Part shown: positions 1-64,000 of the stretch, piece after piece
How the letters are laid out: each line of letters opens with the position of its first letter
Position numbering within the stretch: the stretch's first letter is position 1
From: Arachidicoccus sp. BS20
GTDB lineage: Bacteria; Bacteroidota; Bacteroidia; Chitinophagales; Chitinophagaceae
Direction of reading: 5' to 3'
NCBI RefSeq assembly: GCF_001659705.1
Contig: NZ_CP015971.1
Coordinates: 434,001-498,000 of the forward strand
Length of the DNA: 64,000 bases
Made by a program: the position numbers and the translations under genes
Notes under the pieces: model-generated
Database searches by the model: none
Told to the model about the DNA's origin: nothing
Seen by the model: the letters and a program-made list of their open reading frames with translations, nothing else

Positions 1-750
1 TTTCAGTTTTAAAACACTAAATACAAGAAACATTGCAATAATCACTATAAAATAAGCAATATCTTTTGTGGTAATGAGTCCTGCAATCATTTTTTCCGTT
101 CTGCCGGAGATTGACAAAAAATACGTAAGGTCGCGCACAAAATCAACTCCCTGCCATAGACCACCAACATAAGCAAGAAAAGCGAAAACCACAAAAGTAC
201 TCAATGCCGCCACAATCTGATAGCTGGTAAGCGACGACATGAAAAGCCCGATAGCAGAATAAGTACAGAGTAAAAGAAAAATGCCCAATAGCGCGGAAAA
301 TACAAGACCATAATCGAAACGATGTATAGCGAAGCTTGCTGTAAACACAAATAATGTTAAGATGAATATCAGGCAAAGATTATAAACTACCATTGCAAGA
401 AATTTTCCTGCAACAATCTCCCTGATTTTTACCGGAGAGGAATACAAAAGGCTTATGGTACCGCTATTGATTTCCCGGCTGATTAATCCCATTGTCAGTA
501 ATGGTATATACAAATAGAGTCTGCCTAAAAGAGAAGGAAAGAGGGTACCATTTCTGCAAAACATACTCTTTGTCAAGAAGAAAAAAGTTGTGGAAGCCCC
601 TGAGTAGTCTTTGGAACGAACTAACCCTTCCAGCATGTCGGTAAAACTCATACTTGCCTGTATGATAAATACAAGAAAAAGTAGCCATGCAATGGGAGAA
701 TAAAAAAGGTTGCTCAGTTCGAGTTTCGCTATCTTTAATGTTTTTTTCAT
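1..750 (-). CDS. ABC-2 type exporter permease (C-terminus outside window)
   Basis: The frame starts at a minus-strand ATG at 750 and stays open to the window edge, so at least 250 codons are present and the C-terminus is missing. The protein is strongly hydrophobic with about six likely membrane segments and resembles GldF/NosY-type ABC-2 permeases. The conserved cytosolic element SREINSGTISLLYSSPVK lies at residues 90-107. It sits 47 bp downstream of the ATP-binding subunit at 798..1730 and reads the same way, so the two should form one exporter in the inner membrane. Substrate cannot be told from sequence. In some Bacteroidota this permease continues into a GldG-like domain; whether that holds here is not visible. 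Confidence 0.85.
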   Translation of the reverse strand, partial: MKKTLKIAKLELSNLFYSPIAWLLFLVFIIQASMSFTDMLEGLVRSKDYSGASTTFFFLTKSMFCRNGTLFPSLLGRLYLYIPLLTMGLISREINSGTISLLYSSPVKIREIVAGKFLAMVVYNLCLIFILTLFVFTASFAIHRFDYGLVFSALLGIFLLLCTYSAIGLFMSSLTSYQIVAALSTFVVFAFLAYVGGLWQGVDFVRDLTYFLSISGRTEKMIAGLITTKDIAYFIVIIAMFLVFSVLKLK

Positions 751-797
751 TTTATTGTTATGATATTGATTCGATTATTGTCAATTATTTACTTAAT

Positions 798-1730
798 TTA
801 TTTCTTTGCTTTTCCGGACAGCTCTGCAAATACTTCATCTAAAGAACTTTTCTCTGCATAGGCTTCCTGCACCTGCCATTTATTTAGTACTGCGTGTTCT
901 ATAATTTGATTTGAAGCAGCGATGCTTCCGTTAAAATATACACGAATACGCCGAGCCGTCAGAAATTCAACCTTTGCGATATCAGGAAGTGCCAATAGTG
1001 AATGCTCATCCGGAGGATTACCCAGCACTAGTATCATGCTATGAGGTGTTACATAATTGTTAAATGCATCCATCGTGTCCGAAAACACAATTTTTCCCTG
1101 TTCAATCATTTTAATATCCTGACATAATACCTGTACTTCGGATAATATATGTGTCGAAAATATCACGGAGTGTTCCTGTGCTATTTCTTTAATTAATGCT
1201 CTTACTTCTATAATCTGGTTGGGGTCAAGACCATTGGTTGGCTCATCTAACACTACAAGCTGTGGTTTATGAATGATTGCCTGTGCAATACCCACTCGCT
1301 GGCGATATCCACCGGAAAGATTGCGAATCAATCGCTTACGAAAGTGTGCAATGCCGCACCGCTCTTTTGCCTCGTCCATTGCATTTTTGATACGTTCTTC
1401 CGGGATAGAACGCATATATGCTGCAAATTCCAAATATTCATCAACTGTAAGGTCGGTATATAAAGGCGGATTTTGCGGCAAAAAACCTATCTGCTTTTTC
1501 GCTTCTTCCGGGTGCTCTCGCATATTGATGCCTCCTATTTCTACACTACCTTCTGTTTGGTTGATTACCCCACAAAGGATATTCATAGTAGTAGATTTGC
1601 CAGCCCCATTTGAGCCCAGCAATCCCACAATGCCGGTTTTATCTATCTCTATGTTTATATCGCGGATAGCCCAATTTCCTCCGTTGTAACGGTGCGACAG
1701 ATGTTTAATTGATACAATTGGTGTATGCAT
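798..1730 (-). CDS. ABC exporter ATP-binding protein (GldA-like)
   Basis: This 310-residue protein is a complete ABC ATPase: Walker A GSNGAGKST at 39-47, signature LSGGYRQR at 138-145, Walker B LVVLDEP at 158-164 and the switch histidine (STHILSE) near 194. A C-terminal extension of about 90 residues beyond the nucleotide-binding core fits the drug/gliding-type exporters (CcmA/GldA class). It powers the membrane permease encoded 47 bp downstream (1..750). It is 47 bp downstream of a lipoprotein gene, which follows SusD and SusC, so it probably belongs to the same transcript. GldA is the best-known relative, but nothing here ties it to gliding; a role in exporting or detoxifying whatever the SusCD pair imports is inference. 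Confidence 0.9.
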   Translation of the reverse strand: MHTPIVSIKHLSHRYNGGNWAIRDINIEIDKTGIVGLLGSNGAGKSTTMNILCGVINQTEGSVEIGGINMREHPEEAKKQIGFLPQNPPLYTDLTVDEYLEFAAYMRSIPEERIKNAMDEAKERCGIAHFRKRLIRNLSGGYRQRVGIAQAIIHKPQLVVLDEPTNGLDPNQIIEVRALIKEIAQEHSVIFSTHILSEVQVLCQDIKMIEQGKIVFSDTMDAFNNYVTPHSMILVLGNPPDEHSLLALPDIAKVEFLTARRIRVYFNGSIAASNQIIEHAVLNKWQVQEAYAEKSSLDEVFAELSGKAKK

Positions 1731-1777
1731 AAATAAATAAGTTATATAGTTTTAATAATAAGTACAGATATTCGACA

Positions 1778-2662
1778 TTACAGTTTGTCTATTTTAAATC
1801 CAACAGCAGATAGCGCCGTTATCAGGTAATTATATTTTTGCATGACTAATGGATAAGCGCCAAATCTTTGCGTAAAAGATGCCTCGGAACCGGACAATAT
1901 TGTATTTAAATATTGTGAAAGGTCATCACTTTGTGAACCTATTGAATAATAGGTTGTACTCTCATTACCGTAAGGAATCAGTCCATATTCTTCTTTTGGA
2001 AGATAAGGCAGATAATAAGCAGACGCTACATCTCCATAAACATACTTGCCATAATAATCGGCTGAAACACTATAAAATTTTTCCAATATCCCGTTTTTGT
2101 TAAGCGGTGCAAGCAGTAATGCAGAGAACACGGCTGCTTTGTAACGCTTTAAGGAATCCGGGGTCATTTGGGCTATGTGTGGGACATTTGCGATTGCAAA
2201 AGTGTTAAGCCCTGCATAGGCCGGCAAAAATGTATATGTTGTGTCATAATAGCCATACATGGGGCTTATCAACGAGTCTATTAATAACACAGAATAAGGT
2301 TTTAAGCTATCACTTAAAAGTGGCAGAAACTGTGATTGCACAAATTGTAATCCGGTAAGAATATCTGCATCATTACGTAAGTAATCCACAATAAGCGTTG
2401 AATTAAAACCTGAGAGATGGTAGTTTAAGTCAATAGTAAAAAGAGGATTACGACTAACAGTATCCGAATAAAGCACCGGCAGGTGTGTCTGCTCATAAAA
2501 TTGATAAATGGCGTGGTCCACTGCGCTGGCAGGATTGTCTTTACGAATGAAAGGGTCACTACCTACATCAAAAGGTGTGAGTGCGGCTTCTTTTTTGCAT
2601 GATACAATAAAAAGTAAGCATGGTAAAGCCAAAATAATGAGAAATTTAAATCCGTTTTTCAT
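1778..2662 (-). CDS. Lipoprotein resembling SusCD-associated zinc metallohydrolases, without HExxH
   Basis: The 294-residue product has a lipoprotein signal peptide with Cys22 (LLFIVSC). Its layout recalls the substrate import-associated zinc metallohydrolase lipoproteins (TIGR04549) that follow SusC/SusD genes: an N-terminal segment AVDHAIYQFYEQTHLPV, a middle block around residues 107-160, then YGLIPYGNEST and a C-terminal amphipathic tail. In the stretch where those proteins carry HHEFAH, this one reads AAVFSALLLAP (residues 176-186), so the zinc-binding histidines and glutamate are absent and it is probably not a metalloprotease. It is likely anchored in the outer membrane beside SusD. 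The family assignment is from memory of the alignment pattern and is moderate. Confidence 0.6.
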   Translation of the reverse strand: MKNGFKFLIILALPCLLFIVSCKKEAALTPFDVGSDPFIRKDNPASAVDHAIYQFYEQTHLPVLYSDTVSRNPLFTIDLNYHLSGFNSTLIVDYLRNDADILTGLQFVQSQFLPLLSDSLKPYSVLLIDSLISPMYGYYDTTYTFLPAYAGLNTFAIANVPHIAQMTPDSLKRYKAAVFSALLLAPLNKNGILEKFYSVSADYYGKYVYGDVASAYYLPYLPKEEYGLIPYGNESTTYYSIGSQSDDLSQYLNTILSGSEASFTQRFGAYPLVMQKYNYLITALSAVGFKIDKL

Positions 2663-2741
2663 ACTTAATTATTTTTATTGATTGTGTGGCTTACATGAAA
2701 ACAACATAATTTTCTTGTTATAATTTCTGACGGTTTGTAAA

Positions 2742-4259
2742 TTAAAATTGCCTGTTCGGTCTGGCAGGATTGTTTTGTTCCAATGCCCCATCGTTAAATA
2801 CAATAGCATAATCCGGAATCGGTATCAAGTAGGCTGGGTCGCCGGGAGAAAGCACCTGCGTTGCCTCAAGCGAAGGTGGGCTGGTATAGCTCACAGTTGA
2901 ATAAGGATGCCTGATTGTTATGGTAAAGGGATATTTTTCCCTTACTGCATAACGTTTCAGGTCGAACCAACGAAAGCCTTCAAAACAAAGCTCTCTTCTT
3001 CTTTCATCCATGATGAAATTACTTAGCTCCTGCCCTGTAAATTGTACCGGTTTATAATCTTCCCGTTTGATCCTGGCTTTGCGTAGAATATTGATAGCAT
3101 CACAAGCTTGTTGGTCACTACCAAGCATTGCTAATGCTTCTGCCTTATTCAGATATGCTTCGCTGCTTCTTAGAAAGAAATTATCGGAATAAATACCATC
3201 AGGCGTGATACCATAGGAAGAAGAATAAAATACTTTGGCATAACGGCGCTTACCCGCATTGTCAATAGTAAAAAAAGTATTCAGCCGTAAATCGGAAGTA
3301 TCGTATAAAGCCAACAGCTCACTGCTGGGCTGGAATGCCTCGGGACTATTATCCAACATGGCGATGTTAATCGTATTATCTCCCTGCGTAAATATTGCCT
3401 CCGGAGATGATGCAGAAAGGAAACTGGTCTGTGGTTTGTAGCCCGCTATATCATAGAGAGTTCCTTTAGACTGAATGACCTCATCGGCAGCAGATACAGC
3501 ATCTGTCCAATCCTGCATAAAAAGATAGACACGACTTAACAATAATGAAGCGGCCGTTGCATCTGCCCGGTAAATGGTAGATTGCTTTACTCCTTGCAAA
3601 TCTGAACGAGCTTCCTTGAGGTCAGCTACAATTTGTTGGTAAACACTATCAACCGTAGAGCGGGAAAAGAATTTATCCTCTACATATTCTGTGGTTTTCA
3701 ACGGTACTCCCGGATCTGTGGATGCTGTACTTTTATTATATGCTTTGGCATAAGAGTTTACCATCTGGAAATAAAATCCGGCTCGTAGAAAAAGAGCTTC
3801 CCCACGGATGCGTTTTAATGACTCCGGGTCATCATGAAGGTCTAAGGCTTTCTGGGCAATGATATTAACTGCATTAATATGTTTATATATCTGTTTCCAT
3901 GTATAGTCATCTTTTTGTGCATAATCAGGTCCTACAAAAGGATTTGCCTGCCAGGTATAAAAACCAAAGAAGTCTTTTCTTCCATCCTGTATATAAGCGT
4001 TTGAAACAAACTCTGTGATGTCATCATCCATCATATTCAGCCATGGAAAATAAACGTCATTACTGTAAGGATAAGACATGGCGCTCCATTGCGAATAATT
4101 ATTGCTTTTTGATTCGTAGCCATCGCCCACCAACAGTTCATCAAGCTGAGCCGCATTTCGGGCATATTCCAAATCCTGTGAACTTTCGGATAAAAACTTC
4201 TTGCATCCGCCAAGTAAAAGCATAAATACGGACAGCACGAGAAATTGTTTATTTTTCAT
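2742..4259 (-). CDS. RagB/SusD family nutrient-binding lipoprotein
   Basis: The 505-residue protein has a lipoprotein signal (LLLGGC, Cys19) and the SusD layout: N-terminal helical repeats with DDITEFVSNAYIQDG, a central IRGEALFLRAGFYFQMVNSYAKAYN segment split over residues 140-170, and the C-terminal block LNKAEALAMLG followed by DERRRELCFEGFRWFDLKRY, the hallmark of the family. It forms the lid of the outer-membrane SusC channel encoded 12 bp upstream (4272..7889). Substrate cannot be predicted; no carbohydrate-active enzyme genes lie in the cluster, so this is not an obvious polysaccharide-utilisation locus and a peptide or other small organic ligand is as likely. Confidence 0.93.
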   Translation of the reverse strand: MKNKQFLVLSVFMLLLGGCKKFLSESSQDLEYARNAAQLDELLVGDGYESKSNNYSQWSAMSYPYSNDVYFPWLNMMDDDITEFVSNAYIQDGRKDFFGFYTWQANPFVGPDYAQKDDYTWKQIYKHINAVNIIAQKALDLHDDPESLKRIRGEALFLRAGFYFQMVNSYAKAYNKSTASTDPGVPLKTTEYVEDKFFSRSTVDSVYQQIVADLKEARSDLQGVKQSTIYRADATAASLLLSRVYLFMQDWTDAVSAADEVIQSKGTLYDIAGYKPQTSFLSASSPEAIFTQGDNTINIAMLDNSPEAFQPSSELLALYDTSDLRLNTFFTIDNAGKRRYAKVFYSSSYGITPDGIYSDNFFLRSSEAYLNKAEALAMLGSDQQACDAINILRKARIKREDYKPVQFTGQELSNFIMDERRRELCFEGFRWFDLKRYAVREKYPFTITIRHPYSTVSYTSPPSLEATQVLSPGDPAYLIPIPDYAIVFNDGALEQNNPARPNRQF

Positions 4260-4271
4260 ATTTATATCTTT

Positions 4272-7200
4272 TTAAAATGTTGCGTCTATACCAAAAGAAA
4301 ATGTTGGGCGTGGAGATAGCTGAATTGTTCCTGAGAAACCGTTTTGCTCTGGGTCCTGACCATGTAATTTGTCGCTGGCAAATGTATAAATATTAGTTCC
4401 CGAGAAAGAAAGACTCAAGTCTTTCATACCTGCCCGCTTACAAAATGCATCCGGCATTTTGTAGAACAGCGAAAAGCTTTTAATTTTTACAAAATTGCCA
4501 CTTGCTACACGTATATCTGAATTGTCATACATCTGCCATACATTGAGTGCATAATTATAGGGCTGTCCGGTTGACCAATGTGTGATTGTTGCATCATAAT
4601 CTGTTCTGTTTAAAACTGCCGGAACATTCGTAGTCGTCTCATCGCCAGGTTTTTCCCAGCGCTGCAAAAAGATGGTGTTGAGATTTTGTTCCGGCAAAGG
4701 AACGCCTGTGCTATAACTCCTAGATGTTCCTCCCTGATTTTCATACAGCTTGAACAAGCGTACCTTAGAGCCGAAACTATAACTTAGGTTGATGCTCAGC
4801 GAAAAACTTTTATACTGAAGGTAATTGGATAAGCCACCCTGTATAGTTGGAACTCTGTTTCCGGACGGGCGCATCACGTATTGATAAACTCCATCTACGT
4901 CTTTCGTTGCAAGTAATGAAGCTTCGGACGAATCATCGTTCTTGAAGGTAGGGATTCCTTTATCGTGGCTGAGTCCGTTAAACTGATAGGAATAGAAAGA
5001 GTTAATGGATTGCCGGTCAACAATTTCTGTTCCATCCAGATAATTTTGATACGTATTGTTGTTTTCAGAAGCAGTATTCTTACTTTTTTTACTAAGTAAG
5101 GAATTAATTGCTTGCCCAATTTGCGGGTCTATACGCCATACCAATTTTTTTCCGCCGCTAAGAGCTGAGTTAACAGGAGTAAAACTAAGTTCAATTTCTA
5201 CTCCCTGATTTGTGATGGTACCTGAATTTACCACATAGTTTTCCAAGCCGTTTATATCGCTCACAGTTTTATTAACAAAGGCATTTGTGGTTTTTTTATA
5301 GTAATAGGTAAATGAACCATTGATTTTATTTCCAAAGAGAGAAAAGTCGAGAGCTCCGTTAAATTGTCCTGTTTTTTCCCACTTAAGATTAGGGTTAGGA
5401 TAATATTTGATATGCGAATAATACTCTCCCATTATAGGGTCGATTGAGCCTTGTTGTATAATTAATTCAGGCGTTTCATTATCGAGCATATTTCCCTGAA
5501 ATCCGTAAGACCCACGAAAGGCCAGCATATTAACAGCTTTTGAATGCTGAAATAAATCCTGTCCTATATCCCACCTGCCGGATACAGACCACGTGGGTAG
5601 AAATTTCTCGTTGCTGCGGCTGCCAAACTTATTTGAAAAGTCGGTTCTGGTATTAGCATTGATGGTGTATTTACGATTGTAAGTATAGCTGGTAGATACA
5701 TATCCCGATAATAAGTTGTCTAATTTATCTGATATTTGATTAAGGTTTTGTTCCAGTTCCCATGCTGCGTATGCCGGATAGACAGTCGGGTCAATGGCAG
5801 CAAATGTTTTTCCTCTGTCGGGCAGATAACCGCGTTGCACCATACTTTGCCCGTTGATTTTGTTAGAAGATATTTCCGAACCGAAAGTGGTTGTCCATAC
5901 GTGCTTATAACCACTACCAAAATTATTGGTATAATCAAACTGAGCTCTTGCCAGATAAGAATAGTTACGTTGTATATTGGAATTAAGTTCTCCGCCAAAA
6001 GGAAGCGTGGTCAGTGTAGCCGGGGGTGTCACACCATAATCGCTTTGACGCAGATTCGCGGCATAAAATGTATTCTCGTTATGTGATACCTCTTCGTCAG
6101 TATTATTCAACGTGTAAGAGAAAAGAAATAATCCTTTAAAAGACCTGCTAATCTTATAATTGAGCGTATTGGTAAGTGTAAAGCCGGAACTATTGGTAAT
6201 ATCTCTGGAATTTTTTATCTCATTCAGTATATTGAAATTATAGTAGTTATAAGAACCGTATTTCCGATAATAATACAAGCTTCCATCTTCATTATATGCA
6301 GGAATGGCTCTGCTTGTATTATAAGCATAATTAAGCGCATCAACATCATTGGCTACATAATTGCGTTTATCTACATTGCCTCTGAAATTAACCTCCCAGT
6401 CCAGTTTTTGGGAGAGTTTGGAATCAATTTTCAGAAAAGCTGTGTAACTGGACACTCTATCCATTTTGATGGTACCTGTTTGGTTGGAATAGCCGAAAGA
6501 CCCCATATAACTTGTCTGGTTGTTTCCTCCGGATAAACTGATAGTATTTTGTGTCGATAAAGCGTCTCTTGTAATAAGATTAAACCAATCGGTATTAACA
6601 GTCTCCAATCTTTCTACTTCTTTGGAAAAAGCATCATAGTCTATTGCTCCGCTATATAAATCATAAATTGCCCCTTCATAGCCGACATAATTAATGATAT
6701 CAGGATATTCGAGTTTTTTATCGATTAGTTCTTTTGAATATGCGATGCGCTGTTTGGAATTCATCATATTGACATCATTATCTGTATATCGGGGTCTGCG
6801 ACTATACGTACCTGATGAAGTAAAGTGTACATTCATCGGTCCGCTATGCCCCTTTTTTGTCGTAATAACAATAACGCCGTTCGCAGCTTTAACACCGTAG
6901 AGTGCTGTTGCAGAAGCGTCCTTGAGCACGTCTATCTGTTCGATGTCATAAGGATTTAGTCCTGAAATAGCATTTCCAAGCCTATTGACAAAATCCAAAT
7001 CATTCATAGTAGAAGGGTCTATATTTACGGGGTCATTTACCACCACACCATCTACCACCCACACAGGTTCCTGATTGCCGAGAATAGTAGAAGTTCCTCT
7101 GATACGAACTTTGGGCGCAGCCCCTACTTCTCCGGAATTATTCAACACGAACAATCCGGGTATTCTTCCTTCCAGCGCTTGGTCTATAGTAAACATACCG

Positions 7201-7889
7201 GGCACAAGAATATCTTTGGCTTTTACAGTAGTAATAGCGCTGGTTAATCTTCTGGGATCGATATCCTGATAGCCATTGGTAATGACCAAAGAGTCTAAAG
7301 TCTTCGTTTGTTCGGTTAGGATGATGGTTCCCAAATGCTCAGAAGCAGCTCTCACAAGCCTTGGTGTATAACCCAAATAGGATATAAGAAGCATAGAGCC
7401 GGGTCGAACTCCATTAAGGTAAAAAAAACCTTTGGCATCTGTTATTGTACCCTTCGTCTCCTCTCCTTTGACCACGACAGTCGCACGCTGGATAGGATTG
7501 CCATCCATGCTTGTTATTCTTCCATCTATTATCAGGTTAGCCTGAGAATACATATTTATATTTATGGTTGCTTTCGATGGAGACTGATTAATCTGTCTAT
7601 AACGTATTATAATAGTACTATCCTTAATAGTATAGTCAAAAGGCTGTTCTTTTGAAACAGTCATCATAAATTGCTTTAAGGAAATATTTTTGGCATATAT
7701 CGTAACCGGCTTTGCCCTCTCAAGCATACCCTCTGTATATAAGAAATTGATATGATAGGTTTCATGCACCTTCTCAAATATGTCTCTAACCGGAAGCTTA
7801 TCGGCTTCAATGCTGACTTGTTGTGCTCTCAACGAAAAAAAGGACATCACAAGCAGAATAACAAGTCCTGTATGTTTTTTTCTGGTCAT
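4272..7889 (-). CDS. SusC/RagA family TonB-linked outer membrane protein with STN signalling domain
   Basis: The 1205-residue product has a signal peptide ending near LRAQQ, then a secretin/TonB short N-terminal (STN) domain at about 23-100, a carboxypeptidase-like regulatory beta-sandwich at about 115-190, a plug domain with IRGTSTILGNQEPVWVVDG near 265-285, and a long beta-barrel ending in a terminal phenylalanine (FGIDATF). The STN domain is the part that talks to FecR anti-sigma factors, and a FecR gene lies 153 bp upstream with a divergent ECF sigma gene beyond it. The arrangement implies ligand-induced transcription of this operon. Start at 7889 gives an ordinary signal peptide. The 153-bp gap to fecR contains no feature I can name. 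Confidence 0.93.
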   Translation of the reverse strand: MTRKKHTGLVILLVMSFFSLRAQQVSIEADKLPVRDIFEKVHETYHINFLYTEGMLERAKPVTIYAKNISLKQFMMTVSKEQPFDYTIKDSTIIIRYRQINQSPSKATININMYSQANLIIDGRITSMDGNPIQRATVVVKGEETKGTITDAKGFFYLNGVRPGSMLLISYLGYTPRLVRAASEHLGTIILTEQTKTLDSLVITNGYQDIDPRRLTSAITTVKAKDILVPGMFTIDQALEGRIPGLFVLNNSGEVGAAPKVRIRGTSTILGNQEPVWVVDGVVVNDPVNIDPSTMNDLDFVNRLGNAISGLNPYDIEQIDVLKDASATALYGVKAANGVIVITTKKGHSGPMNVHFTSSGTYSRRPRYTDNDVNMMNSKQRIAYSKELIDKKLEYPDIINYVGYEGAIYDLYSGAIDYDAFSKEVERLETVNTDWFNLITRDALSTQNTISLSGGNNQTSYMGSFGYSNQTGTIKMDRVSSYTAFLKIDSKLSQKLDWEVNFRGNVDKRNYVANDVDALNYAYNTSRAIPAYNEDGSLYYYRKYGSYNYYNFNILNEIKNSRDITNSSGFTLTNTLNYKISRSFKGLFLFSYTLNNTDEEVSHNENTFYAANLRQSDYGVTPPATLTTLPFGGELNSNIQRNYSYLARAQFDYTNNFGSGYKHVWTTTFGSEISSNKINGQSMVQRGYLPDRGKTFAAIDPTVYPAYAAWELEQNLNQISDKLDNLLSGYVSTSYTYNRKYTINANTRTDFSNKFGSRSNEKFLPTWSVSGRWDIGQDLFQHSKAVNMLAFRGSYGFQGNMLDNETPELIIQQGSIDPIMGEYYSHIKYYPNPNLKWEKTGQFNGALDFSLFGNKINGSFTYYYKKTTNAFVNKTVSDINGLENYVVNSGTITNQGVEIELSFTPVNSALSGGKKLVWRIDPQIGQAINSLLSKKSKNTASENNNTYQNYLDGTEIVDRQSINSFYSYQFNGLSHDKGIPTFKNDDSSEASLLATKDVDGVYQYVMRPSGNRVPTIQGGLSNYLQYKSFSLSINLSYSFGSKVRLFKLYENQGGTSRSYSTGVPLPEQNLNTIFLQRWEKPGDETTTNVPAVLNRTDYDATITHWSTGQPYNYALNVWQMYDNSDIRVASGNFVKIKSFSLFYKMPDAFCKRAGMKDLSLSFSGTNIYTFASDKLHGQDPEQNGFSGTIQLSPRPTFSFGIDATF

Positions 7890-8042
7890 TGTTTAAATAA
7901 TTTTAATCACTTAATAAGTACAGAATAATACTCCTCCATGTGCATTCATAATTGTTAATGAACACATTGAAATCCTTATGGATACTTCCTTAAATACCCT
8001 ATTTATACAATATGAATAATTACAGAATAGCTATATATATTC

Positions 8043-9140
8043 TTAGTTTTGCACTATAATCTCATTTCCCATTATTTTAAAATGTACCAATCCTGTAAGC
8101 TCTAACATATTTAATATATCTTGAATACTACTATAACGGGATATAGTACCATAAAAGCCTTCCTTAGTAAGTCCGTTCTCGTAGCTAACATCTACATCAT
8201 ACCACCTGCTAATCTGTCGCATAATAGCATCAAGACCGGTATTATCAAACGCAAACATTCCTTTTTGCCATGCTATTACTTGTTCCGCATCTACGTGGTT
8301 TACCTGTATATGTCCACTCTTGTTAGCGACGGCTTGCTCGCCGGGACGCAGCAATTTATTATTCATTTTTGCTGCCCCCTCTATCAATGTTGTCTTTATT
8401 GCCGGTTCGTCAGCATAAGCATTAATGTCAAAGATGGTACCCACATCTTCGACCATATTATTACCGACTTTTACTTTAAATGGTTGAGCAGCATTATGCA
8501 CCACCTCAAAGTATGCCTCGCCGGTAAGTTCTACCTCTCTATCATTGCCAGTAAATGCGGTTGGGTAACGAATAGTACTTTCCGCATTCAACCACACTTT
8601 TGTACCGTCTGGCAGCACAATTTTATATTGCCTCGCTCTTGGTGTACTAAGTGTGTTATAAACAACCTGTTTTGCCGTTGCTGATTTGGTATGATAAGTA
8701 AGCGTTCCATTGGTGTTGATTACCTGAACATTTTGCTGCTGCATAACCATACCATTACCCATACTGTCCAATATCACTTTACTGCCATCTGCCAGAGTTA
8801 ATACTGCACCATTATGCCCGGATACTATCTTATTTTGCGCAGTTACATTTTTGTTAGCATGATAAAAAACTTTTCCTGCAAGAAACGCAATAATAAATAC
8901 AGCTGCTGCTGTCGTCGTTACTTTCCAGATTTTAAAGAACTTCTTTTTCCTCGCTATAGCAAGAAGTGTTATATACCTCGTTTCAATATATTTTTGAACA
9001 TCCTCATCATCTTCATTTAATAGTTGTCCGTTATCATGTCCTGCCTCTCCATACAAGCGGGCTAACTCATCCGATTCGACTCGGGTAAGCACTCCTTGAT
9101 GATGTTTTTCCAATAGTTCTATTAGCCTGTCGTTTTCCAT
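8043..9140 (-). CDS. FecR family anti-sigma factor
   Basis: The 365-residue protein has the FecR architecture: a cytoplasmic N-terminal region (1-70) that would hold the sigma factor, a single membrane span at about 74-93 (AAAVFIIAFLAGKVF), a periplasmic FecR domain at about 160-265 with VLPDGTKVWLNAESTIRYP and GEAYFEV, and a C-terminal DUF4974 domain at about 295-365. It would relay occupancy of the STN-bearing SusC receptor at 4272..7889 to the divergently encoded ECF sigma factor at 9346..9846. It probably shares a promoter region with that sigma gene in 9141-9300. No missing domain or truncation is seen. Confidence 0.92.
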   Translation of the reverse strand: MENDRLIELLEKHHQGVLTRVESDELARLYGEAGHDNGQLLNEDDEDVQKYIETRYITLLAIARKKKFFKIWKVTTTAAAVFIIAFLAGKVFYHANKNVTAQNKIVSGHNGAVLTLADGSKVILDSMGNGMVMQQQNVQVINTNGTLTYHTKSATAKQVVYNTLSTPRARQYKIVLPDGTKVWLNAESTIRYPTAFTGNDREVELTGEAYFEVVHNAAQPFKVKVGNNMVEDVGTIFDINAYADEPAIKTTLIEGAAKMNNKLLRPGEQAVANKSGHIQVNHVDAEQVIAWQKGMFAFDNTGLDAIMRQISRWYDVDVSYENGLTKEGFYGTISRYSSIQDILNMLELTGLVHFKIMGNEIIVQN

Positions 9141-9345
9141 TAAAAAGTATTTGCTATTATAAAGGACGTTTAAATGTGAAATTACCGTTATTCAAATGAT
9201 AATTTTTTTATAAAACAGAATAATTATAATTTCGTCGGGAAAATTTTCATTAAACCATTTCCCTATCAGAAATCATTTCGACAATAATAATTGGTCAGAG
9301 AAAGAAGAAGCTTTCAACTATAATAGAGATGAGGCTTTCGGCAAC

Positions 9346-9846
9346 TTGTATAGATATTATTATGCCAAGATGGTCAACCACGCATATAGTAAAATAAATG
9401 ATGCAGCAGCAGCGGAAGATATAGTACAGGATATTTTTCTAAAGTTGTTTCTAAATAAAAGTGAAATTAAAAATGTAAAACGCTATCTTTTTGTAGCGTT
9501 GCGTAACAGGATATATGATTTTTGGCGAACAGAACTTTTGCATAATAAACATACGGTAATTATCAGGAATGGGCTTGCTATTTCCTCAGAACATACGTGG
9601 AATGATATTGTTTCCAAAGAAATGAAAGAGGAGCTGGATAAACATATCCAGGCGCTTCCGCCACAGTGCCGTGAAGTTTTTGTTTTAAGAAGAGAAGAAC
9701 AATTATCCAATAAAGAAATTGCTGAAAAGCTGGGGATTTCTGTAAACACGGTTGAACAACATATGCGCAAAGCAATACGGATTTTAAAAACACATTACGG
9801 CTATGAAATGATTGCTATATTGCTGACACTCACAATTAAATTGTAA
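9346..9846 (+). CDS. ECF RNA polymerase sigma factor, start uncertain
   Basis: The product shows sigma region 2 (AEDIVQDIFLKLF and RNRIYDFWR) and region 4 (ALPPQCREVFVLRREE, then LSNKEIAEKLGISVNTVEQH). It should direct RNA polymerase to the SusC operon and is paired with the divergent FecR. The coordinates use a TTG at 9346, but the frame is open back to 9214 and the upstream residues EEAFNYNRDEAFGNLY look like genuine region 2.1, so the real protein begins further upstream. No ATG, GTG or TTG exists in frame between 9214 and 9345; ATT at 9229 or ATC at 9265 would be needed. See the finding on this start. Confidence 0.88.
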   Translation: MYRYYYAKMVNHAYSKINDAAAAEDIVQDIFLKLFLNKSEIKNVKRYLFVALRNRIYDFWRTELLHNKHTVIIRNGLAISSEHTWNDIVSKEMKEELDKHIQALPPQCREVFVLRREEQLSNKEIAEKLGISVNTVEQHMRKAIRILKTHYGYEMIAILLTLTIKL

Positions 9847-10071
9847 TAGCACTTTTTCTCAATTAGAGATTGTGTCCAAAATCATGAAAATGCTGAATCG
9901 CACATTTTTCATCTTTTATAGTTTTAATTGTTAAAATTTTCTAATTCGAAGCTGTCTGTTTTTTAAGCATATTTACAATTGTAGTTTGATTTGTTTCTCG
10001 GATATTCTCTTCAATTTATCTTTAAAACTTTATGATATTGTAGATTACCTTTCTGTCGAGACCACACTCCT

Positions 10072-10098
10072 GCCGCTTTCATCAAAAGCGGCTTTTTT
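10072..10098 (+). terminator. Rho-independent terminator between sigma gene and recR
   Basis: A perfect 8-bp stem (GCCGCTTT at 10072-10079, AAAGCGGC at 10085-10092) with a 5-base loop is followed by six T on the plus strand. It can end transcription coming from the sigma gene 226 bp upstream. The 9847-10071 stretch before it holds no gene that I can recognise. Confidence 0.75.
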
Positions 10099-10711
10099 AT
10101 TTTACATAATTTTCCACCGGTAATCGGTTGGCAAGGCTTCTGCCGAGTGTCAGTTCATCGGCAAACTCCAACTCCCCGCCAAAAGCAATACCGCGTGCTA
10201 TGGTGGTAATTTTACAAGGGAATTGTTTTATTTTCTTCTGGATATAAAAAATGGTTGTGTCGCCCTGAATATTTGGATTCAGTGCAAAAATCAGCTCTTC
10301 CGTTGCCTCTCTTTCCACACGTTGAACAAGTGCATCTATCGTTAAATTATCGGGACCAATTCCATCCAATGGAGAAATCACTCCGCCTAAAACATGATAT
10401 GTTCCGCTAAACTGTTGCGTGCTTTCAATAGCTATCACGTCTCGTATGTTTTCTACCACGCATATTACATGATTGTTGCGCATAGAATTGCTGCAAATGG
10501 AACAAATGTCTGTATCACTGATATTGAAACATCTTTTGCAAAATCGTATGCCTAAACGCATCTGCGCTATGGTCTCACTAAAATGTGCTACCTCATTTTC
10601 TTCCTGCTTCAACAAATGCAGCACCAAGCGCAACGCTGTTTTTTTCCCGATACCGGGCAGCTTTGCAAACTCGTTTACCGCATTTTCCAACAATATTGAT
10701 GATAACTGCAT
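10097..10711 (-). CDS. recR: Recombination mediator protein RecR
   Basis: At 204 residues this is a full-length RecR. It has the N-terminal helix-hairpin-helix (LPGIGKKTALRLVLHLL, about 18-34), the four-cysteine zinc finger CKRCFNISDTDICSIC at about 58-73, and the Toprim domain with VVENIRDVIAIE and FALNPNIQGDTT. With RecF and RecO it loads RecA onto gapped single-stranded DNA in the cytoplasm. Its ATG lies one base downstream of the stop codon of the lipoprotein gene at 10713..12179, so the two are very likely co-transcribed. Family length and motifs leave little doubt. Confidence 0.97.
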   Translation of the reverse strand: MQLSSILLENAVNEFAKLPGIGKKTALRLVLHLLKQEENEVAHFSETIAQMRLGIRFCKRCFNISDTDICSICSNSMRNNHVICVVENIRDVIAIESTQQFSGTYHVLGGVISPLDGIGPDNLTIDALVQRVEREATEELIFALNPNIQGDTTIFYIQKKIKQFPCKITTIARGIAFGGELEFADELTLGRSLANRLPVENYVK

Positions 10712-10712
10712 G

Positions 10713-12179
10713 CTATAAATTTATCGGTATATATGGCTTCTGAGAGTCATTGGATTTCAGATAAATATCCCATTGGTTTACCGGTCCTGTAACAAATTCA
10801 AATTCTTTTTTGATAGCTACTACAATTTCAGGTTGTAAGCGTTTTTTATAGTTTCCCGGTGTCCATTTCATATCGCCGTTCTTATCGTACAAAATTCTGA
10901 ATGTATATTTTCCCGGTTCATATCTCGGTATCAATACTCGTTTGGATTCATTAATTTTAATGGAATCCAGTAATTTGCCGGAAGAAAAAATCTGCAACAC
11001 AGGATTCAGCGACACATCTATATCTTTAAAATCAAGCTCCACCGACGCATAATCATCCATACTTTTTGTCTGAAACGCAATCGTATCGGCTTTTTTCAAA
11101 GATAAACCGAAGCTGTCTTTAGCGGCTTCGGACAATACGATTAACTTGTAAAATCCTTCTTCTTTCCAATTTGTTTTTAAGTAAAATTTAGTGTGCGTTG
11201 TGTCAGAACTATCAGCGAAAATGGTATAATTTTTTTGTGGAACATAATTCGTATCTGTCAGCAGAATTTTTGTTGAATCAAAAAATTGGAGCGGCTTGTT
11301 ATAGCTTATTAACAGGTTTTTCAGCAAGCTTTGTTTCCCTTGCGAAATATCGGTAGTAACCGACAATGGTATCTTTGCTTCTTTTTCTTTTTCCTTTTCT
11401 ATTTGTTTTTGAGAACGTGTGGTTCGTGTTTTTTTCTCGGCTTTTGGATAAGCCTGAAAAGCATATAATTTCAAATGTCGGTATGCGGTATCATGCTCCG
11501 TATCCACAATGCTGTCGAGAAAGGCGAATTGCGTAGTGGAATCTGCATAATTTTTCATGTAAGAATTGGCTACTACAAAAAGATGAAACTTTTGTTTTGG
11601 TAAAAACCGGAATACAAAATTTCCCTGCGAATCGAGCCGCGCATAATATTTAGGACGGTTTTTCAGCACGGCAGTGTCCGAAAGGTCGCTGTACAAAACC
11701 GCCAGCATGGTAGAATCCACACCACCCGTTTGTGCCAGTACAACCCTGCCGCTAATGCTTTGCTCATCAAGGTGGTCGCCGGTACTGAAAACGTAAGTAA
11801 AATTCTTCAATATATTGCCTTCGTTTACATCTTTAATCGCATTACCGAAATTATATGTGTACGTCGTATTAGGCTCAAGCGAGTCCTTCATTTTAATGGT
11901 TACGGTACGCAAATGTCCTGTAACGGTAGGCACAGATTTGGGTGTTGGAGAAATAATCAGTTCATTAAACACATTTCCCAAATCTACATACTCGTTGAAA
12001 TTGAGCGTAATGGTTTTGGCGTTGAAATTCAAGGTAGAATCTTTTGGCGTTGCACCCAAAAATACCGGAGGCAGGCTGTCTTTGGGACCTCCGGTTGGCG
12101 GTACTATTACTGCACATCCGGTAGGAATTATCCAATAAAATATAAATACGATTACGGTTAAAAATACTATTCTCTTCAT
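10713..12179 (-). CDS. Ig-like domain (SbsA/Big_5 type) lipoprotein
   Basis: This 488-residue protein has a lipoprotein signal peptide with Cys22 (IIPTGC) followed by the typical Bacteroidota start VPPTGGPKDSLPPVF. Residues about 35-130 form a Big_5/SbsA Ig-like domain (ITLNFNEYVDLGNVFNELIISP, with NTTYTYNFGNAIKDVNEGN split around 100-120). The rest looks like further beta-rich repeats, interrupted by a charged Lys/Glu-rich stretch near 250-276. Such proteins are conserved across the phylum, are thought to sit in the outer membrane facing the periplasm, and have no settled function. It is translationally adjacent to recR. Confidence 0.85.
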   Translation of the reverse strand: MKRIVFLTVIVFIFYWIIPTGCAVIVPPTGGPKDSLPPVFLGATPKDSTLNFNAKTITLNFNEYVDLGNVFNELIISPTPKSVPTVTGHLRTVTIKMKDSLEPNTTYTYNFGNAIKDVNEGNILKNFTYVFSTGDHLDEQSISGRVVLAQTGGVDSTMLAVLYSDLSDTAVLKNRPKYYARLDSQGNFVFRFLPKQKFHLFVVANSYMKNYADSTTQFAFLDSIVDTEHDTAYRHLKLYAFQAYPKAEKKTRTTRSQKQIEKEKEKEAKIPLSVTTDISQGKQSLLKNLLISYNKPLQFFDSTKILLTDTNYVPQKNYTIFADSSDTTHTKFYLKTNWKEEGFYKLIVLSEAAKDSFGLSLKKADTIAFQTKSMDDYASVELDFKDIDVSLNPVLQIFSSGKLLDSIKINESKRVLIPRYEPGKYTFRILYDKNGDMKWTPGNYKKRLQPEIVVAIKKEFEFVTGPVNQWDIYLKSNDSQKPYIPINL

Positions 12180-12270
12180 TAAAATCAGCTATTCCGACAA
12201 AATTATTGTTTCACAATTATATTGCAGTAGTTTTATAGAAATTTTATCGCAACATTACGGCATTCTTTAT

Positions 12271-12477
12271 ATGAGAAACGACAACAATTCATACCTCACT
12301 TATCTCAGCTATGGCATACAATTGGCGGCAGGCGTAGGACTTGCACTGTGGTTCGGCAGTTGGATAGATAAAAAAATAACAACCAAGATTCCTTTATGTA
12401 CATGGGTTTTACCGTTGGTAGTGCTTGTATTTATGTTGGTAAAAATCGTAAGAGAATTTTCAAAGAAAGAAAAGTAA
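12271..12477 (+). CDS. AtpZ/AtpI-type small membrane protein
   Basis: The 68-residue protein has two membrane segments, the first containing LSYGIQLAAGVGLALWFGSWIDKK and the second CTWVLPLVVLVFMLVKIVREF. This matches the AtpZ/AtpI family, small inner-membrane proteins that assist assembly or magnesium supply of F-type ATP synthase. In most Bacteroidota the gene heads the atpB operon, with the next small membrane gene following, as it does here at 12528. However atpB and the other Fo genes do not follow; a SprT-like gene does. Identity rests on the short conserved GxxLALWFGxWIDKK pattern. Confidence 0.82.
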   Translation: MRNDNNSYLTYLSYGIQLAAGVGLALWFGSWIDKKITTKIPLCTWVLPLVVLVFMLVKIVREFSKKEK

Positions 12478-12527
12478 ATCGGTTCATCTTCTTATGTTTG
12501 CAACACAAATAATAATAAAATATACGG

Positions 12528-12926
12528 ATGAAAAAGCTGAAGCTTAATAAAAATTATACTGCATTACTTGTCGTGTTTTTAATCATTAATGTCATTTGCC
12601 TGCTATACCGCGACGGCTATATTCACGCATCTTTTTACGTCGATATAAATGTAGTCGTGGTTGCCAACTGCCTGCTGTTTATATTGGCGCTGCTTGGAAC
12701 ATACCGCCATACAAAAGCGGTACAAAATCCCAATCCGCAGGTATTTGTGCGCAGTATTATGCTGATGACGATGGTTAAATTTTTTGTGCTCGCTATAGCT
12801 GCGGTGGCGTATATTTTGCTGGCAAAGCAGAACAGAAATGTGCCGGCGATTATCATCGGAATGCTTTTATATGTCATTTACGCCGTATTTGAAGTGCGCG
12901 GTGCATTTAAGCTGAATAAAAAATAA
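12528..12926 (+). CDS. Four-helix membrane protein, ATP-synthase-operon companion
   Basis: The 132-residue product has four likely membrane helices (about 10-28, 40-60, 75-98, 103-120) and short basic termini. I do not recognise an enzymatic motif. A protein of this shape lies between atpZ and atpB in many Bacteroidota ATP synthase operons, and here it follows the atpZ-like gene by 50 bp, so it is probably that companion (ATP synthase I-like). The ATP synthase genes themselves are absent from the next 50 kb. It ends 12 bp before the SprT-like gene and may be co-transcribed with it. Confidence 0.7.
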   Translation: MKKLKLNKNYTALLVVFLIINVICLLYRDGYIHASFYVDINVVVVANCLLFILALLGTYRHTKAVQNPNPQVFVRSIMLMTMVKFFVLAIAAVAYILLAKQNRNVPAIIIGMLLYVIYAVFEVRGAFKLNKK

Positions 12927-12938
12927 TAATCGGGAAAA

Positions 12939-13562
12939 ATGGCTAAAGTTCGTCATCCACTTGAAGCGTTGGCTGCATATTTGCCGGACAATACTTTTGA
13001 CGATGTGGTTGCTTACCTGCAAAAATACAGCGTACACTTAACCGTAACGCAGCACCGAAATTCGGTTTTGGGCGATTATAGAAATGCACATCGCGGACAA
13101 AACCATCGCATATCCGTTAATGGAAGTCTAAACAAATATTCTTTTCTTATCACGCTGCTGCACGAACTGGCGCATTTGCTTACTTATGAACAATTCAAAC
13201 ATTCTGTTCAACCACACGGAAGAGAATGGAAAACGATTTATGGGCAATTACTTTTCGTTTTCCTGCAAAAGCAAATTTTCCCCGACGATATTGCTTCCGC
13301 ACTGCAAAAATCGCTGCACAATCCCGGTGCAAGCACCTGTTCCGAAGAAAGCCTGATGCGCGTGCTTCGCAATTACGACAATAAACCACCCCACATTACA
13401 ACCGTTGAACAACTTTCGATAAACGATTTTTTTAAAACCCGCGACGGGCGCATATTTCAGCGTGGCGAAAAACGGCGGACAAGATATTTTTGTACAGAGG
13501 TTTCGACAAAAAAGGCGTACTTGTTCAGCGGCTTGTACGAAGTGAAAAAAGTAGAACTATAA
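12939..13562 (+). CDS. SprT-like zinc metalloprotease-fold protein
   Basis: The 207-residue protein carries the zinc metalloprotease motif HELAHLLTYEQF at 75-86, with a third likely ligand His93 in QPHGREW, the arrangement of the SprT/Spartan family. SprT relatives cleave or remove protein from DNA in eukaryotes; the bacterial role is unknown and cytoplasmic location is expected as no signal peptide is seen. The C-terminal part (about 145-207) contains FKTRDGRIFQRGEKRRTRY, a basic stretch that may bind nucleic acid. It follows the preceding membrane-protein gene by 12 bp. Catalytic residues are intact. Confidence 0.82.
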   Translation: MAKVRHPLEALAAYLPDNTFDDVVAYLQKYSVHLTVTQHRNSVLGDYRNAHRGQNHRISVNGSLNKYSFLITLLHELAHLLTYEQFKHSVQPHGREWKTIYGQLLFVFLQKQIFPDDIASALQKSLHNPGASTCSEESLMRVLRNYDNKPPHITTVEQLSINDFFKTRDGRIFQRGEKRRTRYFCTEVSTKKAYLFSGLYEVKKVEL

Positions 13563-13617
13563 GTTAAATATTATTAAGTAAATTCGCCAACAAATTTCTC
13601 GACCATCAAAGCAAATT

Positions 13618-14850
13618 ATGAAAGAACAAACAAGCTACCCAAAAGACAAAATAAAAATTCTTTTCCTTGAGAACATCAGCGACAAAGCTGTGGAGCGCTT
13701 TAAAGCCGCAGGTTATAGCGATGTAACCAAACTTAGCGGCGCACTGAAAGAAGACGATTTAGTAAAAGCTATTAAAGACGTTCACTTGCTTGGGATTCGT
13801 TCCAAAACACAAATTACGCCAAAGGTTTTGGCATCTGCCCAAAAATTGCAGGCAATCGGTTGCTTTTGCATCGGCACCAACCAGGTGGATTTGGAAGAAG
13901 CACGTCACAAGGGCATTACCGTATTTAACGCGCCATACAGCAACACGCGCAGCGTTGCTGAATTAGTTATCGGCTCGTCTATCATGTTAATCAGAAAAAT
14001 CCTTGATAAAAACAAAGCTGCGCACGAAGGCACTTGGTTCAAAGATTCTCACGGAAGCTACGAGTTGCGCGGTAAAACACTCGGCATTATCGGTTATGGA
14101 AATATAGGAACACAACTGAGCATTCTTGCCGAAGCCTTCGGAATGAAAGTATTGTTTTACGATGTGCAAACAAAACTGCCGCTTGGCAATGCCGCTCCTG
14201 TAAAGACATTGAAAGATTTGGTATCGAAGGCAGACATCGTTTCGCTGCACGTTCCGGAAACTGCTGAGACTGAAAAATTAGTTGATGAAAAATTATTAAA
14301 GCAATTTAAAAAAGGCTCAATACTCATCAACTATGCGCGCGGTCATTGCGTGGATATTGATGCGTTGGTAAAATACCTGAAGAGCGAGCATCTTTCCGGT
14401 GCCGCAATTGATGTATTTCCCGTAGAGCCTGAAAAAATAGGCAATCCTTTTTCGTCGCCACTACAAGGCTTGCCGAATGTTTTATTAACGCCGCATATCG
14501 GCGGCTCTACCGAAGAAGCTCAGGCAAACATTGGCGAAGACGTGAGCAAAAAATTGTTTGAATATTTGGAAAACGGCGTTACCGACGGCTCGCTTACTGT
14601 GCCTGCATTGGCATTACGTCCGCATCCGAATGCACACCGTATTTTGCATATTCACAACAATAAGCCCGGCGTGTTGAGCGCAATCAATGCCGAACTTTCA
14701 AAAAATAATATCAACATTCTCGGTCAGTATTTAAGTACTAACGACACAATTGGTTATGTAGTGCTTGATATTGACAAAATGCTGTCGGACAAAGCATTTC
14801 AGCTATTGAAGAATGTGAAAGAAACAATTAAAGTACGTAAAGTTTATTGA
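13618..14850 (+). CDS. serA: D-3-phosphoglycerate dehydrogenase
   Basis: SerA oxidises 3-phosphoglycerate with NAD+ in the first committed step of serine synthesis. At 410 residues it matches the E. coli-type enzyme in length. The NAD-binding Rossmann motif GKTLGIIGYGNIGTQ is at about 152-166, the active-site arginine region INYARGHCVDIDAL near 237-250, and the catalytic histidine in TPHIGGSTEEAQ near 293. The last 75 residues (HRILHIHNNKPGVLSAIN onward) form an ACT domain, so feedback regulation by serine is likely. It begins 55 bp after the SprT-like gene. No serB or serC is nearby. Confidence 0.95.
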   Translation: MKEQTSYPKDKIKILFLENISDKAVERFKAAGYSDVTKLSGALKEDDLVKAIKDVHLLGIRSKTQITPKVLASAQKLQAIGCFCIGTNQVDLEEARHKGITVFNAPYSNTRSVAELVIGSSIMLIRKILDKNKAAHEGTWFKDSHGSYELRGKTLGIIGYGNIGTQLSILAEAFGMKVLFYDVQTKLPLGNAAPVKTLKDLVSKADIVSLHVPETAETEKLVDEKLLKQFKKGSILINYARGHCVDIDALVKYLKSEHLSGAAIDVFPVEPEKIGNPFSSPLQGLPNVLLTPHIGGSTEEAQANIGEDVSKKLFEYLENGVTDGSLTVPALALRPHPNAHRILHIHNNKPGVLSAINAELSKNNINILGQYLSTNDTIGYVVLDIDKMLSDKAFQLLKNVKETIKVRKVY

Positions 14851-14868
14851 TGCTTTTTTAATTATCGG

Positions 14869-16539
14869 TTGGATTCTCTTTTAGCAATACAAAATCTTTC
14901 TGTTTCATTCCGGCAACAACGGGCTGTGGACAATATTTCGCTTTCTCTAAGCAAAGGCGAAGTGCTTGCGATTGTCGGCGAATCCGGTTCCGGCAAATCG
15001 GTTACTTCGCTTTCTGTTATTCGATTGTTGTCGAACAATGCAAAGATTACCGGCGATATTTTTTTGAATGAAAATGATGAAAAAATAAATCTTGTCCATC
15101 TTTCTAAAAAAGGGTTGCAGCAAATTCGCGGCAATAAAATTGCCATGATTTTTCAGGAACCGATGACCTCGCTTAATCCTGTAAAAACCTGCGGCAATCA
15201 GGTATCGGAAGCAATTCTTTTGCATAAAAAAATATCCCGGTCAGAAGCGCATAAGAAAGTAGTAGAATTGTTTACGCAAGTGCAACTTCCCGACCCCGAA
15301 AATATTTTCCGGCGTTATCCGCACCAAATCAGCGGTGGGCAAAAGCAGCGCGTAATGATTGCCATGGCAATGAGCTGCGAACCTGATTTATTGATTTGCG
15401 ATGAACCTACAACAGCGTTGGATGTGTTGGTACAAAAAGAAATTTTGCTGCTTATAAAAAAGTTGCAGCAAAGTAAGCAGATGAGCGTGCTGTTTATTTC
15501 ACACGACCTGAATCTTGTTGCAGAAATCGCAGATAAGATTGCTATTTTTTACAAAGGAAATCTCCTTGAAATCAATACGACTAAAGAAATAGTCAAGCAA
15601 CCAAAGCACGCATACACAAAGGCTTTGCTTGCTTGTCGCCCGGGATTGTATGAAAAAGGGCAGCGCCTTCCTGTGGTTTCGGATTTTTTAAACGATGAAA
15701 ATTATTCGGTACAAAAAACAGGAAGAAAAGAAAGTATTTCTTCTAAAGAAAATAGCAAACCTGTTTTATTGTCCGTAAAAAATTTAAACACATGGTACGC
15801 CGCAAAGCAAAATTTTTTCGGCAAAATTCTCCAATACAACAAAGCTGTGAACGATGTAAGTTTTGATGTATATAAAAATGAAATGCTTGGCTTGGTTGGC
15901 GGTTCCGGCTGCGGAAAAACCACATTGGGCAGAAGTATTATACAATTGGTCAAACCGCATTCAGGCAAAATTATTTATAAAGGGAAAAATATTTTATCTG
16001 CACCTGTACACGCTTTCGCTGCTGAAATGCAAATGATTTTTCAAGACCCTTATGCTTCGCTGAATCCCAAATGTAGCGTGGGTATGGCGATAGGCGAGCC
16101 ATTGCGCGTTCATAAAATTTATCCTGAAAAAGAAATTAAAAATAAAGTTGTTGAATGGCTCGAAAAAGTAGGTTTGAATGCTTCGCATTACAATCGTTAT
16201 CCGCATGAATTCAGCGGTGGACAACGGCAAAGAATTGTGATTGCACGTGCATTAATTATGCAGCCGGAATTTGTGATTTGCGATGAATCTGTTTCGGCGC
16301 TGGACGTAAGCGTGCAGGCGCAAGTGTTGAATTTGCTGAACGATTTGAAAAAAGAAATGGGGTTCACTTCAATTTTTATTTCGCACGATTTATCTGTTGT
16401 AAAATACTTGTGCGACCGCATTATCGTGATGAACAAAGGACGAATAGAAGAATCGGGAAGCGCAGAAGAAATATATTATCATCCGAAATCGGATTATACC
16501 AGACAATTGCTCGGCGCGTTGCCGGAAACAGTTTTATAA
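14869..16539 (+). CDS. Fused double ABC ATPase of peptide/nickel (Opp/Dpp) type
   Basis: The 556-residue protein is two ABC ATPases in one chain. The first half has GESGSGKSV at about 36-44 and ISGGQKQRV; the second has GGSGCGKTT near 343-351 and FSGGQRQRI, each followed by a Walker B CDEP or CDES and a C-terminal oligopeptide-transporter extension. This is the YejF/GsiA arrangement, corresponding to DppD plus DppF, and would energise import of peptides or related ligands. No permease or binding-protein genes are adjacent, so partners must lie elsewhere. The start is a TTG at 14869, 18 bp after serA; the nearby ATG at 14850 is out of frame. It overlaps the convergent DUF4249 gene by 6 bp. Confidence 0.93.
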   Translation: MDSLLAIQNLSVSFRQQRAVDNISLSLSKGEVLAIVGESGSGKSVTSLSVIRLLSNNAKITGDIFLNENDEKINLVHLSKKGLQQIRGNKIAMIFQEPMTSLNPVKTCGNQVSEAILLHKKISRSEAHKKVVELFTQVQLPDPENIFRRYPHQISGGQKQRVMIAMAMSCEPDLLICDEPTTALDVLVQKEILLLIKKLQQSKQMSVLFISHDLNLVAEIADKIAIFYKGNLLEINTTKEIVKQPKHAYTKALLACRPGLYEKGQRLPVVSDFLNDENYSVQKTGRKESISSKENSKPVLLSVKNLNTWYAAKQNFFGKILQYNKAVNDVSFDVYKNEMLGLVGGSGCGKTTLGRSIIQLVKPHSGKIIYKGKNILSAPVHAFAAEMQMIFQDPYASLNPKCSVGMAIGEPLRVHKIYPEKEIKNKVVEWLEKVGLNASHYNRYPHEFSGGQRQRIVIARALIMQPEFVICDESVSALDVSVQAQVLNLLNDLKKEMGFTSIFISHDLSVVKYLCDRIIVMNKGRIEESGSAEEIYYHPKSDYTRQLLGALPETVL

Positions 16540-17334
16540 CTTATTCACAACTATGCTTTTCGTTTGTCTGTATTCTGCACTGAAATAACCCAATGCTCCG
16601 CCGGAAATATTACTGACAGGGTTCGCCGGGGACAAATTGGTTATCTGGCTATTCAATGACAACTGGTAAAAATATTGATATACATTTTTGTCAATATCCA
16701 TCATTGTTACTGTGATACTGTCTCCTACTTTAACATTGGCATTGTCTATGACTACCGGCAAAACGTTTGGCAAGCCGTCTTCCAGCTCGTCGTTGAATAC
16801 ATTAATATGGCTGTCCTGTATATGATTAACATACTGTTCAAAACGATAATAATTTTTTATGCCTTTGGGGTCGTCAAACACAGGCAGCAGAACAAATACT
16901 TTGAGCGATTGGGATGTTGAGCTGTTCTCTGTACTTAAACCTTGTAAAGGTACTTTCTGCGGCATGCGGCTGGTTGCTTTGTATGTTTTTCCATTTAAAA
17001 AAACCGTTAGCTGATATGTGTGCCCTGCAACGCCTTTTAATGCGGTTGCCTTATACACAGCATTCCCGTTTTGGTCTTTTGCGGCATGGAGCGTGTCGGT
17101 GTGATTGGAGTTACTGTCTTTGATATAAATTTTTGCACCGTCTGTCCCGGGATAAATATTTTGTGCCGCAAAGTTTATTGTTTTGGTTATGCGTACATAA
17201 GCAGCTTCATTACTTACAACTCCTTCTATTACTACCTGCGGGGAAGTGCTGTCTAAATTCAAATTAACTTCTTTGTCGCAGGCTGTGAAGCCCAAAACGA
17301 CTGATGCAACTAATATTATAGTTTTTCTTTTCAA
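16534..17334 (-). CDS. DUF4249 outer-membrane-associated lipoprotein
   Basis: The 266-residue protein has a lipoprotein signal peptide (VLGFTAC, Cys19) and the DUF4249 pattern: PQVVIEGVVSNE followed by alternating beta strands and AGHTYQLTVFLNGKTYKATSRMP split over residues 96-120, with a C-terminal domain. DUF4249 genes nearly always follow a TonB-dependent receptor, and here the receptor at 17339..19654 ends 4 bp upstream, so the two form one outer-membrane unit. The likely role is to help or cap the receptor, as SusD does for SusC; the substrate is unknown. It converges with the ABC ATPase gene and shares its last 6 bp. Confidence 0.88.
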   Translation of the reverse strand: MKRKTIILVASVVLGFTACDKEVNLNLDSTSPQVVIEGVVSNEAAYVRITKTINFAAQNIYPGTDGAKIYIKDSNSNHTDTLHAAKDQNGNAVYKATALKGVAGHTYQLTVFLNGKTYKATSRMPQKVPLQGLSTENSSTSQSLKVFVLLPVFDDPKGIKNYYRFEQYVNHIQDSHINVFNDELEDGLPNVLPVVIDNANVKVGDSITVTMMDIDKNVYQYFYQLSLNSQITNLSPANPVSNISGGALGYFSAEYRQTKSIVVNKL

Positions 17335-17338
17335 TGTA

Positions 17339-19654
17339 TCAAAAGTTAAAATTGTAAGTAATGCTCGGAACCCAGCGGAACAGCGAGGTTTGTATTGCCT
17401 GTGTCTGCAATGGATTATCGGGATTCTCTCTGAATTTTATATAATAAGGATTTTCTCTTCCGTAAACATTGTATAGCGCAAATGTCCATGAATCGTGAAA
17501 ATGTTTATGCGGACGACCATCCAGTGTCAAGCTCAAATCAAGTCTGTGATAGTTTGGCATGTGATAATCGTTTCGTTTAGTGTAATAAAAAAATGTATTG
17601 CCACTCAACTCATATTTTCCACTCGGGAAAGTAACGGCGCTGCCTGTATAAAAGATAAAATTGCCCGACAGACTCCATCTTTTGGCAAACTTGTATATGC
17701 CAATCAAAGCAATATTATGCGTTTGATTTTGCGTTGCCGGATACCAATGATTGTTATTAATTCCATTAATTTGTCTAAGGCTTCTCGATAAAGTATAACT
17801 AAGCCATCCGGTAAATTTCCCTTTCTGCTTTTTAATAAAAAACTCTATGCCGTATGCCTTGCCGCGCCCGTACAACAATTCACTTTCTATATCCTGCGGT
17901 ACGGTTAAATCTGTTCCGTCTTTATAATCAATTTGGTTCATCAGGCGCTTGGCATACGTTTCCACGCTAAATACAAACGCATCTTTAGCAAATGCCTGAT
18001 AATAGCCGAGACTTACTTGGTCAGAAATTTCCGGGCGGATATTGTAACTGTCGCCAATCCATTGGTCGGTTGGTGTCGTAGCCAGGGAATTACTTATCAG
18101 ATGAAGGTTTTGTACATTTCTGTCATAAGAAGCTTTAATACTTTTTCCGTTACCCAAAAGAAATGTAAGTGTACCTCTCGGTTCAATATTCAGATATGTT
18201 TTGCCTATTTGATTTTCTTTCAGAGAAACAGTATCTACCGCATTTTCGCCATTATATATAACATAATCGCCTTTACCCATAATGCTATATGCAGAGGCGC
18301 GAAATCCGTAATCAACTTCAAGCAATGAGCCTAATCTAAAATGATGACTGATATATGCTGCATTTTCCCAACCGAAACGCCTCTGCTTTCGCTGGGAATA
18401 ATCGGCAGAATCGTTACCGCCCATAAATCTTGATGGCGTAACTACATGATATGTGCTGTTCCAGCCAAAGTCAATATAATGACGGCTATTAATAAGCCAT
18501 TCGTAATCCTGTTTGACATTAAAATCAGAAATCCGTGAATTGACGTGAAATACATTCTCATCCTCTTTTATACCAACTTTGTATTTATAGTCGCTTGCAA
18601 TAAAATAGGTATTAAGATGAAGCTTAGTGAAGAGCGTTGAGTTTAATCTTAAATTAATGATTTTACTACCCCAATCCACATCAAAATCTCCGCTAACGCC
18701 CAGTGCATCAGCGCCGCTGTATATAGATAAATACATTTTATTTGTCCGGTTAAGCTGTATGCTTGCTTTTGCGTTTACATCATAAAAATATATGCGGTTG
18801 TTTCTTATGTCTTTGTCCTTTGACAATTTCAGGAATATATCGGCGTAGGTCCTTCGTGCTGAAATCAAGTAAGACGATTTGTTTTTTTGGATAGGTCCTT
18901 CCACAGCCAAACGGCTGCTTATGAGTCCTATGCCGCCTGTTACTTCTGTCCTATCCGTTTTACCATCATCGAGGTGCACATCTACTACAGATGCCAACCG
19001 ACCACCATATTTTGCAGAAGCATTTCCTTTAGTCAGCGTTACATCATTAACCACATCGCTGTTAAACGTGCTGAAAAAACCGAATAAATGCGAAGCGTTA
19101 TACAACGTTGCGCCATCGAGTAATATTAAATTTTGCCCGGTAGAACTTCCACGCACATAAAAACCGGAATTGCCGTCGCCTACCGATTGTATTCCCGGCA
19201 GTAGCTGAATAGCTTTCAAAATATCACGCTCGCCGAATATGACAGGCAACTTTGAAGATTCACTCATATCAATGTGCTGTGCCGCGACCGGAGCCGGCGT
19301 TGCCAAATGTCTGTTGGAAGACACCATGACAGTATCCAGCGTTGTGTCCACCGGATAAAGCGAAATATTTAATAATGTATCGCCGGAAAATAAAACGTTG
19401 CGCTTATAAGCGACATATCCTATATGGTCAACGCGCAACATATAATTTCCCTGTAACAGGTTCAACCGGAAATAGCCGGAATCGTCTGACAATGTTTTGT
19501 AATCGGGATTCCCTTTGGCAAAAAGGGTCGATGCGTATAAAGGAACACCTGTTTTTGCATCAACAATTTTCCCTTTTACAATAATATTTTTTTGAGCATA
19601 AATAACCCCGTAACTGCTGATAGATGATATCAGCAAGAGTATCAGTTTGCGCAT
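17339..19654 (-). CDS. TonB-dependent receptor, DUF4249-partnered
   Basis: The 771-residue product has a signal peptide (to about residue 20, YAQK), a carboxypeptidase-like regulatory domain at about 23-105 (VKGKIVDAKTGVPLYAS), a plug domain with GERDILKAIQLLPGIQ and GFYVRGSSTGQNLILLDG at about 140-185, and a beta-barrel to the C-terminal phenylalanine. It is an energy-dependent outer-membrane importer. The absence of an STN domain and of a nearby FecR means it is not a signalling receptor. The DUF4249 lipoprotein gene follows by 4 bp. The first Met used leads straight into the signal peptide. The 286 bp upstream to the tRNA hold no clear gene. Confidence 0.92.
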   Translation of the reverse strand: MRKLILLLISSISSYGVIYAQKNIIVKGKIVDAKTGVPLYASTLFAKGNPDYKTLSDDSGYFRLNLLQGNYMLRVDHIGYVAYKRNVLFSGDTLLNISLYPVDTTLDTVMVSSNRHLATPAPVAAQHIDMSESSKLPVIFGERDILKAIQLLPGIQSVGDGNSGFYVRGSSTGQNLILLDGATLYNASHLFGFFSTFNSDVVNDVTLTKGNASAKYGGRLASVVDVHLDDGKTDRTEVTGGIGLISSRLAVEGPIQKNKSSYLISARRTYADIFLKLSKDKDIRNNRIYFYDVNAKASIQLNRTNKMYLSIYSGADALGVSGDFDVDWGSKIINLRLNSTLFTKLHLNTYFIASDYKYKVGIKEDENVFHVNSRISDFNVKQDYEWLINSRHYIDFGWNSTYHVVTPSRFMGGNDSADYSQRKQRRFGWENAAYISHHFRLGSLLEVDYGFRASAYSIMGKGDYVIYNGENAVDTVSLKENQIGKTYLNIEPRGTLTFLLGNGKSIKASYDRNVQNLHLISNSLATTPTDQWIGDSYNIRPEISDQVSLGYYQAFAKDAFVFSVETYAKRLMNQIDYKDGTDLTVPQDIESELLYGRGKAYGIEFFIKKQKGKFTGWLSYTLSRSLRQINGINNNHWYPATQNQTHNIALIGIYKFAKRWSLSGNFIFYTGSAVTFPSGKYELSGNTFFYYTKRNDYHMPNYHRLDLSLTLDGRPHKHFHDSWTFALYNVYGRENPYYIKFRENPDNPLQTQAIQTSLFRWVPSITYNFNF

Positions 19655-19940
19655 CGGACAGATGTTTTTCTTAAGTCGTAACCGGAAATCCTAAACCCTG
19701 TAAATGAAATCCGTATAAATAGATAAATGAATGATTATTAGCTCGTAGTGCCCGAAGAGGGACAAGTATAATTCCTTGCTATATTTTAACAAATATCATT
19801 CCAATAAAGAACTTTGTGGGAGCAAGTTGTAAAAAAAATACTACAAGACTTATAGAGGGAAATTTTGAACGCAATGTTTTTATATGCATCCATCTTTTAT
19901 GTAAGAGTTTATCAGATATACATTCAGGCAAAAATCTAAG

Positions 19941-20013
19941 AGCCGCCTATGGGACTCGAACCCGCGACCTACAATTTACGAAACTGTTGCTCTACCAACT
20001 GAGCTAAGGCGGC
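19941..20013 (-). tRNA. tRNA-Thr (anticodon CGT)
   Basis: The minus strand folds into a complete cloverleaf: acceptor stem GCCGCCT / AGGCGGC (perfect 7 bp), D-arm GCTC...GAGC, anticodon stem ACAGT / ATTGT, loop TTCGTAA with anticodon CGT (plus-strand 19978-19980), and TTCGAGT in the T-loop. One mismatch occurs in the T-stem. CCA is not encoded. It reads ACG threonine codons. No second copy of the 3' end was seen nearby, so it does not look like a used integration site. Confidence 0.95.
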
Positions 20014-20191
20014 TTGTGTAAAATTTTGTGGCTGCAAAAATAATGGTTATCATGGAAAGACAATCAAGAAAAATAAGAAAGCTATGGCTCGAGTCAGAAA
20101 ATTTTTAAAAGAATATAACCACTGGAAAATAAAATGCTAATCTCTGTTAGAAAATTATTTCTAAAAATATATCTTTACAAGAAAGATTTCT

Positions 20192-20593
20192 ATGAACGTA
20201 GTAAGATTCGGCGTTTCGGTGGAGCAGGAAGTGTTACGAATTTTGGATAATTATATCAAGAGCAATAAATTTCCCAACCGCTCGCAAGCCATTCGACATT
20301 TAATCCAGAAAATTGAAGTGGAAAAACAGTGGGACAAAAACGAAGTGGTCGGTGGTTCGCTCACGCTTGTGTACGACCATCACAAAAGAGAATTGCTCGA
20401 CAAGCTCACGAAAATTCAGCACAATTTTCATCACGAAATTTTGTGTTCGCAGCACATTCATTTAGACCATAATAATTGTATGGAAATCATCGCGATGAAA
20501 GGCAAAGCTTCGGTTTTGAAAGATTTGGCAAATCAACTCACAGCGGTAAAAGGTATTATTCACGGTGCGTTTTCAATGACAAAAGTTTCGTAA
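20192..20593 (+). CDS. nikR: Nickel-responsive transcriptional regulator NikR
   Basis: NikR is a tetrameric ribbon-helix-helix repressor that binds DNA when loaded with nickel. The 133-residue protein has the N-terminal RHH domain (VVRFGVSVEQEVLRILDNY, FPNRSQAIRHLI) and the C-terminal ACT-like metal domain. The four high-affinity nickel ligands are all present: His77, His88, His90 and Cys96, equivalent to E. coli His76/87/89/Cys95. It heads a cluster with hypE and a NicO-type nickel permease, which are its likely targets. I looked for an E. coli-type operator (GTATGA spaced dyad) in 20014-20191 and saw none. A TATCTTTA at about 20169 is only a partial promoter match. Confidence 0.95.
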   Translation: MNVVRFGVSVEQEVLRILDNYIKSNKFPNRSQAIRHLIQKIEVEKQWDKNEVVGGSLTLVYDHHKRELLDKLTKIQHNFHHEILCSQHIHLDHNNCMEIIAMKGKASVLKDLANQLTAVKGIIHGAFSMTKVS

Positions 20594-20595
20594 CT

Positions 20596-20651
20596 AACCA
20601 TTAAGGAATTAAGAAAATTTAGCCTTAATGAAACTTAACTTCTTAATGGTT
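20596..20651 (+). repeat. 56-bp quasi-palindrome, copy 1 (between nikR and hypE)
   Basis: The segment begins AACCATTAAGGAATTAAG and ends ACTTCTTAATGGTT, so its ends are inverted repeats of each other. Its reverse complement matches 21739..21794 at 51 of 56 positions by hand alignment. It would form a long hairpin in the mRNA. It starts 2 bp after nikR and ends 13 bp before the hypE ATG. Confidence 0.85.
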
Positions 20652-20664
20652 CAAAAAACATAAA

Positions 20665-21726
20665 ATGGTTACTTCTCAAAAAATAAAAATGCAACTTTCC
20701 TGCCCGATGCCGAAACTCGATTTCGACATTATCACTTTAGGGCACGGCAGCGGCGGTACATTGACAAACCGCTTATTAAACAGCGGCGTGTTCAGTTTGT
20801 TTTCCAATCCACTGTTGGACGAAAAACACGATGGCGCCATATTTTCATTAGAAGGAAAACTTGCGTTCAGTACGGACAGTTATGTAATTCATCCTGTATT
20901 TTTTCCCGGCGGCAACATTGGCGAACTCGCCATAAACGGAACGGTAAATGATTTAAGTATGTGCGGTGCATTGCCGAAATATTTGTCGTTGTCGTTCATC
21001 ATTGAAGAAGGTTTGCCGATGACGGAGTTTTGGGAAATATTAATCAGTATCAAAGCTGCCGCCGAAAACGCAGGCGTAGCAATCGTTACAGGCGATACCA
21101 AAGTGGTGGAAAAAGGCAAAGGCGATAAAATTTTCATCAATACGAGTGGCGTAGGCGTGGTTCACGAAAACGCGGACATAAAAATTAGCAACATAAAAGC
21201 AGGCGATAAAATTATTATCAGCAATCAAATTGCAGCGCACGGCATTGCGATTATGAGCGTGCGCGAAGGCTTGGAATTTGAAACGGAAATTGTGAGCGAT
21301 ACACAAAACCTGAATGATGTTGTAAAAGATTTGTTGGATGAATTTGGCAACGATATTCATCTGATGCGCGACCCTACGCGCGGCGGCGTGGCAAGTGTGC
21401 TGAACGAAATTGCCAAAGACACCAAGCTCGGAATGAATTTGGAAGAAAAGAAAATCCCGATTGACGAACAAGTACAGGGTGCGTGCGAACTCTTGGGTTT
21501 AGACCCTTTGTATGTGGCGAATGAAGGCGTTTTCATTGTGATTGTTGATAATGCGATTGCAGATAATGTTGCGGAACTTTTGAACAAAAACGATAAAACA
21601 AAATTTGCTTCTGTTATTGGAACTGTTGTAGATGAACATAAAGGACAAGTAATTCTAAACAGTAAAATCGGCGGGCGCAGAGTAGTGAATATGTTGAGCG
21701 GCGAGCAGTTGCCGAGAATTTGTTAG
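20665..21726 (+). CDS. hypE: Hydrogenase expression/formation protein HypE
   Basis: HypE takes the carbamoyl group from HypF on its C-terminal cysteine and dehydrates it to thiocyanate, the source of the cyanide ligands of the NiFe-hydrogenase active site. The 353-residue protein has the family start DFDIITLGHGSGGTLTNRLL, the ATP-binding AIR-synthase fold (FSTDSYVIHPVFFPGG, GELAINGTVNDLSMCGA, VTGDTKVVEKGKGD), and ends in PRIC, the obligatory carbamoylated cysteine tail. A second Met at 20689 is a possible start. No hypABCDF or hydrogenase subunit gene is in this window. The gene is bracketed by inverted copies of a 56-bp quasi-palindrome. Confidence 0.96.
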   Translation: MVTSQKIKMQLSCPMPKLDFDIITLGHGSGGTLTNRLLNSGVFSLFSNPLLDEKHDGAIFSLEGKLAFSTDSYVIHPVFFPGGNIGELAINGTVNDLSMCGALPKYLSLSFIIEEGLPMTEFWEILISIKAAAENAGVAIVTGDTKVVEKGKGDKIFINTSGVGVVHENADIKISNIKAGDKIIISNQIAAHGIAIMSVREGLEFETEIVSDTQNLNDVVKDLLDEFGNDIHLMRDPTRGGVASVLNEIAKDTKLGMNLEEKKIPIDEQVQGACELLGLDPLYVANEGVFIVIVDNAIADNVAELLNKNDKTKFASVIGTVVDEHKGQVILNSKIGGRRVVNMLSGEQLPRIC

Positions 21727-21738
21727 AACAAAATTTAT

Positions 21739-21794
21739 AACCATTAAGAAATTAAGTTTCATTAAGACTTAATTTTCTTAATGCCTTAATGGTA
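21739..21794 (-). repeat. 56-bp quasi-palindrome, copy 2 (after hypE)
   Basis: This element begins 12 bp after the hypE stop and matches the reverse complement of 20596..20651 with five differences in 56 positions. The two copies therefore face each other across hypE. The ends AACCATTAAG and CCTTAATGGT are again complementary, so each copy can fold on itself. Confidence 0.85.
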
Positions 21795-21803
21795 AAAAAT
21801 ATA

Positions 21804-22892
21804 ATGCAAAAAACAATCACACCACATAAACCCGCGTTCATTCTTTCGCCGAACATTCAAGGCAAAGGCTTGCTCGCACCGCGCGGCGTGTGCGCTTGCT
21901 GCGATATTTTGGCGGTGAGCGATACGGGACAAAATCGTGTGTTCATCTGGAAGAATTTTTCTTACCTGGAAAACAAAGAACCCGATGTTGTGTTGGGGCA
22001 AGATGATTTTTCGGGAACGGGCAGAAACACAGGCGCCGATGTGAATGCAAGCTCTTTGCAATATCCTTCCGGCATTTGGACAGACGGACAAAAATTAGTT
22101 GTTGCCGATGCGTGGAATCATCGCGTGTTGATTTGGCATTCGTTGCCCACGCAAAACGGTCAGCCTGCGGACGTGGTTGTCGGGCAAAAAGATTTTGAAA
22201 GTAATCAGCCGAATGTAGAAGGTTTATCAAAACTGCCGAGCGCGCAAAGTTTGTATTGGTGTTACGGCGTTACAAGCGACGGAAAATCTTTGTGGATTGC
22301 CGACACAGGCAATCGCCGTGTATTATTTTACAACAAAATTCCTACCGAAAATTTTGCGGCGGCAGATAAAGTAATCGGGCAAAATAGTTTTGAAGAAAGA
22401 GACTACGACCATAATAATGCTATTTGGCCTTACAGCGTGAAACTTAGTATTAACGGCACTTTGGCGATAACCGATACGCAATATTATCGTGTATTGATTT
22501 GGAAAAATAAAGAAGATGCGTTCACAAAGCAAGCGGATATTATTTTAGGACAAAAAGATTTTGAAAGCAACGGGCAAAACCAATATCGTTCTCTGCCTGC
22601 GGCAAATACGTTGAACTGGTGTTACGATTCTTGTTTTTTTCGCAACGGAATTTTTGTAACCGATACCGGCAACAGCCGCATTTTGCATTGGAAAAAATTA
22701 CCCGAAACAAACAATGCCAACGCAGATGAATTATTCGGTCAGCCGAATTTTGAAGTGAATGGCGAAACAAGTTTAAGCATGAAGGCAATGGCTGAAAACG
22801 AGATGTACTGGGCATTTGCCATTACAACGCATCAGCAACAGTTAATTGTAGCCGACACCGGCAATCACAGAATTTTATTTTATAATTTATGA
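21804..22892 (+). CDS. NHL-repeat beta-propeller protein of the nickel/hydrogenase cluster
   Basis: The 362-residue protein consists of about six NHL-like blades, each with a pattern such as LVVADAWNHRVLIWHSLP, VVVGQKDFES or IADTGNRRVLFYNKIP. No signal peptide is present, so it is probably cytosolic. A cysteine pair CACC lies near residue 28, with WCYG and WCYDSC later. I recall NHL-repeat proteins accompanying some NiFe-hydrogenase gene sets; a scaffold role in maturation is inference. The ATG at 21804 is preferred over one at 21789, because the latter lies inside the preceding repeat element. It follows hypE by 77 bp. Confidence 0.8.
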   Translation: MQKTITPHKPAFILSPNIQGKGLLAPRGVCACCDILAVSDTGQNRVFIWKNFSYLENKEPDVVLGQDDFSGTGRNTGADVNASSLQYPSGIWTDGQKLVVADAWNHRVLIWHSLPTQNGQPADVVVGQKDFESNQPNVEGLSKLPSAQSLYWCYGVTSDGKSLWIADTGNRRVLFYNKIPTENFAAADKVIGQNSFEERDYDHNNAIWPYSVKLSINGTLAITDTQYYRVLIWKNKEDAFTKQADIILGQKDFESNGQNQYRSLPAANTLNWCYDSCFFRNGIFVTDTGNSRILHWKKLPETNNANADELFGQPNFEVNGETSLSMKAMAENEMYWAFAITTHQQQLIVADTGNHRILFYNL

Positions 22893-22901
22893 ATAGAAGT
22901 T

Positions 22902-22986
22902 CCCGCAGATAATCGCAGATTGGATACGCAGATGTTCGCTGAATATCTGCGATAATCAGCGGAAAAAATCGGCGCAAATCTGCGGG
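22902..22986 (+). repeat. 85-bp imperfect palindrome with repeated CGCAGAT units
   Basis: Outer arms CCCGCAGAT (22902-22910) and ATCTGCGGG (22978-22986) are perfect inverses, and an inner pair CGCAGAT (22927-22933) / ATCTGCG (22945-22951) is nested inside. Another CGCAGAT lies at 22914-22920. The element fills the gap between the NHL gene and the nickel permease gene. Confidence 0.75.
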
Positions 22987-23009
22987 CAAAAAGAAAAAAA
23001 TAATAGGCA

Positions 23010-23696
23010 ATGAACATTATCCCTATTCTCATTATTTTATTTGCGGGTTTTAAACACGCTTTTGAACCGGACCATTTGCTTGCCGTGAGTAATATCGTTT
23101 CACAACGAAAAAGTACTTTGCTTGCCGTAAAAGACGGCATCTTTTGGGGCTTGGGACATTCAACAACGATCATGTTAGTTGGTATTGTGTTGATTATTTT
23201 AAAAGTTGCTATCACGGGAGAAGAGCATACGTTTCATTATTTCGATGTCTGCGTAGGTGTGATATTGATACTTGTCGCAACTTATCGTTTAGTAAAATTT
23301 TTCAGAGAAAAAAAGATTGTTATTCACGTACATGAACATACACACAACGGCGAAGCACATAATCATCTTCATGTACATATTGATAAAGAACAAAAGCATC
23401 AACACGTTCATGCTGCTGCCTACGGAATCGGCTTGGTACATGGATTAGCCGGCAGCGGCGAATTGGTTGCAGCAGCCATGTTGAGTTATAAAACGCCGGT
23501 TTCCATCATCCTGTATTTATTGCTGTTCACGATGAGTTGCATGATGGGAATGTTTGTGGCTGCGGGTTTGTTCAGCGTGCCGTTTTCAAAAAAAGTAATG
23601 GCGTCAAATTTGTTGCAAGTGATATTGATTTTTGTATCGTCGGGCTTGTGTATGGTGTACGGATTTTATTGGATTTATGAAAATTTGAAATCATAA
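23010..23696 (+). CDS. NicO/UreH-type nickel/cobalt permease
   Basis: The 228-residue protein has about six membrane segments and begins with FKHAFEPDHLLAVSNI in helix I; HAFEPDH matches the H-x4-D-H signature needed for nickel or cobalt recognition in NiCoT/NicO permeases. A histidine-rich cytosolic loop (about 108-142, with HVHEHTHNGEAHNH and HVHIDKEQKHQHVH) fits metal handling. A second signature-like segment GLVHGLAGSGELV lies near 148-160. It most likely imports nickel for the hydrogenase matured by HypE and would be controlled by NikR. A UreH/TauE-like label from automated pipelines would refer to the same superfamily. Confidence 0.85.
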   Translation: MNIIPILIILFAGFKHAFEPDHLLAVSNIVSQRKSTLLAVKDGIFWGLGHSTTIMLVGIVLIILKVAITGEEHTFHYFDVCVGVILILVATYRLVKFFREKKIVIHVHEHTHNGEAHNHLHVHIDKEQKHQHVHAAAYGIGLVHGLAGSGELVAAAMLSYKTPVSIILYLLLFTMSCMMGMFVAAGLFSVPFSKKVMASNLLQVILIFVSSGLCMVYGFYWIYENLKS

Positions 23697-23701
23697 ATAT
23701 G

Positions 23702-23745
23702 AATGATGAAATAATGCAGGTTTCGTAATCTATTATTTCATCATT
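23702..23745 (+). repeat. 14-bp perfect inverted repeat after the nickel permease
   Basis: AATGATGAAATAAT (23702-23715) and its exact inverse (23732-23745) flank a 16-base loop. It lies 5 bp after the permease stop and 20 bp before the next small gene. No T-run follows directly, so it is a hairpin rather than a clear terminator. Confidence 0.7.
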
Positions 23746-23765
23746 TATATTTCCTGTTTAAAGAA

Positions 23766-23966
23766 ATGAACGCAAAAGAAACACTACTTGAGGCATTGGC
23801 ATACTACAAAATAAAAGTGGAGCGTGAAAATGATAACCACGTTTTTGTACAAAACAATTACGAAATTGAAGTGGAAGCAAACGGTTTGTACAAGCTCTAC
23901 GACGATGGTTATGTAGTCGCGCCGTTTAATGATTTGAATGAATTGTGTAAGTTTATTTTGACTTAG
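23766..23966 (+). CDS. Small unknown protein (66 residues)
   Basis: I do not recognise this protein. It has no membrane segment, signal peptide or cysteine-rich motif; it reads as a small alpha/beta domain with a helix (AKETLLEALAYYKI) followed by two short strands (HVFVQNNYEIEVE, GLYKLYDDGYVVAPF) and a closing helix. Codon use resembles the neighbouring genes and the frame starts at an ATG with 69 bp between it and the permease gene. Location between the nickel permease and a bifunctional-nuclease gene gives only weak functional context. Confidence 0.6.
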   Translation: MNAKETLLEALAYYKIKVERENDNHVFVQNNYEIEVEANGLYKLYDDGYVVAPFNDLNELCKFILT

Positions 23967-23972
23967 ATAATA

Positions 23973-24013
23973 GCCGCGAATACACAAATGATGTTTATTC
24001 GTGCATTCATGGT
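23973..24013 (+). repeat. Imperfect palindrome of the GCCGCGAATACAC type
   Basis: GCCGCGAATACACAAAT and the downstream ATTCGTGCATTCATGGT are imperfect inverses. Such gcc(a/g)cgaat..attcgtgc..ggc arms resemble short dispersed repeats seen between Bacteroidota genes. It fills most of the gap before the next start codon. Confidence 0.55.
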
Positions 24014-24025
24014 AACAAATATATT

Positions 24026-24589
24026 TTGACTAAAAAAGAACTCCATATTATTGCTTTATCCGCAAGCGAATCTTCGCCGGAAAATTACGCGCTCATTCTC
24101 GAAGAGCCGCAGAGTAAAGTGCGCGTGCCTATTATCATCGGCGCGTTTGAAGCGCAGTCCATTGCCGTATATTTCGAGCGGATGAAAATTGCGCGCCCGC
24201 TTACTTACGACTTATTTAAAAACACGATTGAAAGCCTGAATGCGACTGTAAAAGAAGTCGTCATTCACAATTTGATTGACAATGTTTTTCACGCATGGTT
24301 AATTATTGAAAACAATAACAAAGAAGCAATAAAAATTGATGCGCGTGCTTCCGATGCCATCGCCATCGGCATTCGTTTTGATGCGCCTGTTTTTATTTAC
24401 GATTTTGTGCTGGACGAAGCGTCCGTTGCGGAAAGCGAAAAACGTTTAAGCCTTTTGCGCGGTTCGCTGGCGCATTACAGCGACGAAGCGTTAGAAGATT
24501 TGCTGGAAGATTTGCTTCGCAAAGAAGACTACGAAAGCGCCGCAAGGATACGTGATATGATTGAAAAGCGTAGAAGCAGACAAAGATAG
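24026..24589 (+). CDS. Bifunctional nuclease family protein (DUF151) with UvrB/C motif
   Basis: The 187-residue protein has the BFN/DUF151 domain at about 1-130 (YALILEEPQSKVRVPIIIGAFEAQSIAVY is split over 20-50; RASDAIAIGIRF near 112-123) and a C-terminal UvrB/UvrC-like motif at about 155-185 (DLLRKEDYESAARIRDMIEKR). The name comes from plant relatives with DNase/RNase activity; the bacterial function is not established. The start is TTG at 24026, as no ATG or GTG is in frame between the upstream stop and this codon. It is 59 bp after the 66-residue gene, in the same direction. Confidence 0.88.
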   Translation: MTKKELHIIALSASESSPENYALILEEPQSKVRVPIIIGAFEAQSIAVYFERMKIARPLTYDLFKNTIESLNATVKEVVIHNLIDNVFHAWLIIENNNKEAIKIDARASDAIAIGIRFDAPVFIYDFVLDEASVAESEKRLSLLRGSLAHYSDEALEDLLEDLLRKEDYESAARIRDMIEKRRSRQR

Positions 24590-24766
24590 AAACCAGATTA
24601 TGTTTTATGAAAATTTTATACTCCTCATACTTTTCGAATATAATCCATTGATAACGAAGTGTATATAACTACATTCTGAAAATAAGGCAACTTTTAATAG
24701 CCTTAATTAGTAAAATATTATCATACAGACTAATGATTGTATATACATTTTTATACATGTCATATA

Positions 24767-24774
24767 TACCTTTG
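24767..24774 (+). promoter_or_regulatory. Bacteroidota -7 promoter element (TACCTTTG)
   Basis: TACCTTTG exactly fits the phylum TAnnTTTG -7 element and stands 58 bp before the T9SS cargo gene. No TTTG at the usual -33 spacing was found, so the promoter may be weak or need an activator. Confidence 0.5.
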
Positions 24775-24832
24775 CAGCCCTTTAAAAAAGGCGTATTAAA
24801 CAGTCTTTAAAACCTATTAAAACACACTTAAA

Positions 24833-25444
24833 ATGAAACATTTGTCGGTATTATTCTTTTTGGCGTTTTCAACCATCAACACATCTTTTGCGGGTAGTAG
24901 TAATGGTATTCCGTCTGACATCATCAGCAGTTCTTCAGCTACGGTTCCCTTAACACTCACTTCTTTTTCCGGTTCATTGTCAAACGGAACAGTACAATTG
25001 CATTGGCAAACCGGTATTGAAGCCGGACTGTCTTATTTTGAAATAGAAAAAAGTACGGATAGTAAAAATTATAAAAAAATTGCTGAAATTTCATCCAAAA
25101 GCAAAAGTAACAGCGATTATATTTATTCGTTTATCCAGACTGACAGCGTGGAGTATTATCGTTTAAGTCTTGTAGGTTACGATGGTACCAGCACATACAG
25201 CAATATCATTCCTTTAATGCAAAAAACAGCGAAGCGATTTTATGTGTATCCAAATCCTGCAACCAACTATATCAATATCAATCTTGAAAATGCTTCTGTA
25301 TTATACATTTATTCGGCGGGTGGAATACTCGTACAAACTGCAACTTTGCCCGAAGGCTTCAACCAAGTACAACTCGATAAGTTGAGCGCCGGCGTTTATT
25401 ATGCGACTGTTGGTATGCAAAAAATTAAATTTGTAAAGCAATAA
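24833..25444 (+). CDS. Small secreted protein with type IX sorting domain
   Basis: The 203-residue protein has a signal peptide (to about 21, SFAG), a middle fibronectin-like region (LTSFSGSLSNGTVQLHWQT, then YFEIEKSTDSKNYKKIAEI) common before T9SS tails, and a C-terminal sorting domain from about 130 with FYVYPNPATNYINI and LSAGVYYATVGMQKIKFVK. It therefore leaves the cell by the type IX system, and there is almost no cargo domain besides the FnIII-like part, so it may be a small adhesin or surface filler. A -7 promoter element lies 58 bp upstream and a terminator follows. Confidence 0.85.
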   Translation: MKHLSVLFFLAFSTINTSFAGSSNGIPSDIISSSSATVPLTLTSFSGSLSNGTVQLHWQTGIEAGLSYFEIEKSTDSKNYKKIAEISSKSKSNSDYIYSFIQTDSVEYYRLSLVGYDGTSTYSNIIPLMQKTAKRFYVYPNPATNYININLENASVLYIYSAGGILVQTATLPEGFNQVQLDKLSAGVYYATVGMQKIKFVKQ

Positions 25445-25472
25445 AGTTTTATAAATAAAATCATTTTTATTC

Positions 25473-25503
25473 AAAGCCGTTTCGATTTTTCGGGCGGCTT
25501 TTT
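25473..25503 (+). terminator. Rho-independent terminator after T9SS cargo gene
   Basis: AAAGCCG (25473-25479) pairs with CGGCTTT (25495-25501) around a 15-base loop, followed by more T. It lies 28 bp after the stop at 25444. Confidence 0.7.
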
Positions 25504-25539
25504 ATTGTGTCAAAACTTTAATAAATAATTCCGGATAAT

Positions 25540-27327
25540 TTAATCGCTATCCAAACTTCCGATAAACGCAATCAAATCATTTTTTTCTTTTTGGGAGAGA
25601 TTCAATTTGTCCGATGACAATGTTTGATTTTCCACATCAAAACCTAAACCTGCGCCGCCGCCTTTATCATAAAAATCGATGACTTGCTCCAATGTCGCAA
25701 ACACGCCATTATGCATATAGGGTGCAGTACGTGCGGCATTGCGCACAGTTGATGTTTTAAAAGCGTACTTTAAAGCGTCCACATGAACAATGCTGTACTG
25801 TCCTAAATCCGTATCAATTGTATTGCCTGCCGAGGTTGCAGGAACGCCGATTACTTCTGCGTCAATCTTTACAAATCGCGGAGGAACCGTGCCGTTGAAT
25901 AATGGTAGATAATGACACGTAGCGCACTTTGCTTTTCCCGTAAACAAATTAAATCCGTTGATTTCATCTTGGTTCAATGCAGATGAATTGCCGCGCATAT
26001 ATTTGTCAAAGCGGCTGTTAAGTGCTGCCAGGCTGCGCATATACGAAGCAATAGCATTCATTACTTCAAATGAATCGATGTCGTTTTTATGTTGCGGATA
26101 TGCTGTTGCAAATAACACTTTATACTTTTTACTTTTGTTCAGTTTTTCTGTGGCCGTCCGCATTGAACCGTGCATTTCATTTTTATTTTCGACCACATCG
26201 CGTGCTTGTTCTTCGTGCGTAATAGCTCTTAAATCGTAAAACAAAGCAGGCTGAAACACACTGTTTAGCAGCGTTGGCGTATTTCGTGGCAGCGGTTTAT
26301 TTGTTCCGATAATGGTATTTTTTACCAATCCGTCGGCAAATGCTTTATCCGGTTGATGACAAGATTGGCAACTTCTTGTTCCATCGCCTGAAAGATTTTT
26401 ATCGGCAAACAATAATTTTCCCAGCGCTATTTTCTGCGGCGTAACAAAGGAAGACGGATTCGGCACATAAGCATTAATATCGAAAGCATCGGTATCGAAA
26501 AGCGTTTGCGCACTTTGCTTTAATAAACGATTATACAAAAGTGGATGAAGATGTAATTGCTTTTCCAAATGCGTTATTCCGATTGTAACCGAATCGGCAT
26601 AAAGTCTGATAAATGCTGCACGGTTGAACGTATAGAAGTCTTTGTTTTGAAGAAGGCAATCGATAGCTGCATCAAATTTTTCGTCCAGTTTTCCGATATT
26701 ATTTTTATTGAGATAACGACCAATAATATTTTTAATGCTTTGCAAAGCTGTTGCAGACTCCTGCATACTCTTCAATGTAAGCGGATTGTCAAAGCCCGTG
26801 ATACCAAGCGTTTCAATGCGGAACACTTCTAATTTCGCAGCGTCGAATATTTGCCAGCCGGCAATATCAATATTTTTAAAATAGGTCTTGTAATCGTCGC
26901 ATTGAAATTGTATTTGTTGCAGTTGATATATCAGCGAATCTTTCTTAGTAGCATCGTACTTCGGAAATAAAAATGATTCCATTACCTGCAAACCGCCGGG
27001 CGCTGTGACTGCGCCGTTTGGTTCGACTTCTTCCACCGGCGCACCGTTTACCAAACGGGAAGCAACGGGCGAAAAATACTCGGTTGCCCATTCTATTTTC
27101 TTATACTCGTTTCTTAATTGAAGAAAAGTTAGTTGCAATGTTTTTTCATCGGCATTGTTTTTCAAGTCATTCAAAAAATCATTTTTTACGAAAATAAAAC
27201 TATCCACTTGCTTCGCCAATGCAGGTGCAATCAGTGTTTCGGGCGATTGTTCTTTTCTATTGCAAGAAAAAAACAGGTAGCCGGAAGCTCCAATAAAAAT
27301 TATAATAATGACTAAAAACTTCTTCAT
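25540..27327 (-). CDS. Di-haem cytochrome c peroxidase family lipoprotein with N-terminal helical domain
   Basis: The 595-residue protein has a lipoprotein-type signal (YLFFSC, Cys22), a helical N-terminal domain of about 250 residues, and a C-terminal CcpA/MauG-type domain with two haem-binding motifs, CQSCH near 319 and CATCH near 467. It would sit in the periplasm and reduce hydrogen peroxide or oxidise a protein partner. FADGLVKNTIIGTNKPLPRNTPTLLN is split in the usual post-haem region, and APYMHNGVFATLEQVIDFYDKGG near the C-terminus is typical of the family. The long N-terminal helical domain recalls those found with iron or organic-ligand oxidising relatives. It follows the phosphoesterase gene by 72 bp. 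Confidence 0.88.
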   Translation of the reverse strand: MKKFLVIIIIFIGASGYLFFSCNRKEQSPETLIAPALAKQVDSFIFVKNDFLNDLKNNADEKTLQLTFLQLRNEYKKIEWATEYFSPVASRLVNGAPVEEVEPNGAVTAPGGLQVMESFLFPKYDATKKDSLIYQLQQIQFQCDDYKTYFKNIDIAGWQIFDAAKLEVFRIETLGITGFDNPLTLKSMQESATALQSIKNIIGRYLNKNNIGKLDEKFDAAIDCLLQNKDFYTFNRAAFIRLYADSVTIGITHLEKQLHLHPLLYNRLLKQSAQTLFDTDAFDINAYVPNPSSFVTPQKIALGKLLFADKNLSGDGTRSCQSCHQPDKAFADGLVKNTIIGTNKPLPRNTPTLLNSVFQPALFYDLRAITHEEQARDVVENKNEMHGSMRTATEKLNKSKKYKVLFATAYPQHKNDIDSFEVMNAIASYMRSLAALNSRFDKYMRGNSSALNQDEINGFNLFTGKAKCATCHYLPLFNGTVPPRFVKIDAEVIGVPATSAGNTIDTDLGQYSIVHVDALKYAFKTSTVRNAARTAPYMHNGVFATLEQVIDFYDKGGGAGLGFDVENQTLSSDKLNLSQKEKNDLIAFIGSLDSD

Positions 27328-27399
27328 TCAAATTCAAAATAACAAAAAGGAGCAACATAAAGCCGCTCCTCTTCTTCTAAAACTAAACGAAATATTCTC

Positions 27400-28785
27400 T
27401 TAAAAATTAAATGCGTTTGAAAAAGGATTGGCATTTTTATCTCTTTCCGCCAGCGGTGCAAGCCCCCATCTTTTTTCGATAAACGCAAGAATGCTTACTG
27501 TTTCATACTGTGTATGGTCAACAAAACCTTTTTTAGCAAACGGAGAAATGATGATTGCCGGAATGCGTGTTCCCGGTCCCCATTTATCGATTACAGGCGG
27601 CTTCACGTGGTCCCAAAAACCACCATGTTCATCATACGTTACAATGATTACGGCATCTTTGCCATTTGGTCCGTTCAGTACATCGTTAATTAATTCTACT
27701 GTATGATTTTCGCCGTCGCGCACATTGGAATATCCTGGATGCTCGTTATATTTTCCCAAAGGCTTCACAAACGAAACTGCAGGCAGTGTACCGTTTTTAG
27801 CGGCAGCTATAAAATCTTCTTCATCTTTCAGATGTTCTTTTTTACCTTCTGTTCCATCGGCATATTTTGCAAAGTATGCAAACGGTTGATGATGAAACTG
27901 GAAGCTTGGGTCGGGATGCCCTGCAAGCGCATTGTTCCAGCCGCCGGAATACCAGGCCCAGGAAATGCCTTTATCACTTAACCTGTCGCCAATGGTCGGG
28001 ATGGTTTGATTGGGAACCAATGCTGCTGTATCAACTCCTTCGGGATGCGGATTGTTCACGGTATAGCTCGTGTTCACAACATGACCGTCGGGAGTTAGTT
28101 GTCCGTCCTGAATTAATTTCCCCGAAGAATCTAACACTGCCTTCATATAACTGGGCGCATTGGGAAAAACAGGCGCAGCACAGGAAATCAAAAACATATG
28201 GTTCAAAAACGAACCGCCAAATGCGCTATGAAAAAAACTGTCGCACAACACATAATCTTTGGCATATTTATATAATGGCAATAACTTGGTTTTGTAGTAA
28301 CCCATCGAAAGCGCACCGGAGTTGCCAAAGACAGAATTATACAAAGCGTATTTATCCATTTTGCCGTCGTCAATTTCCATTTGTTCTTCGTAATAAGCGT
28401 GCAGTACATCAGGTGTTTCTAAATCGGCAGGCACATATTGGTCTATGTTGAAATAAGTATTAGGCAAATTTTTCGGGAAAGACATATAGCCCATCACAGG
28501 CGGCAAAGTGTCATAAGGTTTGCCCGTTGAATCGACTTGGGTTATCATTTCTTTACTTGCGTTGGACAAGCCGTTTGCACCCGGAAACTGCCCGAATAAA
28601 TTATCAAAACTGTGGTTTTCCAGGTAGATAACCACCACGTGATTTACTTCATTGATGCTGTGCTTTTCTTTTTTACAGCCCCATAAACATCCGCTTAAAG
28701 TCAATACTGCAAAGGATTTCAGCGCAAACCATTTACTTTTTTCCTTATAAAAAAACTTACTCATAATGTCTTTAGATTTGTTCAA
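27400..28785 (-). CDS. Phosphoesterase (acid phosphatase / phospholipase C family) lipoprotein
   Basis: The 461-residue protein belongs to the alkaline-phosphatase-like PF04185 family: metal-site motif VVIYLENHSFDNLFGQ near 51-66, FSKK-free core, and TYDEHGGFWDHV near 384-395 with a further metal-binding DHTQYE near 430. A lipoprotein signal (LWGC, Cys about 37) points to membrane anchoring on the periplasmic or outer face. It hydrolyses phosphate mono- or diesters; the exact substrate is unknown. A second Met at 28764 is an equally good start and gives a tighter signal peptide. It is divergent from the GH3 gene, with a 152-bp shared upstream region. Confidence 0.88.
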   Translation of the reverse strand: MNKSKDIMSKFFYKEKSKWFALKSFAVLTLSGCLWGCKKEKHSINEVNHVVVIYLENHSFDNLFGQFPGANGLSNASKEMITQVDSTGKPYDTLPPVMGYMSFPKNLPNTYFNIDQYVPADLETPDVLHAYYEEQMEIDDGKMDKYALYNSVFGNSGALSMGYYKTKLLPLYKYAKDYVLCDSFFHSAFGGSFLNHMFLISCAAPVFPNAPSYMKAVLDSSGKLIQDGQLTPDGHVVNTSYTVNNPHPEGVDTAALVPNQTIPTIGDRLSDKGISWAWYSGGWNNALAGHPDPSFQFHHQPFAYFAKYADGTEGKKEHLKDEEDFIAAAKNGTLPAVSFVKPLGKYNEHPGYSNVRDGENHTVELINDVLNGPNGKDAVIIVTYDEHGGFWDHVKPPVIDKWGPGTRIPAIIISPFAKKGFVDHTQYETVSILAFIEKRWGLAPLAERDKNANPFSNAFNF

Positions 28786-28937
28786 AACAATTCAATCAAA
28801 ACGCAAAAGAAAATGTTCTGCACATAAACCTGCGATTCTCTATGTAATCATATTATTAATTTTTCCAGTTCAGTAAAAATGAATACCGTATTTATGATTT
28901 ATCTTCAACCTCTCAAAATCATTTATCGTTTTACAAA

Positions 28938-30656
28938 ATGAAAAAAATATTTTACTTATCCGCATTGGCGCTTCTCTCCTTTTCTGCAAATGGGCAGCAT
29001 TTATTCAAACACTCATCCAAAGCCACGAAATGGGTGGACAGCGTGTATAATTCTTTGACGCCCGACCAGCGCATTGCGCAACTCATGGTCATTCGTGAAA
29101 GCAGCATGGATGCAAAAGGTCGTCCAATCATTTATGCAGATTCGATAAAAGAATACATTAAAAAATACAACATCGGCGGCATCTGTTTGTTCCAGGGGAC
29201 TTCCGCAATACAAACGCAAAACATCAACGACTTTCAGCAGCTCGCGCAAACACCTTTATTCACGTGCATCGATGGGGAAACCGGACTTGGAATGCGCATG
29301 GAAGATGTGGGAAAAATCCCCGACCAACTGACTTTAGGCGCAATGCGTAACTCGGAAAAATTTGTTTATCAAATAGGAAAAACCATTGCCGAACAGTGCA
29401 GACGCACAGGCATCAACGTTGATTATGCACCGGTTGTGGACATTAATAACAATCCGAAAAATCCGGTAATCGGTTACCGTTCTTTCGGGCAGGATAAATA
29501 TGTGGTGGCGAAATACGGAGTTGCCATAATGAAGGGGATGCAAGACAACGGCGTGATGGCTTGCGCCAAGCATTTTCCCGGTCATGGCGATGTGGATGTG
29601 GACTCGCATTTGGATTTGCCCGTGATTCACAAATCGCTTGAAAGCCTTGATACGCTTGAGTTGTATCCGTTTAAAAAAATGTTTAAAGCAGGTGTCGGAA
29701 GCGTAATGATTGCGCATCTTTCCATTCCGAAGATTGACAGCACGCCGCATTTGGCAAGCTCTTTGTCGCCGAAATTTGTTACCGATTTACTGAGAAAAAA
29801 AATAGGCTTCAAAGGCATTTCTTTTACCGATGCTTTAGGTATGAAAGGTGTCGCCAAGTTTTTTCCGCAAGGCGAAATTGCCGTAAAATCTTTGGAAGCA
29901 GGCAACGATATGCTTTGCCTTCCCGAAGATATTCCGGTAAGCATTCAGAAAATTGAAACAGCCATTAACGATGGAAAATTATCATGGAATGATTTGGAAC
30001 AACGAATCAAAAAAGTGCTGTATGTAAAATATAATGTGGGATTATACAAAATACAAAACATAGATACAGCAGGTATTTCAGCCGATTTAAACAAAGATAT
30101 AAAAAGCATCAGAGCAGAAGTAGCAAAGAAATCATTAACGGCAGTTGCATTGGAAAACAACCGCTTCACTCCTATCAATACGAAACAAAAAATCGCTTAT
30201 GTTGCTATTGGTGTGAAAGACAGCAACGCTATTTCAAAAGATATGCAAGAATTGAATGCAAGTGTTTTCAAACTTTCATATAAGGCATCTGACAATGATG
30301 CAAAAGTACTGTTGAGTCAATTGAAAAACGGAAAATTCGACAAAGTAATTGTAGGCATTCACGATTTCAGTAAGCGACCCGCACATAATTTCAACATGAG
30401 CGAAGCCTCCATTAACTTGATGAATAAAATTGTTCAAAGTTATCCGTCTGCCGTTGCAGTTGTCTTCGGTAATCCTTATGCCATTGCAAATGTTTCTGAT
30501 TATAAAAATATCATCGCTTGTTATGAAGATGATGATATTTTTCAACAAAATGCTTTTGATTTCTTAATGGGCAAAACGTATGCAAAAGGAAGGTTGCCGG
30601 TTTCTGTAAACACTGCAATGCCTTATGGCACGGGCATTTTGGTAAAAACGAAGTAA
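28938..30656 (+). CDS. Glycoside hydrolase family 3 protein (beta-N-acetylhexosaminidase type)
   Basis: The 572-residue protein has a signal peptide (ANGQ) and the NagZ-type GH3 domain: KHFPGHGDVDVDSHLDLPV at about 212-230 with the catalytic Asp/His loop, and SFTDALGMKGV with the nucleophile Asp near 297. A C-terminal GH3-C-like domain occupies about 370-572. It probably releases N-acetylglucosamine from peptidoglycan fragments or chitin-like material in the periplasm. Some Bacteroidota homologues are about 1000 residues, with an added beta-lactamase-type domain; this one lacks that. It converges with gldH, with the stop codons 2 bp apart. Confidence 0.9.
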   Translation: MKKIFYLSALALLSFSANGQHLFKHSSKATKWVDSVYNSLTPDQRIAQLMVIRESSMDAKGRPIIYADSIKEYIKKYNIGGICLFQGTSAIQTQNINDFQQLAQTPLFTCIDGETGLGMRMEDVGKIPDQLTLGAMRNSEKFVYQIGKTIAEQCRRTGINVDYAPVVDINNNPKNPVIGYRSFGQDKYVVAKYGVAIMKGMQDNGVMACAKHFPGHGDVDVDSHLDLPVIHKSLESLDTLELYPFKKMFKAGVGSVMIAHLSIPKIDSTPHLASSLSPKFVTDLLRKKIGFKGISFTDALGMKGVAKFFPQGEIAVKSLEAGNDMLCLPEDIPVSIQKIETAINDGKLSWNDLEQRIKKVLYVKYNVGLYKIQNIDTAGISADLNKDIKSIRAEVAKKSLTAVALENNRFTPINTKQKIAYVAIGVKDSNAISKDMQELNASVFKLSYKASDNDAKVLLSQLKNGKFDKVIVGIHDFSKRPAHNFNMSEASINLMNKIVQSYPSAVAVVFGNPYAIANVSDYKNIIACYEDDDIFQQNAFDFLMGKTYAKGRLPVSVNTAMPYGTGILVKTK

Positions 30657-30658
30657 AT

Positions 30659-31120
30659 TTATTCATTCACTTTTTCAACCCTTACACCTACATTTAAAAT
30701 ATTCTGCAAAGGATTTTCGGGCATCAATTGTTCCAGTACGAAACCATTGTTGCCCGCTTTTAATTTTTGTGGTTTGGTATTTAGTTTTACGCGGGTTTCA
30801 ATAATATCGCCAAGCGTATCGCCGTACCAGTTTTTATTTTCGCCCAGCGGCAAATTTACTTTTGTAGTAATTGCGGTGTCTCCGGGCGAAATAAACGAAT
30901 AATTCAGCAATAGGTTGTTATACCGAAAACCTTGTGTGTGGCGGATTACCGCGAAAATGTTGTAGAGAGAAGCGGTATCTGCAATCTCAATTTTAATCCA
31001 CGGTTTGTATGCAGCGTTCCATGCATGCTTTGAAAAAGCAACTGTTTTTTCAGAAACAAAAGGTTGCTTACAAGCAAACATAGAAACACTCAAAGCCAAA
31101 AGAAAATATTTCTTCTTCAC
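30659..31120 (-). CDS. gldH: Gliding motility lipoprotein GldH
   Basis: The 153-residue product has a lipoprotein signal (MFAC, Cys17) and the GldH pattern: FSKHAWNAAYKPWIKIEIAD, YNIFAVIRHTQGFRYNNLLL and the closing LEQLMPENPLQNILNVGVRVE, shortened here to the conserved parts. In Flavobacterium GldH is a needed part of gliding/type IX secretion, held in the cell envelope. Here it follows the exo/endonuclease-fold gene by 9 bp and yicC further upstream, so it seems to be the last gene of a three-gene operon. Presence of T9SS cargo proteins in the same window is consistent with a working type IX system. Confidence 0.85.
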   Translation of the reverse strand: MKKKYFLLALSVSMFACKQPFVSEKTVAFSKHAWNAAYKPWIKIEIADTASLYNIFAVIRHTQGFRYNNLLLNYSFISPGDTAITTKVNLPLGENKNWYGDTLGDIIETRVKLNTKPQKLKAGNNGFVLEQLMPENPLQNILNVGVRVEKVNE

Positions 31121-31129
31121 AAATAAAAA

Positions 31130-31984
31130 TTAATTGAAATCTACAACAGAAAATACCGGACAATGGTCGGACGGATATTTCCCCATGTCATAAGTATCGC
31201 TTAAAACCGCCCAGCTTTTTACGGAAAATTCTTTGCTTACAAAAATGTGGTCAATCAATTCGCCATCGTTCACTTTTCCAAATCCGTTAAAACTGCCGCG
31301 CGGATAGTATGGTTCTTTGGCAGAAACATATGTATCTCTTATTCTGCCTGAGTTTGCAAGCAATTTATACCATTCGGAATTGTTGCCGCCGTTAAGGTCG
31401 CCGGTCATAATTACAGGTGCATTCCCTGCAATTGCAGGAATTTTTTGCAGCATCAGCTTACTGCTTTGGTTACGCGCATAATCTTTCTCATAATCATAAT
31501 GCACATTAAACATAAAAAATATCTTTCCCGAAGATTTTACTTTCATTTCAACCCAGGTACACATTCTGTTACAACACGGTGCATCCCAGCTTTTTGATGG
31601 AACATTCGGCGTGGCGGACAGCCAAAAATCGCCGCTTTTCAGTACTTCAAATTTATCGGTTTTATAAAAAATCGCTTCGTGTTCGCCGGCTTCTTTTCCA
31701 TCGTCTCTACCAATACCGTAATATGCAAAACCTTCTGGCAGTGCTGCTTTCAGCGTAATCAACTGATGTTGCAGAGCTTCCTGTACACCGAAAATATCAA
31801 AATCGTGATACTTAATCAAATCTGCAACGTGCGTACAACGGTCTGTCCATAAGTTGCCTGTATCATACGTATTTTCATTTCTTAGATTGTAAGTACCTAC
31901 ACGTAGTTCCTGTGCATGAATCTTAGTCAAGACAAGAAAAAAAGTTGCTACAAAAATTGCTTTGTAAAAGCTTGTCCGCTTCAT
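31130..31984 (-). CDS. Secreted endonuclease/exonuclease/phosphatase family protein
   Basis: The 284-residue protein has a signal peptide (IHAQ) and all main EEP-fold motifs: VGTYNLRNEN, FGVQEALQHQ (metal Glu), VHYDYE, TGDLNGGNNSEW (catalytic Asp/Asn), DHIFVSKEF and SDHCPVFSVV (catalytic His). Members are Mg-dependent phosphoesterases acting on nucleic acids, inositol phosphates or sphingomyelin; the periplasmic location makes phosphate scavenging plausible. It lies 31 bp after yicC and 9 bp before gldH. A conserved CCNRMCTW cysteine segment near 135-142 could form a disulphide. Confidence 0.88.
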   Translation of the reverse strand: MKRTSFYKAIFVATFFLVLTKIHAQELRVGTYNLRNENTYDTGNLWTDRCTHVADLIKYHDFDIFGVQEALQHQLITLKAALPEGFAYYGIGRDDGKEAGEHEAIFYKTDKFEVLKSGDFWLSATPNVPSKSWDAPCCNRMCTWVEMKVKSSGKIFFMFNVHYDYEKDYARNQSSKLMLQKIPAIAGNAPVIMTGDLNGGNNSEWYKLLANSGRIRDTYVSAKEPYYPRGSFNGFGKVNDGELIDHIFVSKEFSVKSWAVLSDTYDMGKYPSDHCPVFSVVDFN

Positions 31985-32015
31985 GGTTTTATGGAGTTTA
32001 TTTGAAAAATAGTTT

Positions 32016-32891
32016 TTATAACACGTTCAATATTTGTTCCTTCGCTTTTTCCAGCTCGTCTTTCATTTCTACCACGTAACGTTGTATGTCGATGTCATAA
32101 GCTTTTGAGCCTGTAGTGTTGATTTCGCGACCGATTTCCTGTAAAATAAAAGCAAGTTTTTTCCCTTTTGACACGCCTTTTTCTTTCAATATTTCTTTAA
32201 AATAATTGCAATGATTTTTCAGGCGTACCTGCTCTTCGCTGATATCTATTTTTTCAATGTAATAAATCAGTTCCTGTTCCAGACGATGCTCGTCATAATT
32301 TTCTTTGCCTACGTAATCGCTCAATAGCTTTACAAAATTTTCTTTGATTTTTACACGACGGTTTGGTTCAATTTCCGCAATCAGCGGTTGCAGTTTTTCT
32401 ATGTTGTTGATGCGTTCCAGTAAATCTTTTTCCAGCACTTTCCCTTCGTTTTCGCGATGTAAATTCAACAGGCGCAATGCTTCTTTCAATACATCTCTGA
32501 AAGCATTAAAATCATTTTCACTCAGTACCTCAGTCGAATTAACCACCACATCGGGTAACTTTAATATAGCACTTAAAATATTATCCTTGCTTGCATTCAA
32601 TTCCGTGGCAAGCGTTTCAAGCGTTGTATAAAAATATTTTGCAACGTCCGTGTTTATTGAAAGTGTTTTGGGTGCGCCGTTTTGCTTAATAGTAATTACA
32701 CATTCAACACTTCCCCTTGTAAGTGCATCGGAAATATCGTTGCGAATGTCAAATTCGTAAGGCTTTAGCAAGGCAGGGATGTTCAGCCTTATATCGTATT
32801 GTTTTCCGTTTAAAGATTTTAGTTCAATTAAAAAAGTTTTGTCGCCAATTGTTCTTTCCGCGCGCCCGTAACCTGTCATCGAATGAAGCAT
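32016..32891 (-). CDS. YicC/YloC family endoribonuclease
   Basis: At 291 residues the protein matches YicC in length. It begins SMTGYGRAERTIGDKTFLIELKSLN (split over 4-28), has the central RGSVECVITI, and ends with the C-terminal block EIGREINTTGSKAYDIDIQRY and VEMKDELEKAKEQILNVL. YicC-type proteins are RNases implicated in small-RNA turnover in the cytoplasm. It is first in a likely operon with the EEP-fold gene and gldH. A TAGGTTTG -7-like element (32907-32914 on the minus strand) is 16 bp upstream, but no matching -33 was seen. Confidence 0.92.
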   Translation of the reverse strand: MLHSMTGYGRAERTIGDKTFLIELKSLNGKQYDIRLNIPALLKPYEFDIRNDISDALTRGSVECVITIKQNGAPKTLSINTDVAKYFYTTLETLATELNASKDNILSAILKLPDVVVNSTEVLSENDFNAFRDVLKEALRLLNLHRENEGKVLEKDLLERINNIEKLQPLIAEIEPNRRVKIKENFVKLLSDYVGKENYDEHRLEQELIYYIEKIDISEEQVRLKNHCNYFKEILKEKGVSKGKKLAFILQEIGREINTTGSKAYDIDIQRYVVEMKDELEKAKEQILNVL

Positions 32892-32923
32892 AGATACTAT
32901 TTTTCACAAACCTACTTAAAAAT

Positions 32924-33095
32924 GGCCACAGATGCACGGATGATTTTTATTAAATATAGATGTTTGAAAAAGAAGCCACAGATGCACAGATTTTTATTTG
33001 GACTCTTTCAATAATCGATTAGAAATAAAATCTTGAAAAACACAAAATAGAAATGAGATGGAAATACAATAAAAAATCATCTGCACATCTGTGGC
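32924..33095 (+). repeat. GCCACAGATGCAC inverted-repeat cluster, left of GxxExxY gene
   Basis: GCCACAGATGCAC occurs at 32925-32937 and again at 32975-32987, followed by the inverse arm TCTGCACATCTGTGGC ending at 33095. The arms would pair across about 100-150 bp. This type of cacagatgcacagat sequence is a known-looking dispersed Bacteroidota intergenic repeat. Confidence 0.8.
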
Positions 33096-33138
33096 AATCT
33101 CTCAAAATTTTGTACCTATGTAATTAAAATATATTGAC

Positions 33139-33509
33139 ATGGATTTTCTTTTCAAAGACGAAACTTATAAGATTATAGGTCTCTGTATGGAAGTACATAA
33201 TAATCTTGGCGTTGGTTTCTTGGAAATTGTATATAAAGATGCACTTGAACATGAGTTTCGGCAGGCAGAAATTTTGTATGAAAGAGAAAACAATATATTG
33301 TCAATTATAAAGGAATCGTTTTGCCGCATAAGTTTTACGCTGATTTTATAGTATTTGACAATATTATCTTGGAAATAAAATGTGCCGCTACAATAGCGGA
33401 TGAACACATCGCGCAAGCCATCAATTATTTAAAAGTTTCTCAAAATAAGGTTGCGCTTATTGTGAATTTTGGTGAACAAAGATTGAATTATAAAAGAATA
33501 GTATTGTAA
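33139..33509 (+). pseudogene. GxxExxY protein, frameshifted
   Basis: Two overlapping frames together encode a GxxExxY family protein of about 123 residues (PDDEXK_3-like fold, TIGR04256). The first (33139-33351) gives the start FKDETYKIIGLCMEVHNNLG and the name motif GFLEIVY. The second (33321-33509) gives LPHKFYADFIVFD, ILEIKC, AQAINYLK and LIVNFGE. Continuity is restored by adding one A to the four-A run at 33287-33290, so the gene appears to carry a single-base deletion. The family has nuclease-like residues but no known role. The gene is enclosed by two inverted-repeat pairs (32924-33095 and 33515-33629), a typical setting. Confidence 0.8.
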
Positions 33510-33514
33510 AACCA

Positions 33515-33629
33515 GCCGCAGATGCAGAGATAGTTTTAGTTTGTACTTTTGACTTGGCATTTAATCTTTATTCAATCAAAACTTGCCATATTATAATATA
33601 TCCGCAATTTTCATCTGTGTATCTGTGGC
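33515..33629 (+). repeat. GCCGCAGATGCAGAGAT inverted-repeat pair, right of GxxExxY gene
   Basis: GCCGCAGATGCAGAGAT at 33515-33531 faces the inverse ATCTGTGTATCTGTGGC at 33613-33629 across 81 bp. It is the same sequence family as the cluster on the other side of the pseudogene and ends 20 bp before the histidine kinase start. Confidence 0.75.
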
Positions 33630-33649
33630 AATCCTGTAAATTTCATCCT

Positions 33650-34630
33650 TTGGAAAAAATTAAAAAACATAAATTTTCTTTTCTCAGCATCGCCTATTGG
33701 TTCTTGTTGTTGTATATTGTATCGGCGTTGGTACTTTGGTATTTTGAGCTGGAAAAACAGAACAAACAAATGTATCTGTTCCGCTATGAGTTGCTGAAGA
33801 AAGATGACGTTTTGTACAACGAAAAACTCGACGCACTTAACGATGCAAAGCAGCGCAAAACGTGGCAATACGCCGGCGAAGGCATTACATTTCTGGTATT
33901 GATTCTTGTAGGCGCGGCGTATGTTTACCGCGTGATTCGAAGGCAAATAAAAACTGCCGACCAGCAACAGAATTTTATGATGGCAGTAACGCACGAATTG
34001 AAAACGCCTATTGCGATTTCGCGACTGAACCTGGAAACATTACAGAAAAGAAAACTGCAACCTGAACAGCAGCAAAAATTGCTCACAAATACGTTGTCCG
34101 AAACGCAAAGACTGAACGATTTAACTACAAATATTTTGATTACGGCGCAGCTCGAAGGCGGAAAGTATGCAATGGCGAAAGACGAAATTAACCTGAGCGA
34201 ACTTGCGGAAAGTTGTCTGAGAAACTTTTCACTTCGTTACCACAATACAAAATTCATAAGTGATGTGGAAGAAAATATTTGGGTAAAAGGCGAACAACTT
34301 TTGCTTGAAATGTTAATTAATAATTTATTGGACAATGCGCTGAAATACTCGCCGTACGATGGTTCTGTCAGTATTCGTCTTTTTACAAAAACAAAAAATG
34401 CAGTGCTTGAAATTGCCGACGAAGGCATTGGCATTGACGATAACGATAAGAAAAAAGTGTTTGAAAAATTTTATCGCGTAGGCAACGAATCGGTGCGCAA
34501 AACAAAAGGCACAGGACTTGGATTGTTTTTGTGTAAGAAAATTGTCAAAGACCACAAAGGCAGCATCGATGTGTGCGATAATCAGCCAAATGGCAGTATT
34601 TTTACCGTAAAGATTCCTTTGTTGGAATAA
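33650..34630 (+). CDS. Sensor histidine kinase
   Basis: The 326-residue protein has two membrane segments (about 10-32 and 78-98) around a short periplasmic loop, then HisKA with the phosphoacceptor His near 114 (MMAVTHELKTPIAISRL) and an HATPase domain (NNLLDNALKYSPYDG, DEGIGIDDND, GTGLGLFLCKKIVK). No HAMP or PAS domain is visible, so sensing is by the small loop or membrane. I place the start at the TTG at 33650, where the cytoplasmic LEKIKKHKFSF precedes the first helix. The frame continues upstream to a TTG at 33554, but that segment is within the repeat. The response regulator gene follows by 29 bp. Confidence 0.9.
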   Translation: MEKIKKHKFSFLSIAYWFLLLYIVSALVLWYFELEKQNKQMYLFRYELLKKDDVLYNEKLDALNDAKQRKTWQYAGEGITFLVLILVGAAYVYRVIRRQIKTADQQQNFMMAVTHELKTPIAISRLNLETLQKRKLQPEQQQKLLTNTLSETQRLNDLTTNILITAQLEGGKYAMAKDEINLSELAESCLRNFSLRYHNTKFISDVEENIWVKGEQLLLEMLINNLLDNALKYSPYDGSVSIRLFTKTKNAVLEIADEGIGIDDNDKKKVFEKFYRVGNESVRKTKGTGLGLFLCKKIVKDHKGSIDVCDNQPNGSIFTVKIPLLE

Positions 34631-34659
34631 GATTTTACTTTTAAACTTTTACATTATCA

Positions 34660-35373
34660 ATGATAAACAATACCAATAATTCAGGCAGCATTTTACTTGT
34701 TGAAGATGAAGAAAATCTGCACGAAGCATTAAAGCTCAATCTCGAAATGGAAGGCTATTCCGTTACTTCCTCGTTTGACGGAAACAAAGCTTTACAAGCT
34801 GTGGAACAGGAATATTTCGATTTGATAATTATGGACATCATGCTGCCGGAGCTTGACGGCATCAGCGTTACAGAGCGCATACGCATTTTAAATATTGATA
34901 CGCCTGTTTTGATTTTGAGTGCTAAAAATGCGACGTCTGACAAGGTTGCGGGCTTGAAAAAAGGTGCGGACGATTATCTTACGAAACCGTTCGATTTAGA
35001 AGAACTGATGTTGCGCGTAGAGAAATTAATTCTGAAAAACCGCAAGCTGCAAGTACGGGAAAACATAAGCGATGAATATACTTTTGGCGACAACCACATT
35101 CTCTTCAATGCGCAGGAAGCAACCACTTGGAACAAGCAAAAAATTGATTTAAGTAAAAAAGAAACCATGCTCTTAAAACTACTGATTGAAAATAAAAACG
35201 AAGTAGTAACACGCGAAAAAATATTGCAGGTTGTTTGGGGATACAATGTTTATCCTGCAACGCGCACGATTGATAATTTTATTCTGAACTTTCGTAAATA
35301 TTTTGAACGCGACAGCCGTAGCCCGCAATATTTTCATTCTGTACGCGGCGTAGGTTATAAGTTTACAGAATAA
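34660..35373 (+). CDS. OmpR-family response regulator
   Basis: The 237-residue regulator has a receiver domain with the phosphorylation site Asp59 (DLIIMDIMLPELDG) and the conserved Lys in YLTKPFD near 109, followed by an OmpR/PhoB winged-helix DNA-binding domain (DLSKKETMLLKLLIENKNEVV, then TIDNFILNFRKYF and VRGVGYKF). It is the cognate partner of the kinase 29 bp upstream. Target genes are not indicated by context; neither the batD gene downstream nor the pseudogene upstream is an obvious target. A 16-bp inverted repeat just after the stop acts as terminator. Confidence 0.95.
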   Translation: MINNTNNSGSILLVEDEENLHEALKLNLEMEGYSVTSSFDGNKALQAVEQEYFDLIIMDIMLPELDGISVTERIRILNIDTPVLILSAKNATSDKVAGLKKGADDYLTKPFDLEELMLRVEKLILKNRKLQVRENISDEYTFGDNHILFNAQEATTWNKQKIDLSKKETMLLKLLIENKNEVVTREKILQVVWGYNVYPATRTIDNFILNFRKYFERDSRSPQYFHSVRGVGYKFTE

Positions 35374-35420
35374 AAGATTGAGAGATTTGCTTGAATAATC
35401 ATGGAAATCTCTCAATCTTT
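35373..35420. terminator. Bidirectional terminator between response regulator and batD
   Basis: AAAGATTGAGAGATTT (35373-35388) and its perfect 16-bp inverse (35405-35420) enclose a 16-base loop. T- and A-rich flanks suit termination in both directions, ending the two-component operon and the convergent batD gene. Confidence 0.75.
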
Positions 35421-37294
35421 TAAACCAAGGTTGCCTTCAATTTTTTCAGCACTTCATCATGCTCTGCTGAAGAAACCACTGGCATATACAACGCCTTGTT
35501 GCAGCGCGCAAATAAATCTTTTATTTCAGTTGTATTCTTCATTTCCGATTCGTCCAGCTTTTGCAACAGTTCATGTTCATTTGTCGAATCTGCATGTAAT
35601 GAATCCTGTAAATGTTGAATCAGTAAGGCTTTTGCGAGCACAAAGAACTGATGATTATTTACTTCAAGTTCCAAGTCGAGTAACGACTCTTTCAGTTTTT
35701 CTTTTTTCTCCAAAGCAATTGCAGCTCTATCTTCTTCCGAAAGTGTAGGCGTTTCATCCAAAGGCATTTCCGCATTTTCCGTTACAATATTTTCTTCTTT
35801 GACAACCGCTTCGGGTATTTCTTTTTTATCCTTTAATTTTTGCTTATTGATTTTTCTTTCGCGCAGAAATAAATATAATAACACAATAATTGCCAAGCCT
35901 GCTACAATCCAGAGAGACTGCATATTTCCTTCGTTTTGGACAACAGGTTTCTCGGGATTGTCGTCAGTAGCAATCGGTGCGGAAAAAGCAATTTTAATAC
36001 TGTCCGTTGCAACAGTTTCATAATCGTTTTTCTTTGTATCGAAGTAAGAAAATTTTATGGGCGGAATAACCGATACTCCTTTTGCATTGCCGATGAACGG
36101 TATGTCAAACGCGCGTGTAATGACCATCGGAAGCTGAGATTTATCTACACTTTGGCTGTCTTTTGCATCATAAGACTGTATGTTTTCGGGGAAAGAAATC
36201 TGCGGCAGCGTAACGCCGTCAAGTGTGCCAAGACCTTTTATCTGCAAATGAAGCGTATTGTTTTCCTGCGCGGGCAAGCTATTCTTATCGACTGTTGCCG
36301 TAATGGAGAATTGTCCTACCGCACCGCTAAAATCCGCAGGCTTATTCGCCGGCAAAGGCAATACGTGAATGGTAAGCGGTTTGCTTTTAACGACGGCTGA
36401 ACCCAAATAAGCGCCCATAGGATTTGACACATCTGTATAATTGAACTGACAATTCACAATAGCCTGGTCCAAAGGCAAATTGCCTGTTTTCAAAGCAACC
36501 AATTGCGCTGTGCGCAGGCTTTGCGCACGATAAGTTTTACCGTTAATTTCAACGTTGTGCACACTTGGCGCCTGCTTTAAATCCGTCACGCTGAAACTGC
36601 CGAACGACGGAATGCGCGACGGCGTAATATTACACGGAACGGAAGTGCATATTTCGTAATCAACAGAAATAGGCTCGCCTACGTAGCAAGTAGTTTTGGA
36701 AGGAATAATGCGAATCAGTATTTTATCCTTTACAGCATCGTCCAGACTTTGCCCATTATGTACGACAACACCCGAAGTTGGTTGTTGGGGATAGTTATCA
36801 TCGGCTCCCATATCGTTCATCATTTGCTGCATTTGCTGTTGCATCTGCTGCATGGCTGCGAACGGGGAATTTTGTGCACCGGCGGAAGAATTATTATTGT
36901 TGTTCTGTAAATGTGCCTTGTCCGAAACATTGACGATTACTGCATTACAGCTTAATTGTTTCCCGTTTACACTCACTGTAATTCCCGGAACCGTAAGCGT
37001 GCCGGAATGTTTAGGCATCAACTCAAAAGTATAGTTGTAGCTGGAAGATACTTTTCCGTTGATGATATTTGTTTCAGACGATTCGTTTGTCCCGACTGCA
37101 TTCCAGTCTTTAAAATCGGGCGACGGCTGCGATGCGGAATTAACGCCACTGAAAGAATAAGTCGCCTCCAGCACATCCCGCGAACCGATAGTTTTAGCAG
37201 AAACGGAAAGCGACAGCGTTTGTGCATGAAGCGCAATTGCCAACAAAATAAAAAGTGCAGTAAGACCGGTTGCAAATATTTTTCTTTTATTCAT
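35420..37294 (-). CDS. BatD family protein
   Basis: The 624-residue protein has a signal peptide (ALHAQ), repeated Ig-like BatD modules (LEATYSFSGVNSASQPSPDF, ELMPKHSGTLTVPGITV, DYEICTSVPCNITP), one membrane span near 455-475 (LWIVAGLAIIVLLYLFL) and a helical cytoplasmic tail. A Gln/Met-rich low-complexity stretch (MQQMQQQMQQMM) lies near 150-162. BatD belongs to the MoxR-VWA 'Bacteroides aerotolerance' complexes of the inner membrane. Its usual companions (moxR, batA, batB, batC, batE) are not in this window. It converges on the two-component operon and shares the terminator hairpin. Confidence 0.88.
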   Translation of the reverse strand: MNKRKIFATGLTALFILLAIALHAQTLSLSVSAKTIGSRDVLEATYSFSGVNSASQPSPDFKDWNAVGTNESSETNIINGKVSSSYNYTFELMPKHSGTLTVPGITVSVNGKQLSCNAVIVNVSDKAHLQNNNNNSSAGAQNSPFAAMQQMQQQMQQMMNDMGADDNYPQQPTSGVVVHNGQSLDDAVKDKILIRIIPSKTTCYVGEPISVDYEICTSVPCNITPSRIPSFGSFSVTDLKQAPSVHNVEINGKTYRAQSLRTAQLVALKTGNLPLDQAIVNCQFNYTDVSNPMGAYLGSAVVKSKPLTIHVLPLPANKPADFSGAVGQFSITATVDKNSLPAQENNTLHLQIKGLGTLDGVTLPQISFPENIQSYDAKDSQSVDKSQLPMVITRAFDIPFIGNAKGVSVIPPIKFSYFDTKKNDYETVATDSIKIAFSAPIATDDNPEKPVVQNEGNMQSLWIVAGLAIIVLLYLFLRERKINKQKLKDKKEIPEAVVKEENIVTENAEMPLDETPTLSEEDRAAIALEKKEKLKESLLDLELEVNNHQFFVLAKALLIQHLQDSLHADSTNEHELLQKLDESEMKNTTEIKDLFARCNKALYMPVVSSAEHDEVLKKLKATLV

Positions 37295-37388
37295 CCGAAA
37301 ACAAAAAATTCAGGTTAAGAATATTTTCAGGTGCGTAAAGTTTGGGAAACGTTTTGAAATTGTTTGTTAATAAATTTTACGCAAAATC

Positions 37389-38111
37389 TTAAATTGTCAA
37401 AGCGCCGGAATCTTTGTTGTATAACGGCAATATATTGGCAACATTTTCTGTAACGCAATATTCCAAATCTTTTTCCAAGCCGTACGCTGCAAGCCTGTGC
37501 CAATGCGTCGTTTGGCGAATAAATTGTTTCATGTCTTGTTGATGAAGCGCGTACATATTTTGCGCCATCAGGCTGCTGTCGCAATGAACGGTAAAATAAT
37601 TTTTTACGTGATGAACTACAGCGCCGGCAAACAAGGTATCTTCCAGGTTAAACCTGTCTTTCCAGCCGGAACAACCGAGAATTACATTTTTATTTTCAGA
37701 TAATATAAAATCGCATACCGCACCAAGATTCGGAAATGAGCCTGTAATTACAGTTTCAGCGCCTTGCTGCAACGACATATTCAACAATTTAGTTCCGTTG
37801 GTTGTCGTAATTACCAGTGTTTTATCTTTGATTATTTCAGGAGAATATTCTGCCGGCGAATTGCCGTATTGCAAGCCCTCAATCACTTTTCCATCGCGCT
37901 CGCCCGCCGTAAGCGCATTTAATTTTTTTCCTAAATCAATTGCTAACTGAACATCGGCAACAGGATAAACTTTGGTTGCGCCATTATATAATGCTGTTGC
38001 AATAGTGGATGTAGCACGAAATACATCAATGATAACAACAACGCTGTCGCGCAAATCGTATAAATCCAGTAAACGCGGAGATAAAACAGTGTGTAAAGCA
38101 GGTTTATTCAT
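37389..38111 (-). CDS. 2-phosphosulfolactate phosphatase (ComB-like)
   Basis: The 240-residue protein has the ComB motifs: VVIIDVFRATSTIATAL at about 25-41, AGERDGKVIEGLQYGNSP at about 68-85, TTTNGTKLL at about 101-109, and GCSGWKDRFNLEDTLFAGAV near 145-165. ComB removes phosphate from 2-phosphosulfolactate on the way to coenzyme M in methanogens. Bacteria of this kind do not make coenzyme M, so the product sulfolactate may feed sulfonate or sulfonolipid metabolism; that is inference. No comA or comC is adjacent. It is 94 bp upstream of nothing co-directional but batD, whose start is at 37294. Confidence 0.87.
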   Translation of the reverse strand: MNKPALHTVLSPRLLDLYDLRDSVVVIIDVFRATSTIATALYNGATKVYPVADVQLAIDLGKKLNALTAGERDGKVIEGLQYGNSPAEYSPEIIKDKTLVITTTNGTKLLNMSLQQGAETVITGSFPNLGAVCDFILSENKNVILGCSGWKDRFNLEDTLFAGAVVHHVKNYFTVHCDSSLMAQNMYALHQQDMKQFIRQTTHWHRLAAYGLEKDLEYCVTENVANILPLYNKDSGALTI

Positions 38112-38164
38112 GCCGCGAAAATAAATAACTTTTACACATCATTTGGATTTCATCAGATCCATCT

Positions 38165-39439
38165 TTACGGGTCAAGCGGTTCTTTACTGTTTATTTGCAT
38201 AGAAGATGCGGCAGGCAGATAGCTTGCTTCGCATTTCGATAAACGTTGCATTTCCGTAAACGGAACAAAACCGATGTCCCGATGAAAAATTTTAATAAAC
38301 TGTTCTCCGGTAATATAATCAATGTGCGATTTACTGCTTACGCCAAGCACAAGTTTGTTCAAAGGAAAATGATGTTCTATTAAGATGCGGTTGGCATTGC
38401 GAATATTGGTCGTGGTGTGCCGCGCATAAGGCTCGATGATGACTGCGTTTGATGGAATACCACATTTGTTTACCATATAATTCCGCATTTCAATTGCTTC
38501 ACAATGATGCGTCATAAACGGATGTGCAAAGCCGCCGCTCACAATAAGAAACGGTGCCAGCCCTTTTTTGAAAAGCGCAACAGCGCTATCGCAACGCATT
38601 TGATTTTCTTTGCTGAAAGAAATGGTTTCTTTTCCCGGTCCCGAGCCGAAAACCAAAATAGAGGAATATTGATATCGATTCCAATCGACGGATTTTACTT
38701 TTTTAAATGCCGGAATATTGATGGAAGGAACAGGCTCAAATCTGCCCGCTTCGTTTCTGCCGTTGAGTTGAAGTATTGCCAAATCTATGTCCGGCAAAGG
38801 TTTGAAGAAAAATCTGTTTAATTTCTTTTTCTTCGGAAACGAAATTTCATTCTCAACAAAAGCTTTTATGGTATCGAAATACCCTTTGCTTTGTGAGTAA
38901 TATTTCGCAGAATCAATTGTAGGATAAATCAAATCTTTGTGCAGCAAATAAGCATTGACAATATGATTCATACCTTCCGCTTCTTCGTTCCAAGCGCGAA
39001 TCAGCAACAAGGAATCCGATAACGAATTGCTTAGTTCATACCGATGTGAAGCGCGTATATTATTGTGAACAAATGATTGAATATTTTTTGACTGATGATA
39101 CAATTTTCCCAACGCATTATCAATCGCAACATTCTCCGAATCGCTGACTTGTAAAGCGTTTGCGAGGCATTGCATATCGTTGCAATTGTTCAAAGCATTG
39201 TTCAGGTTTGAAATTTTTTGTTGGTATAAATTGTCCAATATTTTATCCTTGCCCAACTCTTTTTTTATCTTCGATGACTTTTCCATTTCGTACAACAAAT
39301 AAAAAATTCTTTTTTCCAAAACACTTGATTTTATGGAGTAATCAAAGGTTTCGTACTGTTTTTCAAAATCAGTTTGTGAGAATGATTTGAAAGAAAACAA
39401 ACAAGCGATGAAAAAGATAAGAAAGTTTTTTGTGCGCAT
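38165..39439 (-). CDS. DUF218 (YdcF/SanA/ElyC-type) secreted protein
   Basis: The 424-residue protein has a signal peptide (FKSFSQ), an N-terminal helical region of about 220 residues without recognised motifs, and a DUF218 domain from about 255 to 400: SILVFGSGPG, FLIVSGGFAHPF, HHCEAIEMRNYMV, ARHTTTNIRNANRIL and LGVSSKSHIDYITGEQF. DUF218 proteins act in envelope or polysaccharide-precursor processes, mostly undefined. The helical N-terminal part makes it longer than E. coli YdcF (about 260). It is encoded alone, 53 bp upstream of the comB-like gene in the same direction, so the two may be co-transcribed. Confidence 0.8.
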   Translation of the reverse strand: MRTKNFLIFFIACLFSFKSFSQTDFEKQYETFDYSIKSSVLEKRIFYLLYEMEKSSKIKKELGKDKILDNLYQQKISNLNNALNNCNDMQCLANALQVSDSENVAIDNALGKLYHQSKNIQSFVHNNIRASHRYELSNSLSDSLLLIRAWNEEAEGMNHIVNAYLLHKDLIYPTIDSAKYYSQSKGYFDTIKAFVENEISFPKKKKLNRFFFKPLPDIDLAILQLNGRNEAGRFEPVPSINIPAFKKVKSVDWNRYQYSSILVFGSGPGKETISFSKENQMRCDSAVALFKKGLAPFLIVSGGFAHPFMTHHCEAIEMRNYMVNKCGIPSNAVIIEPYARHTTTNIRNANRILIEHHFPLNKLVLGVSSKSHIDYITGEQFIKIFHRDIGFVPFTEMQRLSKCEASYLPAASSMQINSKEPLDP

Positions 39440-39564
39440 ATTTATACGAATGATTAGAATACAAAAATACTTGTGAAAAGACAGTTTTGAAAATAACTTT
39501 TTGTAAAGGCATTCTACTTGGTATTTGCGCTTCGCACAATATTATATGCAATATAAATTTACTT

Positions 39565-39580
39565 TTTGCCAAATGGCAAA
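39565..39580. promoter_or_regulatory. Small dyad TTTGCC-AAAT-GGCAAA
   Basis: A perfect 6-bp dyad with a 4-base centre lies 66 bp upstream of the short-chain dehydrogenase start. It could be an operator for a small dimeric repressor; no regulator is linked to it by sequence. Function is a guess. Confidence 0.3.
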
Positions 39581-39645
39581 TGATTTCATTTTTTATAGAA
39601 GCAATTTTGCATTGTTCATTTAATTTTTAATCAAAAGAAACAGCA

Positions 39646-40435
39646 ATGAAAACAGCATTCATTACAGGAGCCAATAAAGGAATCGGCTTTGAAGTTGCAA
39701 AGCAATTATTACAAAAAGACTTCTATGTATATCTCGGAAGCAGAAGTCTGGAAAACGGTTTACAAGCCGTTGAACAATTAAAAGCCGAAGGATTGAACAA
39801 TGTCGAAGCCATAGAAATTGACGTTACTAACGACGAATCGGTAAAAGCTGCGCGCGCCGAAATCGGTAAAAGCTGCGCGCGCCGAAATCGGTAAAAAGAT
39901 AGACGTTTTAGACGTACTAATCAACAATGCAGGAATTACGGGCGTGCAGCTTGACAGTAACGGTAAGCCGATTCCGCAAACCGCAGCAGGCACAAGTATC
40001 GACGTTTTTAAAACTGTGTACGAAACCAATGTTTACGGCGTCGTTCGCGTTACGCAATCGTTTCTAGACTTGCTGAAAAAATCGGAAGAGCCGAGAATTG
40101 TAATGGTAAGTTCGAGCCAAGGTTCCATCACTTTACACAGCGACCCGACATACAAATATTATCATTACAAAGGTGTGGTTTATCTTTCGTCAAAATCGGC
40201 GCTGAATATGTACACCGTAAATTTGGCTTATGAATTGAAGGACACAAATTTCAAAATCAACGCAGTAAGTCCGGGTTTTACCAAAACAGATTTGAATCAT
40301 AATCGCGGAACAGGTACAGTAGAAGATGCCGGAAAACGCATCGTAAAATATGCCTTGATTGGTAACGACGGACCGACGGGTAAATTCTTTTGTGAAGAAA
40401 TCAATCCCGAAGGAACGGGCGAAATTCCCTGGTAA
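39646..40435 (+). pseudogene. Short-chain dehydrogenase broken by a 25-bp tandem duplication
   Basis: Two frames encode one SDR. The first (39646-39894) has the NAD(P) motif TGANKGIGFEVAKQL and ends early; the second resumes in the frame of INNAGITGVQL (about 39920) and contains the catalytic Ser region VSSSQGS, the YxxxK motif YLSSK and NAVSPGFTKTDLNH. The break is an exact second copy of a 25-bp unit (39841-39865 and 39866-39890), which shifts the frame by +1. Removing one copy restores VKAARAEIGKKIDVLDVLIN and an ordinary 247-residue enzyme of the carbonyl-reductase-like SDR group. The rest of the gene shows no decay, so the event looks recent. A strong terminator follows. Confidence 0.88.
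39841..39890 (+). repeat. Exact 25-bp tandem duplication inside SDR gene
   Basis: The unit GTAAAAGCTGCGCGCGCCGA plus AATCG occurs twice in a row with no mismatch. As 25 is not a multiple of three, it moves the reading frame. Such direct repeats can be lost again by replication slippage. Confidence 0.95.
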
Positions 40436-40454
40436 GCAAATTATGCAGCTATAC

Positions 40455-40483
40455 AAAGCCGAAGCATTTGCTTCGGCTTTTTT
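40455..40483 (+). terminator. Rho-independent terminator after SDR gene
   Basis: AAAGCCGAAGC (40455-40465) pairs perfectly with GCTTCGGCTTT (40470-40480) around a 4-base loop and runs into T. It lies 20 bp after the SDR stop. Confidence 0.9.
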
Positions 40484-40659
40484 ATTTCGGAGGAGGATTG
40501 AAAAATATTTCTACTTTTTAGAAAATATTTTCTATTTTAGTGGCACGTTTTTAAAATTCTTGTGAAACCTGAATAAAGATGATTCAGAATCTGAATGGAA
40601 TTTTTTATTTCAATAGTAACACGATTTTTATTTTTTTGCGAACCTTAAAAATAAATTTT

Positions 40660-42957
40660 ATGCGTGCCCCCAAAATTTACACATTACTTGTAGCCTCAAT
40701 GCTTGTAACAGCACAGGTTTCAGCGCAACAGATTATTAAAGGAACGGTTATTGACAAAGAAACTAAAGTGCCATTGGAGCAGGCAACTGTTACCGACAAT
40801 ACAAGCGGAATGGCTGTGCAAACAGATGCCAGAGGAAAATTTATTTTAAAAGCACCTTCAAAACAACCAATAGTTATTACGGTCGCTTATGTAGGTTATG
40901 TTCAGGTTTTCGACACTATTACAGAAGAACAATCTGTATTGATTGAACTGTCCAAAAGTGGCGTGCAATTAAGAGATATAACCATTACTGCAAGTAAAAG
41001 CCCTTTATATTCCACACAAATATTAAGCACATTGGACTTAAATGCGCATCCAGCAAAAACGGCGCAGGATTTGCTCCGGTTGGTTCCGGGTTTATTTGTG
41101 GCGCAGCATCAGGGCGGCGGAAAAGCCGAAGGGCTTGCACTGCGCGGCTTTGATGCAGACCACGGAACAGACCTTGGTATTTTTGTTGATGGCATGCCGG
41201 TAAATTTGCCTGCACATGCGCACGGACAAGGTTATGCCGATTTGCATTTTCTCATTCCCGAACTTGTAGGAAGTTACGAATGGGGCAAAGGCACTTACTA
41301 TTCCAACAAAGGCGATTATACAACGGCGGGTTTTGTTAGCTATAACACGAAAGATTTTTTAGACCAAAGTTTTGTGAAAGTTGAAGGCGGAAGATTTACA
41401 ACAGGAAGGTTATCTGCTGCTATTAATCTTTTAGACAGTAAGGCGCGGGAAAAAGGACAATCATTGTACGTTGCAGGCGAAGCCGTTTATACCAACGGTG
41501 GACCTTTTACCAATGTTCCCGAACATTTTAAACGCTATAATTTCTTCGGAAAATTTATTACACCGTTGGGCGAAAAAAATACATTAACGGTTGAAACTTC
41601 TACCTTGTGGTCAAAATGGAATTCTGCAGGAGAAATACCGGAAAGAGCTGTAGATTCGGGATATGTTGACAGTCGTTGGGGCGCTTTTGATACGCATCAA
41701 ACGGGCTTCACTACACGCACAAACGCTATTGTAAAACTGAAATCAGATTTGGGCAGCAATCTTATTTGGAACAACGAAGCGTTTTATTCCAATTATCATC
41801 TCAATCTTTTTACAAATTTTACAGCAAACTATTTTTATCCTGCCGATGGCGATGAGTTCCGCCAGTTTGAAAACAGAAATTTATTTGGTTATCATTCCAC
41901 GCTTTCGCAAACAAATTATGCGGGTAGCACAAGCTTCAACACTAATTACGGCGTAGGTTTCAGAACAGATTTAATGAATCCGCTTGGATTAGACCACACG
42001 AAAGACGGTGCATTTTTAGAGAATATAGAAAGAGGCATCGCGCATGAAACAAATTTGTACGGCTTTGTTGATGAAAACATACGCAATGGAAACTGGTTGT
42101 TTAACGTAGGCTTGCGGTACGATTATTTTAATTTTTATTATCTCAATCAATCCACAAGCTCCATAGCCACAGGTATTTTCGGCGGTTTAGACCCGCACGC
42201 TCACGCAGGAACAGTGTCGCCTAAAATCAATATTGAATATACGTTTAATCCTGCATTTCAACTGTATCTCAAAACGGGTAAAGGATTTCATTCCAATGAC
42301 GTACGTGTAGTGATTGCTCAGCAGGGAAAAGAAATTTTACCGTCGGCTTACGGAACGGATTTGGGCTTTAACTGGAAACCTACTTCAAGGTTGTTTATCA
42401 ATACAGCTTTGTGGTATTTGTTCTTAAAATCCGAATTTACTTATGGCTCGGACTTGATAGACCAACCCGGCGGACCGATGGAAGCAAGCGGCAGAACAGT
42501 AAGATATGGCATCGATTTTTCGGGACGTTATCAGGTGCTCGACTGGCTGTATGCCGGATTAAATCTCAACTATGCGCATCCGCGCAGCATCGACGACCCG
42601 AAAGGCGAAAATTATATTCCGCTTGCGCCTACATTTACGAGTACGGGCGAACTGGATTTTAAATTTAAAAACGGATTGAACGGTGGCATCAGCTATCGTT
42701 ATATGCACGACCGTGCCGGCAACGAGGATTACAGCCTTACTTGTCAGGGTTATTTCGTTACAGACCTTGCCGTGAATTATACAAAGAAAAGATACGAAAT
42801 AGGATTGTCGGTAGAAAATCTTTTCAATGTAAAATGGGATGAAATACAACGTGAATATGAATCGCAATTCAAAGGAGAAGCACATCCCGTAGATGAAATG
42901 AGTTACATTCCCGGCGTTCCGTTTTTTCCGAAGTTGAAGTTTACATTGTTCTTTTAG
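40660..42957 (+). CDS. TonB-dependent receptor with His-rich plug
   Basis: The 765-residue receptor has a signal peptide (AQVSAQQ), a carboxypeptidase-like regulatory domain at about 25-105 (IKGTVIDKETKVPLEQATV), a plug with TAQDLLRLVPGLFVAQHQGGG, LRGFDADHGTDLGIFVDG and NLPAHAHGQGYADLHFLIP near 128-185, and a beta-barrel ending LKFTLFF. ATG at 40660 is chosen because it leads directly into the signal peptide; the frame is open upstream to 40579. The histidines in DADHGTD and AHAHGQG suggest a metal or metal-complex ligand, which is inference. It has no SusD or DUF4249 partner. Nothing else is seen in 40484-40659. Confidence 0.9.
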   Translation: MRAPKIYTLLVASMLVTAQVSAQQIIKGTVIDKETKVPLEQATVTDNTSGMAVQTDARGKFILKAPSKQPIVITVAYVGYVQVFDTITEEQSVLIELSKSGVQLRDITITASKSPLYSTQILSTLDLNAHPAKTAQDLLRLVPGLFVAQHQGGGKAEGLALRGFDADHGTDLGIFVDGMPVNLPAHAHGQGYADLHFLIPELVGSYEWGKGTYYSNKGDYTTAGFVSYNTKDFLDQSFVKVEGGRFTTGRLSAAINLLDSKAREKGQSLYVAGEAVYTNGGPFTNVPEHFKRYNFFGKFITPLGEKNTLTVETSTLWSKWNSAGEIPERAVDSGYVDSRWGAFDTHQTGFTTRTNAIVKLKSDLGSNLIWNNEAFYSNYHLNLFTNFTANYFYPADGDEFRQFENRNLFGYHSTLSQTNYAGSTSFNTNYGVGFRTDLMNPLGLDHTKDGAFLENIERGIAHETNLYGFVDENIRNGNWLFNVGLRYDYFNFYYLNQSTSSIATGIFGGLDPHAHAGTVSPKINIEYTFNPAFQLYLKTGKGFHSNDVRVVIAQQGKEILPSAYGTDLGFNWKPTSRLFINTALWYLFLKSEFTYGSDLIDQPGGPMEASGRTVRYGIDFSGRYQVLDWLYAGLNLNYAHPRSIDDPKGENYIPLAPTFTSTGELDFKFKNGLNGGISYRYMHDRAGNEDYSLTCQGYFVTDLAVNYTKKRYEIGLSVENLFNVKWDEIQREYESQFKGEAHPVDEMSYIPGVPFFPKLKFTLFF

Positions 42958-43077
42958 TGTGTGAAAAAAGGCATAAAGGAGATGCATAGTATTTCACTAA
43001 GATTGCTTTTATGTTACCGGCCATACAAATTGAATGCATCGGGGGCTGTAAGATGATAGTCCTATGTATTTTATTTT

Positions 43078-43974
43078 TCATTGCATTACTTTCCTGAACA
43101 AGCTTTTTAACAGTGCTATTTCATTGGTATAAGTTGTATTCTTCCTGTTGGCAAAGTATAGGGTGTTTTTAAGTCGTTTATGTCCTTTCCAAACGAGCTT
43201 TACTAATCCTTCCTCAATCTCTTTGTTACACAAAAAATCCGGTATCACAGCCATTCCTTTGCCACTACACAAACATCTTATAATAGAGTTCAGATTAGGT
43301 ACGATATAATTGGGGCGAAAGTCGGGTGTATGACCAAAGTTGAGCTGCCAAAACCGGAATAAATGTTCCATATCTCCCGTAGTGCCATACCATTTCTCCT
43401 GCTTCAGCCATTGTTCAGCTTCTGCATATTTTTTTTGTTTTACCAATTTTTGAAACGATTTATCATCCAATTCATTTCCGGCAACCACCACAATGGTTTC
43501 AGAAGAAAATGCCTGATGTTCGATATTGTTGGAACTGCCTTTGTGGGGCGTGATAATCAAATCCAAGATGCCTTTATCAAGGTTATCGAGCATCTCATGA
43601 TAATCGCCAAAGCGGATGATAACATTGAAGGGAAGTGTGGAAATATATTGTTCTAGGGTTATCTGGAATGTTTCAAAGCACATGCCTATGCTGATTGTTG
43701 GCGTATGTTTTTCTGTACTTCGCTGGAAATTATTTTCTGCTTCTTCAAGAAAAGTGAGGCTTTCGGCAATAGCGTTATATAATATTTTGCCCCTTTCTGT
43801 TGGTACTATTTTTCTGCCGGTACGCTCAAAAAGTTTATACCCTACATAATTTTCCAAAGAGCTTAAATGCAGGCTCACGCCCGGTTGTGATATAAACAGA
43901 GCTTCTGCCGCACCGGTAAGCGTTCCTGTATGATAAATAGCTTTAAAAGTGCGGTACCATTCGAGATTAACCAT
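43078..43974 (-). CDS. LysR-type transcriptional regulator
   Basis: The 298-residue protein has the LysR N-terminal helix-turn-helix (GTLTGAAEALFISQPGVSLHL, split across residues 17-37) and the effector-binding domain with typical periplasmic-binding-protein folding (TISIGMCFETFQITL, LDLIITPHKG, SIIRCLCSGKGMAVIPDF). It is divergent from the mdaB-like gene at 44075, with only 100 bp between the start codons, the classic arrangement for a LysR regulator and its target. A perfect dyad at 44012-44035 is a candidate operator. A TACCTTTG -7 element for the lysR transcript lies at 43998-44005 on the minus strand. Confidence 0.93.
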   Translation of the reverse strand: MVNLEWYRTFKAIYHTGTLTGAAEALFISQPGVSLHLSSLENYVGYKLFERTGRKIVPTERGKILYNAIAESLTFLEEAENNFQRSTEKHTPTISIGMCFETFQITLEQYISTLPFNVIIRFGDYHEMLDNLDKGILDLIITPHKGSSNNIEHQAFSSETIVVVAGNELDDKSFQKLVKQKKYAEAEQWLKQEKWYGTTGDMEHLFRFWQLNFGHTPDFRPNYIVPNLNSIIRCLCSGKGMAVIPDFLCNKEIEEGLVKLVWKGHKRLKNTLYFANRKNTTYTNEIALLKSLFRKVMQ

Positions 43975-44011
43975 AATTAAGTATTATTATTATAATACAA
44001 AGGTATAATTC

Positions 44012-44035
44012 ATATTATTTCTGTGATAATAATAT
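44012..44035. promoter_or_regulatory. Candidate LysR operator dyad and mdaB promoter region
   Basis: ATATTATT (44012-44019) and AATAATAT (44028-44035) form a perfect 8-bp dyad with an 8-base centre, fitting the T-N11-A layout of LysR boxes. A plus-strand TAATTTTG (44042-44049), the mdaB -7 element, follows it directly, and the minus-strand TACCTTTG for lysR is 6 bp to the left, so one bound regulator could affect both promoters. Confidence 0.5.
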
Positions 44036-44074
44036 CCAAACTAATTTTGCCTCTCCATTTAATAAAAGGAAAAA

Positions 44075-44689
44075 ATGAAAAAGATATTTATTATCAATGC
44101 GGGGCAGAATTTTGGTCATTCAGGTGGCAGATTCAACAATACCATAACAGATGAAACCCTTGCATTTTTGAGCAATTGGGAAAATGTAGTAATCAAACAG
44201 ACCATTATTTCCAATGGGTACAATCCTGAGGAAGAAGTACAAAAATTTGTTTGGGCTGATGTGGTAATCTACCATACCCCGATATGGTGGTTTCAATTGC
44301 CGCACGGCTTTAAAAAATACATTGATGAGGTGTTTACGGCGGGGCACAAAAAAGGGATTTACCATAGTGATGGTCGTTCGGCAGACAATCCAAAAATAGG
44401 CTATGGAACCGGCGGAATGCTTCATGGACGGTCTTATATGCTTACTACAAGTTGGAACGCGCCGCAGACAGCATTTAGCTTGCCGGGCGAATTTTTTAAC
44501 CTACATAGTGTGGATGAAGGACCATTATTCGGTTTTCATCGCATGAATGCTTTCACAGGGATGCAATCATTAAAGAGTTTTCACTTCCATGATGTAGAGA
44601 AGAACGCCAATATTCCCCGTGATATGAAAGCTTATCGCCATCACTTGGAAGAAGTATTTGAAACAGTATTAAAAGATATAGTGGTATGA
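44075..44689 (+). CDS. MdaB-type NAD(P)H:quinone oxidoreductase (flavodoxin fold)
   Basis: The 204-residue protein resembles MdaB: IFIINAGQNFGHSGGRFNNTI at the N-terminus, ADVVIYHTPIWWFQLPHGFKKYIDEVF at about 67-93 and LTTSWNAPQTAFSLPGEFF near 128-146, split here into the recognisable blocks. It is an FAD-dependent cytoplasmic reductase that carries out two-electron reduction of quinones, avoiding semiquinone radicals. The downstream ygiN-like gene at 44754 reproduces the E. coli mdaB-ygiN pairing. It is divergent from a LysR regulator. The length is close to the E. coli protein (193). Confidence 0.85.
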   Translation: MKKIFIINAGQNFGHSGGRFNNTITDETLAFLSNWENVVIKQTIISNGYNPEEEVQKFVWADVVIYHTPIWWFQLPHGFKKYIDEVFTAGHKKGIYHSDGRSADNPKIGYGTGGMLHGRSYMLTTSWNAPQTAFSLPGEFFNLHSVDEGPLFGFHRMNAFTGMQSLKSFHFHDVEKNANIPRDMKAYRHHLEEVFETVLKDIVV

Positions 44690-44753
44690 AATGACGATAA
44701 AAAATTTTATGCAAAATTCTATCTGACAATTAAAAACAACAGAAAACATACAG

Positions 44754-45041
44754 ATGAAAATATATTTAACTGCCATTATTAAAGCAAAAGAAGCATATCG
44801 GGAGGAGGTATATGCTGTTCTCAAGAATATGGTAAAGCAAACCCTCAAAGAAGAAGCCTGTGAATTGTACGCATTGCATCAAGGTATTGACGACAAAAAC
44901 TTATTCACTTTCTATGAAGTATGGAAAAATAAAGAAGGTCTAGATATTCATAACGGGAAACCATACATCAATGATTTTAGCAAGTTAATCGATGAAAAAT
45001 TACAAGAACAACCAACAATTTTATTGACAACATTAATTTAA
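44754..45041 (+). CDS. YgiN-like quinol monooxygenase (ABM domain)
   Basis: The 95-residue protein is a single antibiotic biosynthesis monooxygenase (ABM) domain: LTAIIKAKEAYREEVYAVLK, EEACELYALHQ, FTFYEVWKNKEGLDIHNGKPYIN, split over about 5-77. ABM enzymes are cofactor-free dimers. In E. coli YgiN re-oxidises menadiol formed by MdaB, and here the gene follows the MdaB-like gene by 64 bp and precedes an aldo/keto reductase by 9 bp. A quinone redox cycle is a reasonable reading; substrate identity is inference. Nothing is missing relative to the family. Confidence 0.85.
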   Translation: MKIYLTAIIKAKEAYREEVYAVLKNMVKQTLKEEACELYALHQGIDDKNLFTFYEVWKNKEGLDIHNGKPYINDFSKLIDEKLQEQPTILLTTLI

Positions 45042-45050
45042 AATACAGAA

Positions 45051-46034
45051 ATGGAATACAGAAAATTAGGGAATACAGATTTAACATTATCGGTAATCAC
45101 ATACGGCGCTTTTGCTATCGGCGGTAATATGTGGGGCGGTAATGAGAAGAAAAATTCAATTGCCTCTGTTCAGGCTTCAATAGACAATGGAGTAACCAGC
45201 ATTGATACCGCGCCTTTCTATGGATTTGGCTTGAGCGAAGAAATGATTGGCGAAGCTATCAAAGGGTATGACCGTAGCAAGATACAGTTATTAACAAAGT
45301 TCGGATTAGTTTGGGACGGCAGTAATGAAGGAAAGGGCGATTTTTTCTTTAATGCGGAAGATAATGGCAAAGTAATGCCCGTTTTTAAATATGCTTCAAA
45401 ACAAAACGTGATTAAGGAGGTAGAAGAAAGTTTAAAACGATTAAATACCGATTATATTGATTTGCTTCAAATTCATTGGGCTGATGCTACTACATCTATT
45501 TCCGAAACTATGGAAGCATTAGAATTGCTGATACAGCAAGGTAAAATCCGTGCGGCAGGTGTGAGTAATTACGGTGTAGCACAAGTTGAAGAAGCCCGTC
45601 AAACGCTGTTTATCGCAAGCAACCAAGTTTCGTACAGTATGCTAAACCGTACGATTGAAAAAGATTTAGTGCCTTACGGTTTAGCCAACCATTTGGGCAT
45701 TATTGCTTACAGCCCTATGGAAAGAGGATTGCTTACAGGCAAATATTTCAAGGGTGGCGCGTTGAAAGAAAACGACCACAGGCACGGTTATTTCCAACAA
45801 TTTGAGTTAAATAAGGTACAGGCATTTTTAGAAACCATCATGCCTATTGCAGTCGAAAAAAGAGTTTCGCTTGCTCAATTAGTTTTGCGTTGGACAAGTT
45901 TACAGAAGGGAATTACTGTGGTATTGGCGGGTGCAAGAAATGCTGAACAAGCGATTTCCAATGCCAATGCAATAAACATTCATTTATCCGACAGTGAAAT
46001 GGAATTTATTAATCAAGAGCTATCAAAAATATAA
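45051..46034 (+). CDS. Aldo/keto reductase
   Basis: The 327-residue protein is a TIM-barrel AKR: MEYRKLGNTDLTLSVITYGAFAIGG at the start, active-site DTAPFYGFGLSEEMIGEA with Asp and Tyr near 51-55, Lys in LLTKFGL near 83, and His in DLLQIHWAD near 131. The NADPH-binding C-terminal block QLVLRWTSLQKGITVVLAGARN is present in two parts. It reduces aldehydes or ketones in the cytoplasm. It is the last gene of the lysR-controlled mdaB-ygiN-AKR unit, 9 bp after ygiN, and is followed by a terminator hairpin at 46132. Confidence 0.93.
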   Translation: MEYRKLGNTDLTLSVITYGAFAIGGNMWGGNEKKNSIASVQASIDNGVTSIDTAPFYGFGLSEEMIGEAIKGYDRSKIQLLTKFGLVWDGSNEGKGDFFFNAEDNGKVMPVFKYASKQNVIKEVEESLKRLNTDYIDLLQIHWADATTSISETMEALELLIQQGKIRAAGVSNYGVAQVEEARQTLFIASNQVSYSMLNRTIEKDLVPYGLANHLGIIAYSPMERGLLTGKYFKGGALKENDHRHGYFQQFELNKVQAFLETIMPIAVEKRVSLAQLVLRWTSLQKGITVVLAGARNAEQAISNANAINIHLSDSEMEFINQELSKI

Positions 46035-46131
46035 TAAAACAAGCACTGTTTCACAAAGTGTGCTAATGACCATCAATGTATGATTAAATCCTCAATGGAA
46101 AAATTTGGAAATACACAAAAAAGCAGCAATC

Positions 46132-46165
46132 CTTTACCACAGCATCGTCTGTGGTAAAGTTTATT
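46132..46165 (+). terminator. Terminator after aldo/keto reductase
   Basis: CTTTACCACAG (46132-46142) and CTGTGGTAAAG (46149-46159) form a perfect 11-bp stem with a 6-base loop, followed by a T-rich run. It separates the reductase unit from the convergent SRPBCC gene. Confidence 0.75.
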
Positions 46166-46194
46166 TTAAGATTATTGTTCGCGCTCTTTTAGAT

Positions 46195-46689
46195 TCATTT
46201 TCCTACTTCAAAATACACATCCAGATTTTTCAATGCCATTGTAAAGCCCTCTTTGAAGCCCATTTCAATCATCTTCTCCATACGTTCAAGAGATTCATTA
46301 TAAATAGAAACAAACACTGTTGTAATGCCGCTTTGTTGGCTGAAATTTAAATCCCAATCAGAACCCGGCAATACAGGATTTTCATCCTTGTCTGCAAAAG
46401 CATTCAACATTTTGAAATTGGTTTTCGGGCTAATCGAAGTATATTCCTGAATACCCCAATGCTCCTGACCTTCAGGACTTACCATTGCGTAGAACCTTCG
46501 TCCGCCCACTTTGAAATCCATATACTTGGTGCGCGATGTAAAGGGCTTTGGCGCCCACCACTGGTCAATGATTTCTGGTTTTGTAAAAGCATCCCAAACC
46601 AAATCACGCGGTGCATCAAATTCACGTTGAATGTTAATCGTGTTGTTTTCTCTGTTTACGATAAAATCGAATAATAAATTGCTGTTCAT
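46195..46689 (-). CDS. SRPBCC/AHSA1 domain protein
   Basis: The 164-residue protein is an Aha1-type SRPBCC (START-like) domain: [28 protein letters not shown] near 20-48, in two blocks, [19 protein letters not shown] and the C-terminal helix [21 protein letters not shown]. Such proteins bind hydrophobic ligands and often sit in ArsR-led operons with unknown function. I start at the ATG at 46689 (MNSNLLFDF); an earlier Met at 46746 would overlap the preceding gene and adds residues unlike the family. It is the last gene of the ArsR-led operon and converges with the aldo/keto reductase. Confidence 0.88.
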
Positions 46690-46723
46690 TTCGCTAAGTT
46701 TTATTGTGATAAATATTGAGTTA

Positions 46724-47149
46724 TCATATTGTCTGCCCAACACCATCTTTTATAGCTGCTGCAAGCACATCAAGGTTTATATCGTTCAGTGTTTTAAATT
46801 TAATGCAATACCCTGTAACGCTTGCTTTGCCAAGCTTTTCCTTGTATGTTTTTGCCAAATAGGCTTTATCCTTTATACCCATGATATAAACCGAAATGCC
46901 CGTTGTATTGGCACTAATGCCAATTTGGTAAAAATCTTTGCTTGTTCCGTCAGCGTATTTTATGGCGTATGAACCATAGCCGATATTGGGATTGGTAACA
47001 ATTTTACCTTGAGCGTCTTTGCCATCCAAAAACCATAATTTACTATTCGGCAAAATTTGAAGTATGCGCTCGTGTAACGCTTGCATTTCGCTGCGTTTTG
47101 GTTCGGGCAGGCTCGCGATATACTGTTTGATTTGCTCTTGTGTGTTCAT
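46724..47149 (-). CDS. DUF1801 (YdhG-like) protein
   Basis: The 141-residue protein matches DUF1801: [21 protein letters not shown] at the start, [12 protein letters not shown] and [17 protein letters not shown] in the middle, and a C-terminal [19 protein letters not shown]. The fold is TATA-box-binding/SRPBCC-like, biochemical role unknown. It is one of the usual companions of ArsR/AHSA1 operons, lying 22 bp after the hydrolase gene and 34 bp before the SRPBCC gene. No signal peptide is present, so it is probably cytoplasmic. Confidence 0.85.
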
Positions 47150-47171
47150 TTTTCTTTAACTAAGCGTACAC

Positions 47172-48050
47172 TTATTTTAAAAAGCCATTCAATAAATCCA
47201 AAATTGTTTTTGTCTGCATCATCAGGCTCACATGCCCTTGTGCGGGAATAATGGCTAATTGCGACTTTGGCATTGGCGCTAAATCAGCAGCAATACCACC
47301 ACCTAATAATTGATAAGTCTTCATTAATTCAACTTTATCTAAGCCATCATTGTCGCCCGAAATAAGTAATACAGGCGATTTGATTTTTGCAATATTAGAA
47401 TCTCCCACATTGAATGGTACATCTGCAAAAGCAATCATTTGCTCTACAAATTTATGCCACTTGCTTGTATCGGGTGCTACCGCATCGTACGCAGTTTTTA
47501 AAGGTGTGTTATCAAAAAATTCCGGTTTAAAATTTTTAAATGCACCATTTACAACAGGCAGCCAGCCACTGCTTTTATAAGTGGAAGAAATGATTACTAA
47601 TTTCCTTAACCGCTTTGGATAATTTACGGCAAATTGATAAGCCACAGAGCCGCCCATGCTATATCCTGCAACATCTGCACTGTCAATTTTTAAGTAATCC
47701 ATTACTCCTTTCACATCACTTGCCAATGTATCAATGTCTAATTTTCTGTCTGAATACGGCGAATGTCCATGCCCTTGCATTTCAATGGCAATCACTTTTC
47801 TTGTTTTTGACAATTCGGGAATTAATTGTCCCCAATTCATCTCAATAGTATAAAAAGCCCCATGAAGCAGAATGATTGGTCTGCCTTCGCCATATACTTC
47901 GTAATAAACTTTGATGCCATTAACAGGCGCGTATCCGCTAACTGAAGATTTGATTTGTTGTGCGCTTAATTGCGATGTTGTAAACATAACAATTGCAATG
48001 AGCATTATTGGTTTAAGAGGATTGAGCGATTTGAATAAATTGTTGTTCAT
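47172..48050 (-). CDS. Exported alpha/beta hydrolase
   Basis: The 292-residue protein has a signal peptide (SQLSAQQ, near 25-31) and an alpha/beta hydrolase fold: oxyanion HGAFYTIEMNWG, nucleophile Ser in VAGYSMGGSVAYQ near 130, acid Asp in ISGDNDGLDKVE, and His in QGHVSLMMQ near the C-terminus. The catalytic triad is intact. Substrate is unknown; esterase, lactonase or C-C bond hydrolase are all possible. It lies 12 bp after the DoxX-like gene and 22 bp before the DUF1801 gene in the ArsR-led operon. Confidence 0.9.
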   Translation of the reverse strand: MNNNLFKSLNPLKPIMLIAIVMFTTSQLSAQQIKSSVSGYAPVNGIKVYYEVYGEGRPIILLHGAFYTIEMNWGQLIPELSKTRKVIAIEMQGHGHSPYSDRKLDIDTLASDVKGVMDYLKIDSADVAGYSMGGSVAYQFAVNYPKRLRKLVIISSTYKSSGWLPVVNGAFKNFKPEFFDNTPLKTAYDAVAPDTSKWHKFVEQMIAFADVPFNVGDSNIAKIKSPVLLISGDNDGLDKVELMKTYQLLGGGIAADLAPMPKSQLAIIPAQGHVSLMMQTKTILDLLNGFLK

Positions 48051-48062
48051 TTTATTTTTATT

Positions 48063-48449
48063 TTACTGTAAAACAATTTTTCTGCTCGCAGGTCTTAAAT
48101 ACCACGATATTATTGTGAGCATTAAAAGAAATAACGATGGAAATATTGCATCAATGGAATCGCCCGATGCAATATGCGAAAATATCGCTCCCGACATGAT
48201 AAAGAAAAAACCTGCGTAAGCCCATTCTTTTACTAAAGGAAATTTAGGAACAAGCACAGCTATCGTTCCCAAAATTTTCCAGATGCCCAATATTACCAGA
48301 AGATAAATCGGATAACCTAAATGTGTAACCATTTCAGCGCCGCCTTGTCCTGCTTGCATTTTAAACAACTGTCCTATTCCTGTTGCTGTCATTCCCAACG
48401 CAAGCCAAACAGTGGCAATCCAATAAATGATTTTATTTCTCTTTGACAT
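48063..48449 (-). CDS. DoxX family membrane protein
   Basis: The 128-residue protein has four likely membrane helices (about 8-28, 45-68, 75-92, 100-118) and DoxX features: WLALGMTATGIGQLFKM in the first helix region, THLGYPIYLLVILGIWKILG and FPLVKEWAYAGFFFIMSGA. DoxX-like proteins are linked to thiosulfate:quinone oxidation in archaea but have unclear roles in bacteria. It follows the SRPBCC gene at 48456..48920 by 6 bp in the ArsR-led operon. Confidence 0.88.
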   Translation of the reverse strand: MSKRNKIIYWIATVWLALGMTATGIGQLFKMQAGQGGAEMVTHLGYPIYLLVILGIWKILGTIAVLVPKFPLVKEWAYAGFFFIMSGAIFSHIASGDSIDAIFPSLFLLMLTIISWYLRPASRKIVLQ

Positions 48450-48455
48450 AGCGTG

Positions 48456-48920
48456 TTATTTTAATTTGCTTACAGCTTCCTGCAATCTGTCGTGCGCCAT
48501 ATTAATGCCTTGTGCAAAAGGCATTTTCAGCACTTCATCTCTTTGTGCAGCCGATTCATAAATGGTGTGAATATTCAGTTTGCTTGTGCCATCGGTTAAT
48601 CTTTCAAATTCGTAAACTTCCAACTGAACACCAAAAGGCGTGTTGTCCATTTCAAATGTGCGCGTGATTTTTTTGTTGGAAATAAATTCATGAATCGTTC
48701 CGTTTGCACTAAACACAACATTGCCGTTATATGTTGTTTCCAACCGGTAACTACCATGCTTTTTACTTTCCAGTTTCAACACTTTTGTTCCCATCCACTG
48801 TTCCAGCAATCCGGCTTCCGTGTAGGCTTTAAAAACCAATTCCACAGGCAAATCAAATTCCCGTGTTATTAATAAATCCTGTTTGCCTTCTTCGGCATTC
48901 ACTTTTGTTTTGAGTTCCAT
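48456..48920 (-). CDS. SRPBCC/AHSA1 domain protein, second copy in operon
   Basis: The 154-residue protein is another Aha1-type domain: LLITREFDLPVELVFKAYTE near 17-36, LLEQWMGTKVLKLESKKHGSYRLET, and the C-terminal MPFAQGINMAHDRLQEAVSKL. It directly follows the ArsR-type regulator gene (5 bp), the most common arrangement of this family in Bacteroidota. It shares the fold but little sequence with the SRPBCC protein at the far end of the same operon. Ligand unknown. Confidence 0.9.
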   Translation of the reverse strand: MELKTKVNAEEGKQDLLITREFDLPVELVFKAYTEAGLLEQWMGTKVLKLESKKHGSYRLETTYNGNVVFSANGTIHEFISNKKITRTFEMDNTPFGVQLEVYEFERLTDGTSKLNIHTIYESAAQRDEVLKMPFAQGINMAHDRLQEAVSKLK

Positions 48921-48925
48921 ATAGC

Positions 48926-49243
48926 TTATTTTTTGTTTTGCATTTTTTTCATAACAGCTTCCAGTTGGTCAAAACGGTCTTCCCACATTTTGCGGAACTG
49001 GTTCAGCCATTTATCAATCTCTTTCATTTTTTTTACTTCAAGCTGATAATAAATTTCCCTGCCTTTCTGTTCCTGCTTTACCAATTCACACTCCGTCAAA
49101 ATGCGTAAATGCTTTGACACCGCCTGCCTTGTAGTGTGAAAATTTTCTGCAATAGCATTCGGCGTCATCGCTTGCACGGCAATCAATGCAATGATTGCTC
49201 GTCTTGTAGGGTCGGCTATTGCCTGAAAAATATCTCTTCTCAT
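48926..49243 (-). CDS. ArsR-family winged-helix regulator
   Basis: The 105-residue protein has the ArsR winged helix: [20 protein letters not shown], then [23 protein letters not shown] and the wing [16 protein letters not shown]. No metal-binding ELCVCDL motif is seen, so it is of the non-metal, AHSA1-associated subgroup. I use the ATG at 49243 because the earlier candidate at 49282 lies in the promoter spacer. It heads a six-gene operon running to 46195. Three GTTGC/GCAAC half-sites overlap its promoter (49264-49299), which suggests autoregulation. Confidence 0.9.
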
Positions 49244-49263
49244 CTTTTTTATGAAACCTTTCG

Positions 49264-49299
49264 GTTGCAAATATAAGCGCAACTTTTTGGTTGCACAAA
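49264..49299 (-). promoter_or_regulatory. Promoter and likely ArsR operator of the SRPBCC operon
   Basis: On the minus strand TTTG (49296-49299) and TATATTTG (49268-49275) are separated by 20 bp, an exact Bacteroidota -33/-7 promoter. GTTGC/GCAAC half-sites at 49264-49268, 49279-49283 and 49290-49294 alternate in orientation and overlap it, so a dimeric regulator bound here would block RNA polymerase. Confidence 0.7.
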
Positions 49300-49427
49300 A
49301 TTTATTTTTAATTTTTTTGTTGTTACATAGAGTCTCACGAAGAAATTACATGGAGTTACTCAGAGAAAACCTTTATGAAACTTTGTATAATAATTCAATC
49401 AACATTTGATTTTCGTAACTTTGAAAA

Positions 49428-50319
49428 ATGGATAAGACGCAAACGCTTGAAGAATTTTATAAAGCAAAACTCAATTGGGTTCCCGATAACATCCGAAAAG
49501 AAATCGGTCACTTCAATGTTTTTCGTTTGGACGATTTTGTCGGTCGTCATTCAAAACCCATTCCATACAGCCGAAAAGATTATTTTAAAATCAGCCTCAT
49601 TATTGGGAAAAACAAGGTGCATTATGCCGATAAAATTATCGAGATAAAGAAGCAGGCGTTGTTTTTTGCCAATCCGCAAATACCATACAATTGGGAAAAG
49701 CTGAACGACCAACAAACAGGATTTTTCTGCGTGTTCACGCCTGCGTTTTTTCATCATTTCGGCAACCTGAAAGATTACGAAGTTTTTCACGCCTGTTTTT
49801 GAATTGACCAACGAGCAGCTTAAAAAAGTAAAGCAAATCTTCACCAAAATGCAGGAAGAAATTGACTCTTCCTATATTCATAAATACGATGCGCTGCGCA
49901 ATCTGGTGTTTGAAATTTTGCATTATACTTTAAAAATGCAGCCATCCATCAATACCGAAAAACAACAAACCAACGCTTCGTACAGAACCGCCATTTTGTT
50001 TTTAGAATTATTGGAACGGCAATTCCCTATCGAAGATGTTAGGCAAAGATTGAGTTTCCGTTCGCCGTCAGATTTTGCTCATCAGCTTTCTATTCACGTT
50101 AATCATCTCAACCGCGCTGTCAAAGAAACTACCGAGAAAACTACTTCCGAAATTATTGCCGAGCGTGTGTTGCAGGAAGCTAAAATTCTGCTGAAGCATA
50201 CCGAATGGAATGTTTCCGAAATCGCTTTTGCGCTGGGTTTTACGGAAGTTACACACTTCAATAATTTCTTTAAGAAGCATACGAATATTAATCCGATGAC
50301 TTTCAGGAAAGGCGAGTGA
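49428..50319 (+). pseudogene. AraC-family regulator with disrupted frame
   Basis: Two adjoining frames make one AraC-type regulator. The first (49428-49802) is the cupin-like N-terminal sensor (FNVFRLDDFVGRHSKPIPYS, IGKNKVHYADKI, QIPYNWEKL, FFCVFTPAFFHHF). The second (49804-50319) is the linker and the double helix-turn-helix (FAHQLSIHVNHLNRAVKETT, EIAFALGFTEVTHFNNFFKKHTN). The break is near 49786-49791, where DYEVF switches frame to TPVFELTNEQLKK, so some bases are missing or extra. A 10-bp TTCACGCCTG at the break repeats one at 49734. An internal TTG could also let the second half be made separately. The halves are otherwise well preserved. Confidence 0.7.
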
Positions 50320-50365
50320 TATGTTTGGTACGACAAAATAATTGTATTTTTGAACCACACTTTCA

Positions 50366-51001
50366 ATGAAGAAAATCAAAGATGAATTACAAAATATCAT
50401 TTTCGGAAATGGAGAAGATGGCAGTCAAAGCCAACTCAAAGCCGCGCAAAATTTCCTTAGAAGAAATGCGCAAACAGGCTTCGGAACTGAAAAACAAAAG
50501 CATCTCAAAAGTGAAGAAGAAATCGGCTTAATTGCTTTTGCACACAAAGAAGACCTGTTCTATACAGACAACATTTCTGAAAACGATTTTATCAGCTCCG
50601 GTGCGGAACAACGTGTTTACCGCTACAACGACAACTCCGTTATAAAATTAAACGATAGTATTTTCTACGAATACTGGCTGGACTATTTCAACAGTTTACT
50701 TATTCATAATTACTTCTTTCAATCCACTGCTTATACATTCTTAGGATTTACAATTAAAGACAATAATTTGTTTGCCGTTGTGAAACAAGATTTCATTATT
50801 GCAAATGAAAACACCCATCTTGATTCCGTAAAACAGTTTTTAGCCTACAACGGGTTTCGCAATACGCGCAACAACGATTATTTCAATAACGAATTAGGAT
50901 TGATATTTGAAGATTTGCATGATGAGAATGTACTTTCCAAAAATGGAATCCTCTATTTTATTGATACTGTTTTTTATCTCACAAAAGAATTTTATCCTTA
51001 A
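50366..51001 (+). CDS. Polyvalent-protein-type kinase-like protein
   Basis: The 211-residue protein looks like the small kinase-like domain of phage and plasmid 'polyvalent' proteins. A nucleotide-binding N-lobe is suggested by SSGAEQRVYRYNDNSVIKLND near 77-97, with Lys in VIKL. The C-lobe has LGLIFEDLHDENVLSKNG near 178-195 in place of the HRD loop, with Asp and Asn spaced as in kinases, and LYFIDTVF in place of DFG. No transmembrane or DNA-binding segment is seen. It stands alone between the AraC pseudogene and an SDR gene, with 46 bp before it. Kinase activity is inference from motif spacing. Confidence 0.6.
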   Translation: MKKIKDELQNIIFGNGEDGSQSQLKAAQNFLRRNAQTGFGTEKQKHLKSEEEIGLIAFAHKEDLFYTDNISENDFISSGAEQRVYRYNDNSVIKLNDSIFYEYWLDYFNSLLIHNYFFQSTAYTFLGFTIKDNNLFAVVKQDFIIANENTHLDSVKQFLAYNGFRNTRNNDYFNNELGLIFEDLHDENVLSKNGILYFIDTVFYLTKEFYP

Positions 51002-51076
51002 AGATAAATGATTCATCTGTTTGATTTTCGTAAGGTATTGTTTGCATTTCGTTAGCAGCAAGGCTTTGCGGCGCTC

Positions 51077-51084
51077 TACCTTTG
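51077..51084 (+). promoter_or_regulatory. -7 promoter element (TACCTTTG) for SDR gene
   Basis: TACCTTTG fits TAnnTTTG exactly and lies 21 bp before the ATG at 51106. A recognisable -33 TTTG at the correct distance is lacking. Confidence 0.45.
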
Positions 51085-51105
51085 TGCCATCAAAAACAGA
51101 AAATT

Positions 51106-51945
51106 ATGGACACAAAAAAAGTATGGCTGGTAACAGGTGCATCGAAAGGTTTAGGATTATCCTTAGTGAAAAATTTAATCGAAAACGGATATAGAGTTGC
51201 TGCTACAAGCCGCAAAGCACAAAGCATGATTGACGCAATCGGCGAGTATGATGCAAAACAGTTTCTGCCGTTGGAAGTAGATTTAACAAGCGAAAAATCT
51301 ATACAGGAAGCTGTTGAAAAAACGGTGCATCATTTCGGCAAAATAGATGTATTGGTAAACAACGCAGGTTACGGCATTGGCGGCGCTGTAGAAGAACTGA
51401 ATGAACAGGAAATTAAAGACAGCTTTGATGTAAACGTGTTTGCCGTTATTAAAACAATGCAGTCTGCAATGCCTTATTTCAGGGAACAAAAATCAGGGCA
51501 TATCATCAATATTTCATCTATCGCAGGCTTTGCTCCGGGCGCAGGCTGGAGCGTGTATGCCGCTACAAAATTTGCTATAATCGGACTTTCCGAAGTAATG
51601 GCGGATGATGTAAGAGAACTGGGCGTGAAAGTTACGGTAGTTGCTCCCGGCGCATTCAGAACGGCTTTCATCAGTAAAGAATCATTGGTGTATGCCGCAA
51701 AAGAAATTGAAGAATATAAAGCAATCCGTGAATCCCATAAAAGATTTAATGCGCTGGACGGCGTACAAATAGGCGACCCGAACAAAGCTGCGCAAGTGTT
51801 TATCGATTTAGCAGAAAACCCGAATCCGCCTGTGAGGTTATATCTCGGAAGCGATGCGTATAATCGTGCAACGGCAAAAATCAATTTGCTCACAAACGAG
51901 TTGGAAAGCAACAAAACAATTTCTTTTTCTACCGATTTTAATTAA
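51106..51945 (+). CDS. Short-chain dehydrogenase/reductase
   Basis: The 279-residue protein is a classical SDR: cofactor motif VTGASKGLGLSL, NNAGYG, catalytic Ser in NISSIAGFAPG and YxxxK in YAATKFAIIGLSE. The segment SRKAQSM after the second strand suggests NADP preference. Physiological substrate is unknown. I start at ATG 51106 (MDTKKVWLV); an upstream TTG at 51082 lies inside the promoter element. It is intact, unlike the unrelated SDR pseudogene at 39646. A strong bidirectional terminator follows at 51966. Confidence 0.93.
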   Translation: MDTKKVWLVTGASKGLGLSLVKNLIENGYRVAATSRKAQSMIDAIGEYDAKQFLPLEVDLTSEKSIQEAVEKTVHHFGKIDVLVNNAGYGIGGAVEELNEQEIKDSFDVNVFAVIKTMQSAMPYFREQKSGHIINISSIAGFAPGAGWSVYAATKFAIIGLSEVMADDVRELGVKVTVVAPGAFRTAFISKESLVYAAKEIEEYKAIRESHKRFNALDGVQIGDPNKAAQVFIDLAENPNPPVRLYLGSDAYNRATAKINLLTNELESNKTISFSTDFN

Positions 51946-51965
51946 TTGTCCCAACCGTTTCCCCT

Positions 51966-52012
51966 AAAAAATAAACCTGTAAGGCTTGCGCAACCTTACA
52001 GGTTTATTTTTT
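51966..52012. terminator. Strong bidirectional terminator (19-bp perfect stem)
   Basis: The arms at 51966-51984 and 51994-52012 are perfect inverses of each other (core ATAAACCTGTAAGG / CCTTACAGGTTTAT) with a 9-base loop CTTGCGCAA, flanked by A and T runs, so it works in both directions. It separates the SDR from the rplI operon. The aacctgtaagg arm resembles a common dispersed Bacteroidota terminator repeat. Confidence 0.9.
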
Positions 52013-52121
52013 GTATAAATTTGAGAAACATCTTATCGGGAAGATTTTATACTATAAACAAAAAATCTCACGCAATAAATACGTGAGATTAAAATTTTAT
52101 AAACGAAAAAATTAAACCGGA

Positions 52122-52568
52122 TTATTCGCCTACAACTTCAAATTCAATTTCAGTTACGTTGCCGTTACCAAAATCAATAGTTGCTTTGTGCACACCAAGT
52201 TCTTTAACTTCTTCCACTATTGCGATGCGCTTGCGGTCTATGTCATAACCCTTTTGCTCACGAATAGCGCGTGCAATTTGCAAAGTAGTAATGCTGCCGA
52301 AGATTTTTCCGGTAGTTCCCGTTTTTGCAACCAGCTTAACCGGAGATGCTTTTAATACATCGATTACTTTATTGATTTCCGCCAACAAAGCAGCCTCTTT
52401 CTTAGCTTTTACTTTTAGTTTTTCTTCCAATTGTTTCAGGTTGGAAGGACTTGCTTCAATAGCAAATTTTTGTGGAATAAGATAGTTGCGGGCATAACCA
52501 TTTTTTACAGTTACCAGCTCGTTGGCTGCGCCTAAATTATCTACATCCTGAATTAAAATTACTTGCAT
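52122..52568 (-). CDS. rplI: 50S ribosomal protein L9
   Basis: The 148-residue protein is a full L9: N-terminal MQVILIQDVDNLGAANELVTVK with the NGYARNYLIPQKFA motif, a long connecting helix (about 42-75) and the C-terminal rRNA-binding domain with GKIFGSITTLQIARAI. L9 spans the stalk base of the large subunit. It is the third gene of the rpsF-rpsR-rplI operon, with 134 bp between rpsR and its ATG; this gap holds a 16-bp perfect hairpin. Confidence 0.98.
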   Translation of the reverse strand: MQVILIQDVDNLGAANELVTVKNGYARNYLIPQKFAIEASPSNLKQLEEKLKVKAKKEAALLAEINKVIDVLKASPVKLVAKTGTTGKIFGSITTLQIARAIREQKGYDIDRKRIAIVEEVKELGVHKATIDFGNGNVTEIEFEVVGE

Positions 52569-52657
52569 TTTATTTTTTGTTTAGCTTCCCGAAACCCAGC
52601 GTTTACGCTGTCTTCCTAAAAGAAAGGAGTTAGGGAATGGTTACTAATTAATTTATG

Positions 52658-52694
52658 GCTTATAGTTCATGGCAATGAGCCATGAACTATAAGC
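52658..52694 (-). repeat. 16-bp perfect hairpin between rpsR and rplI
   Basis: GCTTATAGTTCATGGC (52658-52673) and its perfect inverse (52679-52694) enclose the 5-base loop AATGA. On the transcript it starts 8 bases after the rpsR stop and ends about 90 bases before the rplI start. No T-run follows on the minus strand, so it is not a normal terminator. Confidence 0.85.
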
Positions 52695-52702
52695 TTAATT
52701 TC

Positions 52703-52969
52703 CTATTTCAAAAGGTCTGCCACGTAAGGCAACAAAGCCATTTGACGAGCTTTCTTTACAGCATCGGAAACTTTGCGCTGGTATTTCAGGCTGTTTCCTG
52801 TAATGCGGCGAGGCAACAATTTACCTTGCTCGTTGATGAATTTTTTCAAAAACTCTGTGTCTTTATAGTCAATATAGCGGATACCGTATTTTTTAAAACG
52901 ACAGAATTTCTTCTTAACCTTATCCTGTTTAATCGCAGTCAGGTATTTTATTTCATTTGTTCTTGCCAT
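52703..52969 (-). CDS. rpsR: 30S ribosomal protein S18
   Basis: The 88-residue protein has the S18 signature: [46 protein letters not shown] in blocks, and the ending [16 protein letters not shown]18 binds with S6 on the small-subunit platform. ATG at 52969 ([10 protein letters not shown]) is preferred because the earlier frame start at 53038 would overlap rpsF by 65 bp. rpsF ends 4 bp upstream. Confidence 0.97.
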
Positions 52970-52973
52970 GATA

Positions 52974-53330
52974 TTAAGCCTCCACTGCTTTTTCGTTTCC
53001 GGTAGGTACGCCACTTCTCTTTTTTGCATTGTACTCAACGGCGTATTTGTCGAGTGCAGTGATTAAATGGCGAAGAACCTGGTCGTCGCGCAGAAACTGA
53101 ACTTTCAGCTTCTCATTGAAGTCGGATGGCGCACTATATTCCAAAACCCAGTAAATAGCTGTGGTTTTTTTCTGGATAGGATACGCCAGTGATTTTAGTC
53201 CCCAAGGGTTGCTGTGCGTGATAGTTCCACCGTTTTCTGTAACAAAGTCGGTGTACTTTTTCTGAGCCGCTTTAAATTCGTCTTCAGAAAGCACAGGGGT
53301 AAAAATCACCATCAATTCGTAATTGTTCAT
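52974..53330 (-). CDS. rpsF: 30S ribosomal protein S6
   Basis: The 118-residue protein is S6: [44 protein letters not shown] in blocks and [18 protein letters not shown]. It pairs with S18 on the 30S platform. It is first in the rpsF-rpsR-rplI operon and has a textbook promoter 46 bp upstream. C-terminal residues ([15 protein letters not shown]) are an ordinary low-conservation tail. Confidence 0.97.
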
Positions 53331-53375
53331 TACCCTGAATTTTTGTTTTTGTTAAAAAATAATTTTTTGAGGGTG

Positions 53376-53407
53376 CAAAGGTAAGTGAAAGATATGTTTT
53401 TGACAAA
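53376..53407 (-). promoter_or_regulatory. rpsF operon promoter (TTTG-20-TACCTTTG)
   Basis: On the minus strand TTTG at 53404-53407 and TACCTTTG at 53376-53383 are 20 bp apart, an exact match to the Bacteroidota -33/-7 consensus. Transcription would start near 53370, giving a leader of about 40 bases before rpsF. Confidence 0.85.
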
Positions 53408-53478
53408 TTTTATACAGTTAAGTCCAAACACATACAAAAATGTGTACAAATGTAAAACCTAAACAACTTTCCACAAAA

Positions 53479-53511
53479 TTGACTGACAAATGACGAAACT
53501 CCTTATTTTTG
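53479..53511 (+). promoter_or_regulatory. accD promoter
   Basis: TTG at 53479-53481 and TATTTTTG at 53504-53511 are 22 bp apart on the plus strand and fit the phylum -33/-7 pattern with slightly long spacing. The accD ATG at 53542 follows 31 bp later. Confidence 0.6.
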
Positions 53512-53541
53512 CCCGACTGTAATCATTGTAGGATAATTAAT

Positions 53542-54453
53542 ATGAGCGAATCAGAACAGAAAAATACAAATGCCGGCTCGTCAGAAGAGTCGAAAAGCGA
53601 ACATAAAAGCCGATGGTTTATGCGGTTGAGAAAAGGCATTCAAACTTCTACTTCGGAAAAAAAAGAAGTTCCCGAAGGCTTATGGACAAAATGCCCCGAA
53701 TGCAATTATATATGTACAACTGCGGAACTGGAAGAAAATTTGTTTGTTTGCCCGAAATGCAATTATCACCATCGCATTGGCAGTAAAGAATATTTTGAAA
53801 TTTTGTTCGACGATAAAAAGTTTACGGAACATTTTGACAACATTCGCAGCAAAGATTTCCTCGGCTTTACCGATTTAAAATCTTATGCCAAACGATTGGA
53901 TGAAATTTATTCCAAATCCGACCTGAAAGATTCTATTCGTGTAGCTTCCGGCAAGGTCAATGGGCAAGAGTTGATAGTTGCCTGCATGGATTTTAGCTTT
54001 ATCGGCGGTTCGCTCGGCAGCGTGATGGGCGAAAAAATAAGCCGTGCCATAGATTATGCCATCAAGCACAAAATGGCGTTTATGGTTATCAGCAAAAGCG
54101 GCGGCGCACGCATGATGGAGAGCGCTTTCAGCCTGATGCAAATGGCAAAAACCAGCGCCAAACTCACACAACTGAGCGATGCGAAGTTGCCGTACATATC
54201 TTTAATGACCGACCCGACTTTCGGCGGCGTATCTGCAAGTTTTGCCATGCTCGGCGATTTGAACATTGCTGAACCGGGCGCACTCATCGGCTTTGCTGGT
54301 CCGCGCATCATCAAGGAGACCATGCGCAAAGAATTACCGAAAGGCTTTCAGCGCAGCGAGTTTTTGTTAGACCACGGTTTCCTCGATTTTATTGTCGATA
54401 GAAAAACTTTGAAAGAAAAATTAGCAACAGTTATTCATCTTTTTAAAAATTAA
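53542..54453 (+). CDS. accD: Acetyl-CoA carboxylase carboxyltransferase subunit beta
   Basis: AccD with AccA transfers the carboxyl group from biotin to acetyl-CoA, making malonyl-CoA for fatty-acid synthesis. The 303-residue protein has the four-cysteine zinc ribbon [20 protein letters not shown] / CPKC near 43-66 (written in parts), then the crotonase-type core: [39 protein letters not shown], and [16 protein letters not shown] with [18 protein letters not shown] 53542 (MSESEQ) is chosen, as upstream frame residues fall in the promoter. The N-terminal 35 residues are a Ser/Glu/Lys-rich extension usual in Bacteroidota. Confidence 0.97.
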
Positions 54454-54455
54454 AT

Positions 54456-54512
54456 ACGTGAAGCGTGAGTCGCGAAACGTGAGTGCGAAAACCCACGACT
54501 GACGATTCACGT
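54456..54512 (+). repeat. Imperfect inverted repeat between accD and smpB
   Basis: ACGTGAAGCGTGAGTCG (54456-54472) faces CGACTGACGATTCACGT (54496-54512), complementary at all but two positions. Additional CGTGAGT/CGTCTCACG pieces inside allow alternate folds. It starts 3 bp after the accD stop. Confidence 0.7.
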
Positions 54513-54525
54513 CTCACGAAATTTC

Positions 54526-54963
54526 ATGTCTTCCCACAACAACAGACAAGCCTATTTTAACTACAACATAGAAGATAAATATGTTGCGGGCGTTGTATTG
54601 TTGGGAACGGAAGTAAAATCTATCCGTACAGGAAAAGTGAGCTTCAACGACAGCTTTTGTTTATTGGACAACGACGAACTTTGGCTTCGCGGATTGTATA
54701 TTGGCGAATATAGTTTGGGAACGAATAATAATCACATTCCGGTTCACGATAGAAAATTGCTGCTTAATAAACGTGAACTCAAACGCTTAAAAGCTGCCAC
54801 AAAAGAAAAAGGCTTAACCATTATTCCTTTAAAGATTTTCTTTAATGAGAAAAATTTAGTGAAAGTGGAAATTGGTTTAGCGCGTGGTAAAAAACTGCAC
54901 GATAAACGCGAAACATTGAAGAAACGCGATACTGAAAGGGAAATCAAACGCTATTTGAAATAA
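54526..54963 (+). CDS. smpB: SsrA-binding protein SmpB
   Basis: SmpB delivers tmRNA to stalled ribosomes. The 145-residue protein has the family features: RQAYFNYNIEDKYVAGVVLLGTEVKSIRTGKVS (in the first 45 residues), the conserved RGLYIGEYSLG, RKLLLNKRELKRL and the basic tail HDKRETLKKRDTEREIKRYLK that inserts in the decoding centre, written in parts. It follows accD by 72 bp, with an inverted repeat between. It converges on tamL, 4 bp apart. ssrA was not seen in the window. Confidence 0.97.
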   Translation: MSSHNNRQAYFNYNIEDKYVAGVVLLGTEVKSIRTGKVSFNDSFCLLDNDELWLRGLYIGEYSLGTNNNHIPVHDRKLLLNKRELKRLKAATKEKGLTIIPLKIFFNEKNLVKVEIGLARGKKLHDKRETLKKRDTEREIKRYLK

Positions 54964-54967
54964 TTTT

Positions 54968-57397
54968 TTAAAACGGCAATCCTATTCCCAATTGAATGCC
55001 GTAATTATTTCTGTATTTTGTGCCAGTAATAGGATTTGCCTGATGATTGGAATATGCATAATCACGCCATCTAAAATTTTTGATGCTTAACCAGCCGTTA
55101 TTTTCCAATCGTGCAGGGTCTTTTAATTTTAAACCGAAATCAAGCCTGATAACAAAATAATTGAAATCAAGTCGTATGCCTGTTCCTAACGCAATGGCAA
55201 TATCTTTTCCCAAACGACTAATATCAAACTGTGCACCGGGTAAGTTGGGATCTTTACGAATGTCCCAAATGTTGCCAATATCCGAAAATAGCGCTCCGTT
55301 TATCTTAACACTTTCTGTTGAAATAAGTGGATAACGATACTCTAAGTTTACCTCCAATTGCATATCGGCATATCTATCGGTAAATGTACTTGCAGAATCA
55401 TTTGGCACATAAGAACCAATTCCTAATTGCCGCAAGCCCCAGGCACGCATACTGTTTGGTCCGCCGGCAACAAACTGTTTAAAAAATGGAAGTGTATTGC
55501 CAAATTTTGTAAAGTTACCGTAGTTATAACCTGCACCCGCAAACGCACGGAACGCAAACTCTGTTTTAGGAAAATCCAAATGCTTTATATATTCGCCCTC
55601 TACCCGAATGTAACGATAGATTTGGTCGCTTAACGGTTTTATTAGTCCGAATAATCCGCCGGCTTCTTCCACGGCAAATCTTAAATAGCTATTGCCCTGA
55701 AACCTCGTATTGTCAAAGGAAACATTAAAATTTAACTGCTGACTGATGACAGTGCCGGCATTGAACGCTTTTGTCAAATAAGGATTATATTTTATCGCAG
55801 TATCCAATCCCGACAAGGTATCCAGCGAATACACTTCGATGTTCAACGGGCGATATTGCCAGTTGGAACGACCATTTCTCCACTGATATCCCCAGTTACC
55901 GACAAGGGAACGCAATTTGTAATAGTCGCGCCTGTCTGTGTAATTAGCACTTACATTCAACACAGTGCTTACAGCATCTAAATTTTTATCTCTTATTCTG
56001 AAAAATGGTGTAATAAAACGAGGAAACGAATAAGACTGAGAAGCGCCCAACTGTAATGTTTGTATCAAATTATTGCTAATGCTGTTATTGCCAAGCCCAA
56101 GCTCCACTCCGCCTAAGACATTCGTTACGGACTGGATTGCCCGGCGCCACACATTTCTGTTTCGATAGCTTAGATTGAGCGCTATGCCAAACATATTGGA
56201 CGACGAAATAAAATCGCCTGTGTTCCAACTGCCTTCAAGTTCCGTTGTAATATTTTGTTTGATAGCCGGCACTAAAAAATAATTGACATCGATGCTGTCT
56301 CCATTTGTAAAGTTTCTGTAATCTACTTGTTGCCACGCTCCTATCGAAGTAAGGTTATTAATCGTTTTAAAGAAAGTGCTGTCTTTATACAAATCTCCTT
56401 TTTTGAAGTACAAGTGCTCCAGCATTGGTCTTGGCACAAATTTGTTTTCACGATTATAAATGGTAATATCTCCATGCCTTATTGAATGAATATTTGTAAA
56501 ATTATCGGGATGTTGCAAAATTGTATCCGGAATTTCGTTAGGTCTTGTTTCCGGATAAAAATTCACTTTTCGGATTTTATACCGGACAAAATCCGAAAGC
56601 TTGGAACTAACGAGTAAAGTATCTTCTCCCGTGCGTTTCATTACCGTTAAAGATACAGTTGGATTTTCTTTTTGCTTTGCCGCGACTTGCGCCATTTTTA
56701 CAGCTTGTTCAAATGGGTCTAAGGTTGGTCTCAGCAGATTTGCATCAATAGTATCTGCCTGTGCAATCAGGTTGTTTCTCGTGAGTTGGTAATAGCCCAT
56801 ATTTCTGTAAAGCGCTACCAGCCTGTCCAATTCAGCTGCAACAGCATCCTGTGCAAACTTTGTTTTCCCCGGAATTATTTTAGCCCGATGTTTTGTCGCT
56901 AATGCGACTTTCTGCAAAGTAGTATCTGACAAATTGTAGCCGAGCGAATCGATAATCGTAGGTTTGTTTGGCTCTACTTGTACAATGACGGTGGCACGTT
57001 TTTGAGCGGGCTTGCTTGTACTGTCAATGGATACGCTATCTGTAAATGTTGAACGGTAATATCCTACTGAATTGAGATAGCTATTCATGTATTTCTCGGT
57101 TTTCAGGATATTGGCTGTATCCAAAACCGGCGGACTAATAATTACATTTTTTACTAAATATTTAGTTACAAGCGGTACACGCAAACTATCCACCCAATAA
57201 TTTCCCAGGTTGGTCGAAAGTAATTTGGCATCGTCCTTCGATATATTATCCTTATTTAATTCTATTTTTGACTCATAGACAAACGGCTTATCTGCCGGCG
57301 CATTTTTGATGGTAGTACATGCACTGAAACAGCAAAACAAAATCATCATTCCGATGGCAGTCGCACAGGTGTTTGACTTATAGAAAATATTCCGCAT
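54968..57397 (-). CDS. tamL: Lipidated BamA/TamA-family outer membrane protein (TamL)
   Basis: The 809-residue protein has a lipoprotein signal peptide (CCFSAC, Cys near 27), N-terminal POTRA-like domains (KYLVKNVIISPPVLDTAN; YFKKGDLYKDSTFFKTINNL; ELEGSWNTGDF), and a C-terminal 16-stranded Omp85 barrel with the conserved KQFVAGGPNSMRAWGLRQLG block and a final FGLKLKDPARLEN to LGIGLPF. Lipid attachment on an Omp85 protein is the mark of Bacteroidota TamL, which works with TamB in outer-membrane biogenesis. Its ATG is 2 bp from the divergent ATG of the RNA methyltransferase gene. Confidence 0.88.
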   Translation of the reverse strand: MRNIFYKSNTCATAIGMMILFCCFSACTTIKNAPADKPFVYESKIELNKDNISKDDAKLLSTNLGNYWVDSLRVPLVTKYLVKNVIISPPVLDTANILKTEKYMNSYLNSVGYYRSTFTDSVSIDSTSKPAQKRATVIVQVEPNKPTIIDSLGYNLSDTTLQKVALATKHRAKIIPGKTKFAQDAVAAELDRLVALYRNMGYYQLTRNNLIAQADTIDANLLRPTLDPFEQAVKMAQVAAKQKENPTVSLTVMKRTGEDTLLVSSKLSDFVRYKIRKVNFYPETRPNEIPDTILQHPDNFTNIHSIRHGDITIYNRENKFVPRPMLEHLYFKKGDLYKDSTFFKTINNLTSIGAWQQVDYRNFTNGDSIDVNYFLVPAIKQNITTELEGSWNTGDFISSSNMFGIALNLSYRNRNVWRRAIQSVTNVLGGVELGLGNNSISNNLIQTLQLGASQSYSFPRFITPFFRIRDKNLDAVSTVLNVSANYTDRRDYYKLRSLVGNWGYQWRNGRSNWQYRPLNIEVYSLDTLSGLDTAIKYNPYLTKAFNAGTVISQQLNFNVSFDNTRFQGNSYLRFAVEEAGGLFGLIKPLSDQIYRYIRVEGEYIKHLDFPKTEFAFRAFAGAGYNYGNFTKFGNTLPFFKQFVAGGPNSMRAWGLRQLGIGSYVPNDSASTFTDRYADMQLEVNLEYRYPLISTESVKINGALFSDIGNIWDIRKDPNLPGAQFDISRLGKDIAIALGTGIRLDFNYFVIRLDFGLKLKDPARLENNGWLSIKNFRWRDYAYSNHQANPITGTKYRNNYGIQLGIGLPF

Positions 57398-57399
57398 TT

Positions 57400-58122
57400 A
57401 TGATTAGTAAAAATGAAATCAAATATATCCAAAGTTTGTACCATAAAAAAACAAGAGACAAAGAAAATGTTTTTATTGTCGAAGGACAGAAAATGGTAAC
57501 TGAACTTTTTCAAAGTAATTTCGGTATTAAAAAAGTTTATGCCACCGAAAAATATGTTGTGCCGGAATGGTATTCATCGGCTGTAACAATGATCAGCGAT
57601 ATTGAACTTGGTAAAATGAGCCGGCTCGAAACCCCGAACCAGGTATTGGCTGTGGTCGAAAAAAAACAACAGCAACAGCGCATTGATACAGAACAAATCA
57701 TACTTGCACTTGACGGTATTCAAGACCCCGGAAATTTAGGAACAATTATCAGAATCGCCGATTGGTTTGGCATACAGCAGATAGTTGCTTCACAAGATTC
57801 GGCAGATTGTTACAATCCCAAAACCGTGCAAGCCACAATGGGCAGCATTTTTCGCGTGGACGTTCAATATCTCGACTTGAACAACTTTCTTTCCCAATCA
57901 AAAACTAAAATTTTAGGTGCATTACTAAACGGTAATAATGTGCTGCAACACTCAAGCATTTCCAAAGGCATTTTGGTTATAGGCAATGAATCAAAAGGCA
58001 TTCGCGAAAATATCAAACCATATATCAATGAAGCGGTCTCTATTCCAGCATTCGGCAAGGCGGAATCGCTGAACGCAGCCGTTGCAACAGGCATTATTTT
58101 GTCGCATTTGATTAAAAAATAA
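57400..58122 (+). CDS. TrmH/SpoU-family RNA 2'-O-methyltransferase
   Basis: The 240-residue protein has an N-terminal substrate-binding domain (KYIQSLYHKKTRDKENVFIVEG) and the SpoU SAM-binding trefoil knot: LALDGIQDPGNLGTIIRIADWFG in two parts, VIGNESKGIRENI and IPAFGKAESLNAAVATGIILSH. It methylates a ribose in tRNA or rRNA; which one is not clear. Start at ATG 57400 (MISKNEIKY); an earlier TTG at 57373 would overlap the divergent tamL gene. Starts of the two genes are 2 bp apart. Confidence 0.93.
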   Translation: MISKNEIKYIQSLYHKKTRDKENVFIVEGQKMVTELFQSNFGIKKVYATEKYVVPEWYSSAVTMISDIELGKMSRLETPNQVLAVVEKKQQQQRIDTEQIILALDGIQDPGNLGTIIRIADWFGIQQIVASQDSADCYNPKTVQATMGSIFRVDVQYLDLNNFLSQSKTKILGALLNGNNVLQHSSISKGILVIGNESKGIRENIKPYINEAVSIPAFGKAESLNAAVATGIILSHLIKK

Positions 58123-58130
58123 TCATGTTT

Positions 58131-59480
58131 TTATAACAACAATTTGCTTGCTAATCCCAACGGAAGTAAAAATCCAAACACATCCGTAAATGTTGTGATG
58201 ATAATAGACGATGCAATTGCAGGGTCAATTCCCAATCTTTTCAGCAACAATGGAATACCGGAACCGGCGATGCCGGCGACAATCATGTTGCCCACCATTG
58301 CTAAGAACAAAACCAACCCAAGCATTGGATTGTTGTCTAACAGCAATGCGACAATACATACAATAATGCCATTAACGGCTCCATTAATAAAGCCGACAAG
58401 AATTTCTTTCTTGATTGTATTCCACGCTTGCTTGTCTGACAATTGATTTAAAGAAATACGACGAACGGTAACGGCAAGTGCCTGAGTTGCAGTATTTCCG
58501 CCCATTCCCGCAATGATGGTCATATAGGCTGAAAGCACTGCTAACTGCTCAATTGTTTTTTCAAAATGCCTTGGAACAGACGCTGCAAGAAACGCCGTAG
58601 CCAAGTTAATAATGAGCCATGGCAAGCGGCTTTTGACGGCTGGCTTCCACGAACCACTTAGTTCTTCATCTTCCGATACGCCGGAAATTCTCAGGATATC
58701 TTCCGTATTTTCTTCTTCCAAAACGTCGATAACATCATCCACCGTGATTTGTCCGAGCAAATGATTAATGCCATCAACTACCGGTAATGAAGTGAGATTA
58801 TATTGCGAAATAATTTTCGCTACCTCTTCCTGGTCGGCATCGGCGCGCACGTATTTAAAATCGGTCTTAATCAAATCGGCAATCTTGACATCGGCGCGCG
58901 ACTTGATAATATCTTTAATGGAAACAATGCCAACTAACTTTTTCTGTTCATCCACTACATAAATAGTGTAGAACTCCTCCATATCCTCCGACTGACGAAT
59001 AATTTCGTTAATGGCATCCGTTTTATACTGATGAATATTTACACTTATAAAGCTGCTGTTCATTAAGCCGCCGGCAGAATCTTCGGGATAAGTCAGCAAG
59101 TTACGGATAGCGGCAGCATCAACCAGGTCAAGGTCTTCCAGAATTTCTTCCTGTTCTTCAATATCCAACTGCGCAATGATGTCGGTAGCATCATCGTAAT
59201 CAAATTCTTCAATAATTTCTTTTCGCTTTTCCGGTTCTAATTGCAACAACAATTCCGCAGGATGTTGTTCTTCGTCCATCTCCGAAATAGCTTCCGATGC
59301 TACTTCGGAAGGAAGTAAATTTACAATACGCTCCTGCTCTTCTTTGGTAAGATGTTCAAAAAATATCGCAATTTCCGAAGGATGATATTCTACCAGAACC
59401 TGTGCCAGTTGCGCATCATCGCCTTCCAAAGCCTGCTTTATTTTTGCTACATCGTGCTTGTCGAATTCAGTTTGTAACAT
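58131..59480 (-). CDS. mgtE: Magnesium transporter MgtE
   Basis: The 449-residue channel has the MgtE layout: N-terminal superhelix (VEYHPSEIAIFFEHLTKEEQ, NLLPSEVASEAISEMDEE), two CBS domains at about 135-255 (EDSAGGLMNSSFISV, LVGIVSIKDII, LLGQITVDDVIDVLEEENTED), and five membrane helices from about 285 (RLPWLIINLATAFLAASVP, GMGGNTATQALAVTVRRI, AGSGIPLLLKRLGIDPAI). The GGNxGTQ-like element of the pore is present. It carries Mg2+ across the inner membrane and gates on cytosolic Mg2+ through the CBS domains. A CACCTTTG element (59519-59526, minus) upstream is a near match to the -7 consensus. Confidence 0.95.
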   Translation of the reverse strand: MLQTEFDKHDVAKIKQALEGDDAQLAQVLVEYHPSEIAIFFEHLTKEEQERIVNLLPSEVASEAISEMDEEQHPAELLLQLEPEKRKEIIEEFDYDDATDIIAQLDIEEQEEILEDLDLVDAAAIRNLLTYPEDSAGGLMNSSFISVNIHQYKTDAINEIIRQSEDMEEFYTIYVVDEQKKLVGIVSIKDIIKSRADVKIADLIKTDFKYVRADADQEEVAKIISQYNLTSLPVVDGINHLLGQITVDDVIDVLEEENTEDILRISGVSEDEELSGSWKPAVKSRLPWLIINLATAFLAASVPRHFEKTIEQLAVLSAYMTIIAGMGGNTATQALAVTVRRISLNQLSDKQAWNTIKKEILVGFINGAVNGIIVCIVALLLDNNPMLGLVLFLAMVGNMIVAGIAGSGIPLLLKRLGIDPAIASSIIITTFTDVFGFLLPLGLASKLLL

Positions 59481-59602
59481 ATCGGAATTTTTAAAAAGTT
59501 GAAGAAAAAAACGCGCTGCAAAGGTGGCATAAATTTTTAAGCAGATGCTTTGACTGAAAAATTATTTTTTATTCTGTACCGGATTACGCTTCCGGACAAG
59601 TA

Positions 59603-59640
59603 TAAAAAAAGCCCCGACAATTTATGCCGGGACTTTTTTT
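59603..59640. terminator. Bidirectional terminator between T9SS gene and mgtE
   Basis: A-run plus AGCCCCG (59610-59616) faces CGGGACT plus T-run (59628-59640), a 7-bp GC-rich stem with one mismatch and flanking A/T runs. It lies just after the stop of the large secreted protein gene at 59664 and between two minus-strand genes. Confidence 0.7.
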
Positions 59641-59663
59641 ATTGAAAATTGATTTATATCAGT

Positions 59664-62600
59664 TTATCGTTTAATAAACTTGCCCTGATATTTTTCCGTG
59701 CCGTTGCTTACTTGCAGAATGTAAATGCCGGATGCAAGCTGATTGAACTTACTGTTTACAGCTTTATTAATATCATCGATTGTTCCCGTAGTTTGAACAA
59801 CTGTATATCCGCTGACAGATACAATGCGTGCAGTATAATTGCCTGTTGCATTTTTCAGTTCAATGTGAATGCGGCTTTGATTAACCACAGGATTTGGATA
59901 GATAATCAATTTATTGACATTGTCGGAATTGTATTTCAAACTTATAACACCAACTTCCTGACTCGTTCCATTCAGGTTTTCCTGCATCAGGCGATAGAAA
60001 TTCACACCGGATAACGGAGTTTTATCTACAAAGCTGTAATTGATAGCAATGCTGCTAGTTCCTGCACCTTTTACATCTCCGATGTCGGTATAATTTTTAC
60101 CATCGGCAGAACGCTGGATAATAAAGCGTTTATTGTTCAATTGCGTAAGTGCGGTCCATGTGAGCTTCGATGTATTGTTTACAATAATGCCATTGAAATT
60201 GGTAACATTTACAGGAAGCGCAGCAGAGTTTTGCAATATAAAGCGAGAATAAACCGGTAAGTGGTCGGAAGAAACAACTTTGTTGTAAGGAGACACATAC
60301 GTATTTGCAGGTTCTACCTGTGTAGAGTTTTCCAGATAATCAGGAACTAATTCATTAGTTATCAAAATTTGGTCAATCATTCCATCGTCACCCGGGAAGC
60401 TCGTTTCTCCTGCTTCATCTAACGGATAAGTGAGCGCGTCATAGTCGGCATTATCTGTTATATATTCTTCATAAGAAGATTGCTCGCCGCTGGTAATAGA
60501 ACTATATACCCTGTCGTTATAATCGCCTACCATGATAATATTATCGTTTGGATAATAAGTATCAAGTGTATCTTTCAGCACTTGTGCATCGTACTGCCTG
60601 CGGCTGTATGATGTTGCGTCTGCGCCGGATTTTGAATGTAGTACAATAAAGCGTATCTTTTTACTTACACCGTTTATGTTTGCTGTAAATGTAGCCATAT
60701 ATGGCAATCTTCCTGATGACCAGAAACTTGAACTTGTAGATGTTGGATAATTGGCGAGTGTTGCTGTTCCGTTTTGTATGCTGTCATACAGATTTTTAAA
60801 CATTGCTCTTGGAGGCTCGGTGGTAGAAAGCGTCATTGTCGCCGTATTGTAGATGATGCCTATTTTTTGTGCAGGATAAGTAGGGTCATCCGGCTGAAAA
60901 TAATACGACCATCTGTCAGATATAAGCGCAGCGTATGTTTGCCCTGTTGCAGCATTTAATTTTGAAATCATTGCATTCATTCCACTGTCGCTGGACATTT
61001 CTTCAAAGCCTGCTATGTCGATATTCAAATGCTGAAATACGTTTGCAATGTTATTAACTTGTGTGTTAATTTCGTCAGCTGTTCTTACAATAGCGTCTGA
61101 GCCGCTGGAAGCAAAGAAACTCAGATTATAACAACCTACATCAAAGGTTTCCGATTTCGGATATGAACTGCCCAAAACTGCAACAAGCTTTTGATTTAAA
61201 TCACTTCCGTTGGTAAATGTAAGGCTGTCTGCAATAAGTAACTGCTTGCTTTGGGGAGCAAAATCCGTATAAATGGTTGTACCGGCTTCAGCCGTTGCTT
61301 GTGGAATAACGATAGACGATGAGAAAGTTGAATTGTCTAACGATACGCCAAAATTAGCCGGTGCATTTACTGTTACATCGCCGTAACCAACGGCTTGCAC
61401 GGCAATTGCGTCTCCATCTGAATGTGTGCCTGCAGATTGTTCTCCAAAATAAAGTTGTGAAGGCGTTACGGACAAAATCTGCGTTTTATTTGCGATAGCT
61501 ACATTATCGATATCCCATTGTGCAGCGCCGTCGTCTGTATTTGCAACATATTTGAAGGCAATGTAAACAGGCGTGCTTTTATACGCTGTTAAATTGATAC
61601 CATCGCTTAGCACAAATGATGCAGTTCCGGAACCACTTGGCTTAGGGAAATTGGCATTTAGTTGAGTCCATGTAAAATCATCGGGATTGCCCACGCCGTC
61701 GTAGTCGGTAGAAGCCCATAATGTTAAAGAAGGTCCTGAATATTCGCCGCGGCTTTCAAAACTAAGCACCGGGAAATTTGCATACAGACTTAAATCTAAC
61801 TTAGGTGAAATTAGCCAATCTTCATTATTTACAGGTCCGCCGGAATATCCGTTGATACTTACACCGTTTGAGGCATCTCCATACGTACTGCACGCCCAGG
61901 TTTGACCGTCTCCTATAACACTATACTGTGTAAATCCTGAACCGGGAGCCCCCTTACTTGAACAAGCATTAAAATCAAAACTGATGTTTGCAGGGTCATA
62001 AGCCTGTCCGGTAACAGTAATATCTTTTTCTGTTGCGCCCGTGCTGATATGTGCAATAGTCTCGGAATAATTGCCTTGTATGGACGGAGAGTATTTTACA
62101 TAAATCTTTTTATTTACCGCATCTCCGGGAGCGATACTTAATGACGAGCTGAAATTTACACTATCCGTAGATAAACTGAATACGCTACCACTTACATTAA
62201 TGGTTGCAGCGTCGGTCAAATTTTTCCCGTTTAAAATATAAGATAATCCTGCGCTTTGATTAATAGCAATTGATGGAAATGTGAGAGAAGAAACCGTATT
62301 GTTATCATTATCGGTAAGAGATAGTTGCGGCACATTTGAGTCCTCTCCTATCCACGAAAGCGAAAAATTATCAATGGCAGTAGAAGGTCTATTGCCACTT
62401 CCCGTACTTTTATTTAAGGTAACAATTCGTATAGTTACCACACCACTTTGGTTATCCAAAGCATTTCCAAAATCTGCAGTAATAGTATTATTGCTAAAAG
62501 TGCTTCCGCCTGTAGTCAATGTACCGGTAATAGTACTTGCGTCTGTAAATGAAGTTGGGTTACTCCCTAAACCGTACTGAACCTGCCAGGCAGTTGTTCT

Positions 62601-63029
62601 TGGGCTATTTGCATCTAACGATTGCAAGTCAAACGTTAAGCTAAAACTTGTTTTTCCCAATGTATTGGAAATTTGAAATACAAAAGCAGCGCCGGCATCG
62701 CCAAAAGAGCCTGTTTGCCGTACACCCAGTGCACGGTCGGTAGCATTTCCTTGCTCAGTTGTTGTAGCCGAAGCGCCAAGAGAAGCAGATGCATAATTTG
62801 TAAATTGTCCCGATGTGGTTGCCCAGGTTGCCTTAGTAATTGTAGTAACGGCTGTTCCTATACTCGTAGCCGAACTTCCTGTGTTTACCGAAAATCCTGC
62901 CGGTAGCCCGCTTGCAATGCCGTCAAAATTTTCTACATAAGGAGACGTCGTTAAATCCACTTGTCCATAAGCAGATTGAATAAATAATAATGCAAAGCCA
63001 AGAATGAGCGTCGTGTAAATTTTTTTCAT
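59664..63029 (-). CDS. Large secreted T9SS protein with endonuclease/exonuclease/phosphatase domain
   Basis: The 1121-residue protein has a signal peptide (SAYGQ), several Ig/jelly-roll domains in the first 600 residues (including a choice-of-anchor-type domain around 355-515 with NNEDWLISPKLDLS), an EEP nuclease/phosphatase domain at about 630-930 (GCYNLSFFASSG, AGFEEM, MVGDYNDRV near 833, SSDHLPVYSRF near 924), a fibronectin-like linker (RFIIQRSADGKNYTDIGDV) and a C-terminal type IX sorting domain (LIIYPNPVVNQSRI, LASGIYILQVSNGTEKYQGKFIK). It is exported to the cell surface or medium and probably degrades nucleic acid or phosphoesters there. Key EEP residues are intact. A -7-like TACCTTTG lies on the minus strand at 63056-63063. 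Confidence 0.9.
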   Translation of the reverse strand: MKKIYTTLILGFALLFIQSAYGQVDLTTSPYVENFDGIASGLPAGFSVNTGSSATSIGTAVTTITKATWATTSGQFTNYASASLGASATTTEQGNATDRALGVRQTGSFGDAGAAFVFQISNTLGKTSFSLTFDLQSLDANSPRTTAWQVQYGLGSNPTSFTDASTITGTLTTGGSTFSNNTITADFGNALDNQSGVVTIRIVTLNKSTGSGNRPSTAIDNFSLSWIGEDSNVPQLSLTDNDNNTVSSLTFPSIAINQSAGLSYILNGKNLTDAATINVSGSVFSLSTDSVNFSSSLSIAPGDAVNKKIYVKYSPSIQGNYSETIAHISTGATEKDITVTGQAYDPANISFDFNACSSKGAPGSGFTQYSVIGDGQTWACSTYGDASNGVSINGYSGGPVNNEDWLISPKLDLSLYANFPVLSFESRGEYSGPSLTLWASTDYDGVGNPDDFTWTQLNANFPKPSGSGTASFVLSDGINLTAYKSTPVYIAFKYVANTDDGAAQWDIDNVAIANKTQILSVTPSQLYFGEQSAGTHSDGDAIAVQAVGYGDVTVNAPANFGVSLDNSTFSSSIVIPQATAEAGTTIYTDFAPQSKQLLIADSLTFTNGSDLNQKLVAVLGSSYPKSETFDVGCYNLSFFASSGSDAIVRTADEINTQVNNIANVFQHLNIDIAGFEEMSSDSGMNAMISKLNAATGQTYAALISDRWSYYFQPDDPTYPAQKIGIIYNTATMTLSTTEPPRAMFKNLYDSIQNGTATLANYPTSTSSSFWSSGRLPYMATFTANINGVSKKIRFIVLHSKSGADATSYSRRQYDAQVLKDTLDTYYPNDNIIMVGDYNDRVYSSITSGEQSSYEEYITDNADYDALTYPLDEAGETSFPGDDGMIDQILITNELVPDYLENSTQVEPANTYVSPYNKVVSSDHLPVYSRFILQNSAALPVNVTNFNGIIVNNTSKLTWTALTQLNNKRFIIQRSADGKNYTDIGDVKGAGTSSIAINYSFVDKTPLSGVNFYRLMQENLNGTSQEVGVISLKYNSDNVNKLIIYPNPVVNQSRIHIELKNATGNYTARIVSVSGYTVVQTTGTIDDINKAVNSKFNQLASGIYILQVSNGTEKYQGKFIKR

Positions 63030-63261
63030 AGAAGTTTTAATTAGTGAATTTAACGCAAAGGTAATTTCAACCCGAATATGCGTAGATTAACAAATAGTTA
63101 TGTGTCAATTTAGTTTAATTAACAAATAATTATATATTATTCAAACAATTGATAGTTAATAAGTGTGCTGCATTTTCACTCAAAACATTATAAAAACAAA
63201 AATGCCGCACCATAGTGCAGCATTTAGAGCGTTTATCAAAAGAAGAAAATTATATTATTAA

Positions 63262-63609
63262 TCAAATATGCAGTTTTTCTTTCTTGTTCAGTAATTCGTC
63301 AATCGTTTCTTTATACATATCATCCGGGACGCAACAATCTACCGGGCATACAGCGGCACACTGCGGCTCTTCATGAAAGCCTTGACACTCGGTGCATTTG
63401 TCGGGAACAATATAATAAACATCTGTACTTATCGGTTCAAAACGTTTGCCCGCATCCACAACGTTTCCATCCATCAAGGTATAATCACCGCTTATAGTCG
63501 TCCCGTCTTTGATTGCCCATTCCACACCACCTTCATAAATTGCATTGTTCGGGCACTCTGGCTCACAAGCGCCGCAATTGATACATTCGTCAGTAATTTT
63601 AATTGCCAT
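63262..63609 (-). CDS. 4Fe-4S dicluster ferredoxin
   Basis: The 115-residue protein has two 4Fe-4S motifs: [20 protein letters not shown] near residues 9-26 and [22 protein letters not shown] near 72-93, the second with the long spacer of Chromatium/Azotobacter-type bacterial ferredoxins. The insert between clusters ([20 protein letters not shown]) and the C-terminal helix ([14 protein letters not shown]) are usual in Bacteroidota. It is a soluble low-potential electron carrier. It is divergent from a LuxC-type acyl-CoA reductase gene, and the same neighbour pair occurs, as I recall, across the phylum. Confidence 0.93.
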
Positions 63610-63641
63610 ATTTTAAATTGAATAAATTTTATTTTTTAAAA

Positions 63642-63659
63642 TAATTTTGCGCAAAATTA
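63642..63659. promoter_or_regulatory. 18-bp palindrome carrying two divergent -7 elements
   Basis: TAATTTTGCGCAAAATTA is a perfect palindrome; read on either strand its first eight bases, TAATTTTG, match TAnnTTTG. The plus-strand copy has TTG at 63618-63620 with a 21-bp spacer and serves the acyl-CoA reductase gene (ATG 63671). The minus-strand copy, with CAAA at 63683-63686 and a 23-bp spacer, serves the ferredoxin gene. Confidence 0.65.
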
Positions 63660-63670
63660 CATTATAAAAA

Positions 63671-64000
63671 ATGAACCTGCAGCAAAGGATTAAACTATTA
63701 GCAAAATTAGGCAATTATTTATTGGAAAACAATGATGAGTGGCAATCGGTAAAACAATATGCCTATCATAAAAATTCATGGTTCACACTCGCATTTATCG
63801 ACCTCGCCTGTAACAATATTGTGCATTATTTTTTGCGAGAAAATTTATTAGGTGACTGGGCAAAAAAATATAATGTTCCCGACGAACAAAAATGCCTGCA
63901 AACTATAGGTATCGTAATGGCGGGAAATATTCCCCTGGTAGGCTTTCACGATTTTCTTTCGGTTTTCATTTCGGGACATAAACAGCTTATCAAACTTTCG
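63671..64000 (+). CDS. LuxC-type acyl-CoA reductase, N-terminal part
   Basis: The first 110 codons are present and the gene runs off the window. The sequence starts MNLQQRIKLLAKLGNYLLEN and reaches VMAGNIPLVGFHDFLSVF and SGHKQLIKLS, the conserved nucleotide-binding region of the LuxC/acyl-CoA reductase family (PF05893). Those enzymes reduce acyl-CoA to aldehyde with NADPH. In a non-luminous Bacteroidota the product may feed lipid metabolism; that is inference. It is divergent from the dicluster ferredoxin gene and shares the palindromic promoter region at 63642-63659. Confidence 0.85.
   Translation, partial: MNLQQRIKLLAKLGNYLLENNDEWQSVKQYAYHKNSWFTLAFIDLACNNIVHYFLRENLLGDWAKKYNVPDEQKCLQTIGIVMAGNIPLVGFHDFLSVFISGHKQLIKLS

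Follow-up and report, generated by a model that had tools for sequence, protein, structure and literature searches.

The SDR gene at positions 39646–40435 of the window (the whole stretch of 64,000 nucleotides analysed here) is interrupted by an exact 25-bp tandem duplication. We favour, with a probability of roughly 0.85, a recent loss of function by short tandem duplication at a pre-existing 11-bp repeat, in a genome where related SDR genes remain, and not a selected switch.

The tandem array and its effect on the reading frame

The two units (39841–39865 and 39866–39890) are identical in every letter. Since AATCGGTAAAA (11 bp) is present three times at 25-bp steps, the perfect array extends past the two units to a length of 61 bp, corresponding to 2.44 copies (two full units and 11 bp of a third; Table 1). 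TRF analysis of the array gave a score of 122 with 100% matches, and the perfect self-match of 36 bases at a shift of 25 is far beyond chance. Apart from this array, the window holds a single perfect tandem pair whose unit reaches 8 bp or more, and it is 18 bp long. A perfect 11-bp inverted repeat, GGAATCGGCTT / AAGCCGATTCC, also lies within the SDR gene (39679–39689 and 39965–39975, 275 bp apart) and is probably due to chance.

A unit of 25 bp is not divisible by three, so everything downstream of the array has lost the original frame. The first frame as sequenced ends after 82 codons with a TAA at 39892–39894; the remainder can be read in the +1 frame, which is free of stops from position 39845 onwards, and both frames overlap from 39845 to 39891. 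Computation of the frame for copy numbers from 0 to 7 showed that it is open with exactly one copy alone, every version with 2 to 7 copies stopping after codon 82. When read with one unit, the gene comprises 765 bp and codes for 254 aa without any internal stop. It thus displays what defines revertible inactivation by short tandem duplication, i.e. a perfect duplication within an open reading frame whose removal restores the frame.

Table 1. Coordinates of the array, of both parts of the SDR gene and of further features (positions in the window unless a locus is given).
Feature	Position	Strand	Description
Perfect tandem array	39836–39896	+	Period 25, 61 bp (2 units + 11 bp)
AATCGGTAAAA, occurrence 1	39836–39846	+	11-bp direct repeat; encodes part of ESVK
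AATCGGTAAAA, occurrence 2	39861–39871	+	The extra one, made by the duplication
AATCGGTAAAA, occurrence 3	39886–39896	+	Second member of the 11-bp pair in the one-copy gene; encodes part of EIGK
5' part of the SDR gene	39646–39894	+	82 codons; Rossmann motif TGANKGIG; TAA inside the partial third copy of the array
3' part of the SDR gene	39895–40435	+	+1 frame; NNAG, catalytic Ser, YxxxK, C-terminal FFCEE...EIPW
DUF218 protein	38165–39439	-	Neighbour
TonB-dependent receptor	40579–42957		Neighbour
LysR regulator	43078–43974	-	Neighbour
Long ORFs with ATACCTTCTGCT arrays	L096:383–1687 and L096:3184–3972 (G000:C1:1350383–1351687 and 1353184–1353972)

Identity of the interrupted gene

The two halves as sequenced match the adh_short profile separately and in two frames (profile positions 1–74 and 92–190 of 195). 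The one-copy protein matches it in one stretch (1–190 of 195, E 9e-42, 143 bits for a curated cut-off of 26.6) and is a classical SDR (PF00106) by whole-domain comparison. All elements of the SDR motif set (TGxxxGxG, NNAG, Ser and YxxxK) were found in it, in the form of TGANKGIG, NNAG, VSSSQGS and YLSSK. Its best solved relatives by sequence are SDR-type alcohol dehydrogenase 1, menthone reductase, isopiperitenone reductase and salutaridine reductase, followed by other SDRs and carbonyl reductases. Because the two-copy translation ends before NNAG, Ser and YxxxK, it would not be expected to give an active enzyme.

Ancestral state and age of the duplication

All 51 related genes that were aligned, the paralogue from the same genome included, are single-copy at the array site. 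Exactly 13 codons separate ESVK from GKK in 48 of them, as in the one-copy reading; the three others, from Pedobacter, have nine codons in this region. A search of 394 genomes of the family (E ≤ 1e-80) returned 47 other matches from 36 genomes, all with an open frame and no internal stops. The unit was found twice in no other genome among the 394. It was matched once, with three mismatches, in three of the 394 genomes, in one of them (G104) within its own SDR orthologue. The nearest named relatives are in Siphonobacter and Chitinophaga, according to a scan of genome contigs that may exclude the source genome itself, and the nearest relative shows 76–77% protein identity. Since all related genes are single-copy, one copy is the ancestral state and the duplication an event in the lineage of the source genome; the comparison supports an origin after the divergence from every relative compared.

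Comparison of the conserved columns across the 51 related genes revealed no decay of the SDR gene besides the duplication. Within columns that are at least 85% conserved, the only residue changes are G25D and N145M, each common to some relatives. The one-copy protein has one extra Gly codon at position 248, near the C terminus, and an 8-residue insertion after NNAGxxG (residues 92–99, window 39944–39967), with similar ones in L054, L064, L072 and L073. The insertion was considered as a second lesion and rejected, as the close relatives L054, L064 and L073 have similar ones; being similar in few relatives only, it marks a subgroup of the SDR family. In the 5' part as well as the 3' part, codon divergence from the relatives falls mainly on third positions, which together with the few changes in conserved columns indicates that constraint on the gene persisted until recent times. 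Judged from these alignments, the duplication is probably recent, a term that is only loosely bounded, given a protein identity of about 76% to the nearest relatives. An earlier note on this DNA had described an exact 25-bp duplication, a second half put out of frame that one unit fewer would restore, and two halves otherwise undamaged; the identity of the units, the stop after 82 codons set against the 254-aa reading, and the conserved columns bear out this description in full.

Probable origin at a pre-existing direct repeat

In the inferred one-copy gene, AATCGGTAAAA occurs twice, 25 bp apart and in different frames, within the codons for ESVK and EIGK. The duplicated segment is thus spanned by pre-existing direct repeats, one at each end. 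The 11 bp by which the array exceeds two units lead us to infer a duplication by mispairing at this repeat: a duplication without homology would rarely leave an overhang of 11 bases, and mispairing at an 11-bp repeat would leave exactly that. The ancestral gene would hold the direct repeat by chance of its ESVK and EIGK codons. Misalignment of the strands at the repeat during replication, or unequal sister exchange, would have doubled the 25 bp that separate the start of one repeat from the start of the next. The reverse misalignment, for which 36 bp of identity are now available, would drop one unit and give back the original gene without a scar. In the sequenced clone the two-copy allele would be either fixed or still segregating; its toleration is probably explained by the related SDR genes that the genome retains.

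Among the relatives, at most 9 of the 11 bases of the repeat are matched at the same two places (L023, L025 and L079), without duplication. Direct repeats of at least 11 bp at a spacing of 12–60 bp occur about 10 times per 100 kb in the source genome, with 47 observed and 10–16 in simulated sequence; 11-bp direct repeats are not rare there, and such precursors are therefore common. Hairpin-driven slippage was rejected: shuffled sequence folds just as well as the array (z values of 1.14, 0.10 and -0.41), so that strand folding gives no help in addition to that of the direct repeat. A literature search on microhomology-mediated tandem duplication yielded nothing directly of use.

Other arrays and SDR copies in the genome

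Spaced stretches of the source genome amounting to 864 kb (25%) were surveyed for arrays. The array in the SDR gene is the sole frame-breaking perfect tandem duplication with a unit of at least 12 bp in these 864 kb. Ten other perfect arrays have unit lengths divisible by three, and one other array whose unit is not a multiple of three is situated immediately beyond an ORF of 343 codons. The 864 kb surveyed gave no sign that the genome is generally prone to such duplications, no second frame-breaking array being present. Several perfect in-frame arrays of a 12-bp unit, ATACCTTCTGCT, with up to four copies, were observed in two long ORFs (Table 1).

An intact SDR paralogue is located in the same genome at G000:C1:2232614–2233306. 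What is left of a further SDR family member, a decayed C-terminal stretch (...TGTVEEATKHIIKYALTDNDGVTGKFFSEENNPETKEIPW), was noticed at L003:1455–1667 (G000:C1 about 1506143–1506355); its frame is broken upstream, and it adjoins an intact, more distant SDR. The intact paralogue and the decayed stump are in keeping with a dispensable SDR.

Switch, error or recoding

The earlier note had also proposed that loss of a unit re-activates the gene, making a simple on/off switch. Reversion by unit loss is expected for such duplications, and the sequence of the array makes spontaneous reversion plausible here, so that this part of the proposal stands in principle; an on/off switch in the evolved sense is not supported. 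Such a switch would imply flipping between one copy (on) and two (off) that is kept by selection and happens often enough to matter, which we regard as unlikely. Homologous repeats do join both states (11 bp forward, 36 bp back), and parallels exist: phase variation in pneumococcal capsule genes has been attributed to tandem duplications within their reading frames (Waite 2001, 2003, as cited in PMC8406281 and PMC4022640), and a 15-bp repeat array in tolA of E. coli contracts at 6.9x10^-5, mostly in a RecA-dependent manner (PMC3477136). However, the array is missing from all relatives compared, the full 11-bp homology is not conserved among them, the 864 kb surveyed, a quarter of the genome, contain no similar arrays, and an intact paralogue is kept in the same genome. 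As regards a contingency locus, the tract is neither maintained in relatives nor recurrent at several genes, and a change of copy number does not cycle the frame on and off: one copy alone being open among 0 to 7, expansion never regains the ON state, unlike in simple-sequence contingency loci. The SDR is an ordinary-looking reductase, not a surface or restriction gene and not a typical contingency gene, and none of its three neighbours (Table 1) suggests such a locus. There is a similarly small chance that one- and two-copy alleles coexist at appreciable frequency in the species, which would make the SDR effectively phase-variable via a two-state microhomology duplication.

An assembly or sequencing error, the real gene having one copy, would agree with a one-copy gene that is otherwise perfect, but the 61-bp array is shorter than the usual read length of any current platform and no similar oddity appeared in the 864 kb. 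Assemblers also tend to collapse short repeats and not to add a copy, which counts against an error; we consider it very improbable. The two-copy state may also be an allele of a minority of the cells that found its way into the assembly. That the two-copy gene gives the full protein by ribosomal frameshifting, or its second half alone from a GTG at 39944, is hardly credible: the frames do overlap and the GTG begins a 163-aa ORF, but a product from 39944 would be devoid of the Rossmann cofactor motif and NNAG, and programmed frameshifting was rejected because the relatives are all single-frame genes, so that no frameshift signal can have been conserved.

Comparison with known systems

Under the favoured reading of a recent duplication at an 11-bp repeat, the array is an ordinary kind of revertible mutation. 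It illustrates cleanly, in a natural setting, what a revertible pseudogene looks like: the 11-bp precursor repeat, the product and the way back are all legible in one sequence. In practice, automated annotation will report a pseudogene or a pair of fragments at a locus that may need no more than one deletion to yield a working enzyme. Beyond the example and this point on annotation, the 25-bp duplication alters no existing knowledge.

With the classical SDRs (PF00106), the one-copy protein shares TGxxxGIG, NNAG, the Ser and YxxxK, but the gene as sequenced cannot encode it in one frame. The tolA array of E. coli likewise consists of short intragenic repeats that lose units by recombination or slippage (PMC3477136); it differs in having many in-frame 15-bp units and staying functional, whereas two frame-breaking units are present here. 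The closest precedent comes from pneumococci of serotypes 3, 8 and 37, where spontaneous tandem sequence duplications in capsule genes lead to phase variation (Waite 2001, 2003, as cited in PMC8406281 and PMC4022640). For pneumococcal duplications of nine bases or fewer, a value of at most about 10^-5 is quoted in the latter. The capsule duplications were reportedly selected in culture and their reversion measured, whereas the SDR duplication is one allele of a metabolic-type gene in one genome. Both cases have in common that a short tandem duplication within the frame inactivates the gene and that its exact loss would restore it.
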